Source of the DNA: Komagataeibacter swingsii
Lineage (GTDB): Bacteria; Pseudomonadota; Alphaproteobacteria; Acetobacterales; Acetobacteraceae
NCBI RefSeq assembly: GCF_003207895.1
Contig: NZ_NKUB01000002.1
Location: 62,001-126,000 of the forward strand
Reading direction: 5' to 3'
Length of the DNA stretch: 64,000 bases
Both the position numbers and the translations under genes were made by a program. Below are positions 1 to 64,000 of the stretch, in pieces. The notes beneath the pieces were generated by a model. The model did no database searches and was not told the origin of the DNA. It saw nothing but the letters and a program-made list of their open reading frames with translations. The stretch's first letter is position 1. Each line of letters opens with the position of its first letter.

Positions 1-1332
1 GACCAGCAACTGGTTGATGCGAAAGCCCTCGACATCCACGACCTCAAAACGGAAACGCTGCGTATCCACGCGGTCGGCCTTGCGGGCCATGCGGCGCAGG
101 CGGTGCATGACAAAACCGCCAATGGTGTCGAATGGCCCGGCTTCATCCAGGTCGGCGGCTTCCAGTTCACGGCGTACGTCGCCTATCGACGCTGCGCCAT
201 CAATCAGCCATGAATTGGCGTCGCGGCGCACGATCAGCTGTTCCTCGAACGGGTTGGCAAGCCCGCCCATCAGGGCGCCCATGATGTCCTTGAAGGTAAT
301 CAGCCCCACGACCAGCCCGTATTCGTTCACCACCAGCGCGAAACCCACGCCATGCGTGTCGAACTGCGCCAGCGTATCCCACAGGTTGATCGTCTCGGGC
401 ACGGACAGCACATCGCGCCGCACCTGAAAGATCGCGTTGCCACTGGACAGGCCGCCCTGTGGCCCCTTGGCGGGCTGCTGGGTCGGGTCACGGTCCACCA
501 CGGCCGCCAGCACGTCTTCCGCGCGGATGGACCCCACGACGTTATCCAGCCCGCCATTGCACAGCGGGTAGCGTGAATAGGGCTTGGCGCGGACCTTGGT
601 CTTCTGTTCCTCGATGGTTTCCTGCAGGTCGAGGAACACGATTTCATCACGCGGGGTCATGGCGGATGTGATCGAACGGTCCTGCAGCCCCAGCACGTTC
701 TGGATCATCTGGTGTTCCTGTTCCAGCAGCACGCCCGACGCCGTGCCGGCGGCCAGGATGGCGCGCAGGTCCTCTGGCGTAACAGGTTCGACCGCCGATG
801 CCGCCGGGATCTTCAGGGCGCGCAGGATGGTGTCCGACAGCTTGGAAAACACCCAGACGATGGGATAGAGCAGTTTGAGCGCCAGGGCCGGGAACCAGCC
901 CACGGCCAGCGCGATCTTGTCCGGCGCGTTCATGGCGACACGTTTGGGCAGCAGGTCGGCAAACAGCACGAACAGCCCCGTCACCAGCACGAACCCGAAG
1001 ACCGAGGCCAGCGTTTCCGCGGTCGGGGCCGGCAGGCCCCACCCCATCAGCCCATGGGTGACGGACGGCGCGATCATTTCCGAACTGATCATGCCGCCCA
1101 GCACGCCCACGCCATTGAGGCATATCTGCAGGACGGTCATGACCTGCCCGCTGTTGCGCCGCAGTTTCAGGAACGCTGTGGCCCGTTCATCACCCGCTTC
1201 CGCGCGCGAACGCAGGCGTACGTCACGCGCGGCGGCAAAGGATATTTCAGACAGTGAAATGAAGATATTCAGTGCGACCAGAAGGACAAGCGCGATCAGG
1301 CCAGAGAAAAACAGAATCACCGGGACACCCAT
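1..1332 (-). CDS. CNNM/CorC-family membrane protein (hemolysin family), 3' end outside window
   Basis: Inner-membrane protein of the HlyC/CorC (CNNM) family, usually linked to Mg2+/Co2+ handling. The 444 residues present start with an ATG at 1332. They show an N-terminal membrane segment at about residues 5-27, further hydrophobic segments to about residue 170, and the CNNM-typical LLPKRVAMNAP stretch near residue 130. A CBS pair follows (about 200-330), and then the start of the C-terminal CorC/HlyC domain, including the GGFVMHRL stretch. The stop codon lies beyond base 1. No partner gene is visible. The family is clear; the transported ion is not known from sequence. Confidence 0.9.
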   Translation of the reverse strand, partial: MGVPVILFFSGLIALVLLVALNIFISLSEISFAAARDVRLRSRAEAGDERATAFLKLRRNSGQVMTVLQICLNGVGVLGGMISSEMIAPSVTHGLMGWGLPAPTAETLASVFGFVLVTGLFVLFADLLPKRVAMNAPDKIALAVGWFPALALKLLYPIVWVFSKLSDTILRALKIPAASAVEPVTPEDLRAILAAGTASGVLLEQEHQMIQNVLGLQDRSITSAMTPRDEIVFLDLQETIEEQKTKVRAKPYSRYPLCNGGLDNVVGSIRAEDVLAAVVDRDPTQQPAKGPQGGLSSGNAIFQVRRDVLSVPETINLWDTLAQFDTHGVGFALVVNEYGLVVGLITFKDIMGALMGGLANPFEEQLIVRRDANSWLIDGAASIGDVRRELEAADLDEAGPFDTIGGFVMHRLRRMARKADRVDTQRFRFEVVDVEGFRINQLLV

Positions 1333-1504
1333 AAGACAACGGCCATTCAATATAGCACGTAATTTCACAAATCCGCACGGATATGTTCAATCAGGTGAAA
1401 TCGTTTTTTACTTGTACTACATCATGGATTGTTGATAATGGAATACTGGCCGACTGTCCCGGCGCAAGGGACAGCCATGGCGATACGCGCCATGGCCCGC
1501 CCCG

Positions 1505-2551
1505 TCAGGGCGCCGGGTTGGAATGGACCTGGTGGATGGCGTTGATCCGTTCTTCCAGTTCCGGGGTAATGGTCACGTTTTCCGCCCCCACGATGGTCTC
1601 CAGTTGCGCCGTGCTGGTGGCCCCGATGATGTTGGAGGTCACGAACGGACGCGACGTGACAAAGGCGATGGCCAGTTGCACCGGATCAATCGCGTATTCA
1701 TGCGCAAGCTGGATATAGGCGCGAATGGCGTCGTCTACCCCCGGCTTCTCATAACGCTGCCCACGTTTGAACAGGGTCGTGCGCGCACCGGCGGGCCGCG
1801 CGCCGTCAAGGTACTTGCCCGTCAGGTATCCCTGCGCCAGCGGGGAATAGGCCAGCAGCCCCACCCCTTCGCGCAGCGACATTTCCGCCAGCCCGATTTC
1901 AAACGTGCGGTTGATCAGGTTATAGGCGTTCTGGATCGACACCACGCGCGGCGCGCCGTTGCGGGCTTCGGCCAGGTATTGCGACAGGCCCCATGCGGTC
2001 TCGTTCGACAGGCCGACATGGCGGATCTTGCCTTCCTTCACAAGGTCCCCCAGCACGCCCAGCGTTTCGGCAATCGGCACCTCATCGGCATCAGGCACGG
2101 TGGCGAACGTATTGCCCCCCGCCCCGAACAGGCCCAGTTTCCGGTCCGGCCAGTGCAACTGGTACAGGTCGATGTAATCCGTGCCCAGGCGGCGCAGCGA
2201 CCCATCCAGCGCGTAACGGATCTGTTCCGGGGTCAGGCGCGTGTCCTCGCCCCCCGGACGGAACCATGGCGACGTGCCACGCCCGACCACCTTGCTGGCG
2301 ATGACCAGACGTTCACGCCCGCCCCGGGCCTTGAGCCAGCTACCGATAATCCGCTCGGTCGCACCATGGGTTTCGGCGCGCGGGGGGATGGCGTACAGTT
2401 CGGCCGTATCAATGAAATTGATGCCGTTCGCCACGGCCATGTCCAGCTGCGCATGCCCTTCGGCTTCCGTATTCTGCTGGCCGAATGTCATCGTGCCAAG
2501 ACAGATCTCGCTGACCCTGATACCGGTACGCCCGAGTTCACGTTGCTTCAT
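1505..2551 (-). CDS. aldo/keto reductase, Tas-like
   Basis: Cytosolic NADPH-dependent carbonyl reductase of the aldo/keto reductase superfamily, 348 residues, close in length and pattern to E. coli Tas. The catalytic tetrad is visible: Asp48 and Tyr53 in FIDTAELY, Lys87 in IASKVVG and His133 in LYQLHWPD. The frame stays open upstream to 2908, but ATG 2551 is chosen because the family N-terminus (MKQRELGRTGIRVSEI) starts there and an AGGG ribosome site sits about 7 bases upstream. It is a single gene, divergent from the flavoprotein gene at 2882. The substrate cannot be told from sequence. Confidence 0.92.
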   Translation of the reverse strand: MKQRELGRTGIRVSEICLGTMTFGQQNTEAEGHAQLDMAVANGINFIDTAELYAIPPRAETHGATERIIGSWLKARGGRERLVIASKVVGRGTSPWFRPGGEDTRLTPEQIRYALDGSLRRLGTDYIDLYQLHWPDRKLGLFGAGGNTFATVPDADEVPIAETLGVLGDLVKEGKIRHVGLSNETAWGLSQYLAEARNGAPRVVSIQNAYNLINRTFEIGLAEMSLREGVGLLAYSPLAQGYLTGKYLDGARPAGARTTLFKRGQRYEKPGVDDAIRAYIQLAHEYAIDPVQLAIAFVTSRPFVTSNIIGATSTAQLETIVGAENVTITPELEERINAIHQVHSNPAP

Positions 2552-2881
2552 CTGAAACCCTGCTGGTTGGAAAAAAGACCGGCATGCCCGCACCCGTGTA
2601 ACCGGGATATGGGCAGCCATGGTGGCCATCGCGCCCATGCGGCACGATCGCACGCCTTCCGCGCGCGCCCCGCATCCATGACAGGAGCCGGGCGAACAGG
2701 AAAAACATGGCGGGACGGTAGCATGATGGCTGATCATTTCAACCAGACGGTATGATATTTTTACAAATATACGATATTTTTTGTTATTATTCAGGCCGCT
2801 ACCCGACGCACGCAGGGCCGGAGCGACCATGGCTTGCGCGCATCGGCACATGATGATGAAGTTGGTGGGGTCCGGTCCGCC

Positions 2882-4072
2882 ATGGATGACCGCAGCAAGG
2901 ATATCCAAGCCATGGGTTCACCCCCCGCCCCCGCCATTCCGCCCCCCCGACAGACACTGGACGGACTGGCGGCACGCTTTGCCAGCCGTGCGGCCGCCCA
3001 TGACCAATCTGGCGAAATCGCCACCGAAAACCTTGATGAATGCCGCGCGGCGGGCCTGCTGGGCCTGACCATCGCGCGCATGGATGGCGGACAGGGTAGC
3101 GGCCTGCGGCAGGTGGTGGATGTGGTCGGCCGACTGGCCACCGGCGACCCCACTACCGCACTGATCATGGCCATGCATTTCCTGCAGCATATGCTGGTTG
3201 CACGGGATTCCCGCTGGCCTGACACCGCGCGACGGCAGGTGATCGAAACCGCCCTGCGGGATGGCGCGCTGATCAACGCGCTGCGGGTCGAGCCTGAACT
3301 GGGTACCCCCGCACGCGGCGGCCTGCCCGCGACACGCATTACACGCGATGCGGGCCGGATCATGCTGAACGGGCGGAAAATCTATTCCACCGGGTCAACC
3401 GCCCTGCGCTGGGGCACGGTATGGGCCGCAACGGACGAGGTCCAGCCACGGGTGGGGCAGGTTCTGGTTGACCTGCATGCCCCGGGCATACGCATTGAAC
3501 GCAGTTGGCGCCAGATGGGCATGCGCGCGACAGGCAGCCATACCTTCGTATTCGAAAATGTCGAACTGCCTGAATCGGCTCTGGTTGACCTGCGGTTGCC
3601 CGAACAGTGGCAGAGCAACGACGGGGCGCTTGTTACCGGCCATGCGCTGGCCATCGCAGCCCTGTATGATGGCGTGGCCCATGCGGCACGGGACTGGCTG
3701 GTTTCCTTCCTGCATGCCCGCGTGCCGACGGCGCTGGGCAGGCCGCTTGCCACCCTGCCCCGGTTCCATACGCTGCTGGGGCAGATTGACGCGCTGCTGA
3801 TGAGCAACCGGAGCATACTGGATGTTGCCCTCGGCCGGGCGGAAAGCGGGGACTATCCCGGCACCGAGGCCAATCTGGCCAAATATGTCATGACGGAAAA
3901 CGCCATCAGGGCCGTGGAGCTGGGCGTTGCCGCGATCGGCAATCCGGCCCTGAGCGAGGACAACCCGCTGGAACGCCATTTTCGCAACGTGCTTTGCGCG
4001 CGCATCCACTCCCCCCAGGGCGACGTGGCGCTGGCCGCGGCAGGCAGGGTGGCGCTGGCCGCGACGGAATAA
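2882..4072 (+). CDS. acyl-CoA-dehydrogenase-fold flavoprotein, possible monooxygenase subtype
   Basis: A 396-residue protein of the acyl-CoA dehydrogenase superfamily: helical N-terminal domain, beta middle domain (about residues 110-220, with the stretch ATGSHTFVFENVELPE), and helical C-terminal domain. Where true acyl-CoA dehydrogenases carry the catalytic Glu in an IYEGT-like motif near the C-terminus, this protein reads RIHSPQGD. That points to the SfnB/DszC-like branch, which includes reduced-flavin-dependent monooxygenases, rather than a beta-oxidation enzyme. The start is uncertain: ATG 2882 and ATG 2912 are both possible, and a TTG lies at 2834. No flavin reductase gene is adjacent. 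Confidence 0.8.
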   Translation: MDDRSKDIQAMGSPPAPAIPPPRQTLDGLAARFASRAAAHDQSGEIATENLDECRAAGLLGLTIARMDGGQGSGLRQVVDVVGRLATGDPTTALIMAMHFLQHMLVARDSRWPDTARRQVIETALRDGALINALRVEPELGTPARGGLPATRITRDAGRIMLNGRKIYSTGSTALRWGTVWAATDEVQPRVGQVLVDLHAPGIRIERSWRQMGMRATGSHTFVFENVELPESALVDLRLPEQWQSNDGALVTGHALAIAALYDGVAHAARDWLVSFLHARVPTALGRPLATLPRFHTLLGQIDALLMSNRSILDVALGRAESGDYPGTEANLAKYVMTENAIRAVELGVAAIGNPALSEDNPLERHFRNVLCARIHSPQGDVALAAAGRVALAATE

Positions 4073-4448
4073 AAGCGCCCTGTTCCCGTTCTGGCCAGAA
4101 GGACGCACGGCCGCCTCGGGGCGCAATCCGTATTGCGCCCATAGTTGCGGGGCAGCCGGCCCTATGATTGACGGGCTGTTTTACTGGCGGGTTTTCAATG
4201 CAATCCCCTGGCGGGGACGGCGCGTGCATCCGATCCATGCATGGCGCATTGGCAACCGTTATGGTCCTGCCCGCTTTCACCCTTCGATATAGCTTTATCG
4301 CCAATACAGACGCGGCCTGCCCACGGGCATATATGTGCGATTTTTTTATTCCATGCATTGCCTCTGTCATATCATGGCATCGACTGATAAAATTTCCCTG
4401 AGCAATGGAATATAGCATATTGCATATTCATGGGAGATACGATTGAGT
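4073..4448. other. intergenic region upstream of mntH
   Basis: This stretch has no convincing gene. It holds the hairpin at 4119-4140 just after the upstream gene. An AT-rich, partly palindromic stretch lies about 20-40 bases before the mntH start (around 4408-4428, AATATAGCATATTGCATATT). A manganese-responsive (Mur/Fur-type) operator would be expected there, but the match to a known box is weak. No yybP-ykoY-like manganese riboswitch was recognised by eye. Confidence 0.4.
4119..4140 (+). terminator. GC-rich hairpin after the flavoprotein gene
   Basis: A perfect 9-bp stem, GGGCGCAAT with ATTGCGCCC, around a 4-base loop, lies 47 bases after the stop codon at 4072. There is no T-run behind it, so it may be a weak or factor-assisted terminator, or an RNA-stabilising 3' structure. 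Confidence 0.4.
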
Positions 4449-5825
4449 ATGACCATGACGCCAGCCCCACCGCCCGCTTCCCCACCCACCGCCGCATGGC
4501 GCTTCGCCCGGCCGGGGGAACCTGAAGCCAATAGCCTGCCTGAAGCCTTCGCCAGCGTAAGGGTGCCGGATGCCGGGGCGTCATGGCTGCGCCGGTTCAT
4601 GGCGTTCGTGGGGCCGGGTTATATGGTTTCGGTCGGGTATATGGACCCCGGCAACTGGGCCACCGACCTGCAGGGCGGGGCGCAGTTCGGTTATACGCTG
4701 CTGGCTGTGATCGGACTGTCAAACTTCATGGCGATCATACTGCAATCGCTGTCGGCGCGGCTTGGCATCGCCACCGGGCGTGACCTGGCGCAGGCCTGCC
4801 GGGATCACTTCCCGCCGGTTGTGAACATTATCCTGTGGCTGGCCTGCGAACTGGCCATCATCGCCTGCGACCTGGCGGAAGTCATCGGCACGGCGGTCGC
4901 GCTGCAACTGCTGTTCGGCATGCCCCTGCTGGCGGGCGCCCTGATTTCCGTGCTGGACGCCTTTCTCGTGCTGTTCCTGATGAACCGGGGCTTCCGTTAC
5001 CTTGAAGCCTTCATTATCGGGCTGCTCAGCATCATTGCCCTGTGCTTTGCCGTGCAGGTCGTGGCGGCGCAGCCCCCCATCATGGCCTTGCTGAAGGGCT
5101 TTGTGCCCTCCCCCCAAATCGTGACCAACAGCCAGATGCTATATGTCGCCATTGGCATCATCGGGGCGACGGTCATGCCGCACAACCTGTATCTGCATTC
5201 CTCCATCGTGCAGACGCGCGCCTTTCCCCGCACCGTGCCGGGACGACGGGACGCCATACGCTGGGCCACATGGGACAGCACGCTTGCGCTTATGCTGGCG
5301 CTGTTCATCAATGCGGCCATCCTGATTGTGGCAGCCGCCGCCTTCCACACCACCGGGCACCGGGACGTTGCGGAACTGGAGGACGCGTACCGCCTGCTGT
5401 CCCCCATACTGGGGCTGGGCATTGCCTCCACCCTGTTCGCGGTGGCCCTGCTGGCGGCGGGCACCAATTCAACCATTACCGGCACGCTGGCCGGCCAGAT
5501 CATCATGGAAGGGTTCCTGCGGCTGCGCATCCCCCACTGGGCGCGACGGCTGCTGACACGCGGGCTGGCCATTGTCCCGGTTGTCATTGTCACGGCCCTG
5601 TACGGGGACAGGGGCGTGGGACAACTGCTGCTGGCCAGTCAGGTGATCCTGTCGCTGCAATTGCCCTTTGCCGTGATCCCGCTGGTGATGTTCGTATCCG
5701 ACCGGGGAAAAATGGGGGAATTCGTCATTGCCCGCCCGCTCGCCCTGCTGTCATGGCTGGTGGCGGCCATCATTCTGGTGCTGAATTTCAAGCTGCTTTA
5801 CGATACGGTTTTCGTGGCACAATAA
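4449..5825 (+). CDS. mntH: NRAMP-family manganese/divalent metal transporter MntH
   Basis: Proton-coupled Mn2+ (and Fe2+) importer of the inner membrane, 458 residues with about 11 membrane segments. The two metal-binding signatures are intact: DPGN (residues 66-69) in the first helix and MPHNLYLH (from residue 243) in the sixth. The N-terminus has a Pro/Ala-rich cytosolic leader of roughly 45 residues before the first helix. The start is ambiguous: GGGAG at 4432-4436 lies 12 bases before ATG 4449 but only 6 bases before an in-frame TTG at 4443. It converges with the channel gene that ends at 5919, with a hairpin repeat between them. Confidence 0.95.
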
Positions 5826-5851
5826 ACCATTGGTAAAAGAAGTCCCTGGGT

Positions 5852-5914
5852 GGCGCCTTTTTTCCACAAAGGCGACCGTCTCCGAAGCTTTTTGAAAAAA
5901 GCTTCACCAAAAAT
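5852..5914. repeat. double-hairpin repeat, copy A, between convergent genes
   Basis: There are two neighbouring hairpins. The first is CGCCTTT (5854-5860) with AAAGGCG (5868-5874). The second is GAAGCTTTTT (5884-5893) with AAAAAAGCTTC (5894-5904 region). They are followed by CACCAAAAA. The same arrangement recurs inside the MITE at 44935-45097, and its last part recurs at 57943-57962. Lying between the convergent stops of mntH (5825) and the channel gene (5919), it probably acts as a two-way transcription terminator. Confidence 0.75.
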
Positions 5915-5918
5915 GTCT

Positions 5919-8357
5919 TCAGGCCGGGGAATCAGCACGCGGCCCTGTGGTGGGGGGCGCGGTCGCCGTCACCTTCAGGCCATCCTGCCCGGGGCCATTG
6001 TCCAGAAAATTGAGGAAGCTGGGAACCGGGAACTTGATGCCTTCATGGTTCATCCGGACGGCCAGGCGGGCATAGTATTCACGGTAGACCGTCCATTTGG
6101 ACCCCGGCGTGGTACGGACCGAACCAAGGAAGCGCGCGCCATTGCCATCCGCCTGCTCGATGCCAAGAAAGGCGAATTCGGACATGATGAGATGCCCGTA
6201 ACGGGGCGTCTTGCGCATGATCTCCAGTTCTTCATGCAAGATCGCGCAAAGCTGCTTGGTGTCCTGGCTGAGGTCGATCATGAAATCGACCACGACAAGG
6301 TTGTAGTCACGCGATGTGTTGGCGATGGACGACACTTCCGAAAACGGAATGATATGCAGGTCGCCATTGACCGAGCGCAGGCGCAGGGTCCGGATCGACA
6401 GGTGTTCGACCGTGCCGGACACGCCGCCTGCGGTCACCCAGTCACCGACCTGAATGGCGTTTTCCACCAGCATGAAGAAGCCGGTGATGAAATCCTTGAC
6501 CAGGCTCTGCGCGCCAAAGGCGATGGCGGCACCCATGATCCCCGCGCCGGTCAGCAGGGGCGCCACATTGATCCCGATCTGCGACAGGGTGGTGACCGCC
6601 ACGATGATGATGATCAGCGCCAGCAGCACGGTCTTGATAATGGGCAGGACCGTGCGCAGGCGGCTGGCCCGCCCGGTCTGGGATGAATTCTCGAAACGGG
6701 CGATCTGTCCCTGCAGGGCGGCGTTGGCGGCTTCCCATATGATGATGGCGACCGTGTAGGCAACCAGCACCGACAGCATCGCGCCAATGATCTTAGGCCC
6801 CAGCCTGCCATGGAGCAGGAAATGGATGGCAGGCAGCCCCAGCGCCTGCAGGAACAGCGTGGCGGACGCAAAGAACATGAGGAACGACAGGATCTTGCGC
6901 GAAACCGGATAATAATAGTTCACCCGCGCCTGCAGGCCGGGATAACGCGCCTCCATCAGGGGGGAGACGTGGAACAGCCGGTTCTGCAGGTTGAAGATCA
7001 GCACCGACAGCACCCGCGACAGGATCACGACAGCCGTTGTCAGGATGACGGTGCGGATGATCCACGCATAACCGCCCTGGATATGGGTGGCCCAGATCAG
7101 CCACAACGCAAAGTTGAAGAACATGGCCGGCACCCACCACAGGTAGACCAGCCGCCCCAGGAACATCCAGAATGGCTGCGTGCGCAGGCGCGCGGGGGGT
7201 TGCAGGGCAACGGCGACATGCATGCGCACCCGCCATGTGAAAATGGCGACCAGCACATGCTCGATCAGCACGACGGAACGGATGATCGCCTCCGTCCCGC
7301 GCGCGGGCATGTCAAACACGCCCCCCAGCGTGGACAGGCAGACCACCACCGATGGCGCCGCGACAAGGAAGTTGAGCCAGTGCGTGACCATGAAGGCCGT
7401 CTGGTCGCTGGCGCTGCACAGCCGGATGGCGGGCGAATGCGGCACGAACAGCGTTTCCAGCAGCAGGTAGACCACGCGGGCGACCACATAGGCATTCGTC
7501 AGCGTAAGCGTAACCAGCATGGCCTGGTGCGTGGTGGTCAGCAGGTAGGCAAAACAGGTGCCAAGCGCGAAAAAAAGTCCCACCGGCAGCAGCTTGATCA
7601 GCAGGTGCATAAGCGAATACGGCACGCGGGCCAGCAGGCGCAGCGTCGCGTGCTGGGCCTGCATGTCGCCCTGCTGGGTCTGCGCGTCATCCGTGTCCTG
7701 TGCGCTCGCCCCTGCCGGTGGGGCCGCCGCCGGGGCGGCGGTGGCGTCAGGCAGGTTCAGGCGGCGTTCGGTCGCGACCGCGCGTTCGGTAACCTTCAGC
7801 AGCGGCTTGCGCAGCAGCAGCGAAAAACCATGTTCCGCTGCCAGCGCCAGCAGCAGGATCAGGGTCGCCCGCCCCGTGGCGTCAAACAGGATCATCCGTG
7901 ATTGCGGATCGGCGAAAATGGTGTGGGTCCAGTGCGCCACAAACACCAGGTCGCCAAACAGGGCGACAAAATGCTGGGCCTGCACGATCAGGCGGCCACG
8001 CAGGGTTTCCATGTCCAGCACCAGGTCGCTACCCAGCGTATCGGGTTCGACCTGCAGGGTATCCGTAACGGCCCCGGGGGCTGCGGCAGGGGTCGCGGGG
8101 GCGGAGGGCAGCCGGGATGCGATGGCCGACAGCGTATTGGTGAATTCGGCGCGTTTCGCCGGGTCGTTCATGACCGCCAGCACCTGTTGCGCCTGTTCAC
8201 GGCTCATGCCCTGCGCCGCATCCGCATCGGCGGCATGGACGCGCCCCGGCAGGACCAGCAGGCATGCTGCGACAAACCCCATAACGGCCACCCGCCAGAG
8301 CGCCAGCAGGGAATGGCCTTTGCCGCCCCGCGGGCAAGTATCGGTTAAGTGCCGCAT
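5919..8357 (-). CDS. mechanosensitive channel of the MscS family, YbiO-like
   Basis: Large MscS-type channel that opens on membrane tension during osmotic downshock; 812 residues, close to E. coli YbiO (741). It has a signal peptide ending near VHAADA, a periplasmic Ala/Pro-rich helical stretch, then about ten membrane segments. The MscS core follows, with the pore helix rich in Gly/Ala (LTGAGIMGAAIAFGAQSLVKD) and a C-terminal beta/alpha domain containing VGDWVTAGGVSGTVE. ATG 8357 is chosen over an upstream in-frame start because GGAAGGGG lies 4 bases before it and it places the signal peptide correctly. Single gene. Confidence 0.92.
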   Translation of the reverse strand: MRHLTDTCPRGGKGHSLLALWRVAVMGFVAACLLVLPGRVHAADADAAQGMSREQAQQVLAVMNDPAKRAEFTNTLSAIASRLPSAPATPAAAPGAVTDTLQVEPDTLGSDLVLDMETLRGRLIVQAQHFVALFGDLVFVAHWTHTIFADPQSRMILFDATGRATLILLLALAAEHGFSLLLRKPLLKVTERAVATERRLNLPDATAAPAAAPPAGASAQDTDDAQTQQGDMQAQHATLRLLARVPYSLMHLLIKLLPVGLFFALGTCFAYLLTTTHQAMLVTLTLTNAYVVARVVYLLLETLFVPHSPAIRLCSASDQTAFMVTHWLNFLVAAPSVVVCLSTLGGVFDMPARGTEAIIRSVVLIEHVLVAIFTWRVRMHVAVALQPPARLRTQPFWMFLGRLVYLWWVPAMFFNFALWLIWATHIQGGYAWIIRTVILTTAVVILSRVLSVLIFNLQNRLFHVSPLMEARYPGLQARVNYYYPVSRKILSFLMFFASATLFLQALGLPAIHFLLHGRLGPKIIGAMLSVLVAYTVAIIIWEAANAALQGQIARFENSSQTGRASRLRTVLPIIKTVLLALIIIIVAVTTLSQIGINVAPLLTGAGIMGAAIAFGAQSLVKDFITGFFMLVENAIQVGDWVTAGGVSGTVEHLSIRTLRLRSVNGDLHIIPFSEVSSIANTSRDYNLVVVDFMIDLSQDTKQLCAILHEELEIMRKTPRYGHLIMSEFAFLGIEQADGNGARFLGSVRTTPGSKWTVYREYYARLAVRMNHEGIKFPVPSFLNFLDNGPGQDGLKVTATAPPTTGPRADSPA

Positions 8358-8712
8358 TGTTCCCCTTCCGTCCCGACGGCCTGATAAGGAATGCCCGCCA
8401 TGTAGACACGGCATGACCATCGACCATTTCAGGCAGCCATCCCGTGTTATTGCAGAGATGGCCCTAAAAGCGCAGAGACGCGGAAGCCGACCTGATATGC
8501 AAGAAACCGGCTACCTTTTCGCAATTTACTTGCGGCAGCCCGTTTTTATTTATTATGGTAATTTTTTATTTAAATAAGAATTATGTATTAATTTTATATA
8601 CATTTTTTCTCATATCTTGGTTCAGCATAAATTGCCCGGTGCGGACCGGCCGTTACGGCGCCATTCAACGCGACGGCCCTGCACCCATCACCGCCACGCA
8701 AAGTGATGGACC
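8358..8712. other. intergenic region upstream of the channel gene
   Basis: No gene is supported here. The stretch 8540-8620 is AT-rich, unlike its surroundings, and probably holds promoter elements for the minus-strand channel gene. No clear operator or terminator was found. Confidence 0.4.
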
Positions 8713-9180
8713 TCAGGGCGCATCCTTCGGGGCCGTGTGTTTTTTCAGCAGCGATACCGTATCCGCCCCATGTGTGACCGCACGTTCCAGCAATTCCTGA
8801 CCGAAGGCTTTCAGCGATAGCGGGTGCATGTCATCAAGCGAACGGGCAAGGTCATGGCGTTCCGTATCCGACAGGGCGGGGTCATCCGCGATACGCTGGT
8901 GCAGCGCCTCTACGGTTTTGGAACCATCCAGCGCCACATGCATGTCATCCGGCCGATCCAGATAGGCCCGTCCCGCATTGGTCAGAGTGCTGTCGCCCGT
9001 GATCCGCAACCCGTTTGCGGTAATGCTGACGCCGCCCTTGCTCAGTCCCTGCAATTCCAGGTCGAGCAGGTTCCGGGCATAACGCGCGGCATCCGCATCG
9101 TGTTCGGGCGCCAGGTTGGCCGCCCCCCCATTATCGGCCATGCGGCGGAGCATCGTCCCCTGCAGGTCATGGTCAATCAC
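8713..9180 (-). CDS. hypothetical protein, 155 residues, acidic and soluble
   Basis: Not recognised. The 155-residue product has no signal peptide or membrane segment and is charged and mostly helical in appearance. A middle stretch (GVSITANGLRITGDSTLTNAG) looks like beta hairpins and the rest is Leu/Asp/Arg rich. The start is a GTG at 9180 with AGAGGA 6 bases upstream. Amino-acid usage and a good ribosome site favour a real gene. It is followed by no obvious partner; the gene at 9275-9583 on the same strand lies 94 bases upstream. Confidence 0.6.
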   Translation of the reverse strand: MIDHDLQGTMLRRMADNGGAANLAPEHDADAARYARNLLDLELQGLSKGGVSITANGLRITGDSTLTNAGRAYLDRPDDMHVALDGSKTVEALHQRIADDPALSDTERHDLARSLDDMHPLSLKAFGQELLERAVTHGADTVSLLKKHTAPKDAP

Positions 9181-9274
9181 GTCAAATCCTCTTTTCCATC
9201 ATGATTACAGCGCCAGACTGGGCCAGTTGCGCCCCGCAGGCAATCAGCAACAGGGAAAAGACGCTTATGCACGA

Positions 9275-9583
9275 TCAGTCACAATCAGGGATATCCCGGC
9301 ACCATGATGGTACGCGCAGCGGGGGCGTCCTGTTTTCCGCCTCTGTCACGGCCTGCCGGATCAGGTGCAGGGCATGATTGCGCGCGGCACGGGTATTGAC
9401 GCGGCTGGGCGTATCCTTGCCCTGTTCTATGGTGCGCCCCAGCCGTTCCAGGCGGGCCAGCAGGGCCTTGCGCTGCACGGCGTCCATGTCCAGCAGGGCC
9501 GCGCAGAAGGCATTATGCCAGATATGGACGCCCAGTTGCGCCTGTTCGGCGGGGGACAGGGCCGCATCATGCGATGGGGGCAT
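9275..9583 (-). CDS. hypothetical protein, 102 residues
   Basis: Not recognised. A small soluble basic protein, mostly helical in appearance, with an aromatic stretch near residue 20 (IWHNAFCAALLDMD) and an Arg/His-rich second half. ATG 9583 is preferred over an earlier in-frame start because AAGGA sits 7 bases upstream. It may share a transcript with the gene ending at 8713. Family and role are unknown. Confidence 0.55.
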   Translation of the reverse strand: MPPSHDAALSPAEQAQLGVHIWHNAFCAALLDMDAVQRKALLARLERLGRTIEQGKDTPSRVNTRAARNHALHLIRQAVTEAENRTPPLRVPSWCRDIPDCD

Positions 9584-9676
9584 GGTCAATCCTTCGCGAA
9601 AGCTCCTGCGGACTGCCATAAAGGGAATTCACGAAAACAGCCAGCATCCGGGCGATGCCGAGGGCACAGGCCGCCC

Positions 9677-10531
9677 TTACACCATGACATCGTATGTCAG
9701 GCATTCATTGCCGATATGGCGCAGTATTTCCGTATTGCGGAACAGGTCAAGCCGGTCGGGCCGCAATGACCGGCGCGCCAGAAAAGCCCGTGCCTCGGCC
9801 CGGGCTTCCCCTACGGGATAATCCTGCCCGGCGGGCTTGAGGTGCTCGATGGCGGTATAATCGACAATGCCGACGTTATGGTTGTGCCTGTGGGCCTGGT
9901 CACAGAATGCGATATCGGTCGCCCATGCCCAGCGCAGTTCGGGAAAGGGGAACAGGTAGGCCATGGCATCCCTGTGGAACGCCGTAACGGGGCCATCTTC
10001 CACATATCGCGTCACACGGGCAATACTGTTCCATTTCCTGTAATTGAACGTAAAGGAGGCATGGGAATGGTAACGATGCGCGGGCTGTGATATTTTCAGG
10101 TCCATGATTTCACATAACGGTATGAACTTGTCCAGAAACCGGTATGGCAGGTTCACATCATCATCCGTTACCACAACCCAGTCGTAATCAGACAGGTTGA
10201 CCCGTGCCAGGGCTGTATTGATATTACTGAACTTGCCCTTGCCCCGCATCATGCGCACCGGGGCGAAATCAACGCTATGCCGTGTGTTCATGAACCGGCT
10301 GAATATTCTTTCAAGCTTCATGTCCCGTCTTGGAACCTGTACGGACGTGACAAGTACTTTCCGGACCGGGTGACGTGTCGCGATACGCCTGACCTGCCGG
10401 GCGAATTTCGTATTGTGAATATCGAACAGCATGTCAGTCAGGATGGAAACCTTACGTTTCTGCCAGAAATTCTTATGCTGGCAGAAATCGGAATCAAAAA
10501 AATCCGCCTGGGAAGGGACTCTGTCTGGCAT
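9677..10531 (-). CDS. putative GT-A-fold glycosyltransferase
   Basis: A 284-residue cytosolic protein with the look of a GT-A glycosyltransferase. The hydrophobic strand YDWVVVT runs into a DDD triplet at residues 123-125, the usual metal/nucleotide-sugar site. A later region (VEDGPVTAFHRDAMAYLFPF) resembles acceptor-side motifs of such enzymes, and HLKPAGQDYPVGEA near the C-terminus suits a second metal-site His. ATG 10531 has AGGA 8 bases upstream. No polysaccharide genes surround it, so donor and acceptor are unknown. Fold assignment is an inference from the DxD context. Confidence 0.6.
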   Translation of the reverse strand: MPDRVPSQADFFDSDFCQHKNFWQKRKVSILTDMLFDIHNTKFARQVRRIATRHPVRKVLVTSVQVPRRDMKLERIFSRFMNTRHSVDFAPVRMMRGKGKFSNINTALARVNLSDYDWVVVTDDDVNLPYRFLDKFIPLCEIMDLKISQPAHRYHSHASFTFNYRKWNSIARVTRYVEDGPVTAFHRDAMAYLFPFPELRWAWATDIAFCDQAHRHNHNVGIVDYTAIEHLKPAGQDYPVGEARAEARAFLARRSLRPDRLDLFRNTEILRHIGNECLTYDVMV

Positions 10532-10884
10532 GTGCGTAATCCTGTCATTCCATGCGTCATGACCGTACAAACATGCACTCCCCCGTCATGCGCAGCTTAT
10601 CCTTATCCCGGCATTTACCCGGTCGGCATGACGGCGCGCATGAACCATGCGGCGCCCCGGGCATAACATTCCGCCTCCATGAAGGTTTCAAAATATTTCA
10701 ATACAGGATGGAATGGCACAATATCCATGAAAGTAAACCTGCCCGAATTACAATAAAACGGAATGACAATAAAACGCCCCGCCGCTCCGGAACTGTTCCC
10801 ATGCCCGCACGCTATGGACAGGAAAGCGGATGCCGGTGGCGATTTTGCGCCTTCCCATCCCGATATCTTCAGGGATATGACGCG
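10532..10884. other. intergenic region, divergent promoters
   Basis: This is the stretch between the minus-strand glycosyltransferase and the plus-strand secreted protein. It is moderately AT-rich around 10690-10770. Overlapping frames exist, but none has family features or a convincing ribosome site. Promoters for both neighbours are expected here; none was identified with confidence. Confidence 0.35.
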
Positions 10885-11187
10885 ATGCGATATTTTCCTG
10901 CGATACTCATGCTGTGCCTGCCGCTGGCCACCGCCCCGTGCGCCATGGCGCAGCAGCACCCACAGGACCGGAACGTAAGCCAGCCGGGGGGCAATTCCCC
11001 CTCCTCCATCGCGCGTGCCCGGCCTTATTCCCGCGCGGCGGCTCCCCTACCGGAAAAGGCCGACCCGGCCCGGCAGCAGCAGCCCGACAGGCCCCTGACA
11101 AAACAGCCCGCTGGCAACACAAGCCCGGACCAGCCCGGCATGTCCACCAGCCACCAGACCCTGCGCAGCCCATCCGCCCTGCACTGA
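10885..11187 (+). CDS. small secreted Pro/Gln-rich protein, hypothetical
   Basis: Not recognised. The 100-residue product has a clear signal peptide (hydrophobic core FPAILMLCLPLATAPC, likely cleavage after AMA). The mature part is low-complexity and rich in Pro, Gln, Ser and Ala, so probably disordered in the periplasm. ATG 10885 was chosen because it is where the signal peptide starts; the ribosome site (AGGG, about 11 bases upstream) is weak. The gene could be spurious, but the signal peptide argues for it. Confidence 0.45.
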   Translation: MRYFPAILMLCLPLATAPCAMAQQHPQDRNVSQPGGNSPSSIARARPYSRAAAPLPEKADPARQQQPDRPLTKQPAGNTSPDQPGMSTSHQTLRSPSALH

Positions 11188-11311
11188 CCCGTCCTGCTGA
11201 TCATCCCTTCTGGCCACGCGGCGACAGGGCGGGCGCGCAAGCGCACCCACCCCTCCCGTCAACCCGGAACGGCGGGCCGGGCGCATGCGGGCGCCACCGC
11301 CCGCCATCCGG

Positions 11312-11542
11312 TTACATGCAGTTCCGGCCCTGTGAAAGGCCCATGCCGTGGGATGCGAGAAACCGGAACTGCGCCTGTTCCTCCGGAAAGGCCGGAATAC
11401 CCTGCAGCGCATGCGTGGTCCGGCGATAGCGGTGCAGGTTGCTCAGCCGCCGCCATGGCCGGTCGGGATGCTGCTTGTTCCACAGGCTGATCGCCCGCAT
11501 CTCAAGTTCCTGGTTACTCACGGTCATATCTGACTTCGTCAT
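11312..11542 (-). CDS. hypothetical protein, 76 residues
   Basis: Not recognised. A small basic soluble protein rich in Arg, Gln and aromatic residues, with no cysteine pair or membrane segment. A strong ribosome site (GGGAG about 7 bases before ATG 11542) supports translation and rules out the ATG six bases further upstream, which lies on top of that site. Function unknown. Confidence 0.5.
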   Translation of the reverse strand: MTKSDMTVSNQELEMRAISLWNKQHPDRPWRRLSNLHRYRRTTHALQGIPAFPEEQAQFRFLASHGMGLSQGRNCM

Positions 11543-11767
11543 GTCCATCTCCCTGCATCTGCATGGTGGGTACTGGAACTGTCACGAGGTATGCGGGGAT
11601 GCTTGCGGCAGCCCGCCACATGCACCCAACGCCAGATATTAGCATAAGTTCAGAAATATTGTTCCTTCTCCCCACACTGTGATCCGTGGCAGGCGGCAGC
11701 CGGGAAAGAAGGATGGCCCTCCGTCATCCCGCAACGCGCATCCTGCCGGTGGGGCGGGATGCGCGCA

Positions 11768-12220
11768 TCATTTTATCCTGTCAGCGGAAATGGAGGGAAA
11801 GGCCATGGTTTTCAGCGCGGCATCCGTGGCGGGCAGTTCCACCCGGCCCGCAGGGACGCCGTTTTCACGCAGTATGAAGGCCACCAGGTCGGCATTCTGC
11901 GCCGGTGTCAGCGCACCGGGGGAAAACAGCGGCATGGCTTTGGAAATATAGTCAAACAGGTGGTCCAGCGTCGTGCCGGACCAGTTGGTGACAAACCGCC
12001 CCTTCAGCGGCGGCACGTCAAATGCCCCTGCAAGACTGGCGCCATGGCAGACGGCGCAGAACTGCTGGTATGCCGTCGCCCCTCGCTGGGCCTGTTCGGT
12101 AGTGTAATAGGATACACTCCGCGCCTGCGCCGCACTGGCCGTGGGCGCGCCCATATGCGCCAGCGCCAGCAGAAGCCCCGCCCCAAGGCCCGCGCGACCG
12201 GCATGGCCCCGCCCGCGCAT
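11768..12220 (-). CDS. periplasmic c-type cytochrome, partner of flavoprotein
   Basis: Mono-heme c-type cytochrome of 150 residues. It has an N-terminal signal peptide (about residues 1-30), one heme-binding motif CAVCH at residues 55-59, and a probable axial Met at residue 96 in AMPLFSPG. The ATG at 12220 shares one base with the TGA of the upstream flavoprotein gene, so translation is coupled. It most likely takes electrons from that flavoprotein in the periplasm and passes them to the respiratory chain. Heme binding is seen directly; the partnership is inferred from the gene overlap. Confidence 0.9.
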   Translation of the reverse strand: MRGRGHAGRAGLGAGLLLALAHMGAPTASAAQARSVSYYTTEQAQRGATAYQQFCAVCHGASLAGAFDVPPLKGRFVTNWSGTTLDHLFDYISKAMPLFSPGALTPAQNADLVAFILRENGVPAGRVELPATDAALKTMAFPSISADRIK

Positions 12221-13539
12221 CAGCCGCGCCCCGCGGGAAAGCGTGCAAACAGGTTTTCAAACACCGCAATCGCCTTTTCAGCTTCGGCGCGGTCGACATG
12301 TTCGAAGCTGTTGCCGACCCCTTCCATTTCGCCCACATCGTTCAGGTCAACGGCCTGGATCATCAGCCCGTCGCTTTTGGACAGGGCGGACGCCCCCCTG
12401 TACTCCACCCCATATGTCACATCCGGCTGCGGCGGCAGCCACGCCGTCTGCCCACGCACGGGAATAAGGGTCCTGTCCCCCCACAGGTCCCGCGCGGCAT
12501 AGCCGGGACAGTTGATGATGACGGGTTCCGCGATGGATTTCATGTCAGCGGGGGTATGGAATTCACGGATCACGATCTTGCCGCCCGCCTGATGGAATTC
12601 CGACAGCAGCAGGTGCCCGTACGCCCCGAAATTGAACATCATCATCGGCGCGCGCTGCGCGTAGGCCACGGGAAAGGGATTATCCTGGCTGGCCAGCAGT
12701 TCGGGTGCTGGAATGATATCCCTGATCCGGTCGCCATAGGTCGCGAATTCGCTGGTCGCGCGCGGCATCCCGGTCGATGCGTAATCCCCCGGCCCGGTCC
12801 GGCCCGCGGGTTCGGGGACCTGGTCAAATGGCGTATCCGACAGCGTGTAGTCGTCACGGAAATCAATCGGGTTGCCCGGCAGCCCAAGGTAGTCGCGATA
12901 GGTTTTCCATGAATAGCGGGCCATCTGTTCCCACACCTCGGCAAACTGCGGCCCGGCGGGGGCGGTCAGCGCGATGCGTGAATCCGGCGTCCAGCTGCCA
13001 TTGGCCCGGACCGACCGGGTATGGGGCAGCATGTCGCGGGTATAGATGGTGACATCAAAGCCCGCGCGCTGCGCGCTCAGGGCCGATGTCAGGCCGATCA
13101 CGCCACAGCCCACCACCGCAATCCGCCGGGGCGACAGCGACGCCGCCTTGCCCACCGCGATATCGGCCGATCCCCATGACAGGGACCACCCGCTACCGCC
13201 ATGGCCATAGTTATGGATGACCACCTTGTCGCCCACGCGCTCGACATCCAGCCGGGGACCGGCGGGGCGGAACGGGCGCAGGCAGACCTTGATATCGGTA
13301 ATCTGGTCGGCATGGGCGCGCATGGGTACCAGACGGGGCACGGTGCCGCTGGCGGCGGTGCGCTGCAGGGCGGCGGCGGCGGCCGGCACGGAATGCCACA
13401 TGCCGCGCGCGCCAAGGGTGCCAAAAGCCAGGGAACCGGCAAACAGGTCCCTGCGTTTCAGGCCGGGACGCCTGATTTTCTGGTTGTCGTCAAAACCGGT
13501 CAAGTTCCAGCCTTTTGTATCTGTCCGCGCCCATGCCAT
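12220..13539 (-). CDS. Tat-exported FAD oxidoreductase of the D-amino-acid oxidase family, apparently circularly permuted
   Basis: Predicted periplasmic FAD enzyme of 439 residues. A twin-arginine signal (KRRDLF, Arg29-Arg30, then a hydrophobic stretch) precedes the enzyme. The D-amino-acid oxidase signature NYGHGGSGWS (residues 110-119) and the substrate-Arg-like LRPFRP (87-92), normally near the C-terminus, come before the FAD-binding GCGVIGL (144-150), which is normally at the N-terminus. The protein ends with the PVRGQ region, normally in the middle. This order suggests circular permutation. It probably oxidises an amino acid or amine and hands electrons to the cytochrome encoded next. 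The start (ATG 13539) has no clear ribosome site; a TTG at 13590 is an alternative. Confidence 0.8.
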   Translation of the reverse strand: MAWARTDTKGWNLTGFDDNQKIRRPGLKRRDLFAGSLAFGTLGARGMWHSVPAAAAALQRTAASGTVPRLVPMRAHADQITDIKVCLRPFRPAGPRLDVERVGDKVVIHNYGHGGSGWSLSWGSADIAVGKAASLSPRRIAVVGCGVIGLTSALSAQRAGFDVTIYTRDMLPHTRSVRANGSWTPDSRIALTAPAGPQFAEVWEQMARYSWKTYRDYLGLPGNPIDFRDDYTLSDTPFDQVPEPAGRTGPGDYASTGMPRATSEFATYGDRIRDIIPAPELLASQDNPFPVAYAQRAPMMMFNFGAYGHLLLSEFHQAGGKIVIREFHTPADMKSIAEPVIINCPGYAARDLWGDRTLIPVRGQTAWLPPQPDVTYGVEYRGASALSKSDGLMIQAVDLNDVGEMEGVGNSFEHVDRAEAEKAIAVFENLFARFPAGRG

Positions 13540-13620
13540 CACACAGGCATATGAAACGAAGCAGGATACAAAATTCCTGACTGGACGCAAGATCCACCCG
13601 GAACGGAACAGGCCCCCGCC

Positions 13621-16365
13621 CTATTCCCCCACCGCATGGTGAACAAGGCAGGCCAGCGGCACCTGCCCGCGCGTGAACGGATGCGTCACCTGCCATGGCA
13701 TGTCCCCCAGCAGGCTGTGCCATGGCCCGCGCAGGCGCGGCAGTTCAAGCCCGAGGTCGATATCGCGCCCGGCCGCCAGGTTCGCCGCCCCCACCCCCAA
13801 TGCGTGCGGCAGGCGGGGGGCGACGACCAGCAGGCTGGTCCCCCCATGCCGCCGCAGGAAGGCAATGCCGTGGGCGCGGTCCCGCCCCGTGGTTTCCACC
13901 GGCTCATAGGTGCCGAAAGTGAACAGGTCGGGATAATTCTGGCGGAACGCCAGGATGCGGCGGATCATGTCCTGCTTGACCCGCCCCGTGCGCCAGTCGG
14001 CTGCGGCCGCGGCAAAGCTGGTGTCGTGTTCCAGCAGCCCGGCACGGTAATCGAAATTGACCGGCGCGCGGTTATCGGGATCGACAAGGCTGAAATCCCA
14101 CAACTCACACCCCTGGTACAGGTCCGGCACCCCCGGCGCGGTCAGGCGCAGCAACGTCTGCGCAAGGCCGTTCACCGCGCCCGCCGGGGCAATGTGGTCC
14201 ACAAACCCCGCCATCTGCCGCAGGAAGGCTGCGGAGACCACAGGATCAAGCAGGCGGTCCACAAAACCGGCGCAGGCGTCCTCATACGCCGTATCGGGAC
14301 GGGTCCAGCCGGTGTGGCGCTTGGCTTCCCGCAGGGCCTTGACCTGCCATTGCCGGATGCGCCTGCGGAAATGCAGCCGTTCGGCATCATTCGCAAACGG
14401 TTCCAGCGGCCATGCCCCCACCAGTGTCTGGTACAGCATGACCTCGTCAACGCGGTCAGGCCCTCCCCGGCCTGCCGCGTGGTTATGGGCGAACCAGTCC
14501 TGTACCTGCCGTTCCCATTCCACGGGCATGGCGCTCAGCACCGCAAGGCGGGCGCGGGCATCCTCGCCGCGCTTGTGGTCATGGGTCGCGGTCGCCAGCA
14601 ATGCATGGGGAAACCGTTCCCGACGCGACAGGCAGCAGGCATGGAAGGCCGCAACCGGCAGGCCCAATAGGGCAGGGTCCGATCCCACCTCGTTGCGCGA
14701 CAGCAGGCGGCCGTAACGGTAGAATGCCGTATCCTCCAGCGACTTGGCGGCCAGTGGCGCGGTCAGGTGCTCAAACGCCTGTTGCGCCCGGCGCACGACA
14801 GGGGGCGGCGCCTGTTCGGGACAGGCCGACAGCAGGGCCGTGATGTCCTCCATCACCATCGCCTGCGCCCCGGTTGTAACCTGACATGCCGCCCTCCCTG
14901 CCGCATCCAGCACCAGGTGGTCAGCCGCATGGTCCTGCACGGCCTCATCACCAAAATAGGTGCGGTAGGGACGAAATTGCAGCAAAAGGCATTCCAGAAC
15001 GGGCCGCAGGTCCTGTGCCGCCCATGACCCGTCCCCGTCTGGCAGGCAGTGGCGCAACAGGGTGGCCAGATGGCTGGATTCCGCGCAAAAGACATGTTCA
15101 AGCAGATAGGCGCGCGCCGCCCGCACGATCGGGCCAAGGGGGCTGGCGTCGGGACCGCACCCGGCCCATAGCCGGTCCAGCACCCCGGCCCCATGGGCGT
15201 CATGCAGCACGGCTGATACCTGGTCCATGAAGTCATAGCCGGTGGTGCCATCAACCGGCCATGCGGCGGGAAGGCATTCCCCCGCGACCAGGATCTTTTC
15301 AACATAGACCGCCCCGCCGGGCAATGCGTCCTCCGGCCGGTCGGGCGTCAGGCGATCCAGCCGGGCGCGCAGGCGCTGGCAATAGATCGCGGGGACGGAC
15401 AGGCCATCAATGTGGTCCACGCGCAGGCCATCCACCAGCCCGCGCCGGTACAGGGAAAGAACATAGCCATGCACGGCGTCGAATACCTCCTCACGTTCGA
15501 CACACAGGCTGACAAGGCCGGTAATATCAAAAAACCGTCGCCAGTTCAGGCGCGACGCCCCATCGCGCCACCCGGCCAGCCGCCATGCCTGTCCCGCTAG
15601 CACGTCCGCCAGGCGCGCGCGGCCCGACAGGCTGGCGCCGTCATGCAGCATGGCGATACGGGCCATGCCCACCCTGCCCGCGTCGGTTGCCCCCCATTGC
15701 CGCAGCCTGTGCAGCGCCGCCTCGGACTCCCGCCCCGGGCCTGCGCGCATGGCCACGGTGGTAAAGGCGGCCAGCAGGTCCCCCGGCGCATCGACATCCG
15801 CCAGAAGGGATGCATACCCGGTGGGGCGCAACGGAAAGCGGTGGTCATGGTGACGGATGAAAAACAGCCCGCTGTCACCATCATGGCGCAACGCCAGCAT
15901 GCCTGCCGCCAGCGCGTCATCAAACGGCCGGTCAAGGAAGGGCAGCATGACACGCCCGCGTATGTCAGGGTCCGGCGCGTCCCAGTCGATGTCGAACCAG
16001 TTGGCATGCGGCGATGCCCGCCCCCATGTCAGCACATCCATCCACCATGGGTTGTGTGCGTCCGCCGCCATGTGGTTGGGCACGATATCGACAATCAGCC
16101 CCATGCCATGGGCATGCAGCCGCGCGGCCAGCCGCGCCAGCGCCGTCTCGTCCCCCAGTACGGGATCAATCCGGTCATGGCTGACCGTGTCATAGCCATG
16201 CGTGGAGCCGGGACATGCGGCCAGCAGCGGCGAGGCATAAAGATGGCTCACGCCCAGCCGCGCAAGCTGCGGCACCAGCGCCGTCGCCCCATCCAGCGTC
16301 ATGCCGCCCCGGAACTGCAGGCGGTACGTCGCCCGCACCGACGGCGCGCCGTGGCTGCTGTTCAT
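13621..16365 (-). CDS. treY: maltooligosyl trehalose synthase TreY
   Basis: Cytosolic GH13 enzyme that rearranges the reducing-end glucose of maltooligosaccharides into a terminal trehalose unit. At 914 residues it is within the family's usual size. GH13 regions are visible: LIVDIVPNHMA, GLRVDHIDGL (nucleophile Asp) and YVEKILVAGECLP (acid/base Glu region), plus the N-terminal TYRLQF typical of TreY. Its ATG at 16365 overlaps the malQ stop by four bases. It is the last gene of the glycogen/trehalose locus and supplies the substrate of TreZ. Confidence 0.97.
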   Translation of the reverse strand: MNSSHGAPSVRATYRLQFRGGMTLDGATALVPQLARLGVSHLYASPLLAACPGSTHGYDTVSHDRIDPVLGDETALARLAARLHAHGMGLIVDIVPNHMAADAHNPWWMDVLTWGRASPHANWFDIDWDAPDPDIRGRVMLPFLDRPFDDALAAGMLALRHDGDSGLFFIRHHDHRFPLRPTGYASLLADVDAPGDLLAAFTTVAMRAGPGRESEAALHRLRQWGATDAGRVGMARIAMLHDGASLSGRARLADVLAGQAWRLAGWRDGASRLNWRRFFDITGLVSLCVEREEVFDAVHGYVLSLYRRGLVDGLRVDHIDGLSVPAIYCQRLRARLDRLTPDRPEDALPGGAVYVEKILVAGECLPAAWPVDGTTGYDFMDQVSAVLHDAHGAGVLDRLWAGCGPDASPLGPIVRAARAYLLEHVFCAESSHLATLLRHCLPDGDGSWAAQDLRPVLECLLLQFRPYRTYFGDEAVQDHAADHLVLDAAGRAACQVTTGAQAMVMEDITALLSACPEQAPPPVVRRAQQAFEHLTAPLAAKSLEDTAFYRYGRLLSRNEVGSDPALLGLPVAAFHACCLSRRERFPHALLATATHDHKRGEDARARLAVLSAMPVEWERQVQDWFAHNHAAGRGGPDRVDEVMLYQTLVGAWPLEPFANDAERLHFRRRIRQWQVKALREAKRHTGWTRPDTAYEDACAGFVDRLLDPVVSAAFLRQMAGFVDHIAPAGAVNGLAQTLLRLTAPGVPDLYQGCELWDFSLVDPDNRAPVNFDYRAGLLEHDTSFAAAAADWRTGRVKQDMIRRILAFRQNYPDLFTFGTYEPVETTGRDRAHGIAFLRRHGGTSLLVVAPRLPHALGVGAANLAAGRDIDLGLELPRLRGPWHSLLGDMPWQVTHPFTRGQVPLACLVHHAVGE

Positions 16366-18446
16366 GACGACCGTCCCGCCCGCAGCCGCCCGAAACGGCG
16401 GCGCGCATCCACGCCCGACAGCAGGGTCGCGGTCATGCCCGGATAGCGCCGGCGCCAGTTGGGGTGCCCGGTGGTGGTGCCGGGCAGGTTGGGCTGCTCA
16501 TTCAGGCCCAGCAGGTCCTCCATCGCGATGATCGCCAGCGGGCATGCCGCGCGGGCGACGAACCCTATGGCTTCGTCCACCACCTTTACGGCGCCGGCGG
16601 CGGTGGCGGGGGGTTTTTCCACGGGCGGCGTCCTGCGCGCGGCCGGGCCTGGTGGCGGCGCGCCACGGTGCGCCATCATCGCCGCCCATAGCGCGGCGCG
16701 GTCGTTCTCGCGCTCGTCATTCAGGGTGACGCCATCCACGCCCGGGGCCACCTGGCCCAGTTTCACGCGCCAGTCGATGTCGGTCCCCTGCCACCAGCCC
16801 GCAACGGTGGGCAGGTCGTGCGTGGTGGTCATGGCGGCCGCGCTGGCCGACCACGCGCCCGGCGGCCGGAACGCCCCCTGTGGCGTGCGTTCGAAAAACA
16901 GCACGTTCATGCCCATGATCCCGTGTTTCTGCGCCATCGTGCGAAAGGCGGTGGTGACCGTGCCCAGGTCCTCGCCAATCACGATGGCATTGGCGCGCGT
17001 CGCCTCCAGCGCCACAAGCCGCATGAGGTCACGCACGGGAAAGGACAGGTACGCCCCCTCGGCCGATGTGCCCCCCTGCGGTATGACCCACAGCCGCTCC
17101 AGCCCCATGACGTGGTCGATGCGCAAGCCCCCCCCGTGGGCCAGCCCCGCGCGCACCGTTTCGATAAAGGCGCGGTAGCCCCCCGCCAGCAGCCCGGCGG
17201 GGGAAAAGGTGGTCAGCCCCCAGTCCTGCCCCACCGGGCTGAGCGCATCGGGCGGCGCGCCGATGGACGCGCCCACCAGGAACTCCTGCTGCCGCGCCCA
17301 GCATTCGCTGCCGGTCGGGTCAACGCCCACCGCCATGTCGGCCACCAGGCCAATGCGCATGCCTGCCGCGCGCGCGGCCCCGCATGCCTGTTCCAGGCTT
17401 CTGGCGGCCAGCCATTGCATGAACACATGGAAGCCGACGTCATGGGCGAATTCATAGGCGAAACGCGCGACCTCCGGGCTGTCGGGGTGACGCATCGCAA
17501 TCGGCCACTGCCGCCAGTCCCCACCGCGCCCGCCACGGGTGGTGAAATAGGCATGCAGGGTTTCAAAAACGGCGTGCTGCTGCAATGCCGGGCCACGCGC
17601 CTGGTGGAATTGCGCAAGGTCGGCAGGCGGATTTGGCGCGATCCGTTCGTCATAAAGCCGTCGCAGCAGCTCATAGCGCCGGGTGGCGGCCTGCGGCCAG
17701 TCGACCAGGGGCGCATCCTCCAGCGTCCTGACGGCATCGACATAGGCCCTGCCATTCCGCAATCCCGCCGCCTGCACCGTCGCGGTATCGAATACCGCCA
17801 GCGGGTCCGCCAGCAGGACATTGAGGAACAGGCGCGTGGATGGCGAATACGGGCTGTACTGCCCCACGCGCGCGGCAAACATGGCATGGACCGGGCTTAT
17901 GGCCAGCGCGTCCGCCCCCCGTGCCGCCGCAAGGCGTGCAAGCGTCGCCACCGCGCCAAGGTGTCCCATGCCGCCATCGCCGGGCGTGCGCAGGCCGTAG
18001 ACCTGCGCGCCCAGCCCCCATGGCCGGTCTGGCCCCGCCCCCTCCATCCGCGTGCCAATGGTGGGGCAGGACGGCGGGGCCACCGCAAGGGTCGTGGCAT
18101 ACGGGCCGATGGACAGGCGATGGTACCCGCACTGCCGCAGCGGTGGCAGCGCGGGCCGCCCGCGTATGCGGCGCAATGGCCCCTCCACCACCGCGCCGGT
18201 TTCCATCTCGAGACGGAAACCGGCCGCCTGCGTATTTTCGGGCAGGGCCAGCGGGGTGACCTGCCCCACCACCGTCACCACCATGGGCGGCAGGCCCGCG
18301 CCGGCGGGCGCGCCATGCCCCTCCAGCACGGCCAGCAGGCGGCGCACGCTTTCGTTGGAAACGCGGTGGATCTGCCCCGCCGCGTCGCGCCAGCGCATGC
18401 TCAGCCCGGCATGGCGGGCGCGATCGACAAGGTCGCGGTTATTCAT
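16362..18446 (-). CDS. malQ: 4-alpha-glucanotransferase MalQ (amylomaltase)
   Basis: Cytosolic GH77 enzyme that moves glucan segments between maltooligosaccharides, 694 residues. Catalytic regions are present: GLRIDHVMGLERLWVIP (Asp nucleophile), AIVIGEDLGTV (Glu acid/base) and TTHDLPTVAGWW (transition-state Asp). ATG 18446 is used because it overlaps the treZ stop by eight bases and matches the family start (MNNRDLVDRARHAG). In this operon it probably lengthens short leftovers so they can be used by GlgP or TreY. Confidence 0.95.
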   Translation of the reverse strand: MNNRDLVDRARHAGLSMRWRDAAGQIHRVSNESVRRLLAVLEGHGAPAGAGLPPMVVTVVGQVTPLALPENTQAAGFRLEMETGAVVEGPLRRIRGRPALPPLRQCGYHRLSIGPYATTLAVAPPSCPTIGTRMEGAGPDRPWGLGAQVYGLRTPGDGGMGHLGAVATLARLAAARGADALAISPVHAMFAARVGQYSPYSPSTRLFLNVLLADPLAVFDTATVQAAGLRNGRAYVDAVRTLEDAPLVDWPQAATRRYELLRRLYDERIAPNPPADLAQFHQARGPALQQHAVFETLHAYFTTRGGRGGDWRQWPIAMRHPDSPEVARFAYEFAHDVGFHVFMQWLAARSLEQACGAARAAGMRIGLVADMAVGVDPTGSECWARQQEFLVGASIGAPPDALSPVGQDWGLTTFSPAGLLAGGYRAFIETVRAGLAHGGGLRIDHVMGLERLWVIPQGGTSAEGAYLSFPVRDLMRLVALEATRANAIVIGEDLGTVTTAFRTMAQKHGIMGMNVLFFERTPQGAFRPPGAWSASAAAMTTTHDLPTVAGWWQGTDIDWRVKLGQVAPGVDGVTLNDERENDRAALWAAMMAHRGAPPPGPAARRTPPVEKPPATAAGAVKVVDEAIGFVARAACPLAIIAMEDLLGLNEQPNLPGTTTGHPNWRRRYPGMTATLLSGVDARRRFGRLRAGRSS

Positions 18447-20216
18447 CGGGCACCTCGGCAAGGCGGACCATGACGGAACAGGCAGGCAGAACGCCTGAAA
18501 TCCCGTCGGTTTCCGCCATGGGCAGGATATACAGGGGCCGGCCCCGCGGCGCATCGGGCATGGCGAGCGGCGCATCCCCCAGATTGAGCGCGATGCCCAG
18601 CACCGCCCCGTCCCCCATGCGCCACCGCGCCACCACCGCCCTTGGCCCGATCACCTCCGCCCCTATGGCATGGGCGCCGGACAGGCGGGGCATGATCCAG
18701 CGATGGCGCAGCGCCAGCAGGTGATGGATGAAGGCCGTCCACGCCGCATGGTCCGGCGCCATGCGTTCCGCGTCATGCAGGCGGGAGGCGGCGAAGGTTT
18801 CCGGCGCGTTGGGGTCGGGAATGGTGTCGCGCGTCTTTTCTGATGCAAAATGTGAAAACGCCGCGAATTCCCTGCGCCGCCCGTCGCGCACGATCCGGCC
18901 CAGACCGGGCGTATGGCTGGTGAAGAACAGGAAGGGCTGGCGCGATCCCCATTCCTCCCCCATGAACAGCATCGGGATCTGCGGGCACAGCAGCACAAGC
19001 CCGTAGGCCGCGCGCAGCGCCGGTTCGGGGGCAAGGACATTCAGCCGTTCGCCCAGCGCCCGGTTGCCGATCTGGTCATGGTTCTGCAGGAAGATGATGA
19101 AGCGCTCGGATGGCAGGTCGCCACTGGGGCTGCCACGCGGCCTGTCGGTAACGGGCGAGATTTCCCCCTGGAAGGCGAAGCCTTCCGCCAGCACGCGCGC
19201 CAGGGCGGCTGTGGGGTCGGGGGTGAAATTGGCGTAATAGCCCTCGCCCTCCCCCGTCAGCATCACGTGCAGGGCGTTATGGGCGTCATCATTCCACTGG
19301 GCGCGATAGCCCGCGCGCAGCAGGCCCGCGTCATTATTCTCGTTTTCCACGATCAGGTGGACATGCCGCCCCGGTTCGGTGCGCGTGCGGACGCGCGCGG
19401 GCAGGTCGCGCAACCAGTCGCGTTCGGCAATGGCCTGCACCGCGTCCAGCCGCAATCCGTCAAAACGGAATTCCATCAGCCAGTACAGCGCGTTGTCTTC
19501 AAAAAACGTGCGCACGGCCGACTGCCGGAAGTCAATGGCCGCCCCCCATGGCGTCGGCAGGTCGGCGCGGAAAAAGGGCGCGGCATAGGACGCCAGGTAA
19601 TTCCCGTCCGGCCCGAAATGGTTGTACACCACGTCAAGGAACACCATAAGCCCAAGCCCGTGCGCCGCATCAACCAGCGCCTTGAGGCCATCGGGATGGC
19701 CATAGGCGGATTCCGGCGCATAGGGAAACACGCCGTCGTACCCCCAGTTCCGTCCGCCCGGTATTTCCGACAGCGGCATGAGTTCGATGGCGGTCACCCC
19801 AAGGGCCGCGATGCGGGGCAGGTCACGCACCACGCCTGCGTATCCGCCCATAAGCCCGACATGGAGTTCATATATCACCACATCATGCCACGGCCGCCCG
19901 GACCAGCGCGGGTACTGCCAGTCATAGGCGCCGGGATCGACCACCATGCTCGGCCCGTGCACGTCATCGGGCTGGTAGCACGATGCCGGGTCGGGCACCG
20001 CAAGGTCGGGGGCGACACGGTAGCGGTAGCGCGCGCCGGGACCGCAGGGAAAGACGCATTCGTACCATCCGCCCTTGCGTCGCGACATCGGTGCCGGGGC
20101 ATGGCCTTCCACCTCCACGGCGACCGTATCGCATGACGGCGCCCACAGGCGGAAACGCGTATGCCCGCCATCCACCACCGTGGCCCCGGCATGCCGGGGG
20201 TGCTGGAAATACCGGT

Positions 20217-20220
<4 letters not shown>
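18439..20220 (-). CDS. treZ: maltooligosyl trehalose trehalohydrolase TreZ
   Basis: Cytosolic GH13 hydrolase that releases free trehalose from maltooligosyltrehalose made by TreY, 593 residues. An N-terminal beta domain (RFRLWAPSCDTVAVEVEG) precedes the barrel. Catalytic stretches are FRFDGLRLDAVQAI (Asp), HLIVENENNDA (Glu) and NHDQIGNR (Asp). The ATG at 20220 overlaps the glgX stop by four bases, and the gene's own stop overlaps malQ. It sits with TreY in one transcript, separated only by malQ. Confidence 0.97.
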
Positions 20221-22327
<2,107 letters not shown>

Positions 22328-22331
<4 letters not shown>

Positions 22332-24547
22332 GGCCCCTCCCCCGCCGGATGAAGGTAAAGGGCGGCCAATGGCGGCAGCGTCAGGACGCACGAACACGGG
22401 TGCCCGTGGGCCGCGTGATCCGTCGCCATGGCGTAGCCGCCGTTGCCTACCCCGCTGCCGCCATATTCGGTGGCGTCGGAATTGAGGCATTCACGCCACG
22501 GCCCGCCCACCGGCACGCCCACGCGGTAGTCATGGCGCACAACCGGCGTCATGTTGAGTACGACAAGCACCGGCGCATGGCCGGGGGCAAGGCGCAGCCA
22601 TGCAAGGACCGTATTGGCCGTGTCATCGCCAATGACCCACGCAAAGCCCGTGGGGTCGCAGTCGCGCGCATGGAGTGCTGGCAACGCGCGGTACATATGG
22701 TTGAGGTCGGTCACGATCCGCAGCATGCCGGACTTGAACGGGTCGGACAGGATATGCCATTCCGGCTGGCCATCATGCGACCATTCGCCCTCCTGGGCGA
22801 ATTCCATGCCCATGAAAACCAGCTTCTTGCCCGGATGCGCCCACATGAAGGCCAGGAACAGCCGCATGTTGGCGTGACGCCGCCAGTTGTCGCCGGGCAT
22901 GCGCGACAGCAGCGATCCCTTGCCGTGCGTGACCTCGTCATGCGACAGGCACAGGATGAACCGCTCGCTGAAGGCATAGTGCAGCCCGAACAGGATTTCC
23001 GGCAGGTGATAGCCCCGCCATAACGGGTCACGGGCAAAGAAGCGCAGGCTGTCATGCATCCAGCCCATGTTCCATTTATATGAAAACCCCAGCCCGCCCT
23101 GTTCCACCGACCGGGTGACGCCGGGCCACGCGGTTGATTCCTCGGCCACCGTAATGGCGTCGGGCATGGCGTCGCGCACGGCCTGGTTCAGTTGCCGCAG
23201 GAAGGCCACGGCCTCCAGGTTTTCACGCCCGCCATGGATGTTGGGTATCCATTCCCCATCCCGGCGGCTGTAATCGCGGTACAGCATGGACGCCACCGCA
23301 TCGACGCGCAGGCCGTCGATATGGAAGCGTTCCAGCCACATCAGCGCGCTGGCGATCAGGAAGCCGCGCACCTCATGCCGGCCAAGGTTGTAGATATGGG
23401 TGTTCCAGTCCCGGTGCACCCCCTCGCGCGGGTCCTGGTGTTCATACAGCGCGCAGCCGTCAAAATTGACCAGCCCATGGACATCATTGGGAAAATGGGC
23501 GGGCACCCAGTCCAGTATCACGCCAATGCCCGCGATGTGGCAGGCATCGACAAAGGCCGCGAAATCCGCTGGTGTCCCGTGGCGCGCGGATGGCGCGAAC
23601 AGCCCCAGCGGCTGGTACCCCCACGACCCGCCAAACGGGTATTCCATCACGGGCATGAGTTCAATATGCGTAAAGCCCGCATCCATTACATAAGGGATCA
23701 GTTCCGCCGCCAGTTCGTGCCATGTCATGATGCGGTCGGGATCGCCCTGCGGCCTGCGCCATGAGGGCACGTGCAGTTCGTATATGGCAAGGGGCGCATC
23801 CTCGCGCTGCCTGCCCGCGCGCTGTTCCATCCAGTCGTGGTCCTGCCACGCAAAGGGCGCGGGGGATGCGATGACGGAGGCGGTGGCGGGGGGGCGTTCG
23901 GCAAAGCGGGCGAAGGGGTCGGCCTTCTGCGGCAGGATATGGCCCTCGCGCGTCATGATCTCGAATTTGTACCGTTCACCGGGGCCAAGGCCGGGGATGA
24001 ACAGTTCCCATACCCCCGCCCCGTGGCGCAGCCGCATGGGGTGGCGCCTGCCGTCCCAGAAATTGAAATCCCCGATGACCGAAACCCGCCGCGCATTGGG
24101 CGCCCATACGGCAAAGCGTACGCCCGCCGTCGTATCCACCACCATGGGCTGCGCACCCATGACACGGTCGAGGCGCGGATGCCGCCCCTCGGAAAACAGG
24201 CGCAGGTCCGCATCCGCCACCAGCAGGCCGAAGGCGTAGGGATCATCCGTTTCCTCGACCGCGTCGGCCCACTGGATTTTCAGGTGATAGCGCGCGCCCG
24301 CGGGGATCGTGCCGATGTGCAGCCCGCCCTCCCCCATGCGCCGCATGGGCCGTTCGATCGCGCCCGCGCGCGGGCGTTCGACCACCAGCCGCACACGGGC
24401 CGCATCGTGGTATAAAACACGGATGACATCGACCTTGCCCATGTTATGCCGGCCAAGGATGGAAAACGGGTCGGGGCTGCGTCCATGCACCAGGTCATCA
24501 ACGCCTTCGGGAAGGGAATAGTGGGCTGCATCGTGCCTGATCCTCAT
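22328..24547 (-). CDS. glgB: 1,4-alpha-glucan branching enzyme GlgB
   Basis: GH13 enzyme that introduces alpha-1,6 branches into growing glycogen, 739 residues, full length for the two-CBM48 type (N-terminal extra module, then a second module near residue 125). Catalytic stretches are [20 protein letters not shown] (Asp), [14 protein letters not shown] (Glu) and [13 protein letters not shown] (Asp). ATG 24547 has AAGG 8 bases upstream. It starts 62 bases after glgA and overlaps glgX, so the genes are co-transcribed. Confidence 0.97.
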
Positions 24548-24609
24548 GCCGTGGCCTTCATTATTGTCTTTGGTGCAGTAACGCCGTCGAACAGATATGG
24601 CCGCGCGGG

Positions 24610-26232
24610 CTACGGCGCGGCCAGCGGGCGGGACAGGCGCGGCGGCCGCCGGGCGATCGTGCGTCTGCGGCCTTCACGCAGGCGCGTGCCCATATCCGCC
24701 CCGCCGGGCAGGCAGATCACGTTGGACGTTGCGGGCGCCGACAGGTCCACGCCCAGCACTTCGGCAAACAGCATGACGTAATGCGCGGCCTTGTCATTCC
24801 ATGACACGTCATACCCCGCGCCATTGTGCTGGAGTTGGCGCCAGGCCGGACGGTTGCGGCGATACAGCGCGCGCGCGCGGCTGACGCCCGCGACCAGCGT
24901 CTCCCCATCCACGGGCGCAAACAGGAACCCCGTCGCCCCCCCGCGCGCCAGGGCTGCGGGGTTGGCGTCCACTATGGTATCGGCAAGGCCGCCCACCCGC
25001 GATGCAATCGGCACGGCCCCGTAACGCAGCGCGCCAAGCTGGGTCAGCCCACAGGGTTCGAAGCGCGAGGGGACAAGCAGCGCGTCCACGGCGGCGGGCA
25101 CACGGTGGCCCAGTACTTCGCTATACCCGATATGGCATGCGAACCGTCCGGGGTACCGCCGGTGCAGGGCGACAAGGCCGCGTTCGATGTCCCGGTCCCC
25201 TTCCCCCACCACGACAACCTGGGTATTGCCCGCCAGCAGGCGATCCGTGACATCGGCCAGCAGGTCGATACCCTTCTGCGCGGTCAGGCGGCTGACAATG
25301 CCGACCACAAAGGCATTGGGGTCCGCCCACAGGCCGAACTGCGCCTGCAGGTCACGCTTGTTGGGCGCGCGCCCGGTCATGTCCCCCACCACGTAGGGAA
25401 AATGGACGGCCGGATCGCTGGCGGGGTTCCAGATGTCGGTATTGATCCCGTTCAGGATGCCTTCCAGCCTGTCGCTGCGATGGCGCAGCAGGCCATCCAG
25501 CCCCATGCCGCCTTCGGGTGTCTGGATTTCCTGCGCGTAGCTGGGGGAAACGGTGGTGATGCGGTCGGCATGATACAGCCCGGCCTTGAGAAAGCTGATC
25601 GCGCCATAGCATTCGCACCCCTCGACCGAGAACGCCTCGGGCGGCAGGCCGAACCGCGCCAGGCAACTGGCGGGAAACCGCCCCTGGAACGCAAGGTTAT
25701 GGATGGTCTGGACCACCGGCACGCGGGGCATCCCCATCGCGATCCCGTCATGGTGCAGATAGGCCGCCACAAGCCCCGCCTGCCAGTCATGCGCCTGCAC
25801 GATATCGGGGCGGTACCAGTCTATGCGGCCCTGCGCAATATTGGCGGCCATGCGCGACAGGACCGCGAAACGGATGCCGTTATCAGGCCAGTCCTGCCCG
25901 TCGGGGCACATATAGGGATTGCCCGGACGGTCGAACAGGTCGGGCGCGTCAAGGATCAGCAGGTCCAGCCCGGCGACGGTTGCGGACCATAACGTGGCCG
26001 CATGTCCCAGCAGGCTGTCCATGTGGGCCACCACCCGCCGTTCGCGCGCCGCCGCCATGACGGCGGGATATCCCGGCAGCAGCGTCGTGACCATGACGCC
26101 ATAGGGGGCAAGGGCCGCGGGCAGCGAACCCGCCACGTCACCCAGGCCGCCGGTCTTGACGAAGGGAAACATCTCGGCCGTGACGGACAGCAGCCGGATC
26201 GGGGAAAAGAAGGTGGTAACCGCACGGACCAT
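24610..26232 (-). CDS. glgA: glycogen synthase GlgA
   Basis: GT5 glucosyltransferase that elongates glycogen from ADP-glucose, 540 residues. The N-terminal [13 protein letters not shown] carries the ADP-glucose-binding KxGGL motif, and the C-terminal [14 protein letters not shown] carries the conserved nucleotide-sugar site of the second Rossmann domain. The C-terminal 40 residues are basic and probably disordered. ATG 26232 has AAGGA 9 bases upstream. It lies 228 bases after glgP. No ADP-glucose pyrophosphorylase gene is in the window, so its donor must be made elsewhere. Confidence 0.96.
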
Positions 26233-26460
26233 CGGCCTGTTTCCTTGCAGGGGGAAAAACCGGTCATGTTTTCTGGTTCTACGGCAGTTAACGGGGCATG
26301 GGCTGCATGGTCTCACCAACACGGTTATGTGATCATGCGCCTTTATGCCATTACTTCCGAATATTATCCGGAATCGCGGAATATAAGGAAAATGGCAATT
26401 ATATGACGGAAATTATGAATATAGTCCCGTCATTATTATTTCCTTGCGCAGGGGCCGCGC

Positions 26461-28968
26461 CTATTTCTGCCATGTGATGAAAGCGGCTTCCAGCGGAATG
26501 GACGCATCGGGGTGAAAGCCCACGACCCGTGGCGTATAATCCGTGGCGGCACGCGCGGCGTCCACTTCCGCGCCATAGGCCGGCAGCCCGTCCACCCCGC
26601 CCGGCACGGGCGCCATCGGCACGACAAGCGGCATCCCGGCGGGTACATCGGCATAAAGCTGTACCTGCACCATGTCCGGCGTAATCGACCCCAGATGCAC
26701 CCCGACACTGATGTGCCAGCGCTCCGCCACGCGGGTGACCCGCAGCGCGCCAAAGCGTATGTCGCGCCACCCCGCCGCCAGCGCCTGCTGCCAGCGCCCG
26801 AGTGCCGCCGCTTTCGCCCCGCCGTCGGCCAGGCGCGCGCGATAGGCGGCGACGGCGGGCAGGTAGAACTGCCGCGTATAGTCACGCACCGCCCTGTTGG
26901 CCGAAAAGCGCGGGGTCAGCCGGGCCATGCTTTCACGCATGACCGCGACCCATCCCTGCGGAATGCCCGCCCCGTCACGCTGGTAGAACAGGGGGATGAT
27001 TTCGTTTTCCAGCAGGGTGTACAGGCAATCCGCATCATGCGCGTCCCGCCGGGGGCCTTCGCCATGATCCATGCCATCGCCAATGACCCAGCCCACATCC
27101 GGCGCGCCCGCTTCGGCCCACCATCCATCGGGTTCGGACACATTCAGGCCGCCATTGACCAGCACCTTCATGCCGCTGGTGCCACACGCTTCCCACGGGC
27201 GCAGGGGCGTGTTGACCCACAGGTCCACCCCTTCCACCAGCCGCCGGGCGATGGACATGTCATAATCGACCAGGAAAGTTACACGGCCGCACAGGTCGGG
27301 CCGCCGGATGAATTCCATCCACCGCGCAATCAGGGCCTGCCCCGCCATGTCCCGGGGGTGCGCCTTGCCCGCGACCACCAGTTGTACGGGACGGGCCGTA
27401 CTGGTCAGGATGCGGGCCAGCCTGTCGGGATCATGCAAAAGCAGGTCGGGGCGCTTGTAGGCGGCAAAACGGCGCGCGAAACCGATGGTCAGGACATCCG
27501 CATCGAACCCCGGCGGCGGCATGCCGCAATCATGCTGCCCGCCCGCAAAGCAGGAACGCGCGCTGTGCTGTCCCGCAATGAACCCGACCAGCGCCGCGCG
27601 GGCCTGCGCGCGGGTATGCCACAGGTCATGGGCGGGGATGGCGCGGATGCCTTGCTCCATCCCCTCCAGCGTGCCAAGCCAGCGATCCTTGCCCGCCGCA
27701 CTGGTCCACAGCGCATCGGCGGCGGCGCTGTCCCATGTGGGCACATGCACCCCGTTGGTGACATGGGATACCGGCACCTCGACCTGCGGCCAGCGGGGGA
27801 ACAGCGGGTTGAACAGGCTGCGGCTGACCTGTTCATGCAGGCGGCTGACGGCATTGACCGCGCAACTGACACGCAGCGCCAGCCAGGCCATGTTGAAAGT
27901 GGTATCGGGGGATGCGCCCGCGCCCTGTCCCAGCGCCAGTATCTCGACGATATCGGTGCGGAGGCCATGGCGGGCGTAAAAATCCAGGTGCCGCCGCACC
28001 AGTTCCGGGGCGAAGCGGTCAAATCCCGCGGGCACTGCCGTATGGGTGGTAAAGACCGTGCCCGCGCGGGCGATGGCCAGGGCATGGGCGAATGGGATGC
28101 CAAGGTCTTCCATCAGGCCGCATGCGCGTTCAAGGGCCGCGAAGGCGGCGTGGCCTTCGTTCAGGTGGCAGACATCGGGCCGCAGCCCCAACACACGCAG
28201 CAGGCGCCAGCCCCCGATGCCCAGCACCAGTTCCTGGCGCAGGCGCAGCGTATCATCCCCGCCATAAAGCTGTGTTGTAATACAGCGGATATCGGGGGGA
28301 TTGTCGGGGTCATTGGTGTCCAGCAGGTAAAGCGCCGTGCGTCCCACCCGCGCCCGCCACGCCCGCAGCCAGACCTGGCCCGTGGCAATGCGGAAGGGTA
28401 TGCGCAGCCGGTCGCCATTGCCATCGCATACCGGCGCAAGCGGTAACTGGGCGGGATCATTAATGGGATACAGGGCTTCCTGCTGCCCGGTGGGGGAAAA
28501 ACCCTGCCGGAAATAGCCCTGCGCATAAAGCAGCCCCACCGCGACCACCGGCACGCCAAGGTCGCTTGCGGCCTTCAACTGGTCCCCCGCCACATTGCCC
28601 AGCCCCCCGGAATAGATGGGCAGGGCCTCATCCAGCATGTATTCCATGCTGAAATAGGCGATAGTGGGTGGCGGGGACTGGGTGCAGACCTGCGTGAACC
28701 ATGCCGGTTTTTTCTGGCTGTCGGCATGGGCCTGCACCAGTTGCGCCAGCATGTCGCGAAAATCCGCCCGCGCCAGCAGGCTGCGCAGGTGGCTGCGCGG
28801 CGTGTTGAGCAGCACGGTCCACGCATTATGCGTATGGTCCCATATATCGGGCGCAAGCTGGCGCCACAGCCGGTCGGTGGCGTGATTCCATGTCCAGTGC
28901 AGGTCCAGCGCCAGGTCGGTCACGGCCTGTTCATCGCCGGTGTTGCATGATGGCGTCATATCGCCCAT
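26461..28968 (-). CDS. glgP: alpha-glucan phosphorylase GlgP
   Basis: GT35 phosphorylase releasing glucose 1-phosphate from glycogen or maltodextrin, 835 residues, of the shorter alpha-glucan phosphorylase subfamily. The pyridoxal-phosphate lysine is seen in CGTSGMKVLVNGGLN. Other conserved stretches are YFSMEYMLDEALPIYSGGLG near residue 105 and GFARRFAAYKRPDLLL. The C-terminal 110 residues form the extra domain of this subfamily. It is the first gene of the glycogen/trehalose run. The promoter presumably lies in 28969-29211, where I see no clear boxes. Confidence 0.95.
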   Translation of the reverse strand: MGDMTPSCNTGDEQAVTDLALDLHWTWNHATDRLWRQLAPDIWDHTHNAWTVLLNTPRSHLRSLLARADFRDMLAQLVQAHADSQKKPAWFTQVCTQSPPPTIAYFSMEYMLDEALPIYSGGLGNVAGDQLKAASDLGVPVVAVGLLYAQGYFRQGFSPTGQQEALYPINDPAQLPLAPVCDGNGDRLRIPFRIATGQVWLRAWRARVGRTALYLLDTNDPDNPPDIRCITTQLYGGDDTLRLRQELVLGIGGWRLLRVLGLRPDVCHLNEGHAAFAALERACGLMEDLGIPFAHALAIARAGTVFTTHTAVPAGFDRFAPELVRRHLDFYARHGLRTDIVEILALGQGAGASPDTTFNMAWLALRVSCAVNAVSRLHEQVSRSLFNPLFPRWPQVEVPVSHVTNGVHVPTWDSAAADALWTSAAGKDRWLGTLEGMEQGIRAIPAHDLWHTRAQARAALVGFIAGQHSARSCFAGGQHDCGMPPPGFDADVLTIGFARRFAAYKRPDLLLHDPDRLARILTSTARPVQLVVAGKAHPRDMAGQALIARWMEFIRRPDLCGRVTFLVDYDMSIARRLVEGVDLWVNTPLRPWEACGTSGMKVLVNGGLNVSEPDGWWAEAGAPDVGWVIGDGMDHGEGPRRDAHDADCLYTLLENEIIPLFYQRDGAGIPQGWVAVMRESMARLTPRFSANRAVRDYTRQFYLPAVAAYRARLADGGAKAAALGRWQQALAAGWRDIRFGALRVTRVAERWHISVGVHLGSITPDMVQVQLYADVPAGMPLVVPMAPVPGGVDGLPAYGAEVDAARAATDYTPRVVGFHPDASIPLEAAFITWQK

Positions 28969-29211
28969 GGCGTTCCATTCCTGCCGGGATCATGGCCATG
29001 CGTGGCAGGCACCCGCCATGGCGTGGCCTGCCGCCAATGCGCCCCGGACAGAGCAGTCGCACGCTGCGCGCCATCCGGCGACCCCGGCCTGACGCACAGC
29101 CGCGCGCCCGGACAAAAGGGGCAGCGCGTTCTTTCAGAACGTCCCTGAAACGGATGCCGGCCCCTGTCGGAGCGGCATCCGGGGCATGGGTGTCGTGTTC
29201 ATTATGGCATG

Positions 29212-29400
29212 TCAGAATCTGGGCAGCGGGATCTGCGGGAAGAACCAGCAGACCACTGCGATCAGCGTGACGAAGAATACGACCATGCAGCCGACAATGA
29301 AACCATGGCGTTTCTGCTCGGGCGTTGTAAATGGCGGGGCGTGCGTGGGGTCAACAGGGGCACGCCCGTCCCGCGCGTTTCCGTCTGATGAATACTTCAT
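29212..29400 (-). CDS. small single-span membrane protein, hypothetical
   Basis: A 62-residue protein with a soluble Pro/Thr-rich N-terminus and one strong membrane helix near the C-terminus (GFIVGCMVVFFVTLIAVVCW). ATG 29400 is preferred over an ATG nine bases upstream because AAGGA then sits 9 bases away. No family recognised. The gene lies between glgP and the DUF4142 gene on the same strand. Confidence 0.65.
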   Translation of the reverse strand: MKYSSDGNARDGRAPVDPTHAPPFTTPEQKRHGFIVGCMVVFFVTLIAVVCWFFPQIPLPRF

Positions 29401-29525
29401 TTGAACCATCCTTTACCGGATATCCAGCTTCAACAGCATGTATTGTGGAAAGTTGCATCCGTCGGGGTAACGGGCATAATTAACGTGCAAAAAAACAGCA
29501 TGACGGGATTACGACGCCCCATCAC

Positions 29526-30059
29526 CTATTGCGGCAGCGACCTGGCCGCCTTCAGGTGGTTTTCAAGTGTTGGCAGGGTATTGGCGGCCCATGTCTTCAG
29601 GGTGGCGTTTTCGCCATTTTCAGCATAGCGGCGGAACAGGGACACGGCATCCTCGTGCGCTGATACCTGGTCGCTTCTGTACTGCAATGCGAAATCGCGT
29701 CCGTGCAGGGTCCTGAGCTTGTCCAGTTCGTCCTGATGGGTTTCATCCAGCGCGGTCGGCTGCTGGATCTGCACGCTGCCACTACGAAGAATATCCTGCA
29801 GGGCGGCGGATGTCTGCTTGTGGTCGGCGATCATCCTTGTCGCGAAATCGGTCAAGGCGGTATCATGGCTATGCAATGCCAGTTCACTGGACTGGATTTC
29901 AAACATGTCACTGATCGTCGCGATCTTGACGAAATCTTCCGTGCGCGGGGCGACGCCCATAAGGGAATTGATCCCCGTTTTTTCCGGTATCGACTGCGCC
30001 ATGGCGGGAACGGACATGCATACAGCCAGACCCAGCATCGCCATCATGCTTTTCTTCAT
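29526..30059 (-). CDS. DUF4142 family periplasmic protein
   Basis: Exported protein of the DUF4142 family, 177 residues: signal peptide (about 1-21, cleaved after AMA), then a ferritin-like bundle of long helices with family stretches such as FVKIATISDMFEIQSSELAL, FATRMIADHKQT and LENHLKAARSL. ATG 30059 has GGAG 8 bases upstream. Members are common in Acetobacteraceae in several copies and are often stress-linked, but no reaction is known. It begins five bases after a possible small ORF (30065-30232). Confidence 0.88.
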   Translation of the reverse strand: MKKSMMAMLGLAVCMSVPAMAQSIPEKTGINSLMGVAPRTEDFVKIATISDMFEIQSSELALHSHDTALTDFATRMIADHKQTSAALQDILRSGSVQIQQPTALDETHQDELDKLRTLHGRDFALQYRSDQVSAHEDAVSLFRRYAENGENATLKTWAANTLPTLENHLKAARSLPQ

Positions 30060-30064
30060 CGGGA

Positions 30065-30232
30065 TTACTCCAGATATTCGGGGGCGGGCCTGTTCCACGC
30101 CGCCAGATCGTCATCGCGCCGGACGGGCACATGACCCCTGCCCTGTTCATCCACGGCCCGGGCCAGATCATCATGCCGGGCGCGCGGGCGGCCTGCCCAC
30201 CGCGTATCAGCGGTCCCGGCCAGCCGGACCAT
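30065..30232 (-). CDS. possible 55-residue ORF upstream of DUF4142 gene
   Basis: A short frame from ATG 30232 to a TAA at 30065-30067, ending inside the ribosome site of the DUF4142 gene. The product is charged and Arg/Asp rich and ends NRPAPEYLE. Its codon choice looks natural for this genome, but there is no strong ribosome site before the ATG and no family match. It could be a small leader gene coupled to DUF4142 translation, or chance. Confidence 0.25.
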   Translation of the reverse strand: MVRLAGTADTRWAGRPRARHDDLARAVDEQGRGHVPVRRDDDLAAWNRPAPEYLE

Positions 30233-30762
30233 CTGCCCAAAAACCCGCTGTCATGTTCAGGTTCTTGCATGTTCGTGAATGGCGTCATCCTGGCGCCCTT
30301 CCGCCCGGCTTTTGTCGCGACCGCCAGCAGGCATCATTATGATGCTACTGGGGCATTCATACAGGTTGATGCGATAAACCATGATCGTTCACCTTTCCCG
30401 GTTTTCGAGATTGCAGCGGGATGCGGGACCCTTGTTTTTTCCCTTGCCCCATTTTGGGGCCATGATGGGAAAGCAATCCTGAAAATACGCGCTGTGGACA
30501 GACAAACGGCGCAGGATACAGGCGGTTCCGGCTTTACCATGTGAAATATAAAATAAATACTTCCTTGCGTATTCATGGATTATGTATCGAATTCATAATA
30601 TAAAAATTCACAGGCAATGACATGACCCCGTCTTGAAACCATTGCACGCCAGCCGCATGTGAAGGAAAAGCCATGCCTGCGCGCGGGATGCGGGCCACCC
30701 CATTTCCATACGACAACTGCCGGACCGTGAACTGCCCCTTACAGGAACGACGGGACCTGTCC
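30233..30762. other. intergenic region with no supported gene
   Basis: Several frames are open here on both strands, but none has a ribosome site plus a recognisable feature. The part 30540-30620 is AT-rich and is the likely promoter region of the plus-strand membrane protein gene that follows. Confidence 0.35.
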
Positions 30763-31230
30763 ATGCAACATCTGTCACGCTTCGCCTTTGCCTGCGCCAG
30801 TGTCATGCTGATGCTGCTTGCGCTGCTGCTGCTGACATTCGGGATGATCGACCTTCTGTCCGCGCTGGGCCATTCGTGGCATGCGGGCCGGAACGCCATA
30901 TTACAGGCCATAAGCTATGTCGTCATTGCCGTCGCGGTCTTTGACGTAGCCAAGTATTTTATGGAGGAGGAAGTAATCCAGACAAGTGGCAAGAAAAGCC
31001 TGGGCGAAGCCCGCGCCAGCCTGACCAAATTCATCACCACAATCATCATTGCGGTCTTTATAGAGGGGCTGGTCGGCATATTTGAAACCAATACCACCGA
31101 ACCTGCCGATATACTGTATCCGGCCAGCCTGCTGGTGGTGGCGACACTGATTGTCGTGTCCCTTGGCGTATTCCAGCGCATGAGCGTGGACGCCGAACGC
31201 GAAAAGAAAAAGGTTGGCGGGGATGAATGA
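30763..31230 (+). CDS. four-helix integral membrane protein, possibly PsiE-like
   Basis: A 155-residue inner-membrane protein with four hydrophobic segments at about residues 8-35, 48-70, 88-110 and 118-140, and a basic C-terminal tail ending KKKVGGDE. The layout (four helices, acidic EEEV after the second) is like the PsiE phosphate-starvation family, but I am not certain of membership. ATG 30763 is chosen because the first helix starts directly after it; an upstream in-frame ATG at 30673 would add a non-hydrophobic leader. Confidence 0.65.
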   Translation: MQHLSRFAFACASVMLMLLALLLLTFGMIDLLSALGHSWHAGRNAILQAISYVVIAVAVFDVAKYFMEEEVIQTSGKKSLGEARASLTKFITTIIIAVFIEGLVGIFETNTTEPADILYPASLLVVATLIVVSLGVFQRMSVDAEREKKKVGGDE

Positions 31231-31290
31231 CCCCCGCCGCGCCGGATGCCCCGCGCATTGCGCGGCGCCCGGCGCCCGGCGCCCGGCCGG

Positions 31291-31980
31291 TTATTTCCTG
31301 GCCGGGGCCTGTTTGCCGCCCTGGTCGGGAATGGCGGTTTCAGCAAAATCCTCGGAAACGAAGACCAGATTGTCAATGATCTGCTGCAGCGCCGCCGATG
31401 CCTCCTTCGGGTGGCGGGCTTCGGTAAAGACGGTGGCGCGGTTCACCGCACCCAGCGTCTGGTCCAGCGGCGTGATCGCCATGATGAAGTCGGCATCTTC
31501 CGCCACGACCTGCAACGTCTGCGCCGCCTGCTGGGTCTTGCCGGCCTTCAGCTGGGTATTGGCGGTGGCGATGGCCGCCTTCTTTTCCGGCGCCAGCGTT
31601 TCGCTGCCAATGACTTCACCACCAACCGGCACCCACGCAACCGGCGTCGTGCCCGCGACATGCCCGCTGGGGGCAGGATGCCGGGGGGCGGGCTGAAGGC
31701 TGTTTTCAGCGGCGATGAACTTGCTGTTCGCCTTGCCGGCGGCGGTCAGGCGCTTGGTCGCGTCATACAGCGCGGGAATGGCGGCATCGGTCTGGCCGCC
31801 ATCAAGGACCTGCTTTGCATTCAGGATATCAGCCATCGCGCGCTGGCCATCAGCGGACAGATGATTGAACGCACGGGTCACCTTGTATTTTTCCCACTCC
31901 GTATGCAGCGATGCCGCATGCGCGCCAAGCGGTGCCGCAACCAGTCCGGTCACGAGGGCCAGGGAAGCAATAAGACGCAT
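31291..31980 (-). CDS. YfdX family periplasmic protein
   Basis: Exported protein of the YfdX family, 229 residues. The signal peptide ends near AHAAS. The mature part is helical, with repeated Ala/Lys/Gln-rich segments, the family stretch TTPVAWVPVGGEVIGSE near residue 120, and ITPLDQTL further on. ATG 31980 has AAGGA 6 bases upstream. In E. coli yfdX is controlled by the EvgA acid/drug-response regulator; here it stands alone. Convergent with the membrane protein gene ending at 31230. Confidence 0.88.
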   Translation of the reverse strand: MRLIASLALVTGLVAAPLGAHAASLHTEWEKYKVTRAFNHLSADGQRAMADILNAKQVLDGGQTDAAIPALYDATKRLTAAGKANSKFIAAENSLQPAPRHPAPSGHVAGTTPVAWVPVGGEVIGSETLAPEKKAAIATANTQLKAGKTQQAAQTLQVVAEDADFIMAITPLDQTLGAVNRATVFTEARHPKEASAALQQIIDNLVFVSEDFAETAIPDQGGKQAPARK

Positions 31981-32154
31981 GGTTTTCCTTTTCAGCAGAC
32001 ATATCAGGTCACTCATCAGCCCTATCGCTGATTTCAGCGGGTATTGTTACAAAAAATTGCTCAATGGTCCACGCTTATTCCGCATCCCGGCGCGGTTGCC
32101 GCCCCGTCGCGGCCTGTGCCATGATCGCATCCGGACAGAACAGAGGAAGCTTTC

Positions 32155-32541
32155 ATGTTTACCCATATCGTAATCGGTTCGAACGATATTGAAGCCTCGA
32201 AAAAATTCTATGACAGCACTTTTGAAGCCCTTGATGTGCCGCCGTCCGAAATCAATGCCAGGGGCCGTCTGGTTTATGCCGACCGCACCGGCCGCCTGAT
32301 CGTGACCAGGCCCATCAATGGCAAGCCCGCGACTGCTGCCAATGGCGGGACAATCGGCCTGCATGCCCGTTCGGAGGATGCCGTGCGCAAATGGCACGCG
32401 GCGGGCGTGGCCAATGGCGGCACGACATGCGAAGACCCGCCGGGCATCCGCCATTATGACTCCGGCGACCTGTTCCTTGCCTACCTGCGTGACCCGACCG
32501 GCAACAAGCTGTGCGCCATGTATAGCGTTCCGCCGGCATAA
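32155..32541 (+). CDS. VOC (glyoxalase/dioxygenase) superfamily protein
   Basis: A 128-residue protein of the vicinal-oxygen-chelate fold. It has the two beta-alpha-beta-beta-beta modules: an N-terminal FTHIVIGSNDIEASKKFYDS and a C-terminal GDLFLAYLRDPTGNKLC, the usual place of the metal-binding residues. It resembles the small glyoxalase-like proteins common in proteobacteria. The substrate is unknown. It is followed by a hairpin at 32556-32585. Confidence 0.88.
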   Translation: MFTHIVIGSNDIEASKKFYDSTFEALDVPPSEINARGRLVYADRTGRLIVTRPINGKPATAANGGTIGLHARSEDAVRKWHAAGVANGGTTCEDPPGIRHYDSGDLFLAYLRDPTGNKLCAMYSVPPA

Positions 32542-32555
32542 GGTTACCCTACGCA

Positions 32556-32585
32556 GTGGTGCGCCTTCAGGGGAACGCGCACCAC
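32556..32585 (+). terminator. hairpin after VOC gene
   Basis: A perfect 9-bp stem, GTGGTGCGC with GCGCACCAC, encloses a 12-base loop and starts 14 bases after the stop codon. There is no T-run, so termination would be weak or Rho-assisted. Confidence 0.45.
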
Positions 32586-32755
32586 CACGCGGCGCATTGC
32601 CCTGATACCCTTTTGCCGCGCGTGTACATGGCCCTGGTATCCGCTGGCAGCCTGCGGGAACCAGGGCCATGCCGCGCGCCATCCCTGCCCTGGCTGGATG
32701 GCGCTGGATCCGTTACCCTGTCTTCCGGCCTGTATGCCTGTGCGGAGAATGAATA

Positions 32756-33223
32756 ATGGCGGCGTATCGACATATCCTGCCCGCCCTGCTGGCCTTGTCT
32801 GAGGCTACGGCATGGGTTCATCCCGCCATGGCGCGCAGCCTGGCCGCCCCATCCCTCACGACCGACGTGGCAGGGCCAGCCTGCGCGGCGTTGCATGCAC
32901 GGCCGGATGTGCGGGTATCGCTGCTGTTCGGCCTGCGCCGCCCCCATGGCGGCCGCGTTACGAAATGGGAATGGAACGCCTTCCTGCGCGATACGGTGAC
33001 ACCACGCTTTCCCGCCGGGCTGTCCGTATTGCAAGTGGAAGGGCAATGGCAGGACCCCGAAAGCGGGCGGATCGGGCGTGAACCGGGCCGGATCGTATGG
33101 ATCGTAACCCCACCCGCCCCCGACCTGGCCGACCGCATTGACGCCATCCGCCAGACCTACCGCACCCGTTTCCAGCAACAGGCCGTGGGCGTGGCCATTA
33201 CGGCAGGCTGCGACGCGTTCTGA
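32756..33223 (+). CDS. DUF3574 family exported protein
   Basis: A 155-residue protein with an N-terminal signal peptide (hydrophobic core to about residue 20, cleavage near AMA at 25). The DUF3574 domain follows: VSLLFGLRRPHGG, WNAFLRDTVTPRFPAGLSVL and RIVWIVTP. ATG 32756 has GGAG 8 bases upstream. Two cysteines in the mature protein may form a disulfide. No function has been assigned to the family. Confidence 0.85.
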   Translation: MAAYRHILPALLALSEATAWVHPAMARSLAAPSLTTDVAGPACAALHARPDVRVSLLFGLRRPHGGRVTKWEWNAFLRDTVTPRFPAGLSVLQVEGQWQDPESGRIGREPGRIVWIVTPPAPDLADRIDAIRQTYRTRFQQQAVGVAITAGCDAF

Positions 33224-33244
33224 CAGCCTGCCGGGTAAAAAGGG

Positions 33245-34045
33245 TCAGATACCGCCCGAAATCGGCAGGTTGACCCCGGTCATGTAGCTGGAATCATCAC
33301 CGAACAGGAACGCCACCACACCGGGAATTTCGTTGATGTCGCCATAACGGCGCATGGGAATGCTGCCGATCATCTGCCGCACCACTTCCTTGGGATCGGT
33401 GGAAAAATACTGGCTGCCCGCCTTTGCCTGCAGTTCCACCTGCCGGTCCCACATGAAACCCGGCCCCATGAAGGCAGGGCTTATGGCATTGACGCGGATG
33501 TTGTAGGGGGCAAGGTCTTTTGCCGCAACCTCGGTCAGGCCGATAATGGCGAATTTGGAGGCGCCATAGGCCGCCATGTTGGGTGGTCCCTGCACGCCCG
33601 CCATGCTGGCCGTATTGACGATCCGGCCGAATTTGCGCGCGACCATATGCGCTGACACATGCCTGAGCACATGGAACGCGCCTACCACGTTGATCTGCAT
33701 GACCCGGGCGAAATCCGCCTCCGGGTAATCCTGCACCGGGGCAAAGGCCCCCTGATAGCCTGCGTTGTTGAACAGGAAGTCAATCTGGCCCAGTTCCGCC
33801 ACCACGGTTTCGACCGTCTGGCGGACCTGCTCGTTATCCGTCACGTCGCAGGCATGGATGTTGATACGGACTTCGTGTTCAAGCAGCGTGGCGCGTGCCT
33901 GTTCCAGCTTGGCCGCGTCAACATCCAGCAGCGCCAGATCGGCGCCCTGGCGGGCCAGGCGGGTTGCCGTCGCAAGGCCGATATTACCGGCGGCACCCGT
34001 CACAACGGCCACTTTTCCTGAAAATGGAAGGGGAACACCAGACAT
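33245..34045 (-). CDS. xdh: short-chain dehydrogenase, NAD-dependent xylitol dehydrogenase-like
   Basis: Classical SDR enzyme of 266 residues. It has the cofactor motif TGAAGNIG near residue 15 and an Asp (LLDVDAAK) after the second strand, which favours NAD. NNAGYQGAFAPVQDYP and the catalytic Ser...Tyr-x3-Lys (NTASMAG, AAYGASKFAI) follow. By memory the sequence is strikingly close to Gluconobacter oxydans xylitol dehydrogenase, for example FMWDRQVELQAKAGSQYFST. Hence the call as a cytosolic polyol/ketose oxidoreductase. ATG 34045 has AAGGA 7 bases upstream. It is 168 bases after cdh on the same strand. Confidence 0.85.
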   Translation of the reverse strand: MSGVPLPFSGKVAVVTGAAGNIGLATATRLARQGADLALLDVDAAKLEQARATLLEHEVRINIHACDVTDNEQVRQTVETVVAELGQIDFLFNNAGYQGAFAPVQDYPEADFARVMQINVVGAFHVLRHVSAHMVARKFGRIVNTASMAGVQGPPNMAAYGASKFAIIGLTEVAAKDLAPYNIRVNAISPAFMGPGFMWDRQVELQAKAGSQYFSTDPKEVVRQMIGSIPMRRYGDINEIPGVVAFLFGDDSSYMTGVNLPISGGI

Positions 34046-34213
34046 ATATGTTTCCTTGATGACAAAGGGTCCGGATTGAAAAAAACACCATACCCGTCCT
34101 GCCCCACCGGGGCCGGATGGTGCAACGGCTTTATACGCCTGCGGGTTCGATGTGTCCCGGCTACAGGAAAATGTGAACGCGACCAGCCATGTCGCCGGCA
34201 TGGCCCCACGCGC

Positions 34214-34957
34214 TCAGGGCCGGGAGCGGACCTGGCAGGTATGGTCCTGCAGTTCCTCCCCCGATGCGCGGTCGCCATGCACAAGGTCGACCTGGTCATC
34301 AAGGATGACGAAACCCGGCCTGCCATCAGCCTGCCTGATACCCGCGATCACCAGCGTATGCCGCCCCATTTCCCGCGCGGGATCGGCCATGTCCCGCGCC
34401 AGCAGCGCGAAAGGCCGCACCCCCGACAGGTCGGGCGTACTGACCAGCCGGGCACGGTAGGCATGGCCATGCAGCGGCAGGGCGGCCCAGTCGGGGCCTA
34501 GGCGCGCCGCCGCCTGGCGCAAGGCCGCCCTGACTTCGGGACGGATGCAATCGACATGAATGTGCAACTGGTTCTGGCTCCGCCCATAGACCGAGTTTAT
34601 GGCCAGGGACATGTCTTCGGCTGGCAGGGAACGGGACAGCCTGTAATTGACGCGCACCGTCTGCCGCCATGCATAGGCAAAATAATCCGGCGCATCCCCG
34701 CGCGTTATGGCGGGGTCTTCCATGCCCGTAATACGCTGCGTCGGGATCAGCAGGTACTGCCCGATCCCGACACGGTCCTTCAGCACGGCGTAACCGGCAT
34801 GGGTGTCGGTTTCCTCACACGGGCCGGCGGCCGCGTGCGCCACGCACTGTTCATGCACGATATGCCACAACGCGTCCGGGGAATGCGCGCCCGCCCCCAT
34901 GCGGGCACAGGCCAGCCCCGCCACCAGCAGGCCCACGGCCCATAGCACCTTTTTCAT
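34214..34957 (-). CDS. cdh: CDP-diacylglycerol pyrophosphatase Cdh
   Basis: Membrane-anchored hydrolase that splits CDP-diacylglycerol to CMP and phosphatidate, 247 residues. It has an N-terminal hydrophobic signal/anchor (about 4-22) and family stretches GYAVLKDRVGIGQYLLIPT and ITGMEDPAI. LAINSVYGRSQNQLHIHVDC carries the HIT-like His-x-His active site. It lies 18 bases after the peptide transporter gene on the same strand, so it is probably co-transcribed. Confidence 0.9.
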   Translation of the reverse strand: MKKVLWAVGLLVAGLACARMGAGAHSPDALWHIVHEQCVAHAAAGPCEETDTHAGYAVLKDRVGIGQYLLIPTQRITGMEDPAITRGDAPDYFAYAWRQTVRVNYRLSRSLPAEDMSLAINSVYGRSQNQLHIHVDCIRPEVRAALRQAAARLGPDWAALPLHGHAYRARLVSTPDLSGVRPFALLARDMADPAREMGRHTLVIAGIRQADGRPGFVILDDQVDLVHGDRASGEELQDHTCQVRSRP

Positions 34958-34975
34958 ATCGGACGACCTGCCCCC

Positions 34976-36463
34976 TCAACCCGCCTGCTGGCGTTCCCAC
35001 CGCCTGACCAGCGGCAGCAGCAGGGCAAAGACAAGGGTGGCCAGTGCCGCAAGGCCGGTCAGGGACCGGAACAGGTCGCCGTAAATCGCCAGTGTCCGCG
35101 CGGCATCCATGCCAGCCGGGACGGATGGATCGACCGCCGCCATGTTGGCGACAAGGCTGCCGACATACATGGCAAACCCGATCAGCACATAATAACACCC
35201 CACCATGAAGGCGCTGATACGCGCGGGCACGTATCGGGCGATTGCCGCAAGGCCAAGGCCGCTGATCATCAGTTCCCCCAGTGAAAGCGGGCCATACCCC
35301 ACCAGCATCACCCATGGCGAGACAAGGGGCGATGTCGACAGGGCCGCACTGCCCCACCATATCAGGAACGACAGGGTCACACACCCGAAACCGATGATGA
35401 ATTTGACCGCGATGCCCATGTCGATACGCCGCCGCCCCAACGCGGCATACAGCGCGACCAGCACTGGCGTGCCCGCCATGATCCATAACGGGTTGAACCC
35501 CTGGAACTGCCCCGCCGAAAGGGAAAACAGGCGCAGGCCCCCCAGCATGAAATCCTTGCCGACATTGCGCAGGGCGAACAGGGTGAGCGAGGTCACCATC
35601 TGCTGGTAGAAAATGAAATACAGCGCCACCTCGAATGTCAGCAGGTACATGATCCTCAGCCCCGGACGCTCTCCCGGCCCCGCGCGCCTGTACACCACGC
35701 CCCACGCAAGCACGATCAGGATGCCGGAAATCACGACAAGCCCCCCCTGAATGGAGGTGGAGGCAAAAACACGCGCCGACAGTTCAACACCAGCCCCCAT
35801 TCCCGCGACAACCGCCAGCACGCGCCACACCGGCACGGGGCGGAAATCCGGATCCGTGCCAATGCGCGCCAGACGGGTGCGGCGCAGGAAATAACAGCCC
35901 GTGCCCAGCCCAAGCCCCACGGCGCAGGCCACGAACGCCGCCCCCCAGCCATAGGCCTGCTGCAACCATGGGGTCAGGAACAGGGAGAATGTCGAACCGA
36001 CATTGATGGCCATGTAATAGAGCGTAAAGGCCACATCCAGCTTCTGGTCCTGCCCACGGTATATGATGGTGACCATGTTGCACGAATTGGGCTTGAACAG
36101 GCCGTTGCCGACAACAATCATCCCCATGGCGAGATACAGGGCACGCGCGCTGCCCCCCATTCCCCCCAGCAGCAGGTACCCAACGGCCAGGACAACGCCA
36201 CCGGCCACCATCGTGCGCCGCGATCCCGTAACCCGGTCCCCCAGCCATCCACCCACCACGGGCGCTGCATAGGTCAGGGCGGAAAAACTGCCCCACAGCA
36301 TGTTGGCCTGCGTATCATGCAGGCCCAGTTTCTGGACCATGTACAGCAGCAGGATCGCCTGCATGCCGTAAAAACCGAACCGTTCCCATGTTTCCATGGC
36401 CAGCACGACGCCAAACGCCGCGGAACGCTCCATGCGGGACAGTGTGGCGTCGGGATCATGCAT
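34976..36463 (-). CDS. POT-family proton-coupled peptide transporter
   Basis: Major-facilitator protein of the POT/PTR2 family importing di- and tripeptides with protons, 495 residues and about 14 membrane segments. The family signature ETWERFGFYG is at residues 24-33, with the proton-coupling Glu/Arg residues intact. GLFKPNSCNMV and FFYQQM-like stretches (FIFYQQMVTS) also match. It starts 11 bases after the ester hydrolase gene and is followed by cdh after 18 bases. An in-frame ATG ten codons later (MERSAAFG) is an alternative start. Confidence 0.93.
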   Translation of the reverse strand: MHDPDATLSRMERSAAFGVVLAMETWERFGFYGMQAILLLYMVQKLGLHDTQANMLWGSFSALTYAAPVVGGWLGDRVTGSRRTMVAGGVVLAVGYLLLGGMGGSARALYLAMGMIVVGNGLFKPNSCNMVTIIYRGQDQKLDVAFTLYYMAINVGSTFSLFLTPWLQQAYGWGAAFVACAVGLGLGTGCYFLRRTRLARIGTDPDFRPVPVWRVLAVVAGMGAGVELSARVFASTSIQGGLVVISGILIVLAWGVVYRRAGPGERPGLRIMYLLTFEVALYFIFYQQMVTSLTLFALRNVGKDFMLGGLRLFSLSAGQFQGFNPLWIMAGTPVLVALYAALGRRRIDMGIAVKFIIGFGCVTLSFLIWWGSAALSTSPLVSPWVMLVGYGPLSLGELMISGLGLAAIARYVPARISAFMVGCYYVLIGFAMYVGSLVANMAAVDPSVPAGMDAARTLAIYGDLFRSLTGLAALATLVFALLLPLVRRWERQQAG

Positions 36464-36474
36464 CCAGCCTGCCC

Positions 36475-38463
36475 TCAGGGCAGCACGGGCAGCCAGACGG
36501 CGGAAGGATGGGCGGGATCATGATAGATGTCCTGGGTCGCCGCGACGTAATCCTGCGGACGCGCCTGCAGGATGCTGGGCACGAATTTCTGCGGGTTGCG
36601 GTCATAGAGCGGGAACAGGCTGGACTGGATCTGGACCATGATCCGGTGCCCCGGCTGGAAGACGTGGTTGATGACCGGCAGGGTGAAGCGGTAACGCTCC
36701 ACCTGGCCGGGGGTAATGGCGGTGGGATGCACGAAGTCGTGGCGGTACCGCCCACGGAAAATGTCCATGGACACCGGCAGTTCATATCCCCCCATTTCGG
36801 GGCGGTCGGCGGTGGTGGGCGGGTTGACGTCGATCACCTTCACCACCCAGTCCGCATCCGACCCGGTGGTGGCGGCGTACAGCTCCGCCACCGGCACGCC
36901 ACTGACCCGGACGGGCGTGGTCAGGACCGGGGTTTCGTAGGTCAGGACATCGGGGCGGCTTTCAGCCGATCGCTGGTCCTGCACCAGCCATGTCTTCCAT
37001 CGGTCCGCATCGGTTGCAAAGGAAAAGGGCCGGGCCAGGAACGGCACCGGGTGCTGCGGGTCGGATACATAACGGTCGGATGCCGAAGCATCCTGTCCAG
37101 GCTTTTGGGTGGACAGGCCATGGCCCGCCTGCATGAACATCGGCTGGAGCGGGTGCGGGCACTGCCCGTCACAGGCCTGCGGCCAGTGGTCGATGTAGTC
37201 CCATCGGTTCTGCCCGGTATTGTACAGGATGGCCTGCGGCAGGTGGACCGCGGGCGCGTTGGCGCGCAGGTACTGATCAAAGAACGGGCGCAGCACGTCA
37301 TGGCGGAACTGGGACGCCGTATCCCCATTCCACTGCAATGGCCCCAGCGATGACCCATCGTAATTGACCTGGCTATGCCGCCACGGCCCCATGGCCATGA
37401 CATTGGGGACCGTGGGATGGGTGGCCTGTACCGCCTGCCATGCGTGGATCGCCCCCCACATGTCTTCCTGGTCCCACAGCCCTTCCACCCATAATGTCGG
37501 GATGGTCAGCCCGTGGCGCGCCAGAAGCTGGTCAAGGGCCTGCTGCTGCCAGAATGCGTCATAGTCCGGGTGGGCCAGCATGCGCCGCCACCACGGGAAC
37601 TGGTCCAGCCCCGCATCATGGGCGAACTGTTCCGCCGACCCGGCGGAGAGGTAGTTGCTGTAATCATCCTGGCCGACGCGCGGGATGGTATGCCCATCGC
37701 CCCGTTCGGTCATCTGTTCGGTAAAGTAGTCAAGGCCGCCCTGGCGGAACGCGCCGTAATGGTACCAGTCATCCCCCATCCAACCATCGATCATGGGGCT
37801 TTCGGGGGCCGTGACCTTCAGCGCCGGATGCGGGTCAAGCAGGGCCATGACCACAGTGAACCCTTCATAGGAGGAGCCGAGCATCCCCACCCGCCCGTTG
37901 CCCTGCGGCACGTTATGGACCAGCCATTCGATGGTGTCCCACGCATCCGTCGTCTCGTCCGTGCGGGTCGGGTTCAGCGCGCCACGGGGGGGACGGGTCA
38001 TGACATAGTCCCCTTCCGATCCGTATTTGCCGCGTATGTCCTGGAATACGCGGATATACCCTGCCTCGACAAACGCATCGTCGCCCTGCGGCAGGATGGA
38101 ACGGATATCGGGCGCATCCGTAATGCGGTTCAGCCGTTCGGATGCATGGTAGGGCGTGCGCGTCAGCAGCAGGGGCGCGTTCGTTGCGTCTCGCGGAATG
38201 ACGATGACCGTATGCAGCCTGACGCCATCGCGCATCGGGATCATGACGTCGCGCTTGATGTAATTGCGCGCGCTGGTGGGAAAGGCCACATGGGCGGGGA
38301 TATCGCTGCCGGTCTGCACGCTCGGCGCGGACGGGCCGGCTGCCTGCGGGGCGGGGGCGCCCGCGTCCCCTGCCGCATGGGCCTGCCCCGCCAGCGTGCC
38401 CGACGCCATGGTGGCGAGCATGATCGCAAGCGAAGGTACATGCCGCCAGGAAAGTCGTTTCAC
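36475..38463 (-). CDS. alpha-amino-acid ester hydrolase / CocE-type acylase
   Basis: Secreted alpha/beta hydrolase of the X-Pro dipeptidyl-peptidase/CocE family, 662 residues. The signal peptide ends near GQAHAAG. The Ser nucleophile is in GMLGSSYEGFT, the Asp region is WDQEDMWGA, and the His region is MGPWRHSQ, then a C-terminal jelly-roll domain. The GSSYEGFT context and Asp-rich surroundings match the Acetobacter turbidans enzyme, which hydrolyses alpha-amino-acid esters and amides including beta-lactam side chains. The start is a GTG at 38463. Adjacent to a peptide importer, it may release amino acids or small peptides for uptake. Confidence 0.85.
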   Translation of the reverse strand: MKRLSWRHVPSLAIMLATMASGTLAGQAHAAGDAGAPAPQAAGPSAPSVQTGSDIPAHVAFPTSARNYIKRDVMIPMRDGVRLHTVIVIPRDATNAPLLLTRTPYHASERLNRITDAPDIRSILPQGDDAFVEAGYIRVFQDIRGKYGSEGDYVMTRPPRGALNPTRTDETTDAWDTIEWLVHNVPQGNGRVGMLGSSYEGFTVVMALLDPHPALKVTAPESPMIDGWMGDDWYHYGAFRQGGLDYFTEQMTERGDGHTIPRVGQDDYSNYLSAGSAEQFAHDAGLDQFPWWRRMLAHPDYDAFWQQQALDQLLARHGLTIPTLWVEGLWDQEDMWGAIHAWQAVQATHPTVPNVMAMGPWRHSQVNYDGSSLGPLQWNGDTASQFRHDVLRPFFDQYLRANAPAVHLPQAILYNTGQNRWDYIDHWPQACDGQCPHPLQPMFMQAGHGLSTQKPGQDASASDRYVSDPQHPVPFLARPFSFATDADRWKTWLVQDQRSAESRPDVLTYETPVLTTPVRVSGVPVAELYAATTGSDADWVVKVIDVNPPTTADRPEMGGYELPVSMDIFRGRYRHDFVHPTAITPGQVERYRFTLPVINHVFQPGHRIMVQIQSSLFPLYDRNPQKFVPSILQARPQDYVAATQDIYHDPAHPSAVWLPVLP

Positions 38464-38584
38464 GTTGATTCCACTCCACTACCGCCGCGCGCGGCCCGGT
38501 TTGTTGCTGGTTGATAACAATAAATGCGGGCTGAAGCAGTTGTAAACACACACGATGAAGGGAATGCGCGGCAGGCGGCCGCCA

Positions 38585-39871
38585 TCAGGCATTCATCAGG
38601 GCCAGCCCCTCCGCGACCGAGACGAATTCATTGCCCGTATCCACGCGCTCCGCGCCGAAACGCCGGTTGAACAGGTCGCGCACGGCAGGCACGAACGACG
38701 TGCCCCCCGTCAGGAACACCCGGTCGATGGCCGTGGTCGGCAGCCCCGCGCGGTCCAGCGCCAGCCCCACCGCGTCATCGAACTGCTGGAGGTCGGGCGC
38801 GATCCAGCCTTCGAATTCAGCGCGCGTGATCGCGCGGTCTATATGCACGTCGCGGTGGTCATAGCGCAGCACCGTGCGCCCGGCGATGGACAGCGCGCGC
38901 TTTGCCGCCCCCACCGCGCGGTACAGCGCCTGCCCCTGCTGTTCATCAATGATGTTCATCAGAGCATGGAGCCTGTCGGGTTCGGACGCCGTGCGGGCAA
39001 CGTCGGCAATGGCCCGCAGGGTCTGGGGGGTGCGCATCAGCGCCAGGCGGTGCCAGCGCCCAAGGCTTGCATACCATTCGGCCGGAACCGGCAGCGGCTG
39101 CCCGCCCATGACGCGATAGGTGGCGTGGCGGCCCAGTTCGGGTGCGATGACATTGTCAATGATGCGGTAATCGAACTGGTCCCCCGCAATGCCGACACCG
39201 GCATAGCCCAGCGCGGTGGCGTTGCGCAGATTGGCCGGGTCAAAGCGCAGGATGGAAAAGTCACTCGTGCCGCCGCCAAAATCGCCCACCAGCACGGTCG
39301 CGGGCGCGCCCAGCCGCCGGGCGAAATGCCAGCCCGCCGCTTCGGGTTCCAGCGCCACGTCCACATGGTGGAATCCCGCCGCGCGGAAACTGTCACGCAG
39401 GCGCTGTTCACCCAGCGCATCATCGGGCCGTTCACCCGCGAAATGCACGGGACGGCCAACCGTCGCGGTGACATCGGCAGGGTCAATGCCGATCGTGCGC
39501 ATGAGGCATGACAGGAAGCTGGCGACCAGCATTTCCAGCGTCATGACCTGCCCCATGAGCCGGGTCTGGCGGAAAGACGCCTGCGCCAGATAGGACTTCA
39601 TGGACATGATCAGCCGACTGTCCGCCGGGTCTTCCAGATAGGCGTCGATCGCCGCCGCCCCGATCGCCTCCCGCAGGGACGACCGCCCGGGCACACTGTC
39701 CTCACGCCACAGGCACAGCAGCGACCGGCATGTTTCGGCCGGGGGATGATGGGGAAAGGAAAAACGCGCGGGCGTGGGCCGCCCCTGCGCATCCAGCACG
39801 ACCACGACAGTATTGGTCGTGCCGAAATCTATACCGAGCCGCACGCTCCGGTTGGAACCGATGGAAGACAT
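38585..39871 (-). CDS. Hsp70-like ATPase domain protein, YegD type
   Basis: Actin/Hsp70-fold ATPase of 428 residues. Phosphate-1 motif LGIDFGTTNTVVVVLD, phosphate-2 motif VLVGDFGGGTSDFSIL and adenosine motif VFLTGGTSFVPAVRDLF are all intact. The protein ends there, without the substrate-binding domain of DnaK, as in the YegD group. ATG 39871 has GAGG 5 bases upstream. A small membrane protein gene precedes it by 68 bases. The client is unknown. Confidence 0.9.
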   Translation of the reverse strand: MSSIGSNRSVRLGIDFGTTNTVVVVLDAQGRPTPARFSFPHHPPAETCRSLLCLWREDSVPGRSSLREAIGAAAIDAYLEDPADSRLIMSMKSYLAQASFRQTRLMGQVMTLEMLVASFLSCLMRTIGIDPADVTATVGRPVHFAGERPDDALGEQRLRDSFRAAGFHHVDVALEPEAAGWHFARRLGAPATVLVGDFGGGTSDFSILRFDPANLRNATALGYAGVGIAGDQFDYRIIDNVIAPELGRHATYRVMGGQPLPVPAEWYASLGRWHRLALMRTPQTLRAIADVARTASEPDRLHALMNIIDEQQGQALYRAVGAAKRALSIAGRTVLRYDHRDVHIDRAITRAEFEGWIAPDLQQFDDAVGLALDRAGLPTTAIDRVFLTGGTSFVPAVRDLFNRRFGAERVDTGNEFVSVAEGLALMNA

Positions 39872-39939
39872 ACCGCCTCAATAGGCATGTGCCTGGCGCA
39901 TGTCCATCCACCGGCGCACGTTTTGCGGGTCCCGCCCGT

Positions 39940-40170
39940 TCAGGAGCCGGACGGGCGGCCGGTAATGAGCCAGAGCATGAGGGCCGGCAGGAAAAAATAC
40001 AGCCCCGTGGCCGCCACCAGCCATGGCATGAGGAACACCACATCCGTATGCAGCACGAAACGGCAGACCAGGTTTGCGATCCCCAGCATCGCGACGACAC
40101 ATGCGAAGGCGCCCGCGTTCATCAGCAGTGTCCGGTCCCCGTTAATCTGCCGGAGTTTCTGTTCCATCAT
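39940..40170 (-). CDS. small two-helix membrane protein
   Basis: A 76-residue inner-membrane protein with two hydrophobic helices (about residues 17-38 and 43-70) and a short basic N-terminus. The pattern resembles the 2TM-domain proteins often found next to regulators. A good ribosome site (AAGG four bases before the ATG, plus AAAGGA) supports translation. It may share a transcript with the Hsp70-like gene, and could anchor that protein; this is only an inference from position. Confidence 0.65.
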   Translation of the reverse strand: MMEQKLRQINGDRTLLMNAGAFACVVAMLGIANLVCRFVLHTDVVFLMPWLVAATGLYFFLPALMLWLITGRPSGS

Positions 40171-40297
40171 GCAACCTTATCCTTTCACCACCCATGAACC
40201 ATGTCCCGCGCACAGGAAATGCCCACCTGCTGTACCCCACGACCGCGCGTGAGGGAAGCCGCCCATGCCCGCCTGCCCCGGCCGTAGCCACACGACC

Positions 40298-40926
40298 ATG
40301 ACGCTTTCCCGCCTGCATGCGCCCATCCCGCGCTGCCTGCCAGTCGTGCCGGGCCTGCTGATCCTCCAGCCGGGCTGCGTGCATGACGATACACTGACGA
40401 TATGCGTCAATCCCGCCCTGCCACCCATGGCATCCGTTGCCGGCGCGGATGCGTCGACCATGACGGGGTGGATATTGACCGGGCGTGGATGCTGGCCCGT
40501 TACTGGCATGCCCGCCTGGTCGTGACACCAACGGATTTTATCGGCCTGTTTCCCGGCATGGCGGCGCAGTGCTGCGGCATGGCCATAAGCGACATCATCG
40601 GGTTGCCGGGCGTGCGCCGATCATTATCCAGCAGTACCCGACGGGAAGACAAGGTGGTGCAGTTGTTCCCGATCGGGCGCGTCTTTGCTTTCGCCAGTCA
40701 GGATGTGGGGTTTTATTACCGGCAGAAGCGGCTGCACGGCAAAGTCAACATCATCCTGACGCCGGATTATCCGGAAGACCGCCATTTTGCGGTCTATATC
40801 CGCCAGAACGCAGCCAACGGCGAAAAACTTGCGACCACCATGGCGGCATTGCAGGCTGATGGCACCGTTGCCGCCATGATGCCTGACCCCGCAGGCACTT
40901 CCACGTTCATGGAGGATGCTGTTTAA
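40298..40926 (+). pseudogene. family-3 extracellular solute-binding protein, frameshifted
   Basis: The first part (ATG 40298, lipoprotein-like leader with a Cys near residue 27) reads DDTLTICVNPALPPMA in one frame, up to TMTGW. The next frame then continues VDIDRAWMLARYW, VVTPTDFIGLFPGM, RVFAFASQDVGFYY and ends TMAALQADGTVAAMM. Together these follow the domain order of periplasmic amino-acid-type binding proteins. Adding one base to the GGGG run at 40465-40468 would join them into a TGVDIDRA reading. So this is a one-base-deletion pseudogene, or a sequencing error in a homopolymer. No permease or ATPase genes adjoin it. Confidence 0.75.
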
Positions 40927-41165
40927 AACAGTCATCCCGAACAGGATGATGCAAGCAGGACATGTTCCCGGTGAAGTATTTTCCAAAAATATTCAGGAAC
41001 CACGAAACGCCGCTTTATGTTACAGATAGGTAACGATACGTTCGCAGGCACGCCGGGCGCATATTCTGCCATGCAGGTTATTTCTGTCTGAAATATTACT
41101 TAAATATAAATGCCGGCAATCATCCATTCCGTTCCTGTTACGGGCATGCGAATGATGAGGCGCAT

Positions 41166-41411
41166 TCAGTCCGTAACAGGCCCCTCGTCCTCCTCATCGG
41201 GTTCCAGCGGTTCAACCAGCCCGTCCTTGTCGGGATCGATCGGTTCGTCCTCATCATGGTCCGGGCAACGTTTTCCCGGCGGGTCCAGTGGCTCCTTCTC
41301 ATCGGGTTCGCCGTGACCGGGATCCTGTCCGGGTCCATGGTCCGGCGGTGAGGGGACCGGGCGGACCGCAATGGCATTCCATGCCTTACCCGCTACCTGT
41401 CTGCTGAACAT
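41166..41411 (-). CDS. small acidic Pro/Asp/Glu-rich protein, hypothetical
   Basis: An 81-residue product whose C-terminal two thirds are almost only Asp, Glu, Pro and Gly with repeated EPLD/EPDE/EPID-like units, ending EEDEGPVTD. It is probably disordered and strongly negative, a candidate for cation binding. ATG 41411 has GGAG 7 bases upstream. No family recognised; low-complexity composition means it could be spurious. Confidence 0.5.
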   Translation of the reverse strand: MFSRQVAGKAWNAIAVRPVPSPPDHGPGQDPGHGEPDEKEPLDPPGKRCPDHDEDEPIDPDKDGLVEPLEPDEEDEGPVTD

Positions 41412-41910
41412 GGCGCCTCTCCGTAAATGGTTCCCCCTGCAACGGGTGCAATGAAAACAGGTTGCCGCGCCTTCGGGGTTATTTTCAGACTACGGGAAAG
41501 ACCACGGAACCCGCGCATGACCCGGGCCAGGCCGCCTGCCTGTTCGCAAGCGCATGTCGTGGCGGCGGGGCGGACAGGCCGCTTCCGCGACATGAGTATG
41601 GATAAGGGAGGCACGGCGCCGCATCGGGTTACCGGACGCGCCCGCCGCAAATCATCCCGGCCTGTCGGAAAACGGGGATTTTCCGTATTTTTACGGGTTA
41701 TATGCCAAAATATGGCGCCTTCATATCACCAAATATGCTTGTGCTTCATGAAAATTACACATAAACAGTCGTATCCACCCGGCTTAAACCACTTATTTTT
41801 TTGTGTAATTCGGATGCAAAACGCGCAGGAACGGATAGACAGCCGCCCTTACCCCATGCCGGTGGGCATACGCTCCCTGCCCCGCAACCATCGAACCATG
41901 AAGCCCCATC
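41412..41910. other. intergenic region upstream of the TauE gene
   Basis: No supported gene. Open frames on the plus strand lack ribosome sites and recognisable features. The part 41690-41815 is AT-rich and probably contains the promoter of the TauE/SafE gene at 41911. Confidence 0.35.
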
Positions 41911-42696
41911 ATGCACCTGCCTGAATCGATCAACCTGCTTTACGTGCTGTCTGGCCTTGGGGTCGGCTTTCTTGTCGGCATGACCGGCGTGGGGGGCGGG
42001 TCGCTCATGACCCCGCTGCTCATATTGCTGTTCAAGGTGCATCCACAGTCCGCCGTGGGCACGGACCTTTTGTATGCGGCCCTGACCAAGACGGTAGGCA
42101 CGCTGGTGCACGGCCGCAGCCGGTCGGTGGAATGGCGCGTGGTGGGACGGCTGGCGCTGGGCAGCATACCGGCCACGGGGCTTACGATCGCGGCCCTTCA
42201 CTGGGCGGGCAGCCCCTCGCCGCAGGTGACGCATGTGATTTCCGTGGCGCTGGGCATCGCATTGCTGATTACCGCCCCCAGCGTACTGTTTCGCCACCGG
42301 CTGCAGATGCTGTCGCGGCAGAAGGCCGGCAGCGTTTCCCCCGCCATGACCGGCCGGCTGACCACGCTGCTGGGCGCGGTGCTGGGGGTCATGGTCACGC
42401 TGTCTTCCGTGGGCGCGGGGGCCATCGGCATGGCGGCGCTGATCTTCCTCTATCCCACGCTGGAAATCCGCCGGCTGGTCGGTTCCGACATCGCGCATGC
42501 CGTGCCGCTGACGGCCATCGCGGGCATGGGGCACTGGTGGATCGGGGATATTGATATCCCGCTGCTGACCTCGCTGCTGTGCGGGTCCATCCCTGGCATC
42601 ATACTGGGCAGCCTGTGCATCGGGCTTGTGCCCGACCGGGTGCAGCGCATCATACTGGCCGCGATCCTTGTTACCGTTGGCCTGAAGGTCATCTGA
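41911..42696 (+). CDS. TauE/SafE family membrane exporter
   Basis: Inner-membrane protein of the TauE/SafE (DUF81) family, linked to export of sulfite, sulfoacetate or similar anions. It has 261 residues and about eight membrane segments. Two Gly-rich half-repeats are seen: LGVGFLVGMTGVGGGSLMTP at residues 16-35 and TTLLGAVLGVMVTLSSVGAG near residue 150. AVGTDLLYA and VGSDIAHAVPL are the paired family motifs. The M1 peptidase gene follows after 91 bases. The substrate is not determined. Confidence 0.9.
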   Translation: MHLPESINLLYVLSGLGVGFLVGMTGVGGGSLMTPLLILLFKVHPQSAVGTDLLYAALTKTVGTLVHGRSRSVEWRVVGRLALGSIPATGLTIAALHWAGSPSPQVTHVISVALGIALLITAPSVLFRHRLQMLSRQKAGSVSPAMTGRLTTLLGAVLGVMVTLSSVGAGAIGMAALIFLYPTLEIRRLVGSDIAHAVPLTAIAGMGHWWIGDIDIPLLTSLLCGSIPGIILGSLCIGLVPDRVQRIILAAILVTVGLKVI

Positions 42697-42787
42697 GGGC
42701 CTGCGCCCGCACGGCACCCGTCCGCATCTTGCACTTCAGGCGCCATCCGTTACCTTACCGCAACCATGACAGGCGGAAGGCAGGGCG

Positions 42788-44788
42788 ATGGCATACGGAA
42801 AGCTGGTGGTTATCCTGACCTGTGCGGGCTGCTGCGCGGTAACCGGGGCACGGGCGGCACCCGCCGCAACCGCAATGGACATGCGCCGGGTCTTTGCCCC
42901 CCTGTCCCTGCCCGATGCGCCCGACCGCTACAATTCGGGTTCTGGCCTGCCGGGGCCGGATTACTGGCAGAACCGGGCGGACTACGTCATCCATGCCCGG
43001 ATCGACACGCCCACCCATGCCCTGTCGGGCGAGGAAACCCTGACCTATACCAACAACAGCCCCGACAGCCTTGATACGCTGTGGCTGCAACTGGACCAGA
43101 ACATCTACCGGCCTCATGCCCGCGCGGGCTTCGCCAACCCTGAACGCCACCCCCATACGACCGACGGCATGGTGATCGATTCAGTCGCCATCATGCGCCA
43201 TGGGCATGAAATCCCGCTTCCGCCACGCATATCCGATACCCGTATGCAGCTTGCCCTGCCCGGTGCGCCGCTGTCCCACGGGCAGAAGGTCCGGATCCAC
43301 ATACGCTGGCATTACACCATTCCCGGTCGGTGGGGCGGCCGTACGGCGGTCACCCCCGCCGGGGATGGCGAGATGTACGAAATCGCGCAGTGGTATCCCC
43401 GCATGTGCGTCTATGACAGTCATCGCGGCTGGGACACGCTGCCCTATCTGGGACAGGAGTTCTACCTTGAATACGGCAATTTTGATTACAGCATCACGGT
43501 GCCGTGGAATTTCACGGTTGTCGGTTCCGGCGCGCTGCTCAATCCGGCGGACGTCCTGACCCGGACCGAACGCGCCCGCCTGGCGCAGGCGGGCCGCAGC
43601 GACCAGACCGTGATGATCCGCACAGCACACGACGTAGCGGACCCCACAAGCCACGTGGCCCGCACGGGGGAAAAGACATGGCGTTTTTACATGGGAAACA
43701 CGCGTGATGTCTCCTTTGCCGCATCCGCCGCCTTTTTATGGGATGCGGCGCGCATCGACCTGCCGCCGGTCCGTCCCGCCCCCGGCATGAAGCCCGCGCC
43801 GCGCCTGGCGATGTCGGTCTACCCGCGGGAAGGGATCGGCCCGCAGGCATGGGACCGGTCCACCCAATATGTCAGGCATGCCATCGAATACTTTTCCCGG
43901 CAATGGTTTGCCTACCCCTGGCCCAACGCCATCAATGTCGGGGGATATGGCGCGGGCATGGAATATCCCGGCATTGTCTTTGACGGCTGGGAGGACCGGA
44001 ACGATACGCTGTTCTGGATCACCACGCATGAGCTGGGCCATGGCTGGTTTCCCATGATCGTGGGCAGTAACGAACGGCGTGATGCGTTCATGGATGAAGG
44101 GTTCAATACCTTTATCGACGCCTATGCATCACGGCATTTCAACCATGGGGAATACGCACCCAAGCATGACGCGGAATTCGCCCCACTGACCGGCAGGCCC
44201 GCCGATGACATCATCCCGGTGCTGAAAGACCCGCAGGCCCCCACCCTTATGACACCAGCGGAACTGGTGCCGGAAAAATACCGGCATCCGGTCACGTATT
44301 TCAAAAGTGCATATGGACTGATGCTGCTGCGTGAACAGATACTGGGGCCTGAGCGGTTCGACGCCGCCTTCCGCCGCTATATCCAGGCATGGGCGTACCG
44401 CCATCCCACCCCGTCGGATTTTTTCCGGTTGATGGAAAGCGAATCTGGCGAAGACCTGGGATGGTTCTGGCGCGGCTGGTATTTTGAAAATGACTGGCCG
44501 GATTATGCCCTGACCCGCCTGTCCTATGTCAATCATGACGCCCGTCAGGGCACGCAGGTCGGCATAAGGACCAAGGGCAGGCTCATGCTGCCCGTGACAC
44601 TGCGGCTGGAGTACAGCAACGGCACGCACGCGGATCAGGTCATCCCGACGGAAAGCTGGCACATGGCGGATAATATTACCGTTGCCTTTCCCGGCGGCCC
44701 GGCAGTCGAAAGGGCCATCCTTGACCCCGACCATGTCCTGCCCGACCCGGACCGCAGCGATAACATACGTCACATGACGTCAAGGTGA
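42788..44788 (+). CDS. M1-family zinc metallopeptidase, exported
   Basis: Gluzincin aminopeptidase-like protein of 666 residues with an N-terminal signal peptide (hydrophobic segment with Cys residues at about 12-17, cleavage near ARA). The zinc site HELGHGWFP is near residue 418, with the third ligand Glu in MDEGFNTF 19 residues later. The substrate motif, GAMEN in classic aminopeptidases, reads GAGMEYPG here, as in the bacterial M1 subgroup seen in many proteobacteria. ATG 42788 has GGAAGG upstream. It probably trims peptides in the periplasm. Confidence 0.92.
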   Translation: MAYGKLVVILTCAGCCAVTGARAAPAATAMDMRRVFAPLSLPDAPDRYNSGSGLPGPDYWQNRADYVIHARIDTPTHALSGEETLTYTNNSPDSLDTLWLQLDQNIYRPHARAGFANPERHPHTTDGMVIDSVAIMRHGHEIPLPPRISDTRMQLALPGAPLSHGQKVRIHIRWHYTIPGRWGGRTAVTPAGDGEMYEIAQWYPRMCVYDSHRGWDTLPYLGQEFYLEYGNFDYSITVPWNFTVVGSGALLNPADVLTRTERARLAQAGRSDQTVMIRTAHDVADPTSHVARTGEKTWRFYMGNTRDVSFAASAAFLWDAARIDLPPVRPAPGMKPAPRLAMSVYPREGIGPQAWDRSTQYVRHAIEYFSRQWFAYPWPNAINVGGYGAGMEYPGIVFDGWEDRNDTLFWITTHELGHGWFPMIVGSNERRDAFMDEGFNTFIDAYASRHFNHGEYAPKHDAEFAPLTGRPADDIIPVLKDPQAPTLMTPAELVPEKYRHPVTYFKSAYGLMLLREQILGPERFDAAFRRYIQAWAYRHPTPSDFFRLMESESGEDLGWFWRGWYFENDWPDYALTRLSYVNHDARQGTQVGIRTKGRLMLPVTLRLEYSNGTHADQVIPTESWHMADNITVAFPGGPAVERAILDPDHVLPDPDRSDNIRHMTSR

Positions 44789-44934
44789 TGTACATACGGC
44801 ACAAGCACCACAACGGCTATCCTGCTGCCCGGAAGGCCGTTCCGGACCGAATGGCCGATCACCGGAATACAGGGGCCTGAACGCCGCTTTTTCAGGAAGG
44901 CAGTATTTGCATATGCTTCCCGATAAGGATTTTA

Positions 44935-45097
44935 GAGGCTGTTTGAAAACAAATCATTGATAAAAAACAATAAAAGTTCTTAGGCGCCGCCTTTTTCTCA
45001 AAAAGGCGGCGTTCTTTCGAAGCTTTTGCAAAAAGCTTCACCAAAAACTTTCTTTAATTTTAAAGCGCTATCATGATCTGACTTTTCAAACAGTCTC
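44935..45097. mobile_element. 163-bp MITE with TTA target duplication
   Basis: The ends GAGGCTGTTTGAAAA (44935-44949) and TTTTCAAACAGTCTC (45083-45097) are inverted repeats with one mismatch, and both sides carry a TTA (44932-44934 and 45098-45100). A three-base TNA duplication and such ends are typical of the IS5/IS1031 group of acetic acid bacteria. The inside holds no gene. It has an 11-bp stem hairpin at 44986-45010 (GCCGCCTTTTT/AAAAAGGCGGC) and a second one at 45019-45039. It must depend on a transposase made elsewhere. Confidence 0.85.
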
Positions 45098-45100
45098 TTA

Positions 45101-45426
45101 ACAGAAAATTCTTTATGATTTGGAGAGATTCCAAAGAAAATCGGTTCAAGCCGTTTCTTGATATGTCTGTCCCGACAGCCTCCATGGCCTGCGTCAGGAA
45201 CACTATACCGCCCAACAGATGGATAGGGCGCGCCATGTTGTTACGGATATATATTGCCAAGACAGCAGCCATCCCCTTCCCGCCCTGCATGACGACATGC
45301 AGCAAAAGGCAACACGGGCCGAGCGTGCGGATAAGAAAGCCCCCACATGTTCATGACCGGCAGAATGCAATATTGCGTCTGTCATTACATATAGGGAAAG
45401 ATCTTTCCCTTCCCCGCAAATACAGA
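45101..45426. other. non-coding stretch after the MITE
   Basis: Open frames exist on both strands, for example a plus-strand frame from 45115 and a minus-strand frame ending inside the MITE. None has a ribosome site or a family feature. No further repeat of the MITE ends was seen. Confidence 0.3.
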
Positions 45427-45452
45427 CACCCAGCCTGCGAACAGGCTGGGTG
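45427..45452 (-). terminator. terminator hairpin of mucR
   Basis: A perfect 11-bp stem CACCCAGCCTG/CAGGCTGGGTG with a 4-base loop lies 30 bases after the mucR stop codon. Read on the minus strand, it is followed by a T-rich stretch (TCTGTATTTG), consistent with a Rho-independent terminator. Confidence 0.75.
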
Positions 45453-45481
45453 CTTGCAACTATACAGCGTATCCGTGATGC

Positions 45482-45976
45482 TTATGCATCGACGCCCTTC
45501 TTGCGACGCGCACGGGTCTTGCGCGCGGGCTTGGCCGGGGCCTCCGCCGCGACTTCGGGTTCCGGCTCAACCACAACCTTGCGACCCAGGCCAATCTTCT
45601 GTGCAAGGGATGAACGATGCGCGGCGTAATTGGGGGCCGTCATCGGATAATTGGCAGGCAGGCCCCATTTTTCACGATACTGTTCCGGGGTCATGCCATA
45701 TGCCGTCTGCAGGTGACGCTTGAGCATCTTCAGCTTCTTGCCGTCTTCCAGGCAGATCACGTAATCAGGAAATACTGATTTCTTGATCGGCACGGCCGGC
45801 TGCAGCGGTGCGGGTTCAACCACCTTTTCAGCGCCAAGGCCCTTCAGCGCAGTATAAACCGTCTCGATCAGGGTGGGGATCTGCTCGATGCCAACGGTAT
45901 TATGATTGGTATGCGCAGCCACGATCTCTGTCGTCATGGATACCAGTTCGGTATGCGGGAGATCTTTATTATCCAA
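45482..45976 (-). CDS. mucR: MucR/Ros family transcriptional regulator
   Basis: Alphaproteobacterial H-NS-like DNA-binding regulator, 164 residues. An N-terminal helical oligomerisation part (about 1-60) precedes the Ros/MucR zinc-finger domain with PAVPIKKSVFPDYVICLEDG, LKRHLQTAYGMTPEQYREKW and NYPMTAPNYAAHRSSLAQK. A Lys/Arg-rich tail (KPARKTRARRKKG) is probably an extra DNA anchor. In the finger, the second Cys is Asp and the last His position is not His (QTAYG), so classic zinc binding looks incomplete. Its own upstream region is strongly AT-rich, fitting autoregulation. A terminator follows. Confidence 0.93.
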   Translation of the reverse strand: MDNKDLPHTELVSMTTEIVAAHTNHNTVGIEQIPTLIETVYTALKGLGAEKVVEPAPLQPAVPIKKSVFPDYVICLEDGKKLKMLKRHLQTAYGMTPEQYREKWGLPANYPMTAPNYAAHRSSLAQKIGLGRKVVVEPEPEVAAEAPAKPARKTRARRKKGVDA

Positions 45977-47131
45977 TGTCTGAATCTTTCCTCTGTAGAT
46001 TGCCGTCCGGGGACATATCTGCCCTATCAGTAATAATCATGCGTCTATTATGCAACCACAATAAAGCCTTTTGGCGCGTATTTTTTATATCACCCCCATT
46101 ACAGAGACATACGCGGCAATGCCTGCATAGGTTGCATATCAGCATGCCTTGTGTGCTCCATACGGACGCGACGACGCAATAATAATCATGTCCATTATCG
46201 CATCCAGGGAGCATATGCAATTTCTTGTTTGAAAAATTGAAAAAAACTGTCTCAAATTCTTAATTTACTGAGTTTAGTTAATGAATTTTCACCATTTTAT
46301 AAACACATCATATAAAATACACGACCTGTTCATCGATCATATCTGTTATAAAAATAGACATTGGACAAAATTAAATTTTATAAAAAAATAATAAACAAAC
46401 CAACCTGAACACATTATGCCAAGTTATTTAATTTTTGTTTTTATTTAAATATAAATCATATACCAATAATTTTTATGGCGTCATGCAATATCATTTAACA
46501 AATTATTCAATTACATGCACATGACCAAAAAACGACATGGAAACAAAATCTGAATTTTGTAGTCATTACATATTACGACAAATACATATATTCATATTCC
46601 GGCATGACATATATCGCGCATCCGCCTGCATGGCCCTGACCTGCGTGGCATGAATCATAATGGGCCGCATTCCACCCGTACCCGCACCACAATACATGCT
46701 GTCATTCCGTTATTGCAGAACTGAACCATCGTTCCGCTGTCATTACATCCATTCAGGCAGCACGCGCCAAGGTTGCATCCATGACAGCCTGCATAGCTGC
46801 ACGCCCCGTCCAGATTCCGTGCGATAGGCTGACCGACCCCATTCATAAGTAACGGACTGTATCAGCCAGACCACGCGGCATATATTATATTTGATGATAT
46901 TATGGAAATGAACGGGAAAAGCGGATTGGCGACATCCCATTCCGTCTTTCCATTCCCGTTCCATGGCCATCGTGGCCGCCTGTCCGCCCGATCTGTCCGG
47001 GTGCCCCCCCACGTCCATGGTCATGGGCGCATAAGGTTGGCGGATCTGCCCGCCAGACAGCCTGCCCGGCGGAGGCATCATGCAGGTGTGGCTATGTGTG
47101 GACCCGCAACGCTGCGGCATGCGGCAGGAAT
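45977..47131. other. long non-coding region with an AT-rich island upstream of mucR
   Basis: About 1.1 kb without a convincing gene. The part 46200-46640 is extremely AT-rich for this genome, with many A/T runs and TA steps. Small open frames are scattered through it; one at 46655-46846 on the minus strand would be Cys-rich but has no ribosome site. The island probably holds the mucR promoter and binding sites for AT-seeking proteins such as MucR, or is the remnant of imported DNA. Confidence 0.5.
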
Positions 47132-47219
47132 CCTGTACCTGCCGGGCATATGACCCGGCAGGTACAGGGACGGCGTGCAGGCGGGAAATCCTCGCCTGCC
47201 CTGCCACACGCAGCAGGGC
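47132..47219. repeat. cluster of three adjacent hairpins
   Basis: The first is a perfect 15-bp inverted repeat, CCTGTACCTGCCGGG (47132-47146) and CCCGGCAGGTACAGG (47154-47168), around CATATGA. It is followed by GCAGGCG/CGCCTGC (47177-47199) and GCCCTGC/GCAGGGC (47198-47219). No T-run follows on either strand. The cluster lies beyond the stop of the P19-like gene and may be an RNA-stabilising element, a protein-binding palindrome or part of a small RNA. Confidence 0.6.
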
Positions 47220-47339
47220 AGCATGTATTCCGGTCAGGCCAGGTACTGTTTTACCGGCAGGGCAAGGGCGCAAGCCGGATGTCCCTGCGCCATGATGATG
47301 CGATGGGCACCAGCCTGCGCGGTCATGCCCCCGGGACAA

Positions 47340-47867
47340 TCATTTCTGGGGATAGGCAAAATTGAACGTCTCGGTAAACGGTTTCCAGAACCCCGGCGTG
47401 CCGGTTTCCTTGTCCACATGATGCAGGAAGCCGCTCTGTTCAGGTGAGGAATAGGTCAGTACGACCGTGTAGCGGCCCGGGCCGTCCATCTGCACGTTAT
47501 CGGCATAATGCGGACCGTCCTTGGCGGTCATGAAGTGCATCGTGCCTTCCGCCTTCCACGGCGTGCCGTCCTTTGTCAGCGAATAGCCGATCGTAAGATA
47601 CGGCACCCATGCCCCGTCGGGGTAGCCCCACACGTTGTCCGCGGTGGCGTGGACATCGGTTTCAAGGTGGATGGTATCCGGCCTGGTATTGTCGGTCATG
47701 CCGGCTGGCATGGGATCGACCATGATACCCGTCAGGTAGCTGGAGGCGATTTCCATGTCATGCGCCTGAACGGGACCGCCAATGGGATATTCACGCGCCT
47801 GCGCCGCCGTGACACCCACAGGCAGGGCCGCGATGGACAGCGCCAGTATAGAACACTTTTTCTTCAT
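47340..47867 (-). CDS. P19/Tp34-type periplasmic iron-transport protein
   Basis: Exported 175-residue protein of the P19/Tp34 iron-binding family (E. coli FetP, Campylobacter P19). A signal peptide (1-25, cleaved near AQA) is followed by an immunoglobulin-like domain. Metal-ligand candidates are at the family's positions: His36 and Glu39 in AHDMEIA, His73 in TDVHATADNVWG, Met110 and His120 in GTMHFMTAKDGPHY. ATG 47867 is chosen because the signal peptide starts there. The Fur box at 47979-47997 lies upstream, so iron repression is expected. It probably delivers iron (with copper as cofactor) to a membrane permease. Confidence 0.88.
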   Translation of the reverse strand: MKKKCSILALSIAALPVGVTAAQAREYPIGGPVQAHDMEIASSYLTGIMVDPMPAGMTDNTRPDTIHLETDVHATADNVWGYPDGAWVPYLTIGYSLTKDGTPWKAEGTMHFMTAKDGPHYADNVQMDGPGRYTVVLTYSSPEQSGFLHHVDKETGTPGFWKPFTETFNFAYPQK

Positions 47868-47978
47868 GATGATTGTTTCCATGTATCTGAGCATTGGGTC
47901 ACGGGCCTGTTTTATTTTTGGTTTCCAGTAATCCCGCGACCAGAACGCAGATCCCCTTCCGGCTGATTTCACAATTCT

Positions 47979-47997
47979 GATAATGATAATTGTTATC
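47979..47997. promoter_or_regulatory. Fur box between divergent iron genes
   Basis: GATAATGATAATTGTTATC matches the 19-bp Fur consensus at 17 positions. It lies 111 bases from the P19-like start (minus strand) and 50 bases from the membrane protein start at 48048 (plus strand), so it can repress both under iron-replete conditions. Confidence 0.8.
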
Positions 47998-48047
47998 ACT
48001 GTCAACGGATGGTATGTGCTGTGCGATACACACGGAGACCACCTGCC

Positions 48048-48566
48048 ATGATCAGCCATCCCCTCGCGTTTATGCGCCTGCCCTATGCGGTCCTGATCGC
48101 CATGGACAGCCGGATGCTGCACTTCTGGCTACAGCCGGTCCATTACCTGATCCGCATCGCGCATATCGTCAGCATGGCCATGTTCTTCGGGATGGACATG
48201 CTGTTTGACCTTGGCATCCTCAATCCCCGCCTGGCGCCCCGCCTGGCCCCCACGGCGCAGTTGATGGTGCGCCCGCTGCACATTGCCTTCGCTACCGCCA
48301 TGGTTACGGGTGTCGTATTGTTCTTCTACGACCCGGTGCATATCGGCAGCCGGGCGTACCTGACACCCAAGCTGCTGCTGATCACGCTGGCGATGCTGAA
48401 TGCCATGTGGTGCCACCGCTCCGTCTATCTGTCCGTGCTGCGCGGCAATCCGGCTGTTTCGCTCCGTGGCCGGGTCGGGGCAGGTATTTCGCTGTGCCTG
48501 TGGACGGGTGTGATGATCATGTCATGCCTGAATAGTGAAGGCGTACCAAAGGTTTTCCTGCGCTGA
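48048..48566 (+). CDS. multi-pass membrane protein divergent from the P19-like gene
   Basis: A 172-residue inner-membrane protein with about four hydrophobic segments and several His residues near or in them (HFWLQPVHYLIRIAHIV, RPLHIAF, NAMWCHRSVY). The pattern hints at heme or metal binding as in small b-type membrane proteins, but no family is certain. ATG 48048 follows the shared Fur box directly. The position suggests a role in iron uptake, possibly as membrane partner of the P19-like protein; this is an inference. Confidence 0.65.
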   Translation: MISHPLAFMRLPYAVLIAMDSRMLHFWLQPVHYLIRIAHIVSMAMFFGMDMLFDLGILNPRLAPRLAPTAQLMVRPLHIAFATAMVTGVVLFFYDPVHIGSRAYLTPKLLLITLAMLNAMWCHRSVYLSVLRGNPAVSLRGRVGAGISLCLWTGVMIMSCLNSEGVPKVFLR

Positions 48567-48642
48567 TATCAGAATTGCAAAATACGCATAACACATATGA
48601 TTGACGGTTTGGCGCCAAGATGTAATTGAGAGTTATTCTTAT

Positions 48643-48657
48643 TGATATTAATTATCA
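48643..48657 (+). promoter_or_regulatory. Fur box just upstream of the OprB porin gene
   Basis: TGATATTAATTATCA fits the 7-1-7 Fur inverted repeat TGATAATNATTATCA with one mismatch. It ends 6 bases before ATG 48664, so Fur would cover the start region. Confidence 0.7.
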
Positions 48658-48663
48658 TTTGCG

Positions 48664-50340
48664 ATGGATGTCATGACCCCTTCCCACTCACGGCATATGT
48701 CACGGGGATCGAGCTTTTCCGTTTCCGCCCCTTCCCCCAGCGCCGTCCGGCGGCATCTGCTCATGGGGTCATGTGTCGTATGGTTCGGCCTGGCCCTGCC
48801 CGCGGCAGGCTTTGCCCAGGTCCAGACACAGATCGAGGAAGACCGCGCCCGCCTTGGCAATTCCACCCCGCTGATCCAGCAGATCGACCCGGCCACGGTG
48901 CGTGATTCGGAACGCGCGCAGGCCGATGCGGAAGAAAAGGCAGCCGGTGATGACAAGCTCGACACCAGCGGCAACCTGCTGGGCAACCTGTGGGGCGCGC
49001 GGCCGTGGCTGTACAGGCACGGCATTACATTCGACATTCAGGAAGTCGACGAGGTATGGGGCAACGGCACCGGCGGGTCGGCTTCGGGCAATGATGGCGC
49101 GGGCGGTTCGGGCACCGGCCCCGCCTATGACGGCGTCACCATGCCCACGCTGACCATCGATACCGAAAAGCTGTTCGGGCTGAAGGGGGGCCTGTTCAAC
49201 GTCAGCGCGCTGCAGACGCGCGGGCGCTCGATCTCGCAGGACCACCTGGCCAACTTCAACCCCATCAGCGGGTTCGAGGCCGACCGCTCCACCCGCCTGT
49301 TCGAACTGTGGTACCAGCAGTCCTTCCTCAAGGGAAAACTGGACGTGAAGATCGGCCAGCAGGACCTTGATACCGAATTCCTGATAAGCGATTACGCCTC
49401 GCTTTACCTCAACGCCAATTTCGGCTGGCCCATGGCGCCTTCGGTCAACCTGTATGGCGGCGGGCCGTCATGGCCACTGTCGTCCCCCGCCATCCGCATC
49501 CGCTACCGCCCCAGCGAGAAGTTCACCTTCATGTTCGCCGCGGCCGACGACAACCCACCCGGCAACCGCTACAACTCCCTGCCCATCCAGCAGGCTACCG
49601 GTTCCATCAGCGGCTACAATTCCGATCCCACCAGCCAGACCACCAATGGCGCCAATGGCACGACCTTCAACATGGGCACCGGCGCGCTGCTGATGACCGA
49701 ACTGCAATACGCGCTCAACCCACAGCCGGCCGACATGTCCAGCACGACCAAAAACCCCGGCCTGCCGGGCGTGTACAAGCTGGGTGGCTATTACGATACG
49801 GCAAAGTTTGCCGATTACCGTTACAACCAGCGGGGCACCTCGCTGGGCGCGGCCACGCTGAACGCCAGCAGCACACAGTCCGACCTGACCCCGCGATGGG
49901 ACCGGGGCAACTGGATGGTTTATGGCATCATCGACCAGATGATCTGGCGGCCATCGCTCAGGTCCGCGCGTTCGGTCGGGGTATTCGTGCGCGCCACGGG
50001 CAACGGGGGCGACCGCAACATGATCAGCTTCGCCATCGACGCGGGCCTGAACCTGAAGGCCCCGTTCAGGGGCCGTGACAACGACACGATCGGGCTGGGC
50101 TGGGGTATTGGCCGCGCCAGTTCGGGGCAGCGCCAGTTCGATCGCGACAGCAATTCCTTCGTGCAGGGCAACGAGAACCATCTCGAACTGACCTATCAGG
50201 CACAGGTTACGCCATGGATGGTGATGCAGCCCGATTTCCAGTACGTCTGGAACCCATCCGGTGGCGTGGCTGACTGGAGCGGCAACCGGCGCGTCGGCAA
50301 CGAAGCCATCTTTGGCCTGCACGGCAGCATTACATTCTGA
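48664..50340 (+). CDS. OprB-family outer-membrane carbohydrate-selective porin
   Basis: Outer-membrane beta-barrel porin, up to 558 residues. A long leader ends in a signal peptide (hydrophobic LLMGSCVVWFGLALPAAGFA, residues 32-51). An N-terminal periplasmic Asp/Ala-rich stretch follows, then the OprB barrel with alternating strands such as FELWYQQSFLKGKLDVKIGQ and a C-terminal Phe after GLHGSITF, as needed for barrel assembly. The start is uncertain: ATG 48664 and 48673 have no ribosome site and abut the Fur box, so a later start is possible. The Fur box implies iron control, unusual for a sugar porin. Confidence 0.88.
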   Translation: MDVMTPSHSRHMSRGSSFSVSAPSPSAVRRHLLMGSCVVWFGLALPAAGFAQVQTQIEEDRARLGNSTPLIQQIDPATVRDSERAQADAEEKAAGDDKLDTSGNLLGNLWGARPWLYRHGITFDIQEVDEVWGNGTGGSASGNDGAGGSGTGPAYDGVTMPTLTIDTEKLFGLKGGLFNVSALQTRGRSISQDHLANFNPISGFEADRSTRLFELWYQQSFLKGKLDVKIGQQDLDTEFLISDYASLYLNANFGWPMAPSVNLYGGGPSWPLSSPAIRIRYRPSEKFTFMFAAADDNPPGNRYNSLPIQQATGSISGYNSDPTSQTTNGANGTTFNMGTGALLMTELQYALNPQPADMSSTTKNPGLPGVYKLGGYYDTAKFADYRYNQRGTSLGAATLNASSTQSDLTPRWDRGNWMVYGIIDQMIWRPSLRSARSVGVFVRATGNGGDRNMISFAIDAGLNLKAPFRGRDNDTIGLGWGIGRASSGQRQFDRDSNSFVQGNENHLELTYQAQVTPWMVMQPDFQYVWNPSGGVADWSGNRRVGNEAIFGLHGSITF

Positions 50341-50585
50341 ACGCCGGGGCGTTTTCACCGCCGGGCAGGCGCCGCGCCACGCATGCCCGCGCCATAGCCG
50401 GATGCAGCCCGGAACCGCCTGTGGCGTCACGCCCTTGACCCCGACAGGGGCTTTTCATAAATATTACTTATCAAAACATCATGACAAACGATTGGACCGG
50501 CCGGCCCCGCCCCCGCCATGTTCCGCCACGGCAAGCCCGCATTGGGCAAGGCGCGTCGTGAACATGATGTAAAAGGCTGAATGAA

Positions 50586-52580
50586 ATGGGGGCATGGACC
50601 GCAACTTTACCCCTGCCTGAACGCCTTACCGGCGTACTGATGCATCAGGTAAGGCGCGTTTCATGGATTTATGCGCCAGCCCTGCCAGACCTGGCGTTTG
50701 CGGTACGGACCGCGTTTGCCGCCATCATCTCGCTATTGATCGCGATGTGGATGGAACTGGACAGCCCGCAATGGGCACCGCTGACCGTATGGGTCGTGGC
50801 GCAGTCCTCACGCGGGGAAAGCCTGTCCAAGGCACGGTGGCGGATTTTCGGAACCCTGGTGGGCGGTGTTGCGGCCATTACCCTGATGGCGGCCTTTCCA
50901 CAGGCGCCGGGGCTGTTTTTCACCTGCCTGTCGCTGTGGATCGGACTGTGCTGCGCACTGGCGACGCTGCTGGACCAGTACCGGGCGTACGGGCTGGTGC
51001 TGACGGGATTTACATCGGCCATCATCGCCACGGGGGCGATTGCGCAACCCGATGATGTCTTCGCCATAAGTGTCGCGCGCAGCAGCTACATCATACTGGG
51101 CGTGCTGTGCGAAGCGGTTCTAGCGGTCATGTTCATGCCCCGCATGGTGGAACGCGCCCGCCAGCAGCTTCTGGACCGGCTGGCCGATACGTTCCGCGCC
51201 ACCTGCGCCGCCATTACCCATTCCCCCGGCACACCGGCCGGGCCGGAACAGCAGGCCATGACGGGCACCCTGCTGAAACGGATCGTGACATTCAGCGGAC
51301 AGATCGAATTCAGCGCGCTGGAACTGGGGCCACGCAACCATGTGGGCGACCATGCCCGGCGTGCGCTGGCGGGCATGCTGGTCATGCTGGCGCAGGCGCG
51401 CGCGTTGCAGATCCTGCATCCCGGCATGACCATGCCGCCACGCACGGACGCTGCGCGACCCGAACAGGCACTGGCTGCCTGGCTGCGCGACAATGCCCCC
51501 GCCCCCGATACGCCAGCCAGCCCGGAATGGCAGCCGGTAACCACAGCGCTGCTGTCCGAAGCCACGCGGGTCGGGCGCGAAATAACCGCCTGCGCCACCG
51601 CGCCGCGTGGGGACCGGTTCCGTTTCAGCCTGACATCCCGCCGCCACATGCGTGAGGCCGTCAATAACGGCCTGCGCGCGGCGGCCGCAATCATGGGGGC
51701 GTGCGTTATATGGGAAATGACCGCATGGCATCACGGGCCTGCGTTCATTTCCTTCGTCGCCCTGATCTACGGCCTGATGGCAACGCGCGAAAACCCGCTG
51801 GTCGCCACCACGCCATTCCTGAAAGGGGGATTGTGGTGCGCGGCCACGGCGGCGGTCCTGGCGCTGTGGGTCATCCCCGCCATTACCGCGCCGGAAATCC
51901 TGCTGATGGCCCTGCTGGTGCCCATGACGGTGGGGGGACTTGCGGCCCGCAGGCCGCAGCTTGCGGGTTACGCGTTTTCGTTCAACATGTTCCTGCCGGT
52001 GCTGATCGGGCCGATCAACCAGGGGCGGTTTGATGAAATCTCGTTCCTGAACAATACCATGGCGTTTCTGGCCAGTATCATGTTCGTGCTCCTGACCTAC
52101 CGGCTGGTCGTGCCTTTCCGCATGGATGTGCATGTCCGCCGGACAGAGGCATGGGTCAGCCAGCGGCTGCGTCACCTGGCGCGGCTGGATACCCACACGG
52201 ATGCGACAGCCTGGCTGGCCAGTTGTGCCTCCAGCCTTGTGCGCATCCTGTTTCAGGCCAACGCCCTGCCCCCCTCCGTGCTGGGGGCCTGTGTCGCGCG
52301 GCAGATCATGTCCATGACGGTGGGCATCCATATCATCCGCCTGCGTGAACTGGTCCGCGAAGGCCAGCTACCCGCACGCGCCGAACGGATCGTGACCATG
52401 TTCCTGGCGCGCTGGGACAGGGAGCAGGCCGCAGCCATGACCCCTTACGTAATGGTCTGGACCCGGCATGAACAGGCGCGCGCCACAACCCCGCAGGCCC
52501 GGGCGCGGATGGCCGACGTGCTGGCCTGCCTGCATGTCATTACCGCCGGGCTGCACGAAAATCCGGATATCATGGCGTAA
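50586..52580 (+). CDS. FUSC/AaeB-family efflux transporter
   Basis: Inner-membrane protein of the FUSC family (AaeB-like aromatic carboxylic acid efflux), 664 residues. It has two halves, each with a membrane block (about residues 40-180 and 365-500) joined by long soluble helical parts. Typical stretches are MELDSPQWAPLTVWVVAQSS and RIFGTLVGGVAAI. ATG 50586 has AAGG upstream. No membrane-fusion (AaeA) or outer-membrane gene is adjacent, so its partner must be elsewhere or is not needed. Confidence 0.88.
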   Translation: MGAWTATLPLPERLTGVLMHQVRRVSWIYAPALPDLAFAVRTAFAAIISLLIAMWMELDSPQWAPLTVWVVAQSSRGESLSKARWRIFGTLVGGVAAITLMAAFPQAPGLFFTCLSLWIGLCCALATLLDQYRAYGLVLTGFTSAIIATGAIAQPDDVFAISVARSSYIILGVLCEAVLAVMFMPRMVERARQQLLDRLADTFRATCAAITHSPGTPAGPEQQAMTGTLLKRIVTFSGQIEFSALELGPRNHVGDHARRALAGMLVMLAQARALQILHPGMTMPPRTDAARPEQALAAWLRDNAPAPDTPASPEWQPVTTALLSEATRVGREITACATAPRGDRFRFSLTSRRHMREAVNNGLRAAAAIMGACVIWEMTAWHHGPAFISFVALIYGLMATRENPLVATTPFLKGGLWCAATAAVLALWVIPAITAPEILLMALLVPMTVGGLAARRPQLAGYAFSFNMFLPVLIGPINQGRFDEISFLNNTMAFLASIMFVLLTYRLVVPFRMDVHVRRTEAWVSQRLRHLARLDTHTDATAWLASCASSLVRILFQANALPPSVLGACVARQIMSMTVGIHIIRLRELVREGQLPARAERIVTMFLARWDREQAAAMTPYVMVWTRHEQARATTPQARARMADVLACLHVITAGLHENPDIMA

Positions 52581-52654
52581 AAGGTGACAAAATATGTCGT
52601 ATCGGATATGCCATGAATATCAGACTGAACTGTACGTAAAAAAGGATAACATCG

Positions 52655-53017
52655 ATGCGTAAAATCGCTCTTCTTGGCGCCGTCGCGGCCATCACCTGCG
52701 CCACAGCCGCCCATGCCGAACCCGGTGGCTGCCTGAAATACGGCGCCGTCGGCGCGGTTGGCGGGCATGTGGCCAACCACCACACCGTGCTGGGTGCCGC
52801 CGCCGGTTGCGTAACGGGCATGTACAAGCGCCACGAATACCGCAAGGAAGCCAAGGCGAAGGCCGCCCTGTATGACCAGGAACACCCCGGCGCCAAGGGC
52901 AATTATGAAGCCAAGGCAACGGCTTATGATGTCGAACATTCGACCACGCCGGGCAAGATGACGACCGATACCCCGGCAGCAGGCACGGCCTCGGCCGCTA
53001 CCCCCGCCGCGCAGTAA
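52655..53017 (+). CDS. small exported Ala/Gly-rich protein, hypothetical
   Basis: A 120-residue protein with a signal peptide (1-21, cleaved after AHA), a short Gly/Ala-rich segment with Gly spacing (YGAVGAVGGHVANHHTVLGA), a Lys/Glu-rich helical part and an Ala/Thr/Pro tail. Two Cys could pair across the Gly-rich segment. The Gly-zipper-like stretch is reminiscent of small envelope-stress proteins. ATG 52655 has AAGGA about 8 bases upstream. No family certain. Confidence 0.65.
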   Translation: MRKIALLGAVAAITCATAAHAEPGGCLKYGAVGAVGGHVANHHTVLGAAAGCVTGMYKRHEYRKEAKAKAALYDQEHPGAKGNYEAKATAYDVEHSTTPGKMTTDTPAAGTASAATPAAQ

Positions 53018-53148
53018 CCCCACCTGTCCCGCAGGCAGCCGGCATGTCGGCTGCCTGCGGTTGCCCATCGGCATGGAAACGGGCATCCTGCGCCCATGGT
53101 CACGGTTACGTGATGTTTCCTTCCCGATCACAAGGCCCAGGGGCAGAC

Positions 53149-53424
53149 ATGCGTGCAATCCTATTCCTGTTCCGTTCAACGATGGCTGTCGTTGTGGTGG
53201 GGGCTATTGCATGGTGGCTGGCCGGCGCGTTTTTCCATGTCCCGGTACTGGGCGTTGGCCTGGCGGTGGAAGCTGTGCTGTTCTGGGTCTGCGGGCTTTT
53301 ATATACCGAGGATTATCCCCATCACATGGCGACTTTCGCCGGGATGACCGTCGTGCTCGGGTTGCTGAGCATCGCGGTCATGCTGCCCTTCGCCCGGCAG
53401 TTTGTCATGCTGCACGGGGCATGA
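53149..53424 (+). CDS. small membrane protein, hypothetical
   Basis: A 91-residue protein with three hydrophobic segments (about residues 5-28, 34-52 and 62-85) and few charges. ATG 53149 has AGGGG upstream and starts at the first helix. Its neighbours do not reveal a role; it may be read with the exported protein gene 131 bases upstream. Confidence 0.55.
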   Translation: MRAILFLFRSTMAVVVVGAIAWWLAGAFFHVPVLGVGLAVEAVLFWVCGLLYTEDYPHHMATFAGMTVVLGLLSIAVMLPFARQFVMLHGA

Positions 53425-53479
53425 ACGCGACGGCCACATTCATGAACATATCATAAACAAAATATTTTCTTCATTAATC

Positions 53480-53597
53480 TGGTTTCAGGAAAACTATTAT
53501 CCGCAAGTGAAGTTAATGCGGTGTGGATCTCGTGACACCACAACGTCTCCCAATCCCTAAACTCGGCGTCCCGCTTCGGCGGGACGTCCTTTTTTTT
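53480..53597 (+). ncRNA. candidate small RNA with terminator
   Basis: Between convergent genes there is a stretch with no open frame: a possible stem GGTGT/ACACC (53519-53538 region), a single-stranded pyrimidine-rich part ACGTCTCCCAATCCC that could pair with ribosome sites, and a strong terminator at 53567-53597. This layout is that of alphaproteobacterial trans-acting small RNAs. The 5' end is a guess and no promoter is certain. Confidence 0.35.
53567..53597 (+). terminator. Rho-independent terminator
   Basis: Stem CGTCCCGC (53567-53574) and GCGGGACG (53579-53586) with a TTCG tetraloop, followed by TCC and eight T. A textbook terminator on the plus strand. It either ends transcription from 53149-53424 or is the end of the candidate small RNA. 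Confidence 0.9.
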
Positions 53598-53669
53598 ATC
53601 CGCCAAGGCTGACCATGGCCTGCCCCCGTTCCACGACCTGCCGGGAGCATGATGGCGCCGGATACGGCA

Positions 53670-54182
53670 TTACCGGACGGGTGCGCGTACGGCCGTGACC
53701 TCGATTTCAACCAGCCAGCCGGGATTGCCCAGATGGGCCACGCCAAAAGCGGACCGTACCGGCAGGTTCGGCTGCTTCGCCGTGCCGAAGAACTGGGTAT
53801 AGGCCTTCATCATCCCGTCAAAATCCAGCCTGCCCAACTTCGGGTCCTCAACCATGTACACATGCATCTGGACCACATCGCCCAGACCCAGACCCAGCTT
53901 TTTCAGTTCGCCCTGGATGGATTCCAGCGCGGCGCGGGTCTGGGCCTGTGTATCGCCATAGGCCGCGATGGTGTGCGGGTCGGCCTTCCTGTCCTGTACC
54001 GGCGCGCCCTCACCGCTCAGATAGATTGTCGCGGCCCCAGCCGGCACCTCGATCACGGTGGAAATGGGGAAATCCTTTTCCGGGTGGCGTACGATGCCAT
54101 CGGCCGCGTGCGCGGTCAGCGCGGTTCCCATGCCGGTCATGAGCATGAGTGCGGCAAGGGCCGTCGTTTTCATATCGGGCAT
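53670..54182 (-). CDS. exported RidA-family protein (imine deaminase-like)
   Basis: A 170-residue RidA/YjgF-family protein with an N-terminal signal peptide (MKTTALAALMLM core, cleavage near AHAAD), which is unusual because RidA is normally cytosolic. The family core is present: IYLSGEGAPV, LKKLGLGLGDVVQMHVYMVE, and NLPVRSAFGVA with the conserved Arg that binds the substrate carboxylate. ATG 54182 is chosen because GGAG lies 8 bases upstream and it shares a base with the cytochrome stop codon. In this operon it may hydrolyse the imine made by the amine oxidase to ketoacid and ammonia in the periplasm. Confidence 0.88.
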   Translation of the reverse strand: MPDMKTTALAALMLMTGMGTALTAHAADGIVRHPEKDFPISTVIEVPAGAATIYLSGEGAPVQDRKADPHTIAAYGDTQAQTRAALESIQGELKKLGLGLGDVVQMHVYMVEDPKLGRLDFDGMMKAYTQFFGTAKQPNLPVRSAFGVAHLGNPGWLVEIEVTAVRAPVR

Positions 54183-54607
54183 CAATATATCTCCTTGGGC
54201 GGGATGGCCGGCCGCTGGGGCGTTACCTCGGTCGGGGTCACGGGATCGGTATAGTTATTGCCAAAATGCGTGCGGATGTAGGCCACGACATTGGCAATCT
54301 GCTGGTCCGTCAGCATTTCCGAAAACCATGGCATGCCGCCATACCCGTTCATGATGACATAGATCGGATAGGCGCTGGCCTGTAGCTTGGCATTGCCGGC
54401 CAGCGCCGGGAACTGCGCGCCCGCGCCCATGGCCCCCTTGCCATCGGGCATGTGGCAGCTCTGGCAGACGTGGTGGTACACGTCCTCCCCTGTCGTCATG
54501 GGCTGGACGGCGCCCTCAAACGCGCTGGCGCTGTCGGCATGCGCCGTCCCGGGCGGAGCCAGCAGCGGCAGGGCAAGCAGTGTGGAAAGGAGTACGATCC
54601 TGCGCAT
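54182..54607 (-). CDS. periplasmic c-type cytochrome of the amine oxidase operon
   Basis: Mono-heme cytochrome c of 141 residues: signal peptide (1-24, cleaved near AHA), heme motif CQSCH at residues 48-52, and a likely axial Met in GYGGMPWF. ATG 54607 shares one base with the TGA of the flavoprotein gene upstream, and the stop shares one with RidA. It is the probable electron acceptor of the flavoprotein, linking amine oxidation to the respiratory chain rather than to oxygen. Confidence 0.92.
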   Translation of the reverse strand: MRRIVLLSTLLALPLLAPPGTAHADSASAFEGAVQPMTTGEDVYHHVCQSCHMPDGKGAMGAGAQFPALAGNAKLQASAYPIYVIMNGYGGMPWFSEMLTDQQIANVVAYIRTHFGNNYTDPVTPTEVTPQRPAIPPKEIY

Positions 54608-56211
54608 CAGCTGGCTCCCTGTGCCCGTTTATGCAACTGGGTCACCGCATCCAGCGCGGACAGGATGGCCCCTTCCTGCCAGCATCCGACATAGGATGCA
54701 TGCTCGCCCGCCAGCACGATGCGGTTATCCATCGTGCACAGCGTTTTGTAATGGGTCTTGCGGGCCTGTTCGCTCCACATGGAACAGCAGCCCAGCGCCC
54801 ATGGCACGCGGCTCCATGCCAGGCTGACGCCGTTTGAAAATTCCTTGCGGTACGTGCCGGGATGCAGGACCTCGCCCTGCGCCAGCGCCTGCTCCAGCCG
54901 CGCCTGTGGCGTCATGCCCGCAAAGTCAAAGGCGGCGGGGCCAAACATGTATCCCCCCAGCAGCACCGCCGGGCCACGGGAAAAATAGCCGTGGCTGGGA
55001 TAGGCGATCTGGCTGATCGGCTGGTCGGTATAGCTTATGCCGCCGTAAATCTGGTCATCTTCCTCCCAGAAGCGGCGCCTGAACTCCATCCCCATCTTGA
55101 CCGAGGACGCATAGGGCACCGCCATGATCGCGGCCTTGAGCGGCGCGCTGACCTGCACATCCAGTTGCGACAGGATGGACAGCGGGATGGTGCATACGCA
55201 GTAATCGGCCTGCGCCTGCCGCACCACGCCGCCATGGTTCATGTCATTGTACATGACCCGCACGCCATGGTCATCCTGCCGGATGGATGTGACCTTGCAG
55301 TTCAGGGTGATCAGGTCATGCACCTGCCGGTTGAACCCCCTGCCGATCATGTCCATGCCGCCCACGGGCTGGAACATGGTGGTCTGCATTTCCAGGCGTT
55401 CATGGAAGGCCATCCATGTCCACAGCCCCGACCGCAGCACATCCTTGCGGGCAAACGGGTCCGACGGGATTGGCGCGCCCTCGATCCCGCCACCCTGCGG
55501 CCGGGTATAGCCACGGCGCAGGGAACTGGTATCGCCCTTGCGGTATGCCAGATCGGGGTCAAGGCCGCCCCACTGTTCCATGGCGGTGCGCAGGTGCGCG
55601 CGCTCATCCGCGCCCATCACGTCATCCAGCCTGTGCTGGTCGATCGCCTTGCCCAGCAGCTCGGCCGTAAAGCCGGTGAAGTCGCTTGAGAATTCACGGT
55701 AGCGGACCGGCTTGCCATCAAACGCGGTGGACGAATGAAGCCATGAATTGTGGTTCAGTTCCACAAATGGTTCCAGTTCCACCCCGAATTCGCGGCAGTA
55801 ATGCAGCAGGCCCTGATGGTGATAGGGAATGCGCCATGGGCCGGGATTGATGTAATTGCCCGATGCGAATCCGACCTTCTGCACCGCGCCGCCCAGTTCG
55901 GTTACCGTGTCGCCGCCACGCAGGCTGATATTGCGCCCCCCGCTGCGCCCCTGGAATTCCAGCACCTGCACCGCGTATCCCGCCTTGCGCAGCTCATAGG
56001 CGGACAGCATGCCCGCCAGTCCCGCGCCCAGCACCAGCACGCGCGTCCCGCGTTTCGCGCCCGACAGGACCGGGGGGGCCGTAAAGTCCGTCCCCTGCGC
56101 ATGGCCCATGGTGGTCATGGCCTGGTACAATGCCGCACTACCGGCAAGCGTGCCGATCCGGGTCAGGATCTGCCGGCGCGTAGGGGCCTTGTGCGGATGG
56201 GGGTCTGTCAT
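54607..56211 (-). CDS. Tat-exported flavin amine oxidase / L-amino-acid oxidase-like
   Basis: FAD-dependent enzyme of the monoamine oxidase/L-amino-acid oxidase family, 534 residues. A twin-arginine signal TRRQILTRIG (Arg12-Arg13) sends it folded to the periplasm. FAD motifs are LGAGLAGM (61-68) and GRSGGRN (88-94), with VAGEHAS-like LAGEHASYVGCWQEGAI near the C-terminus closing the FAD site. ATG 56211 is used; a TTG directly precedes it. First gene of the three-gene operon with cytochrome c and RidA. Whether the substrate is an amino acid or an amine is not clear from sequence. Confidence 0.92.
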   Translation of the reverse strand: MTDPHPHKAPTRRQILTRIGTLAGSAALYQAMTTMGHAQGTDFTAPPVLSGAKRGTRVLVLGAGLAGMLSAYELRKAGYAVQVLEFQGRSGGRNISLRGGDTVTELGGAVQKVGFASGNYINPGPWRIPYHHQGLLHYCREFGVELEPFVELNHNSWLHSSTAFDGKPVRYREFSSDFTGFTAELLGKAIDQHRLDDVMGADERAHLRTAMEQWGGLDPDLAYRKGDTSSLRRGYTRPQGGGIEGAPIPSDPFARKDVLRSGLWTWMAFHERLEMQTTMFQPVGGMDMIGRGFNRQVHDLITLNCKVTSIRQDDHGVRVMYNDMNHGGVVRQAQADYCVCTIPLSILSQLDVQVSAPLKAAIMAVPYASSVKMGMEFRRRFWEEDDQIYGGISYTDQPISQIAYPSHGYFSRGPAVLLGGYMFGPAAFDFAGMTPQARLEQALAQGEVLHPGTYRKEFSNGVSLAWSRVPWALGCCSMWSEQARKTHYKTLCTMDNRIVLAGEHASYVGCWQEGAILSALDAVTQLHKRAQGAS

Positions 56212-56641
56212 CAATCAATCCCGAGCAGTCAACGAAAACGATAGCCTGTCTTAACAGCCCTTCCCGGCTGCACCATATCCTGCGCGGAATGATCCCGTCC
56301 AGAAACGGCAATGGGTTTCTTTCATACAATACAGGATATTTTTTAAAAATATAATTTATGTTGATATTTTATATTATATTTCTTTATTTTCTATACAATT
56401 AATATTTTGCATATCCGGAACATTCCATTTTATTCGCCTGCCCCCGATATGAAATATCAAATCACTAAAGTAACGTTTGTAATTTCATGCCCCTGTTTGC
56501 AGCGCACGGGAACTCTGCCCGCGTCCGCGCATTGGCAGCCGGTCACAAACGGCAAAGGGTAAGCCATATTTTAATATCCTCGCCGCAGCAACGGTGACAT
56601 GGTTTGTCATAATTCATCCATCATGAAACGGAAAAACCGGC
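56212..56641. other. divergent promoter region, AT-rich
   Basis: No gene supported. The part 56325-56440 is very AT-rich, against a GC-rich background. It should hold promoters for the minus-strand amine oxidase operon and the plus-strand acetate transporter. No clear operator was found. Confidence 0.4.
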
Positions 56642-57259
56642 ATGGCGCACGACCACGCAAACGCCAATCCCGCCCCGCTGGGGCTTATGGGGTTTGGCAT
56701 GACCACCGTCCTGCTCAACCTGCACAACGCCCAGATCGTGCCAATGGGTTCGGCCATCCTGGCCATGGGGCTGGTCTTTGGCGGGGTCACGCAGTTCATC
56801 GCGGGGGTGCTGGAATATGGCAACCGCAATACATTCGGCATGACGGCGTTCATGGCGTATGGCGCATTCTGGATTTCGCTGGCTGTGCTGCTGTTCCTGC
56901 CGCACTGGGGGCTGGCGCCTGAATCCCCGCCTGCGCTGCTGGGCGGTTACATGTGGGTATGGGCGCTGTTTACGGCCATCATGGCGGTGGGATCACTGGC
57001 GGCGTCACGCATGCATCAGGTCGTGTTCTTCAGCCTGACGCTGCTGTTTGTCCTGCTTGGCTGCGCGGAAATCTCCGGCCGCGCCGTGCTGGGCGTCATC
57101 GCGGGATATGAAGGGCTGGTCTGTGGCCTGAGCGCGATATACCTGGCGGCCAGCGAGATTTTTGAAGCCCAGTTCGGCCACGCCGTCCTGCCGGTCGGGT
57201 TGCCACGCGCCGCTGGCGAAATCCTGCACAAGGACGATCTTGTGGTTCATATCTCCTGA
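56642..57259 (+). CDS. satP: acetate/succinate:proton symporter, GPR1/FUN34/YaaH family
   Basis: Inner-membrane acetate transporter of 205 residues with six membrane helices. The family signature NPAPLGLMGFGMTT starts at residue 9, followed by the narrow-pore residues of the family (MGLVFGGVTQFIAGVLEYG). ATG 56642 gives the normal N-terminal length. Acetate movement is central in acetic acid bacteria, so a role in acetate uptake during overoxidation or in tolerance is likely. The 3' end overlaps the convergent ogt gene by 13 bases. Confidence 0.93.
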   Translation: MAHDHANANPAPLGLMGFGMTTVLLNLHNAQIVPMGSAILAMGLVFGGVTQFIAGVLEYGNRNTFGMTAFMAYGAFWISLAVLLFLPHWGLAPESPPALLGGYMWVWALFTAIMAVGSLAASRMHQVVFFSLTLLFVLLGCAEISGRAVLGVIAGYEGLVCGLSAIYLAASEIFEAQFGHAVLPVGLPRAAGEILHKDDLVVHIS

Positions 57260-57807
57260 ACGGCAACCGGATGCTTACCGGCCTGCGCCATGCCTGCCCG
57301 CTCACGCGCCAGCAGCCACTGCTTGCGCCCGACACCCCAGCGATATCCGGACAGGCTGCCATCACTGCGTATGACACGATGGCAGGGTATGACCACCGCC
57401 AGCCTGTTTGCCGCACAGGCCCCGGCCACGGCACGCACGGCCCCCGGCCTGCCGATCCGTGCCGCCAGTTCCGTATAGGTCACGGTGGTGCCGCACGGGA
57501 TGGCACGCAGGGCCTGCCACACCTGTAGCTGGAAGGGTGTGCCCTGCATGTCCAGCTTCAGGCCGGGCGGCGCCCATGGCGTATCAATGCACGCCCGCAC
57601 CTTCGCAAGGACACGATCCGCCATTGCGTCATGGACCGGGCGGGCACCCGGAAAGTCGGCCCGCGCCGCATTGTGGAGGGATTCAGGATCATCCCCCAGC
57701 ATGATGGCGGCAATGCCCCCCTGCCCCATCGCCACCAGCACCGTCCCAAGGGCGGACCGGCCGGTGACAAACCGGGTAGCCGTAGCGGCAGGTGATGCTG
57801 GCTTCAT
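57247..57807 (-). CDS. ogt: methylated-DNA--protein-cysteine methyltransferase Ogt
   Basis: Repairs O6-alkylguanine by moving the alkyl group to its own Cys; 186 residues. The active-site stretch VVIPCHRVI has the acceptor Cys142; FQLQVWQALRAIPCGTTVTY and the Arg finger region (GRPGAVRAVAGACAAN) form the DNA-binding helix-turn-helix. ATG 57807 is used, giving the normal size; a longer frame upstream lacks family features. Convergent with and overlapping satP. Confidence 0.93.
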   Translation of the reverse strand: MKPASPAATATRFVTGRSALGTVLVAMGQGGIAAIMLGDDPESLHNAARADFPGARPVHDAMADRVLAKVRACIDTPWAPPGLKLDMQGTPFQLQVWQALRAIPCGTTVTYTELAARIGRPGAVRAVAGACAANRLAVVIPCHRVIRSDGSLSGYRWGVGRKQWLLARERAGMAQAGKHPVAVQEI

Positions 57808-57942
57808 GATCGGGATGCCTCCCTGTGGAGGCATGATCCTATCGCATGCAGCCCCGGGGATACAACAGGGATGACATGCCTGAAGCGCGCCATCCCCGGG
57901 TTGCTGCGCAAACCACCAAGGCGTTTTCAAATACTGCCTTTT

Positions 57943-57962
57943 AAAAAAGCTTCACCAAAAAC
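57943..57962. repeat. partial copy C of the hairpin repeat
   Basis: AAAAAAGCTTCACCAAAAAC matches the right-hand part of the second hairpin seen at 5884-5913 and inside the MITE at 45030-45048. The left arm is degraded. It lies 36 bases after the stop codon of the beta-propeller gene (minus strand) and may help terminate it. Confidence 0.55.
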
Positions 57963-57997
57963 TGCCATTTATCAATGGTCTGTTTCCAGATCGCCTT

Positions 57998-59152
57998 TTA
58001 GCGCAGGATGCCTGTATGCCCGACGGAATACCGTCCCGGCTGCGGCCACACCGTCAGGCCATGCGGTTCCAGCCCCACGGGAATGCTGCGGGTCGCACCC
58101 GTGGTGGTGTCGATGGCGTAGACAACATCGTCAAACCGGCCGGACAGCCACAGCGTCCTGCCGTCGTTGCTGACATTGCCCATGTCGGGGCTGCCGCCAC
58201 CGGGAATGGGCCAGTTGGCCACGACCCTGTCCATTGCGAAATCGATCACGCTGACCCCGCCGGCCTTGCTGTGCGGCGCGCCATGGATCTTGTGCGATCC
58301 CCGGTTGGCCACGTACATCTTCGTGCCATCACGGCTGGGATACAGGCCATGCGTGCCGATGCCGGTGGGAATGAAGCCCGTTTCACGGAAGGTGTCGCCG
58401 TCGATCACGAACACCCCGTCGGCATGCATGTCCGCCACATAGAATTTGTGCCCGTCCGGCGCGGTCAGGATATCCTGCGGCATGCCGCCACGCGACAGCT
58501 TCAGGTACCCGATCAGCGTGCGGTTCACGGTATCGACCTTGGCCAGGTAACCGCCGAATTCACAGGTGAAGATGGCATAGCGCCCGTCGATGGAGAAATC
58601 GGCGTGGTTGACGCCCTTGCACTGCGGGACCGACACCGAACCCTGCATTTCCATCGTGTGCGGGTCACGGAAATCCAGCCGCTGACGGGCTTCGGCCACC
58701 GTAATGGCGGATTTTCCGTCGGGGGTGAAATACATGTTGTACGGGTCATCCACCGCCACGCTGGGCAACGGCTGCGTGGTGCGCGGGTCGATGGGCGTCA
58801 GGCTGCCATCGGTCGTGCCTTCGGCATTGTTGGTGACCCATAACGTGCGCAGGTCCCATGACGGGACGACATGCTGCGGGCTTTTGCCCACCTTGAAACG
58901 CGCCACGACCTTGTATGTCTGCGGGTCGATCACATAGACGTTGTTCGACCGCAGGTTGGGTACGTAAATGCGCGGCGGGTCCTGCGCCACCTCGGGGTTG
59001 AGCTTCCCGGCCCGGGTTTCGGTATAGATGTTGGTCGGGTCCACCACGGGTGGCATTCCGGGAATGGTATCCACGGCCTGCGCAAGCACGCTGCCACCCG
59101 ACAGCAGGAGCATGCCCAGTCCCAGAACCGGCAGCTTTTTCTTTTGTATCAT
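57998..59152 (-). CDS. exported YncE-like beta-propeller protein
   Basis: A 384-residue periplasmic protein with signal peptide (1-25, cleaved near VLAQA) and a seven-bladed beta-propeller of YVTN-type repeats, for example RIYVPNLRSNNVYVIDPQTY, HKFYVADMHADGVFVIDGDT and TKMYVANRGSHKIHG. Two or three Cys are present, and a few His. E. coli YncE is iron/copper related and DNA-binding in vitro, but the role here is not known. It is followed by hairpin copy C. Confidence 0.85.
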   Translation of the reverse strand: MIQKKKLPVLGLGMLLLSGGSVLAQAVDTIPGMPPVVDPTNIYTETRAGKLNPEVAQDPPRIYVPNLRSNNVYVIDPQTYKVVARFKVGKSPQHVVPSWDLRTLWVTNNAEGTTDGSLTPIDPRTTQPLPSVAVDDPYNMYFTPDGKSAITVAEARQRLDFRDPHTMEMQGSVSVPQCKGVNHADFSIDGRYAIFTCEFGGYLAKVDTVNRTLIGYLKLSRGGMPQDILTAPDGHKFYVADMHADGVFVIDGDTFRETGFIPTGIGTHGLYPSRDGTKMYVANRGSHKIHGAPHSKAGGVSVIDFAMDRVVANWPIPGGGSPDMGNVSNDGRTLWLSGRFDDVVYAIDTTTGATRSIPVGLEPHGLTVWPQPGRYSVGHTGILR

Positions 59153-59204
59153 AGTGTGATCCTGTTCCTTGCGGCCCCTATAGCACGCCGTGTGGCTGGT
59201 GCAA

Positions 59205-60026
59205 TCAGTGCGAATTCTGTCCTGTTGGGTCGTGTTGCATGGCCGTCACGGCCGCCGCTACCTGCATGTTGGCCCCTGCCTGCCCCAGCGCAGCACTGGC
59301 CTGTCGCGGGTCGCCGCCATACACCCCCTGCGCCGGGGTTGGCAGGGGGGCGGCGCGCAGGGCCTGCGTGCGCACAAGGGCAGGGTCCAGCGCCAGCATG
59401 AGCGACGTGTCGGACAGGTCGGCATGCATGCCCACCTCCGCCGCATGGCCGTGCTGGCGCAGCCAGGTGGAATAGGCGCCGGGCACCACGTCGTAATATT
59501 CCGCGACGTACAGCACGTGCGCGCCCTGTCCCTGCCAGCGATGGTTGAGCGTATCCGCCACCGCGCGCAGGTCCTTCTGGTAGCCGCCGTGGTCGCCAAT
59601 CAGCACCACGCGCCTGAACCCCTGCACCCGGAAGCTTTCCGCCGCGTCCGACAGCAGGGCGCGGAAAGTCGCGGGCGTAATGCTGATCGTGCCGGCAAAG
59701 CGCATGTGCGACGTGCGCGGCGACGTACCGCCTTCGGGCACGTACGCCACCACGGGCGCGACAAGGGCATGCCCGGCATCGCGGGCAATGCGGCGCGCAA
59801 GGATCATGGCGCGCGCGTCGTGCTTGCCGACCGCGATATAGGGGCCGCTCTGTTCCGTGCCGCCGACGGGAATGATGATGGTGGTGTCGCCGCCATGGAT
59901 GGCGTCACGGATTTCGGTCCATGTCAGTGCCGCGAAATCAACCGTGTCGGGGGGCGTGGCCCGCGCGGGCGCGTACAGCGCCAGCACCAGCGAAAGCCCG
60001 GACAGGAAACCAGAGACCATACGCAT
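59205..60026 (-). CDS. exported creatininase-family protein
   Basis: A 273-residue protein of the creatininase/creatinine amidohydrolase family (metal-dependent amidohydrolase fold), with a signal peptide (about 1-22). The first metal motif reads GGTEQSGPYIAVGKHDARA: the Glu and Asp ligands are there, but the His of the usual TEQHG is Ser. The second motif is IGDHGGYQKDL, and VGMHADLSDTSLML is also conserved. Its substrate is unknown, and the export is unusual for enzymes of this family. ATG 60026 is chosen for the signal peptide. Divergent from katE. Confidence 0.82.
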   Translation of the reverse strand: MRMVSGFLSGLSLVLALYAPARATPPDTVDFAALTWTEIRDAIHGGDTTIIIPVGGTEQSGPYIAVGKHDARAMILARRIARDAGHALVAPVVAYVPEGGTSPRTSHMRFAGTISITPATFRALLSDAAESFRVQGFRRVVLIGDHGGYQKDLRAVADTLNHRWQGQGAHVLYVAEYYDVVPGAYSTWLRQHGHAAEVGMHADLSDTSLMLALDPALVRTQALRAAPLPTPAQGVYGGDPRQASAALGQAGANMQVAAAVTAMQHDPTGQNSH

Positions 60027-60208
60027 GAACGGCAGCCATCCCCACAACGATGCGTGACACATGTCGCCCCTGTTGCCCGGTACGCAGGCGGTTGGCAACC
60101 GTCATCGCGCGGGGAAATGAAACCCTGCCCACGCCAGCCCGTTGGAAAAGCCGGACCTTCTCCCCATCCCTGTTTTTTCCGCCCCCTGCACGGATATGTA
60201 CCCACGCC

Positions 60209-62311
60209 ATGGCCAAGACATCCCATCCCCCCATGTCCCCCACCACGCATACCGGCGCGGGTGGCGAAACCCACCAGACGGCAGGGGGCGATACCCCCGC
60301 CATGACCACCCAGCAGGGTGTCGCGGTATCGGATGACCAGAACACCCTGCGCGCGGGCGCTGGTGGACCGGCGTTGATGGAAGATTTCCATTTCCGGGAA
60401 AAAATCTTCCACTTCGACCACGAACGCATCCCCGAACGCGTGGTCCATGCCCGTGGCTACGGCGCGCATGGCTATTTCGAGCTGACCGACAGCCTGAGCG
60501 ATGTCTGCAAGGCCGATATTTTCGGCAATGTGGGCGCGCGCACCCCCGCCTTCGTCCGGTTTTCCACCGTCGCGGGCAACAAGGGATCGGCGGATATGGT
60601 GCGCGACGTGCGCGGCTTTGCCGTCAAGCTTTATACACAGCAGGGCAACTGGGACCTTGTGGGCAACAACATTCCCGTCTTTTTCATACAGGACGCCATC
60701 AAGTTCCCCGATTTCGTCCATGCGGCCAAGCAGGAGCCGGACCGCGACTTTCCACAGGCCCAGACGGCGCATGACAATTTCTGGGATTTCGTATCGCTCT
60801 CGCCCGAGGCCACGCACATGGTCTGCTGGGCCATGTCCGACCGCGCCATCCCGCGTTCCTTCCGCTTCATGGAAGGGTTCGGGGTGCATACCTTCCGCCT
60901 GATCAATGACGAAGGCCAGTCCACTTACGTCAAGTTTCACTGGAAGCCGAAGCTGGGCCTGCAGTCGGTGGTGTGGAACGAGGCGCTGAAGATCAATGGC
61001 GCCGACCCCGATTTCCACCGCCGCGACCTGTGGCAGGCCATAAACAGCGGCCGTTTCCCGGAATGGGAACTGGGCGTGCAACTGTTTGATGACGCATTTG
61101 CCGACAGTTTTGACTTTGACATCCTCGACCCCACCAAGCTGGTCCCCGAGGAACTGGTGCCGGTCCGCCGCGTGGGACGCCTGGTGCTGGACCGCATGCC
61201 GGACAACTTCTTTGCCGAGACCGAGCAGGTCGCCTTCTGCACCCAGAACGTCGTGCCCGGCATCGACTTCACCAACGACCCGCTGCTGCAGGGGCGCAAC
61301 TTCTCCTACCTTGACACCCAGACCAAGCGCCTTGGCGGCCCCAACTTCACGCATATCCCCATCAACGCGCCCAGATGCCCGTTCCATAATTTCCAGCAGG
61401 ACGGGCACATGGCCATGCACAACCCGAAGGGCCGGGCCAATTACGAACCCAATTCGTGGCCCCAGCCCACTGGCGGCCCGCGTGAAAGCGTGAATGGCTA
61501 TAGGTCGTACCCCGACATGGTGTCGGGCCAGAAGGTCCGCCAGCGTTCGGAATCCTTTGCCGACCATTACAGCCAGGCGCGCCAATTCTTCATCAGCCAG
61601 ACCCCGGTGGAACAGACGCATATCCGCGATGCGTTCGTCTTTGAACTGAGCAAGGTCGAAACCCCCGCCATCCGCGCCCGCATGGTCAGCCACCTGCTGC
61701 ATGTCGATCAGGACCTGGCCAAGGGGGTGGCGAAGGGGCTGGGCCTGTCGCCCCTGCCCGCACCGGCACAGGCCGCCCGCCCCGTGGTCGCGGGGCTGGA
61801 ACCATCGCGCGCCCTGAGCATCCTGAAAAACGGACCGGACAGCTTTGCCGGCCGCAAGCTGGGCATTGTCGTGACAAACGGAGTGGATGCCGCCCTGCTG
61901 GCCGCCCTGCGCGACGCCGCCGGGGACGTGGGCGCCACGGTCGAGCTGATCGCGCCCACCGTGGGCGGCCTGAAGGACAGCGCGGGCCACGACCTGACCG
62001 TGCAGCAGAAGATCAATGGCGGCCCGTCCGTGCTGTATGACGCCGTGGCCCTGCTGCCCACGGTCGAGGGCGCCAATCTCCTGCGGCACGAGGCTACCAT
62101 GCGCGACTTCATTTCCGACGCCTTCGCCCATGCCAAGTTCATCGCGCATAACGACGCCGCCGAGATCGTACTGGCGGCGGCGGGCCTGCACCCCAAGGCG
62201 CGCGACAAAGGCGTGGTCGCCATCCATGGCGCGCAGGACGCGGCCGGTTTCATCCAGACCTGCGCGGCACTGCGCCTGTGGGAGCGTGAAGGCCACGTCC
62301 ACGCTGTCTGA
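60209..62311 (+). CDS. katE: large-subunit catalase HPII, KatE
   Basis: Cytosolic heme catalase of 700 residues, of the large-subunit clade. The catalytic His is His80 in [12 protein letters not shown], with the Asn in [14 protein letters not shown] and the heme-ligand Tyr in [14 protein letters not shown]. The C-terminal 150 residues ([19 protein letters not shown] onward) are the flavodoxin/DJ-1-like domain of this clade. ATG 60209 is chosen because it gives the normal N-terminal arm; the frame stays open upstream. It protects against peroxide from the oxidative metabolism of these bacteria. Confidence 0.95.
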
Positions 62312-62401
62312 CCCCCTTGCGCCCGACTGTCCCGCGCGCCCACAATAAGGGCGTTGCCGGACGGACCCAGCCCGGCGTTGCGACAGGCAGGAACCACGCC
62401 C

Positions 62402-62731
62402 ATGACCGATGCCCCGGCGGCCCCCCGGCCCCATGTCTCCATCACCTACTGCACGCAGTGCAACTGGCTGCTGCGGGCGGGATGGATGGCGCAGGAACTG
62501 CTGTCCACCTTCGGGCAGGACCTGGGCAGCGTGACCCTGATCCCGGGCGGCGGCGGGCATTTTGAAATCACGGTTGATGGCCACAGCGTGTGGGAACGCA
62601 AGCGCGACGGTGGTTTTCCGGGGCCTAAGGAACTCAAGCAGCGCGTGCGCGACATCATCGCCCCCGACCGCGACATGGGCCATATCGACCGTAAAAAAAC
62701 CGGACCGGACGACCCGCCGGGCACATTGTAA
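62402..62731 (+). CDS. SelT/SelW/SelH (Rdx) family thioredoxin-like protein
   Basis: A 109-residue redox protein of the Rdx/SelW family with the N-terminal CxxC as YCTQCNW (Cys17 and Cys20) where eukaryotic members have selenocysteine. GGGGHFEITVDG and FPGPKELKQRVRDII are the other conserved stretches. ATG 62402 has AGGA 10 bases upstream. Next to katE, a role in oxidative stress is plausible but not shown. Confidence 0.9.
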   Translation: MTDAPAAPRPHVSITYCTQCNWLLRAGWMAQELLSTFGQDLGSVTLIPGGGGHFEITVDGHSVWERKRDGGFPGPKELKQRVRDIIAPDRDMGHIDRKKTGPDDPPGTL

Positions 62732-62761
62732 CGCCCCCCTGCCCACACCATAATAACGGGT

Positions 62762-63160
62762 ATGATCACATCATACGCCCCCTCCGCCACACATGGCGCC
62801 AGCGCCCACGATATCCGTCAGGAAGTGGCGCGGCTGCGCAGGCTTGCAACATTGCTGGACGCCGCCTTCCGCATTCCCGGCACGAAGGCGCGCTGGGGGC
62901 TGGATACGCTGATCGGGCTGCTGCCGGTGGGCGGGACCGCGATCATGCTCGTGCCCTCGCTCTACATCGTGTGGAAAAGCTGGCATCTGGGCGTGGGGCG
63001 GCCCGTCCTTGCCCGCATGCTGGCCAATGTCCTGGTGGAAGCGGCAGCGGACCTCGTCCCGGTGCTGGGGGACATATTTGACACCGCCTTCAAGGCCGAC
63101 CTGCGTAATGTCGCCCTGCTGGAACAGCATTTCGGCCTGTCCACGCCCCGCACGCCATGA
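62762..63160 (+). CDS. DUF4112 family membrane protein
   Basis: A 132-residue protein of the DUF4112 family. Two hydrophobic stretches contain the family's Gly/Pro motifs: WGLDTLIGLLPVGGTAIML (about residues 45-63) and LVEAAADLVPVLGDIFDTAF (about 92-112). The C-terminal RNVALLEQHFG is also typical. Function unknown. It starts 30 bases after the SelW-like gene and is probably co-transcribed with it. Confidence 0.9.
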   Translation: MITSYAPSATHGASAHDIRQEVARLRRLATLLDAAFRIPGTKARWGLDTLIGLLPVGGTAIMLVPSLYIVWKSWHLGVGRPVLARMLANVLVEAAADLVPVLGDIFDTAFKADLRNVALLEQHFGLSTPRTP

Positions 63161-63253
63161 CCATGGCGGGGGTGCGGCCCCTTGCATGCCGGGCCTGATA
63201 TAAGACACAACATGGCATGATCCGTTTTTCCCCGTTCCGGTGTCCCGCCTGCC

Positions 63254-64000
63254 ATGGCTGACCATACGCTGACGCTTGCACTCGACCTGCTGCGACGGGG
63301 GCAGTTCGCCCATGCCCGCGCCATTCTGGAGGACTGCCCCGCCTCCCCGCGCGCCGAAATCCTGCTGGCGCATGCCCTTGCGGGATGCAACCGCGTGCAG
63401 GAAGCCGCTCGCCTGCTGTGCCGTCAGGCCGTGGCCAATCCCGGCGCGCGCCACCCGGCCTACGACATGCTGGCCCTGCTGCTGCCCCACGACCGGGTGG
63501 ACGAAGCCGAAGCCGTATTGCGCGCTATCCGCCAGCGCGCGCGGCAGGACATCCGCACGCATGACATGCTGGGGGAACTGCTGTTGCAGCGCGGCCGCGC
63601 GGCGGAAGCACAGGCGGTGCTGGCCGAAGGTCTGGGCCTGTCCCCCGCCCAGTTGAGCACCGGCAACCTCATGGCCGTCACCCTGATGGAACAGGGGGAA
63701 TTCGCGGCCGCGCGCGACCTGTTGCATTACATCCTCAAACACCACCCCGACAGCGCCATGACGCAGGCCAACCTTGCCCACCTGCTGGGGGCGTGGAACA
63801 GGCTGGACGAAGCCCTGCAGGCGCATTCCCGCGCGCTGGCGCTGCGCCCCGATGATGCCCGGCTGCGCATGAACCATGCCCTGACGCTGCTGAAAAGCGG
63901 CAGCATGGCCGAAGGCTGGGCGGAATATGAATGGCGGCGCAGGATGCCCGGCCGCCAGCGCCTGCCCGAACAGACCATGCTGCCTGTCCTGCCGCCGGAT
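63254..64000 (+). CDS. TPR-repeat protein, 3' end outside window
   Basis: The 249 residues present are mostly tetratricopeptide repeats (for example PDSAMTQANLAHLLGAWNRL and EALQAHSRALALRPDDARLR). They are followed by GWAEYEWRRRMPGRQRLPEQ, the join typical of TPR proteins that carry a glycosyltransferase-like C-terminal domain. That domain would lie beyond base 64000. ATG 63254 is the first in-frame ATG that fits the repeat start. Role unknown; protein glycosylation is possible. Confidence 0.8.
   Translation, partial: MADHTLTLALDLLRRGQFAHARAILEDCPASPRAEILLAHALAGCNRVQEAARLLCRQAVANPGARHPAYDMLALLLPHDRVDEAEAVLRAIRQRARQDIRTHDMLGELLLQRGRAAEAQAVLAEGLGLSPAQLSTGNLMAVTLMEQGEFAAARDLLHYILKHHPDSAMTQANLAHLLGAWNRLDEALQAHSRALALRPDDARLRMNHALTLLKSGSMAEGWAEYEWRRRMPGRQRLPEQTMLPVLPPD

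Follow-up and report, generated by a model that had tools for sequence, protein, structure and literature searches.

Does an exported flavoprotein of the L-amino acid oxidase (LAAO) type, encoded beside a cytochrome c and a Rid-family protein, hand its electrons to that cytochrome, and where would they then go? The question is raised by a three-gene operon in Komagataeibacter swingsii, within the 64,000-nucleotide stretch of genomic DNA analysed here (the window). The main interest of the locus lies in whether an LAAO-type enzyme uses a cytochrome as its acceptor, and in the destination of the electrons.

The operon and its three products

The features of the operon are as follows, with the basis of each assignment in parentheses.

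56211-53670, minus strand: lao-cccA-ridA-type operon (three intact open reading frames)
54607..56211, minus strand: flavoprotein, L-amino-acid-oxidase-like (lao), 534 amino acids, with a Tat-type signal (Pfam, nearest structures)
56164..56181, minus strand: Tat motif TRRQIL, residues 11-16 of the flavoprotein (sequence)
55831..55833, minus strand: Arg127 of the flavoprotein, within the motif GPWRIP; candidate contact for the carboxylate of the substrate (alignment)
54605..54609, minus strand: TGATG joint between flavoprotein and cytochrome, with AGGGAG upstream at 54620-54615
54182..54607, minus strand: cytochrome c (cccA), 141 amino acids, with a Sec-type signal and one haem (Pfam, sequence)
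54452..54466, minus strand: haem motif CQSCH (sequence)
54180..54184, minus strand: TGATG joint between cytochrome and Rid protein, with AAGGAG upstream at 54196-54191
53670..54182, minus strand: Rid-family protein (ridA), 170 amino acids (Pfam, nearest structures)
54105..54182, minus strand: Sec-type signal of the Rid protein, residues 1-26 (sequence, by eye)
53754..53756, minus strand: Arg143 of the Rid protein, in the place of the Rid catalytic arginine (alignment)

A preliminary description of this DNA had reported one-base overlaps between the genes and had assigned their products to an exported flavoprotein, a cytochrome c and an exported RidA. Both observations were reproduced: TGATG is found at both joints, all three reading frames are intact, and the products are a Tat-type flavoprotein, a monohaem cytochrome c with a Sec-type signal (judged by eye) and a Rid protein with a Sec-type signal. 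A Shine-Dalgarno-like stretch, AGGGAG or AAGGAG, lies shortly ahead of each joint. Among relatives (the best 80 of at least 569 named loci), the exact one-base overlap between flavoprotein and cytochrome recurs in 38 of the 79 loci with a cytochrome, and that between cytochrome and Rid in only 2 of 33, the rest being spaced at -8 to +13. The second exact overlap is therefore a local detail.

The flavoprotein matches the Pfam family Amino_oxidase (8.3e-50), and its nearest solved structure by sequence is the LAAO of Rhodococcus opacus (2jae, 1.3e-88). A structure model was obtained from 40 aligned relatives, with a mean pLDDT of 85.3 and values under 50 for residues 1-39. The top fold match of this predicted model was again the Rhodococcus enzyme (2jae/2jb1; E 2.6e-52, 37% identity, TM 0.84 for the query and 0.93 for the target), with venom, glutamate and lysine oxidases ranking next. 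By sequence and predicted fold, the flavoprotein is thus L-amino-acid-oxidase-like, with a flavin amine oxidase fold nearest to LAAO. A broad-type amine oxidase was set aside, given that L-amino acid oxidases occupy the top ranks by both measures. The fold and the aligned active-site residues are common to the window flavoprotein and the Rhodococcus enzyme, which is an O2-using oxidase.

Arg127 corresponds in the alignment to an arginine found both in 2jae and in the tetrapod LAAO ancestor; the equivalent residue in LAAO structures presumably binds the carboxylate group of the substrate. Three residues, Arg127, Lys372 and Trp511, are invariant among the 80 named relatives (the best 80 of at least 569) and among all 69 other aligned relatives, and R12 and R13 of the Tat motif are likewise present in 80 of the same 80. 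We read Lys372 as the lysine beside flavin N5. Residue 421, a Tyr in 57 and a Phe in the other 23 of these best 80 of at least 569 loci, was counted against our main reading. The top ranking of L-amino acid oxidases, the alignment of Arg127 and the conservation of these residues narrow the substrate class from the "amine or amino acid" of the preliminary description to an L-amino acid. The closest flavoproteins among the matches listed were those of Komagataeibacter sp. FXV3 (97%) and K. europaeus (96%).

The cytochrome matches Cytochrome_CBB3 (2e-13) and also Cytochrom_C in Pfam. Its nearest solved relatives, with modest E values of 2.5e-08 and 3.2e-08, are haem domains of the cytochrome subunits of alcohol and fructose dehydrogenases. 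One single CxxCH motif is present in each of the 79 cytochromes of relatives (from the best 80 of at least 569 named loci).

The Rid protein matches Ribonuc_L-PSP (1.7e-16). Judged by nearest structures alone, its closest solved relatives are two Rid3 proteins, PFL_1385 (1.2e-29) and PSPTO_3006 (5.4e-29), which act in vitro on imines generated by an L-amino acid oxidase (PMC5619798). The main text of that paper does not contain the words signal or periplasm, and the paper appears to name no such operon. Arg143 matches Arg105 of RidA, the criterion being taken from the same source; a P-x-R pattern is found in 65 of 66 Rid relatives, the remaining one reading PSRA, and 65 of 66 pass a crude export test (hydrophobic stretch plus AxA). 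Clustering of Rid genes with genes for FAD amine oxidases has been remarked on earlier (PMC4433059).

A known gene cluster and its conservation

The preliminary description knew of no described system with this trio. That statement is refuted: the same three genes in the same order, headed by a Tat-type L-amino acid oxidase, were described in 2016 as lao-cccA-ridA (GDI2456-GDI2454) in Gluconacetobacter diazotrophicus PAL5, a member of the same family, and the same cooperation was proposed, with the cytochrome and RidA assisting the oxidase, probably in the periplasm (PMC5053998). According to that report, the three genes form one transcript, transposon mutants produce no IAA and leave tryptophan unused, and transcripts of lao, cccA and ridA were all lowered in the mutant tested. 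The mutants were polar and uncomplemented, so that the role of each gene was not separated; earlier mutants in ccm (cytochrome c maturation) are cited there as producing 5% of normal IAA. All six RT-qPCR primers of the report match one locus of our collection, L009, exactly. The forward primers for lao and cccA lie at bases 1209 and 121, as printed, and that for ridA lies at 148, counted from a start chosen by script, versus the printed 142 (PMC5053998). The L009 flavoprotein is 81% identical to that of the window. The window operon, whose gene order on one strand is that of the published cluster, therefore adds a member to a system known from the same bacterial family. It differs in belonging to another genus and to a genome with two copies, and our literature search found no Komagataeibacter phenotype for lao-cccA-ridA.

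Conservation of the neighbourhood was assessed in the best 80 of at least 569 confirmed, named flavoprotein loci, taken from one scan of genome contigs. In 79 of these 80 loci, all but L114, the next gene after that of the flavoprotein encodes a cytochrome c, and this gene order is therefore not due to chance. The cytochrome starts -76 to +181 bases from the flavoprotein stop, and in 72 of the 79 loci within -8 to +5 bases of it. A Rid gene follows the pair in 33 of the same 80 loci, all from Acetobacteraceae or uncultured Rhodospirillales, and was not found beside the remaining 47, of which five have less than 1 kb of downstream sequence, so that Rid could be present there (L123, L127, L131, L132 and L147). 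All 48 further loci of the family that were scored (L002-L049) gave a cytochrome c match, within one open frame in 46, and Rid was found in 32 of them. The two sets share organisms, for example L032 and L101, and their counts are therefore not independent. The distant set L051-L071 (21 loci, approximately 37-43% identical) yielded a cytochrome c in four, two of them with Rid (L054 and L056); L064 in this set is unscored, and L052, L053 and L059 have less than 900 bases downstream. A short CxxCH frame was also seen near the distant flavoproteins of L068 and L069. Searching both strands of the loci with a Rid HMM added L056, where Rid lies beside the flavoprotein, and gave matches at greater distance in L114, L120, L136, L144 and L150.

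The presence of Rid was mapped onto a FastTree phylogeny of 123 flavoproteins (52 with Rid, 64 without and 7 unscored on account of short flanks). It required 11 changes, 9 of them forced by starred branches, on a tree in which gain and loss are indistinguishable and long branches make parts unsure. The window flavoprotein falls together with that of L008 in groups of 39 rows (99*) and 27 rows (91); L009, being a near copy of L008, was omitted from the tree. Together with the neighbourhood counts, these changes indicate that the stable unit is the flavoprotein-cytochrome pair and that Rid is a frequent partner, repeatedly gained or lost. Rid as an obligate third gene was rejected on the same grounds. 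The expectation that the trio would be kept together in related genomes thus holds for the pair (79 of the best 80 of at least 569 named loci) and not for Rid (33 of these 80).

Restriction of the trio to Acetobacteraceae was likewise rejected. The flavoprotein matched 73 plasmid records, of which five were taken up, one of them unannotated. In three of the four annotated loci, on plasmids of Microvirga ossetica, Comamonas odontotermitis and Ketogulonicigenium vulgare, all three genes are present outside the family; the fourth, from Rhizobium gallicum, is without Rid. The cluster was reported, on the basis of OperonDB, to be conserved in Caulobacter crescentus and Xanthomonas (PMC5053998); the Caulobacter loci that we examined keep the flavoprotein-cytochrome pair and have no Rid beside it.

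Electron acceptor and substrate

From the gene order, the preliminary description had deduced that the flavoprotein forms an imine, that the cytochrome takes the electrons and that RidA hydrolyses the imine. In the flavin amine oxidase superfamily, cytochrome-c-using dehydrogenases are well predicted by the combination of a Tat signal and an adjoining gene for a cytochrome c (PMC12224317, 2025). Given that both hallmarks occur in the window operon, as the Tat motif TRRQI and the adjacent Sec-type cytochrome c, the proposed chemistry appears likely. We favor the view that the operon encodes a periplasmic L-amino-acid dehydrogenase system with cytochrome c as acceptor and an imine-hydrolysing Rid protein, which, on the gene types and their context, is probably correct. 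The flavoprotein, as its signal suggests, would fold with FAD in the cytoplasm and then be exported by the Tat route. By hydride transfer it may then oxidise an L-amino acid, for example tryptophan, to an imino acid, as its family and the phenotype of the G. diazotrophicus mutants suggest. The gene context points to the adjoining cytochrome c as the partner that would reoxidise the reduced FAD, one electron at a time, as shown only for other enzymes of the superfamily. Hydrolysis of the imino acid by the exported Rid protein would release a 2-keto acid and ammonium, a reaction shown for Rid3 relatives in vitro.

The closest parallels for the proposed electron transfer are the NicA2/CycN and Pnao dehydrogenases, which likewise are Tat-exported members of the superfamily with an adjacent exported cytochrome c; a monohaem partner cytochrome, as in the window operon, is found in clades 2 and 3 of that study (PMC12224317). 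Unlike this group, as described, the window enzyme is of the LAAO type with the LAAO arginine and is accompanied by a Rid protein, and the main text of PMC12224317 makes no mention of RidA, imine or amino acid oxidase as terms. In Chlamydomonas, a eukaryote, LAO1/LAO2(RidA) pairs an L-amino acid oxidase of the periplasm with a RidA protein and leads to IAA from tryptophan; a dedicated cytochrome c partner does not appear to be named for it (PMC10805672). Our search of the open-access literature found no LAAO-type enzyme shown to use cytochrome c. Several points weigh against the dehydrogenase reading. According to PMC12224317, sequence alone cannot reliably separate oxidases from dehydrogenases, clade 1 enzymes react only modestly with their own cytochromes, and the B. 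anthina enzyme shows comparable rates with O2 and cytochrome. The 47 of the best 80 of at least 569 named loci where Rid was not seen next to the pair, and the failure to recognise a cytochrome c oxidase in the host genome, also count against it.

The flavoprotein might instead act in the periplasm as a true oxidase of L-amino acids, passing its electrons to O2 with formation of H2O2, and the cytochrome might serve another use, such as removal of peroxide or a different electron path. Its nearest solved relatives are named oxidases, and the host genome encodes two proteins of the MauG/peroxidase type. Lys372, present in 80 of the best 80 of at least 569 named loci, also fits this alternative, given that a lysine beside flavin N5 has been linked to O2 reactivity, yet such a lysine also occurs in dehydrogenases (PMC12224317). 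The gene context argues against O2 as acceptor, since a cytochrome gene stands beside the flavoprotein gene in nearly all of the best 80 of at least 569 named loci and an adjacent cytochrome c predicts low O2 reactivity (PMC12224317), and so does the loss of IAA in ccm mutants (cited in PMC5053998). We consider this oxidase function unlikely.

A TonB-dependent receptor gene lies upstream of the flavoprotein gene in 24 of the best 80 of at least 569 named loci, within 300 bases in 11 of them, and adjoins the second of the two flavoprotein copies in the host genome. Free amino acids normally pass porins, and the receptor genes might therefore point to a larger or different amino compound, imported by an outer-membrane receptor, as the true substrate. 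With no receptor seen beside the window copy, and with tryptophan left unused in the G. diazotrophicus mutants (PMC5053998), such a substrate in place of a free L-amino acid is improbable.

Fate of the electrons in the host

The host genome (G000; 3.73 Mb, 99.99% complete) encodes a CyoABC ubiquinol oxidase that scores above the Cyo cut-offs. Searches for COX1, CtaD, ccoN and COX2 recognised no cytochrome c oxidase in this genome, although a divergent one could escape them. The COX1 search returned only CyoB and a remnant-like protein of 469 amino acids, which is encoded beside a haem o synthase gene and whose score in the CtaD model, 147.9 bits, lies below the cut-off of 670.75. CyoB scores 576.8 in the CtaD model, and the best CtaD match of the genome is at the level of CyoB. 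The ccoN search gave no match in this genome, and CyoA was the only match for COX2.

This lack applies to the host genome only. Among the 299 genomes sampled from the family, 183 score above the cut-off for CtaD and 122 above that for ccoN. Stronger CtaD matches occur within the genus (G060, 4.4e-196; G184, 2.2e-199), and a further genome of the genus, G254, has a weak ccoN match below the cut-off. The genome of L009 (G247) has a CtaD match with an E value of 6.9e-201 and perhaps carries a stronger oxidase match than the host genome does.

Given that no cytochrome c oxidase was recognised in the host, respiratory coupling is unproven there, and the coupling of the operon to respiration envisaged in the preliminary description is a guess. 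In addition to the two MauG/peroxidase-type proteins, the host genome encodes cytochrome c1 of the bc1 complex. The relationship of the operon cytochrome to the haem domains of alcohol and fructose dehydrogenase cytochromes might hint at a route to the quinone pool. We tentatively propose, as a combined possibility that we hold to be rather doubtful, that the LAAO branch of the flavin amine oxidase superfamily contains widespread cytochrome-c-specific L-amino acid dehydrogenases and that, where acetic acid bacteria have lost their cytochrome c oxidase, the electrons of the cytochrome take an undescribed route, either to the quinone pool or to a MauG/peroxidase-type cytochrome.

The operon thus poses the question of how cytochrome c is reoxidised in an acetic acid bacterium whose genome shows no recognised cytochrome c oxidase. 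Should the cytochrome be the true acceptor, many proteins annotated as flavin monoamine oxidases or L-amino acid oxidases would be dehydrogenases that form no peroxide, and a defined biochemistry would be available for the auxin phenotype of G. diazotrophicus.

Flavoprotein copies and their neighbourhoods

Another set of flavoprotein (lao), cytochrome and rid genes is present in the host genome at contig C22:14229-15824 (loci L002 and L050), and its flavoprotein is 86% identical to that encoded in the window. This second copy is preceded, at a distance of 215 bases, by a gene for a TonB-dependent receptor and is followed downstream by a transposase gene. Receptor genes were counted among the named loci of flavoprotein relatives (L072-L151; n = 80, the best 80 of at least 569 confirmed matches); such a gene was close to the flavoprotein gene in 26 of the 80 loci and upstream of it in 24, with the distance being 300 bases or less in 11 of these 24.

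The flavoprotein of the second copy in Acetobacter musti (locus L114) occupies a long branch in the tree, and no cytochrome c gene was found beside it. In genome G073, a relative of the flavoprotein is represented at C23:207219-207500 by two short fragments, with identities of 81% and 84%. One contains an internal stop, and the sequence looks like that of a decayed copy.

Genes near the operon in the window

57998-60098, minus strand: YncE-like beta-propeller gene adjoining a creatininase-family gene, both with signal-like starts
60050-62311, plus strand: large catalase gene, approximately 4 kb from the operon

The catalase might possibly be linked to any peroxide arising from the operon, a speculative connection.

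Haem proteins, including one possible partner of the operon's cytochrome

L160:5414-6823 (host contig C69): COX1-like frame of 469 amino acids, scoring far below the family cut-off
L158:2728-4140 (host contig C102): MauG/MbnH-like cytochrome with three CxxCH motifs, below the cut-offs of the MauG/MbnH models

The COX1-like frame adjoins a haem o synthase gene and resembles the vestige of a cytochrome c oxidase that has been lost. Upstream of the flavoprotein gene, at a distance of 3.4-3.7 kb, the Caulobacter loci L115, L130, L135, L139 and L140 carry a gene for a di-haem cytochrome c peroxidase; in L135 the match covers only 66 amino acids. The MauG/MbnH-like gene of the host is located approximately 3 kb ahead of a cytochrome c1 gene, and its product is a possible partner of the operon's cytochrome.
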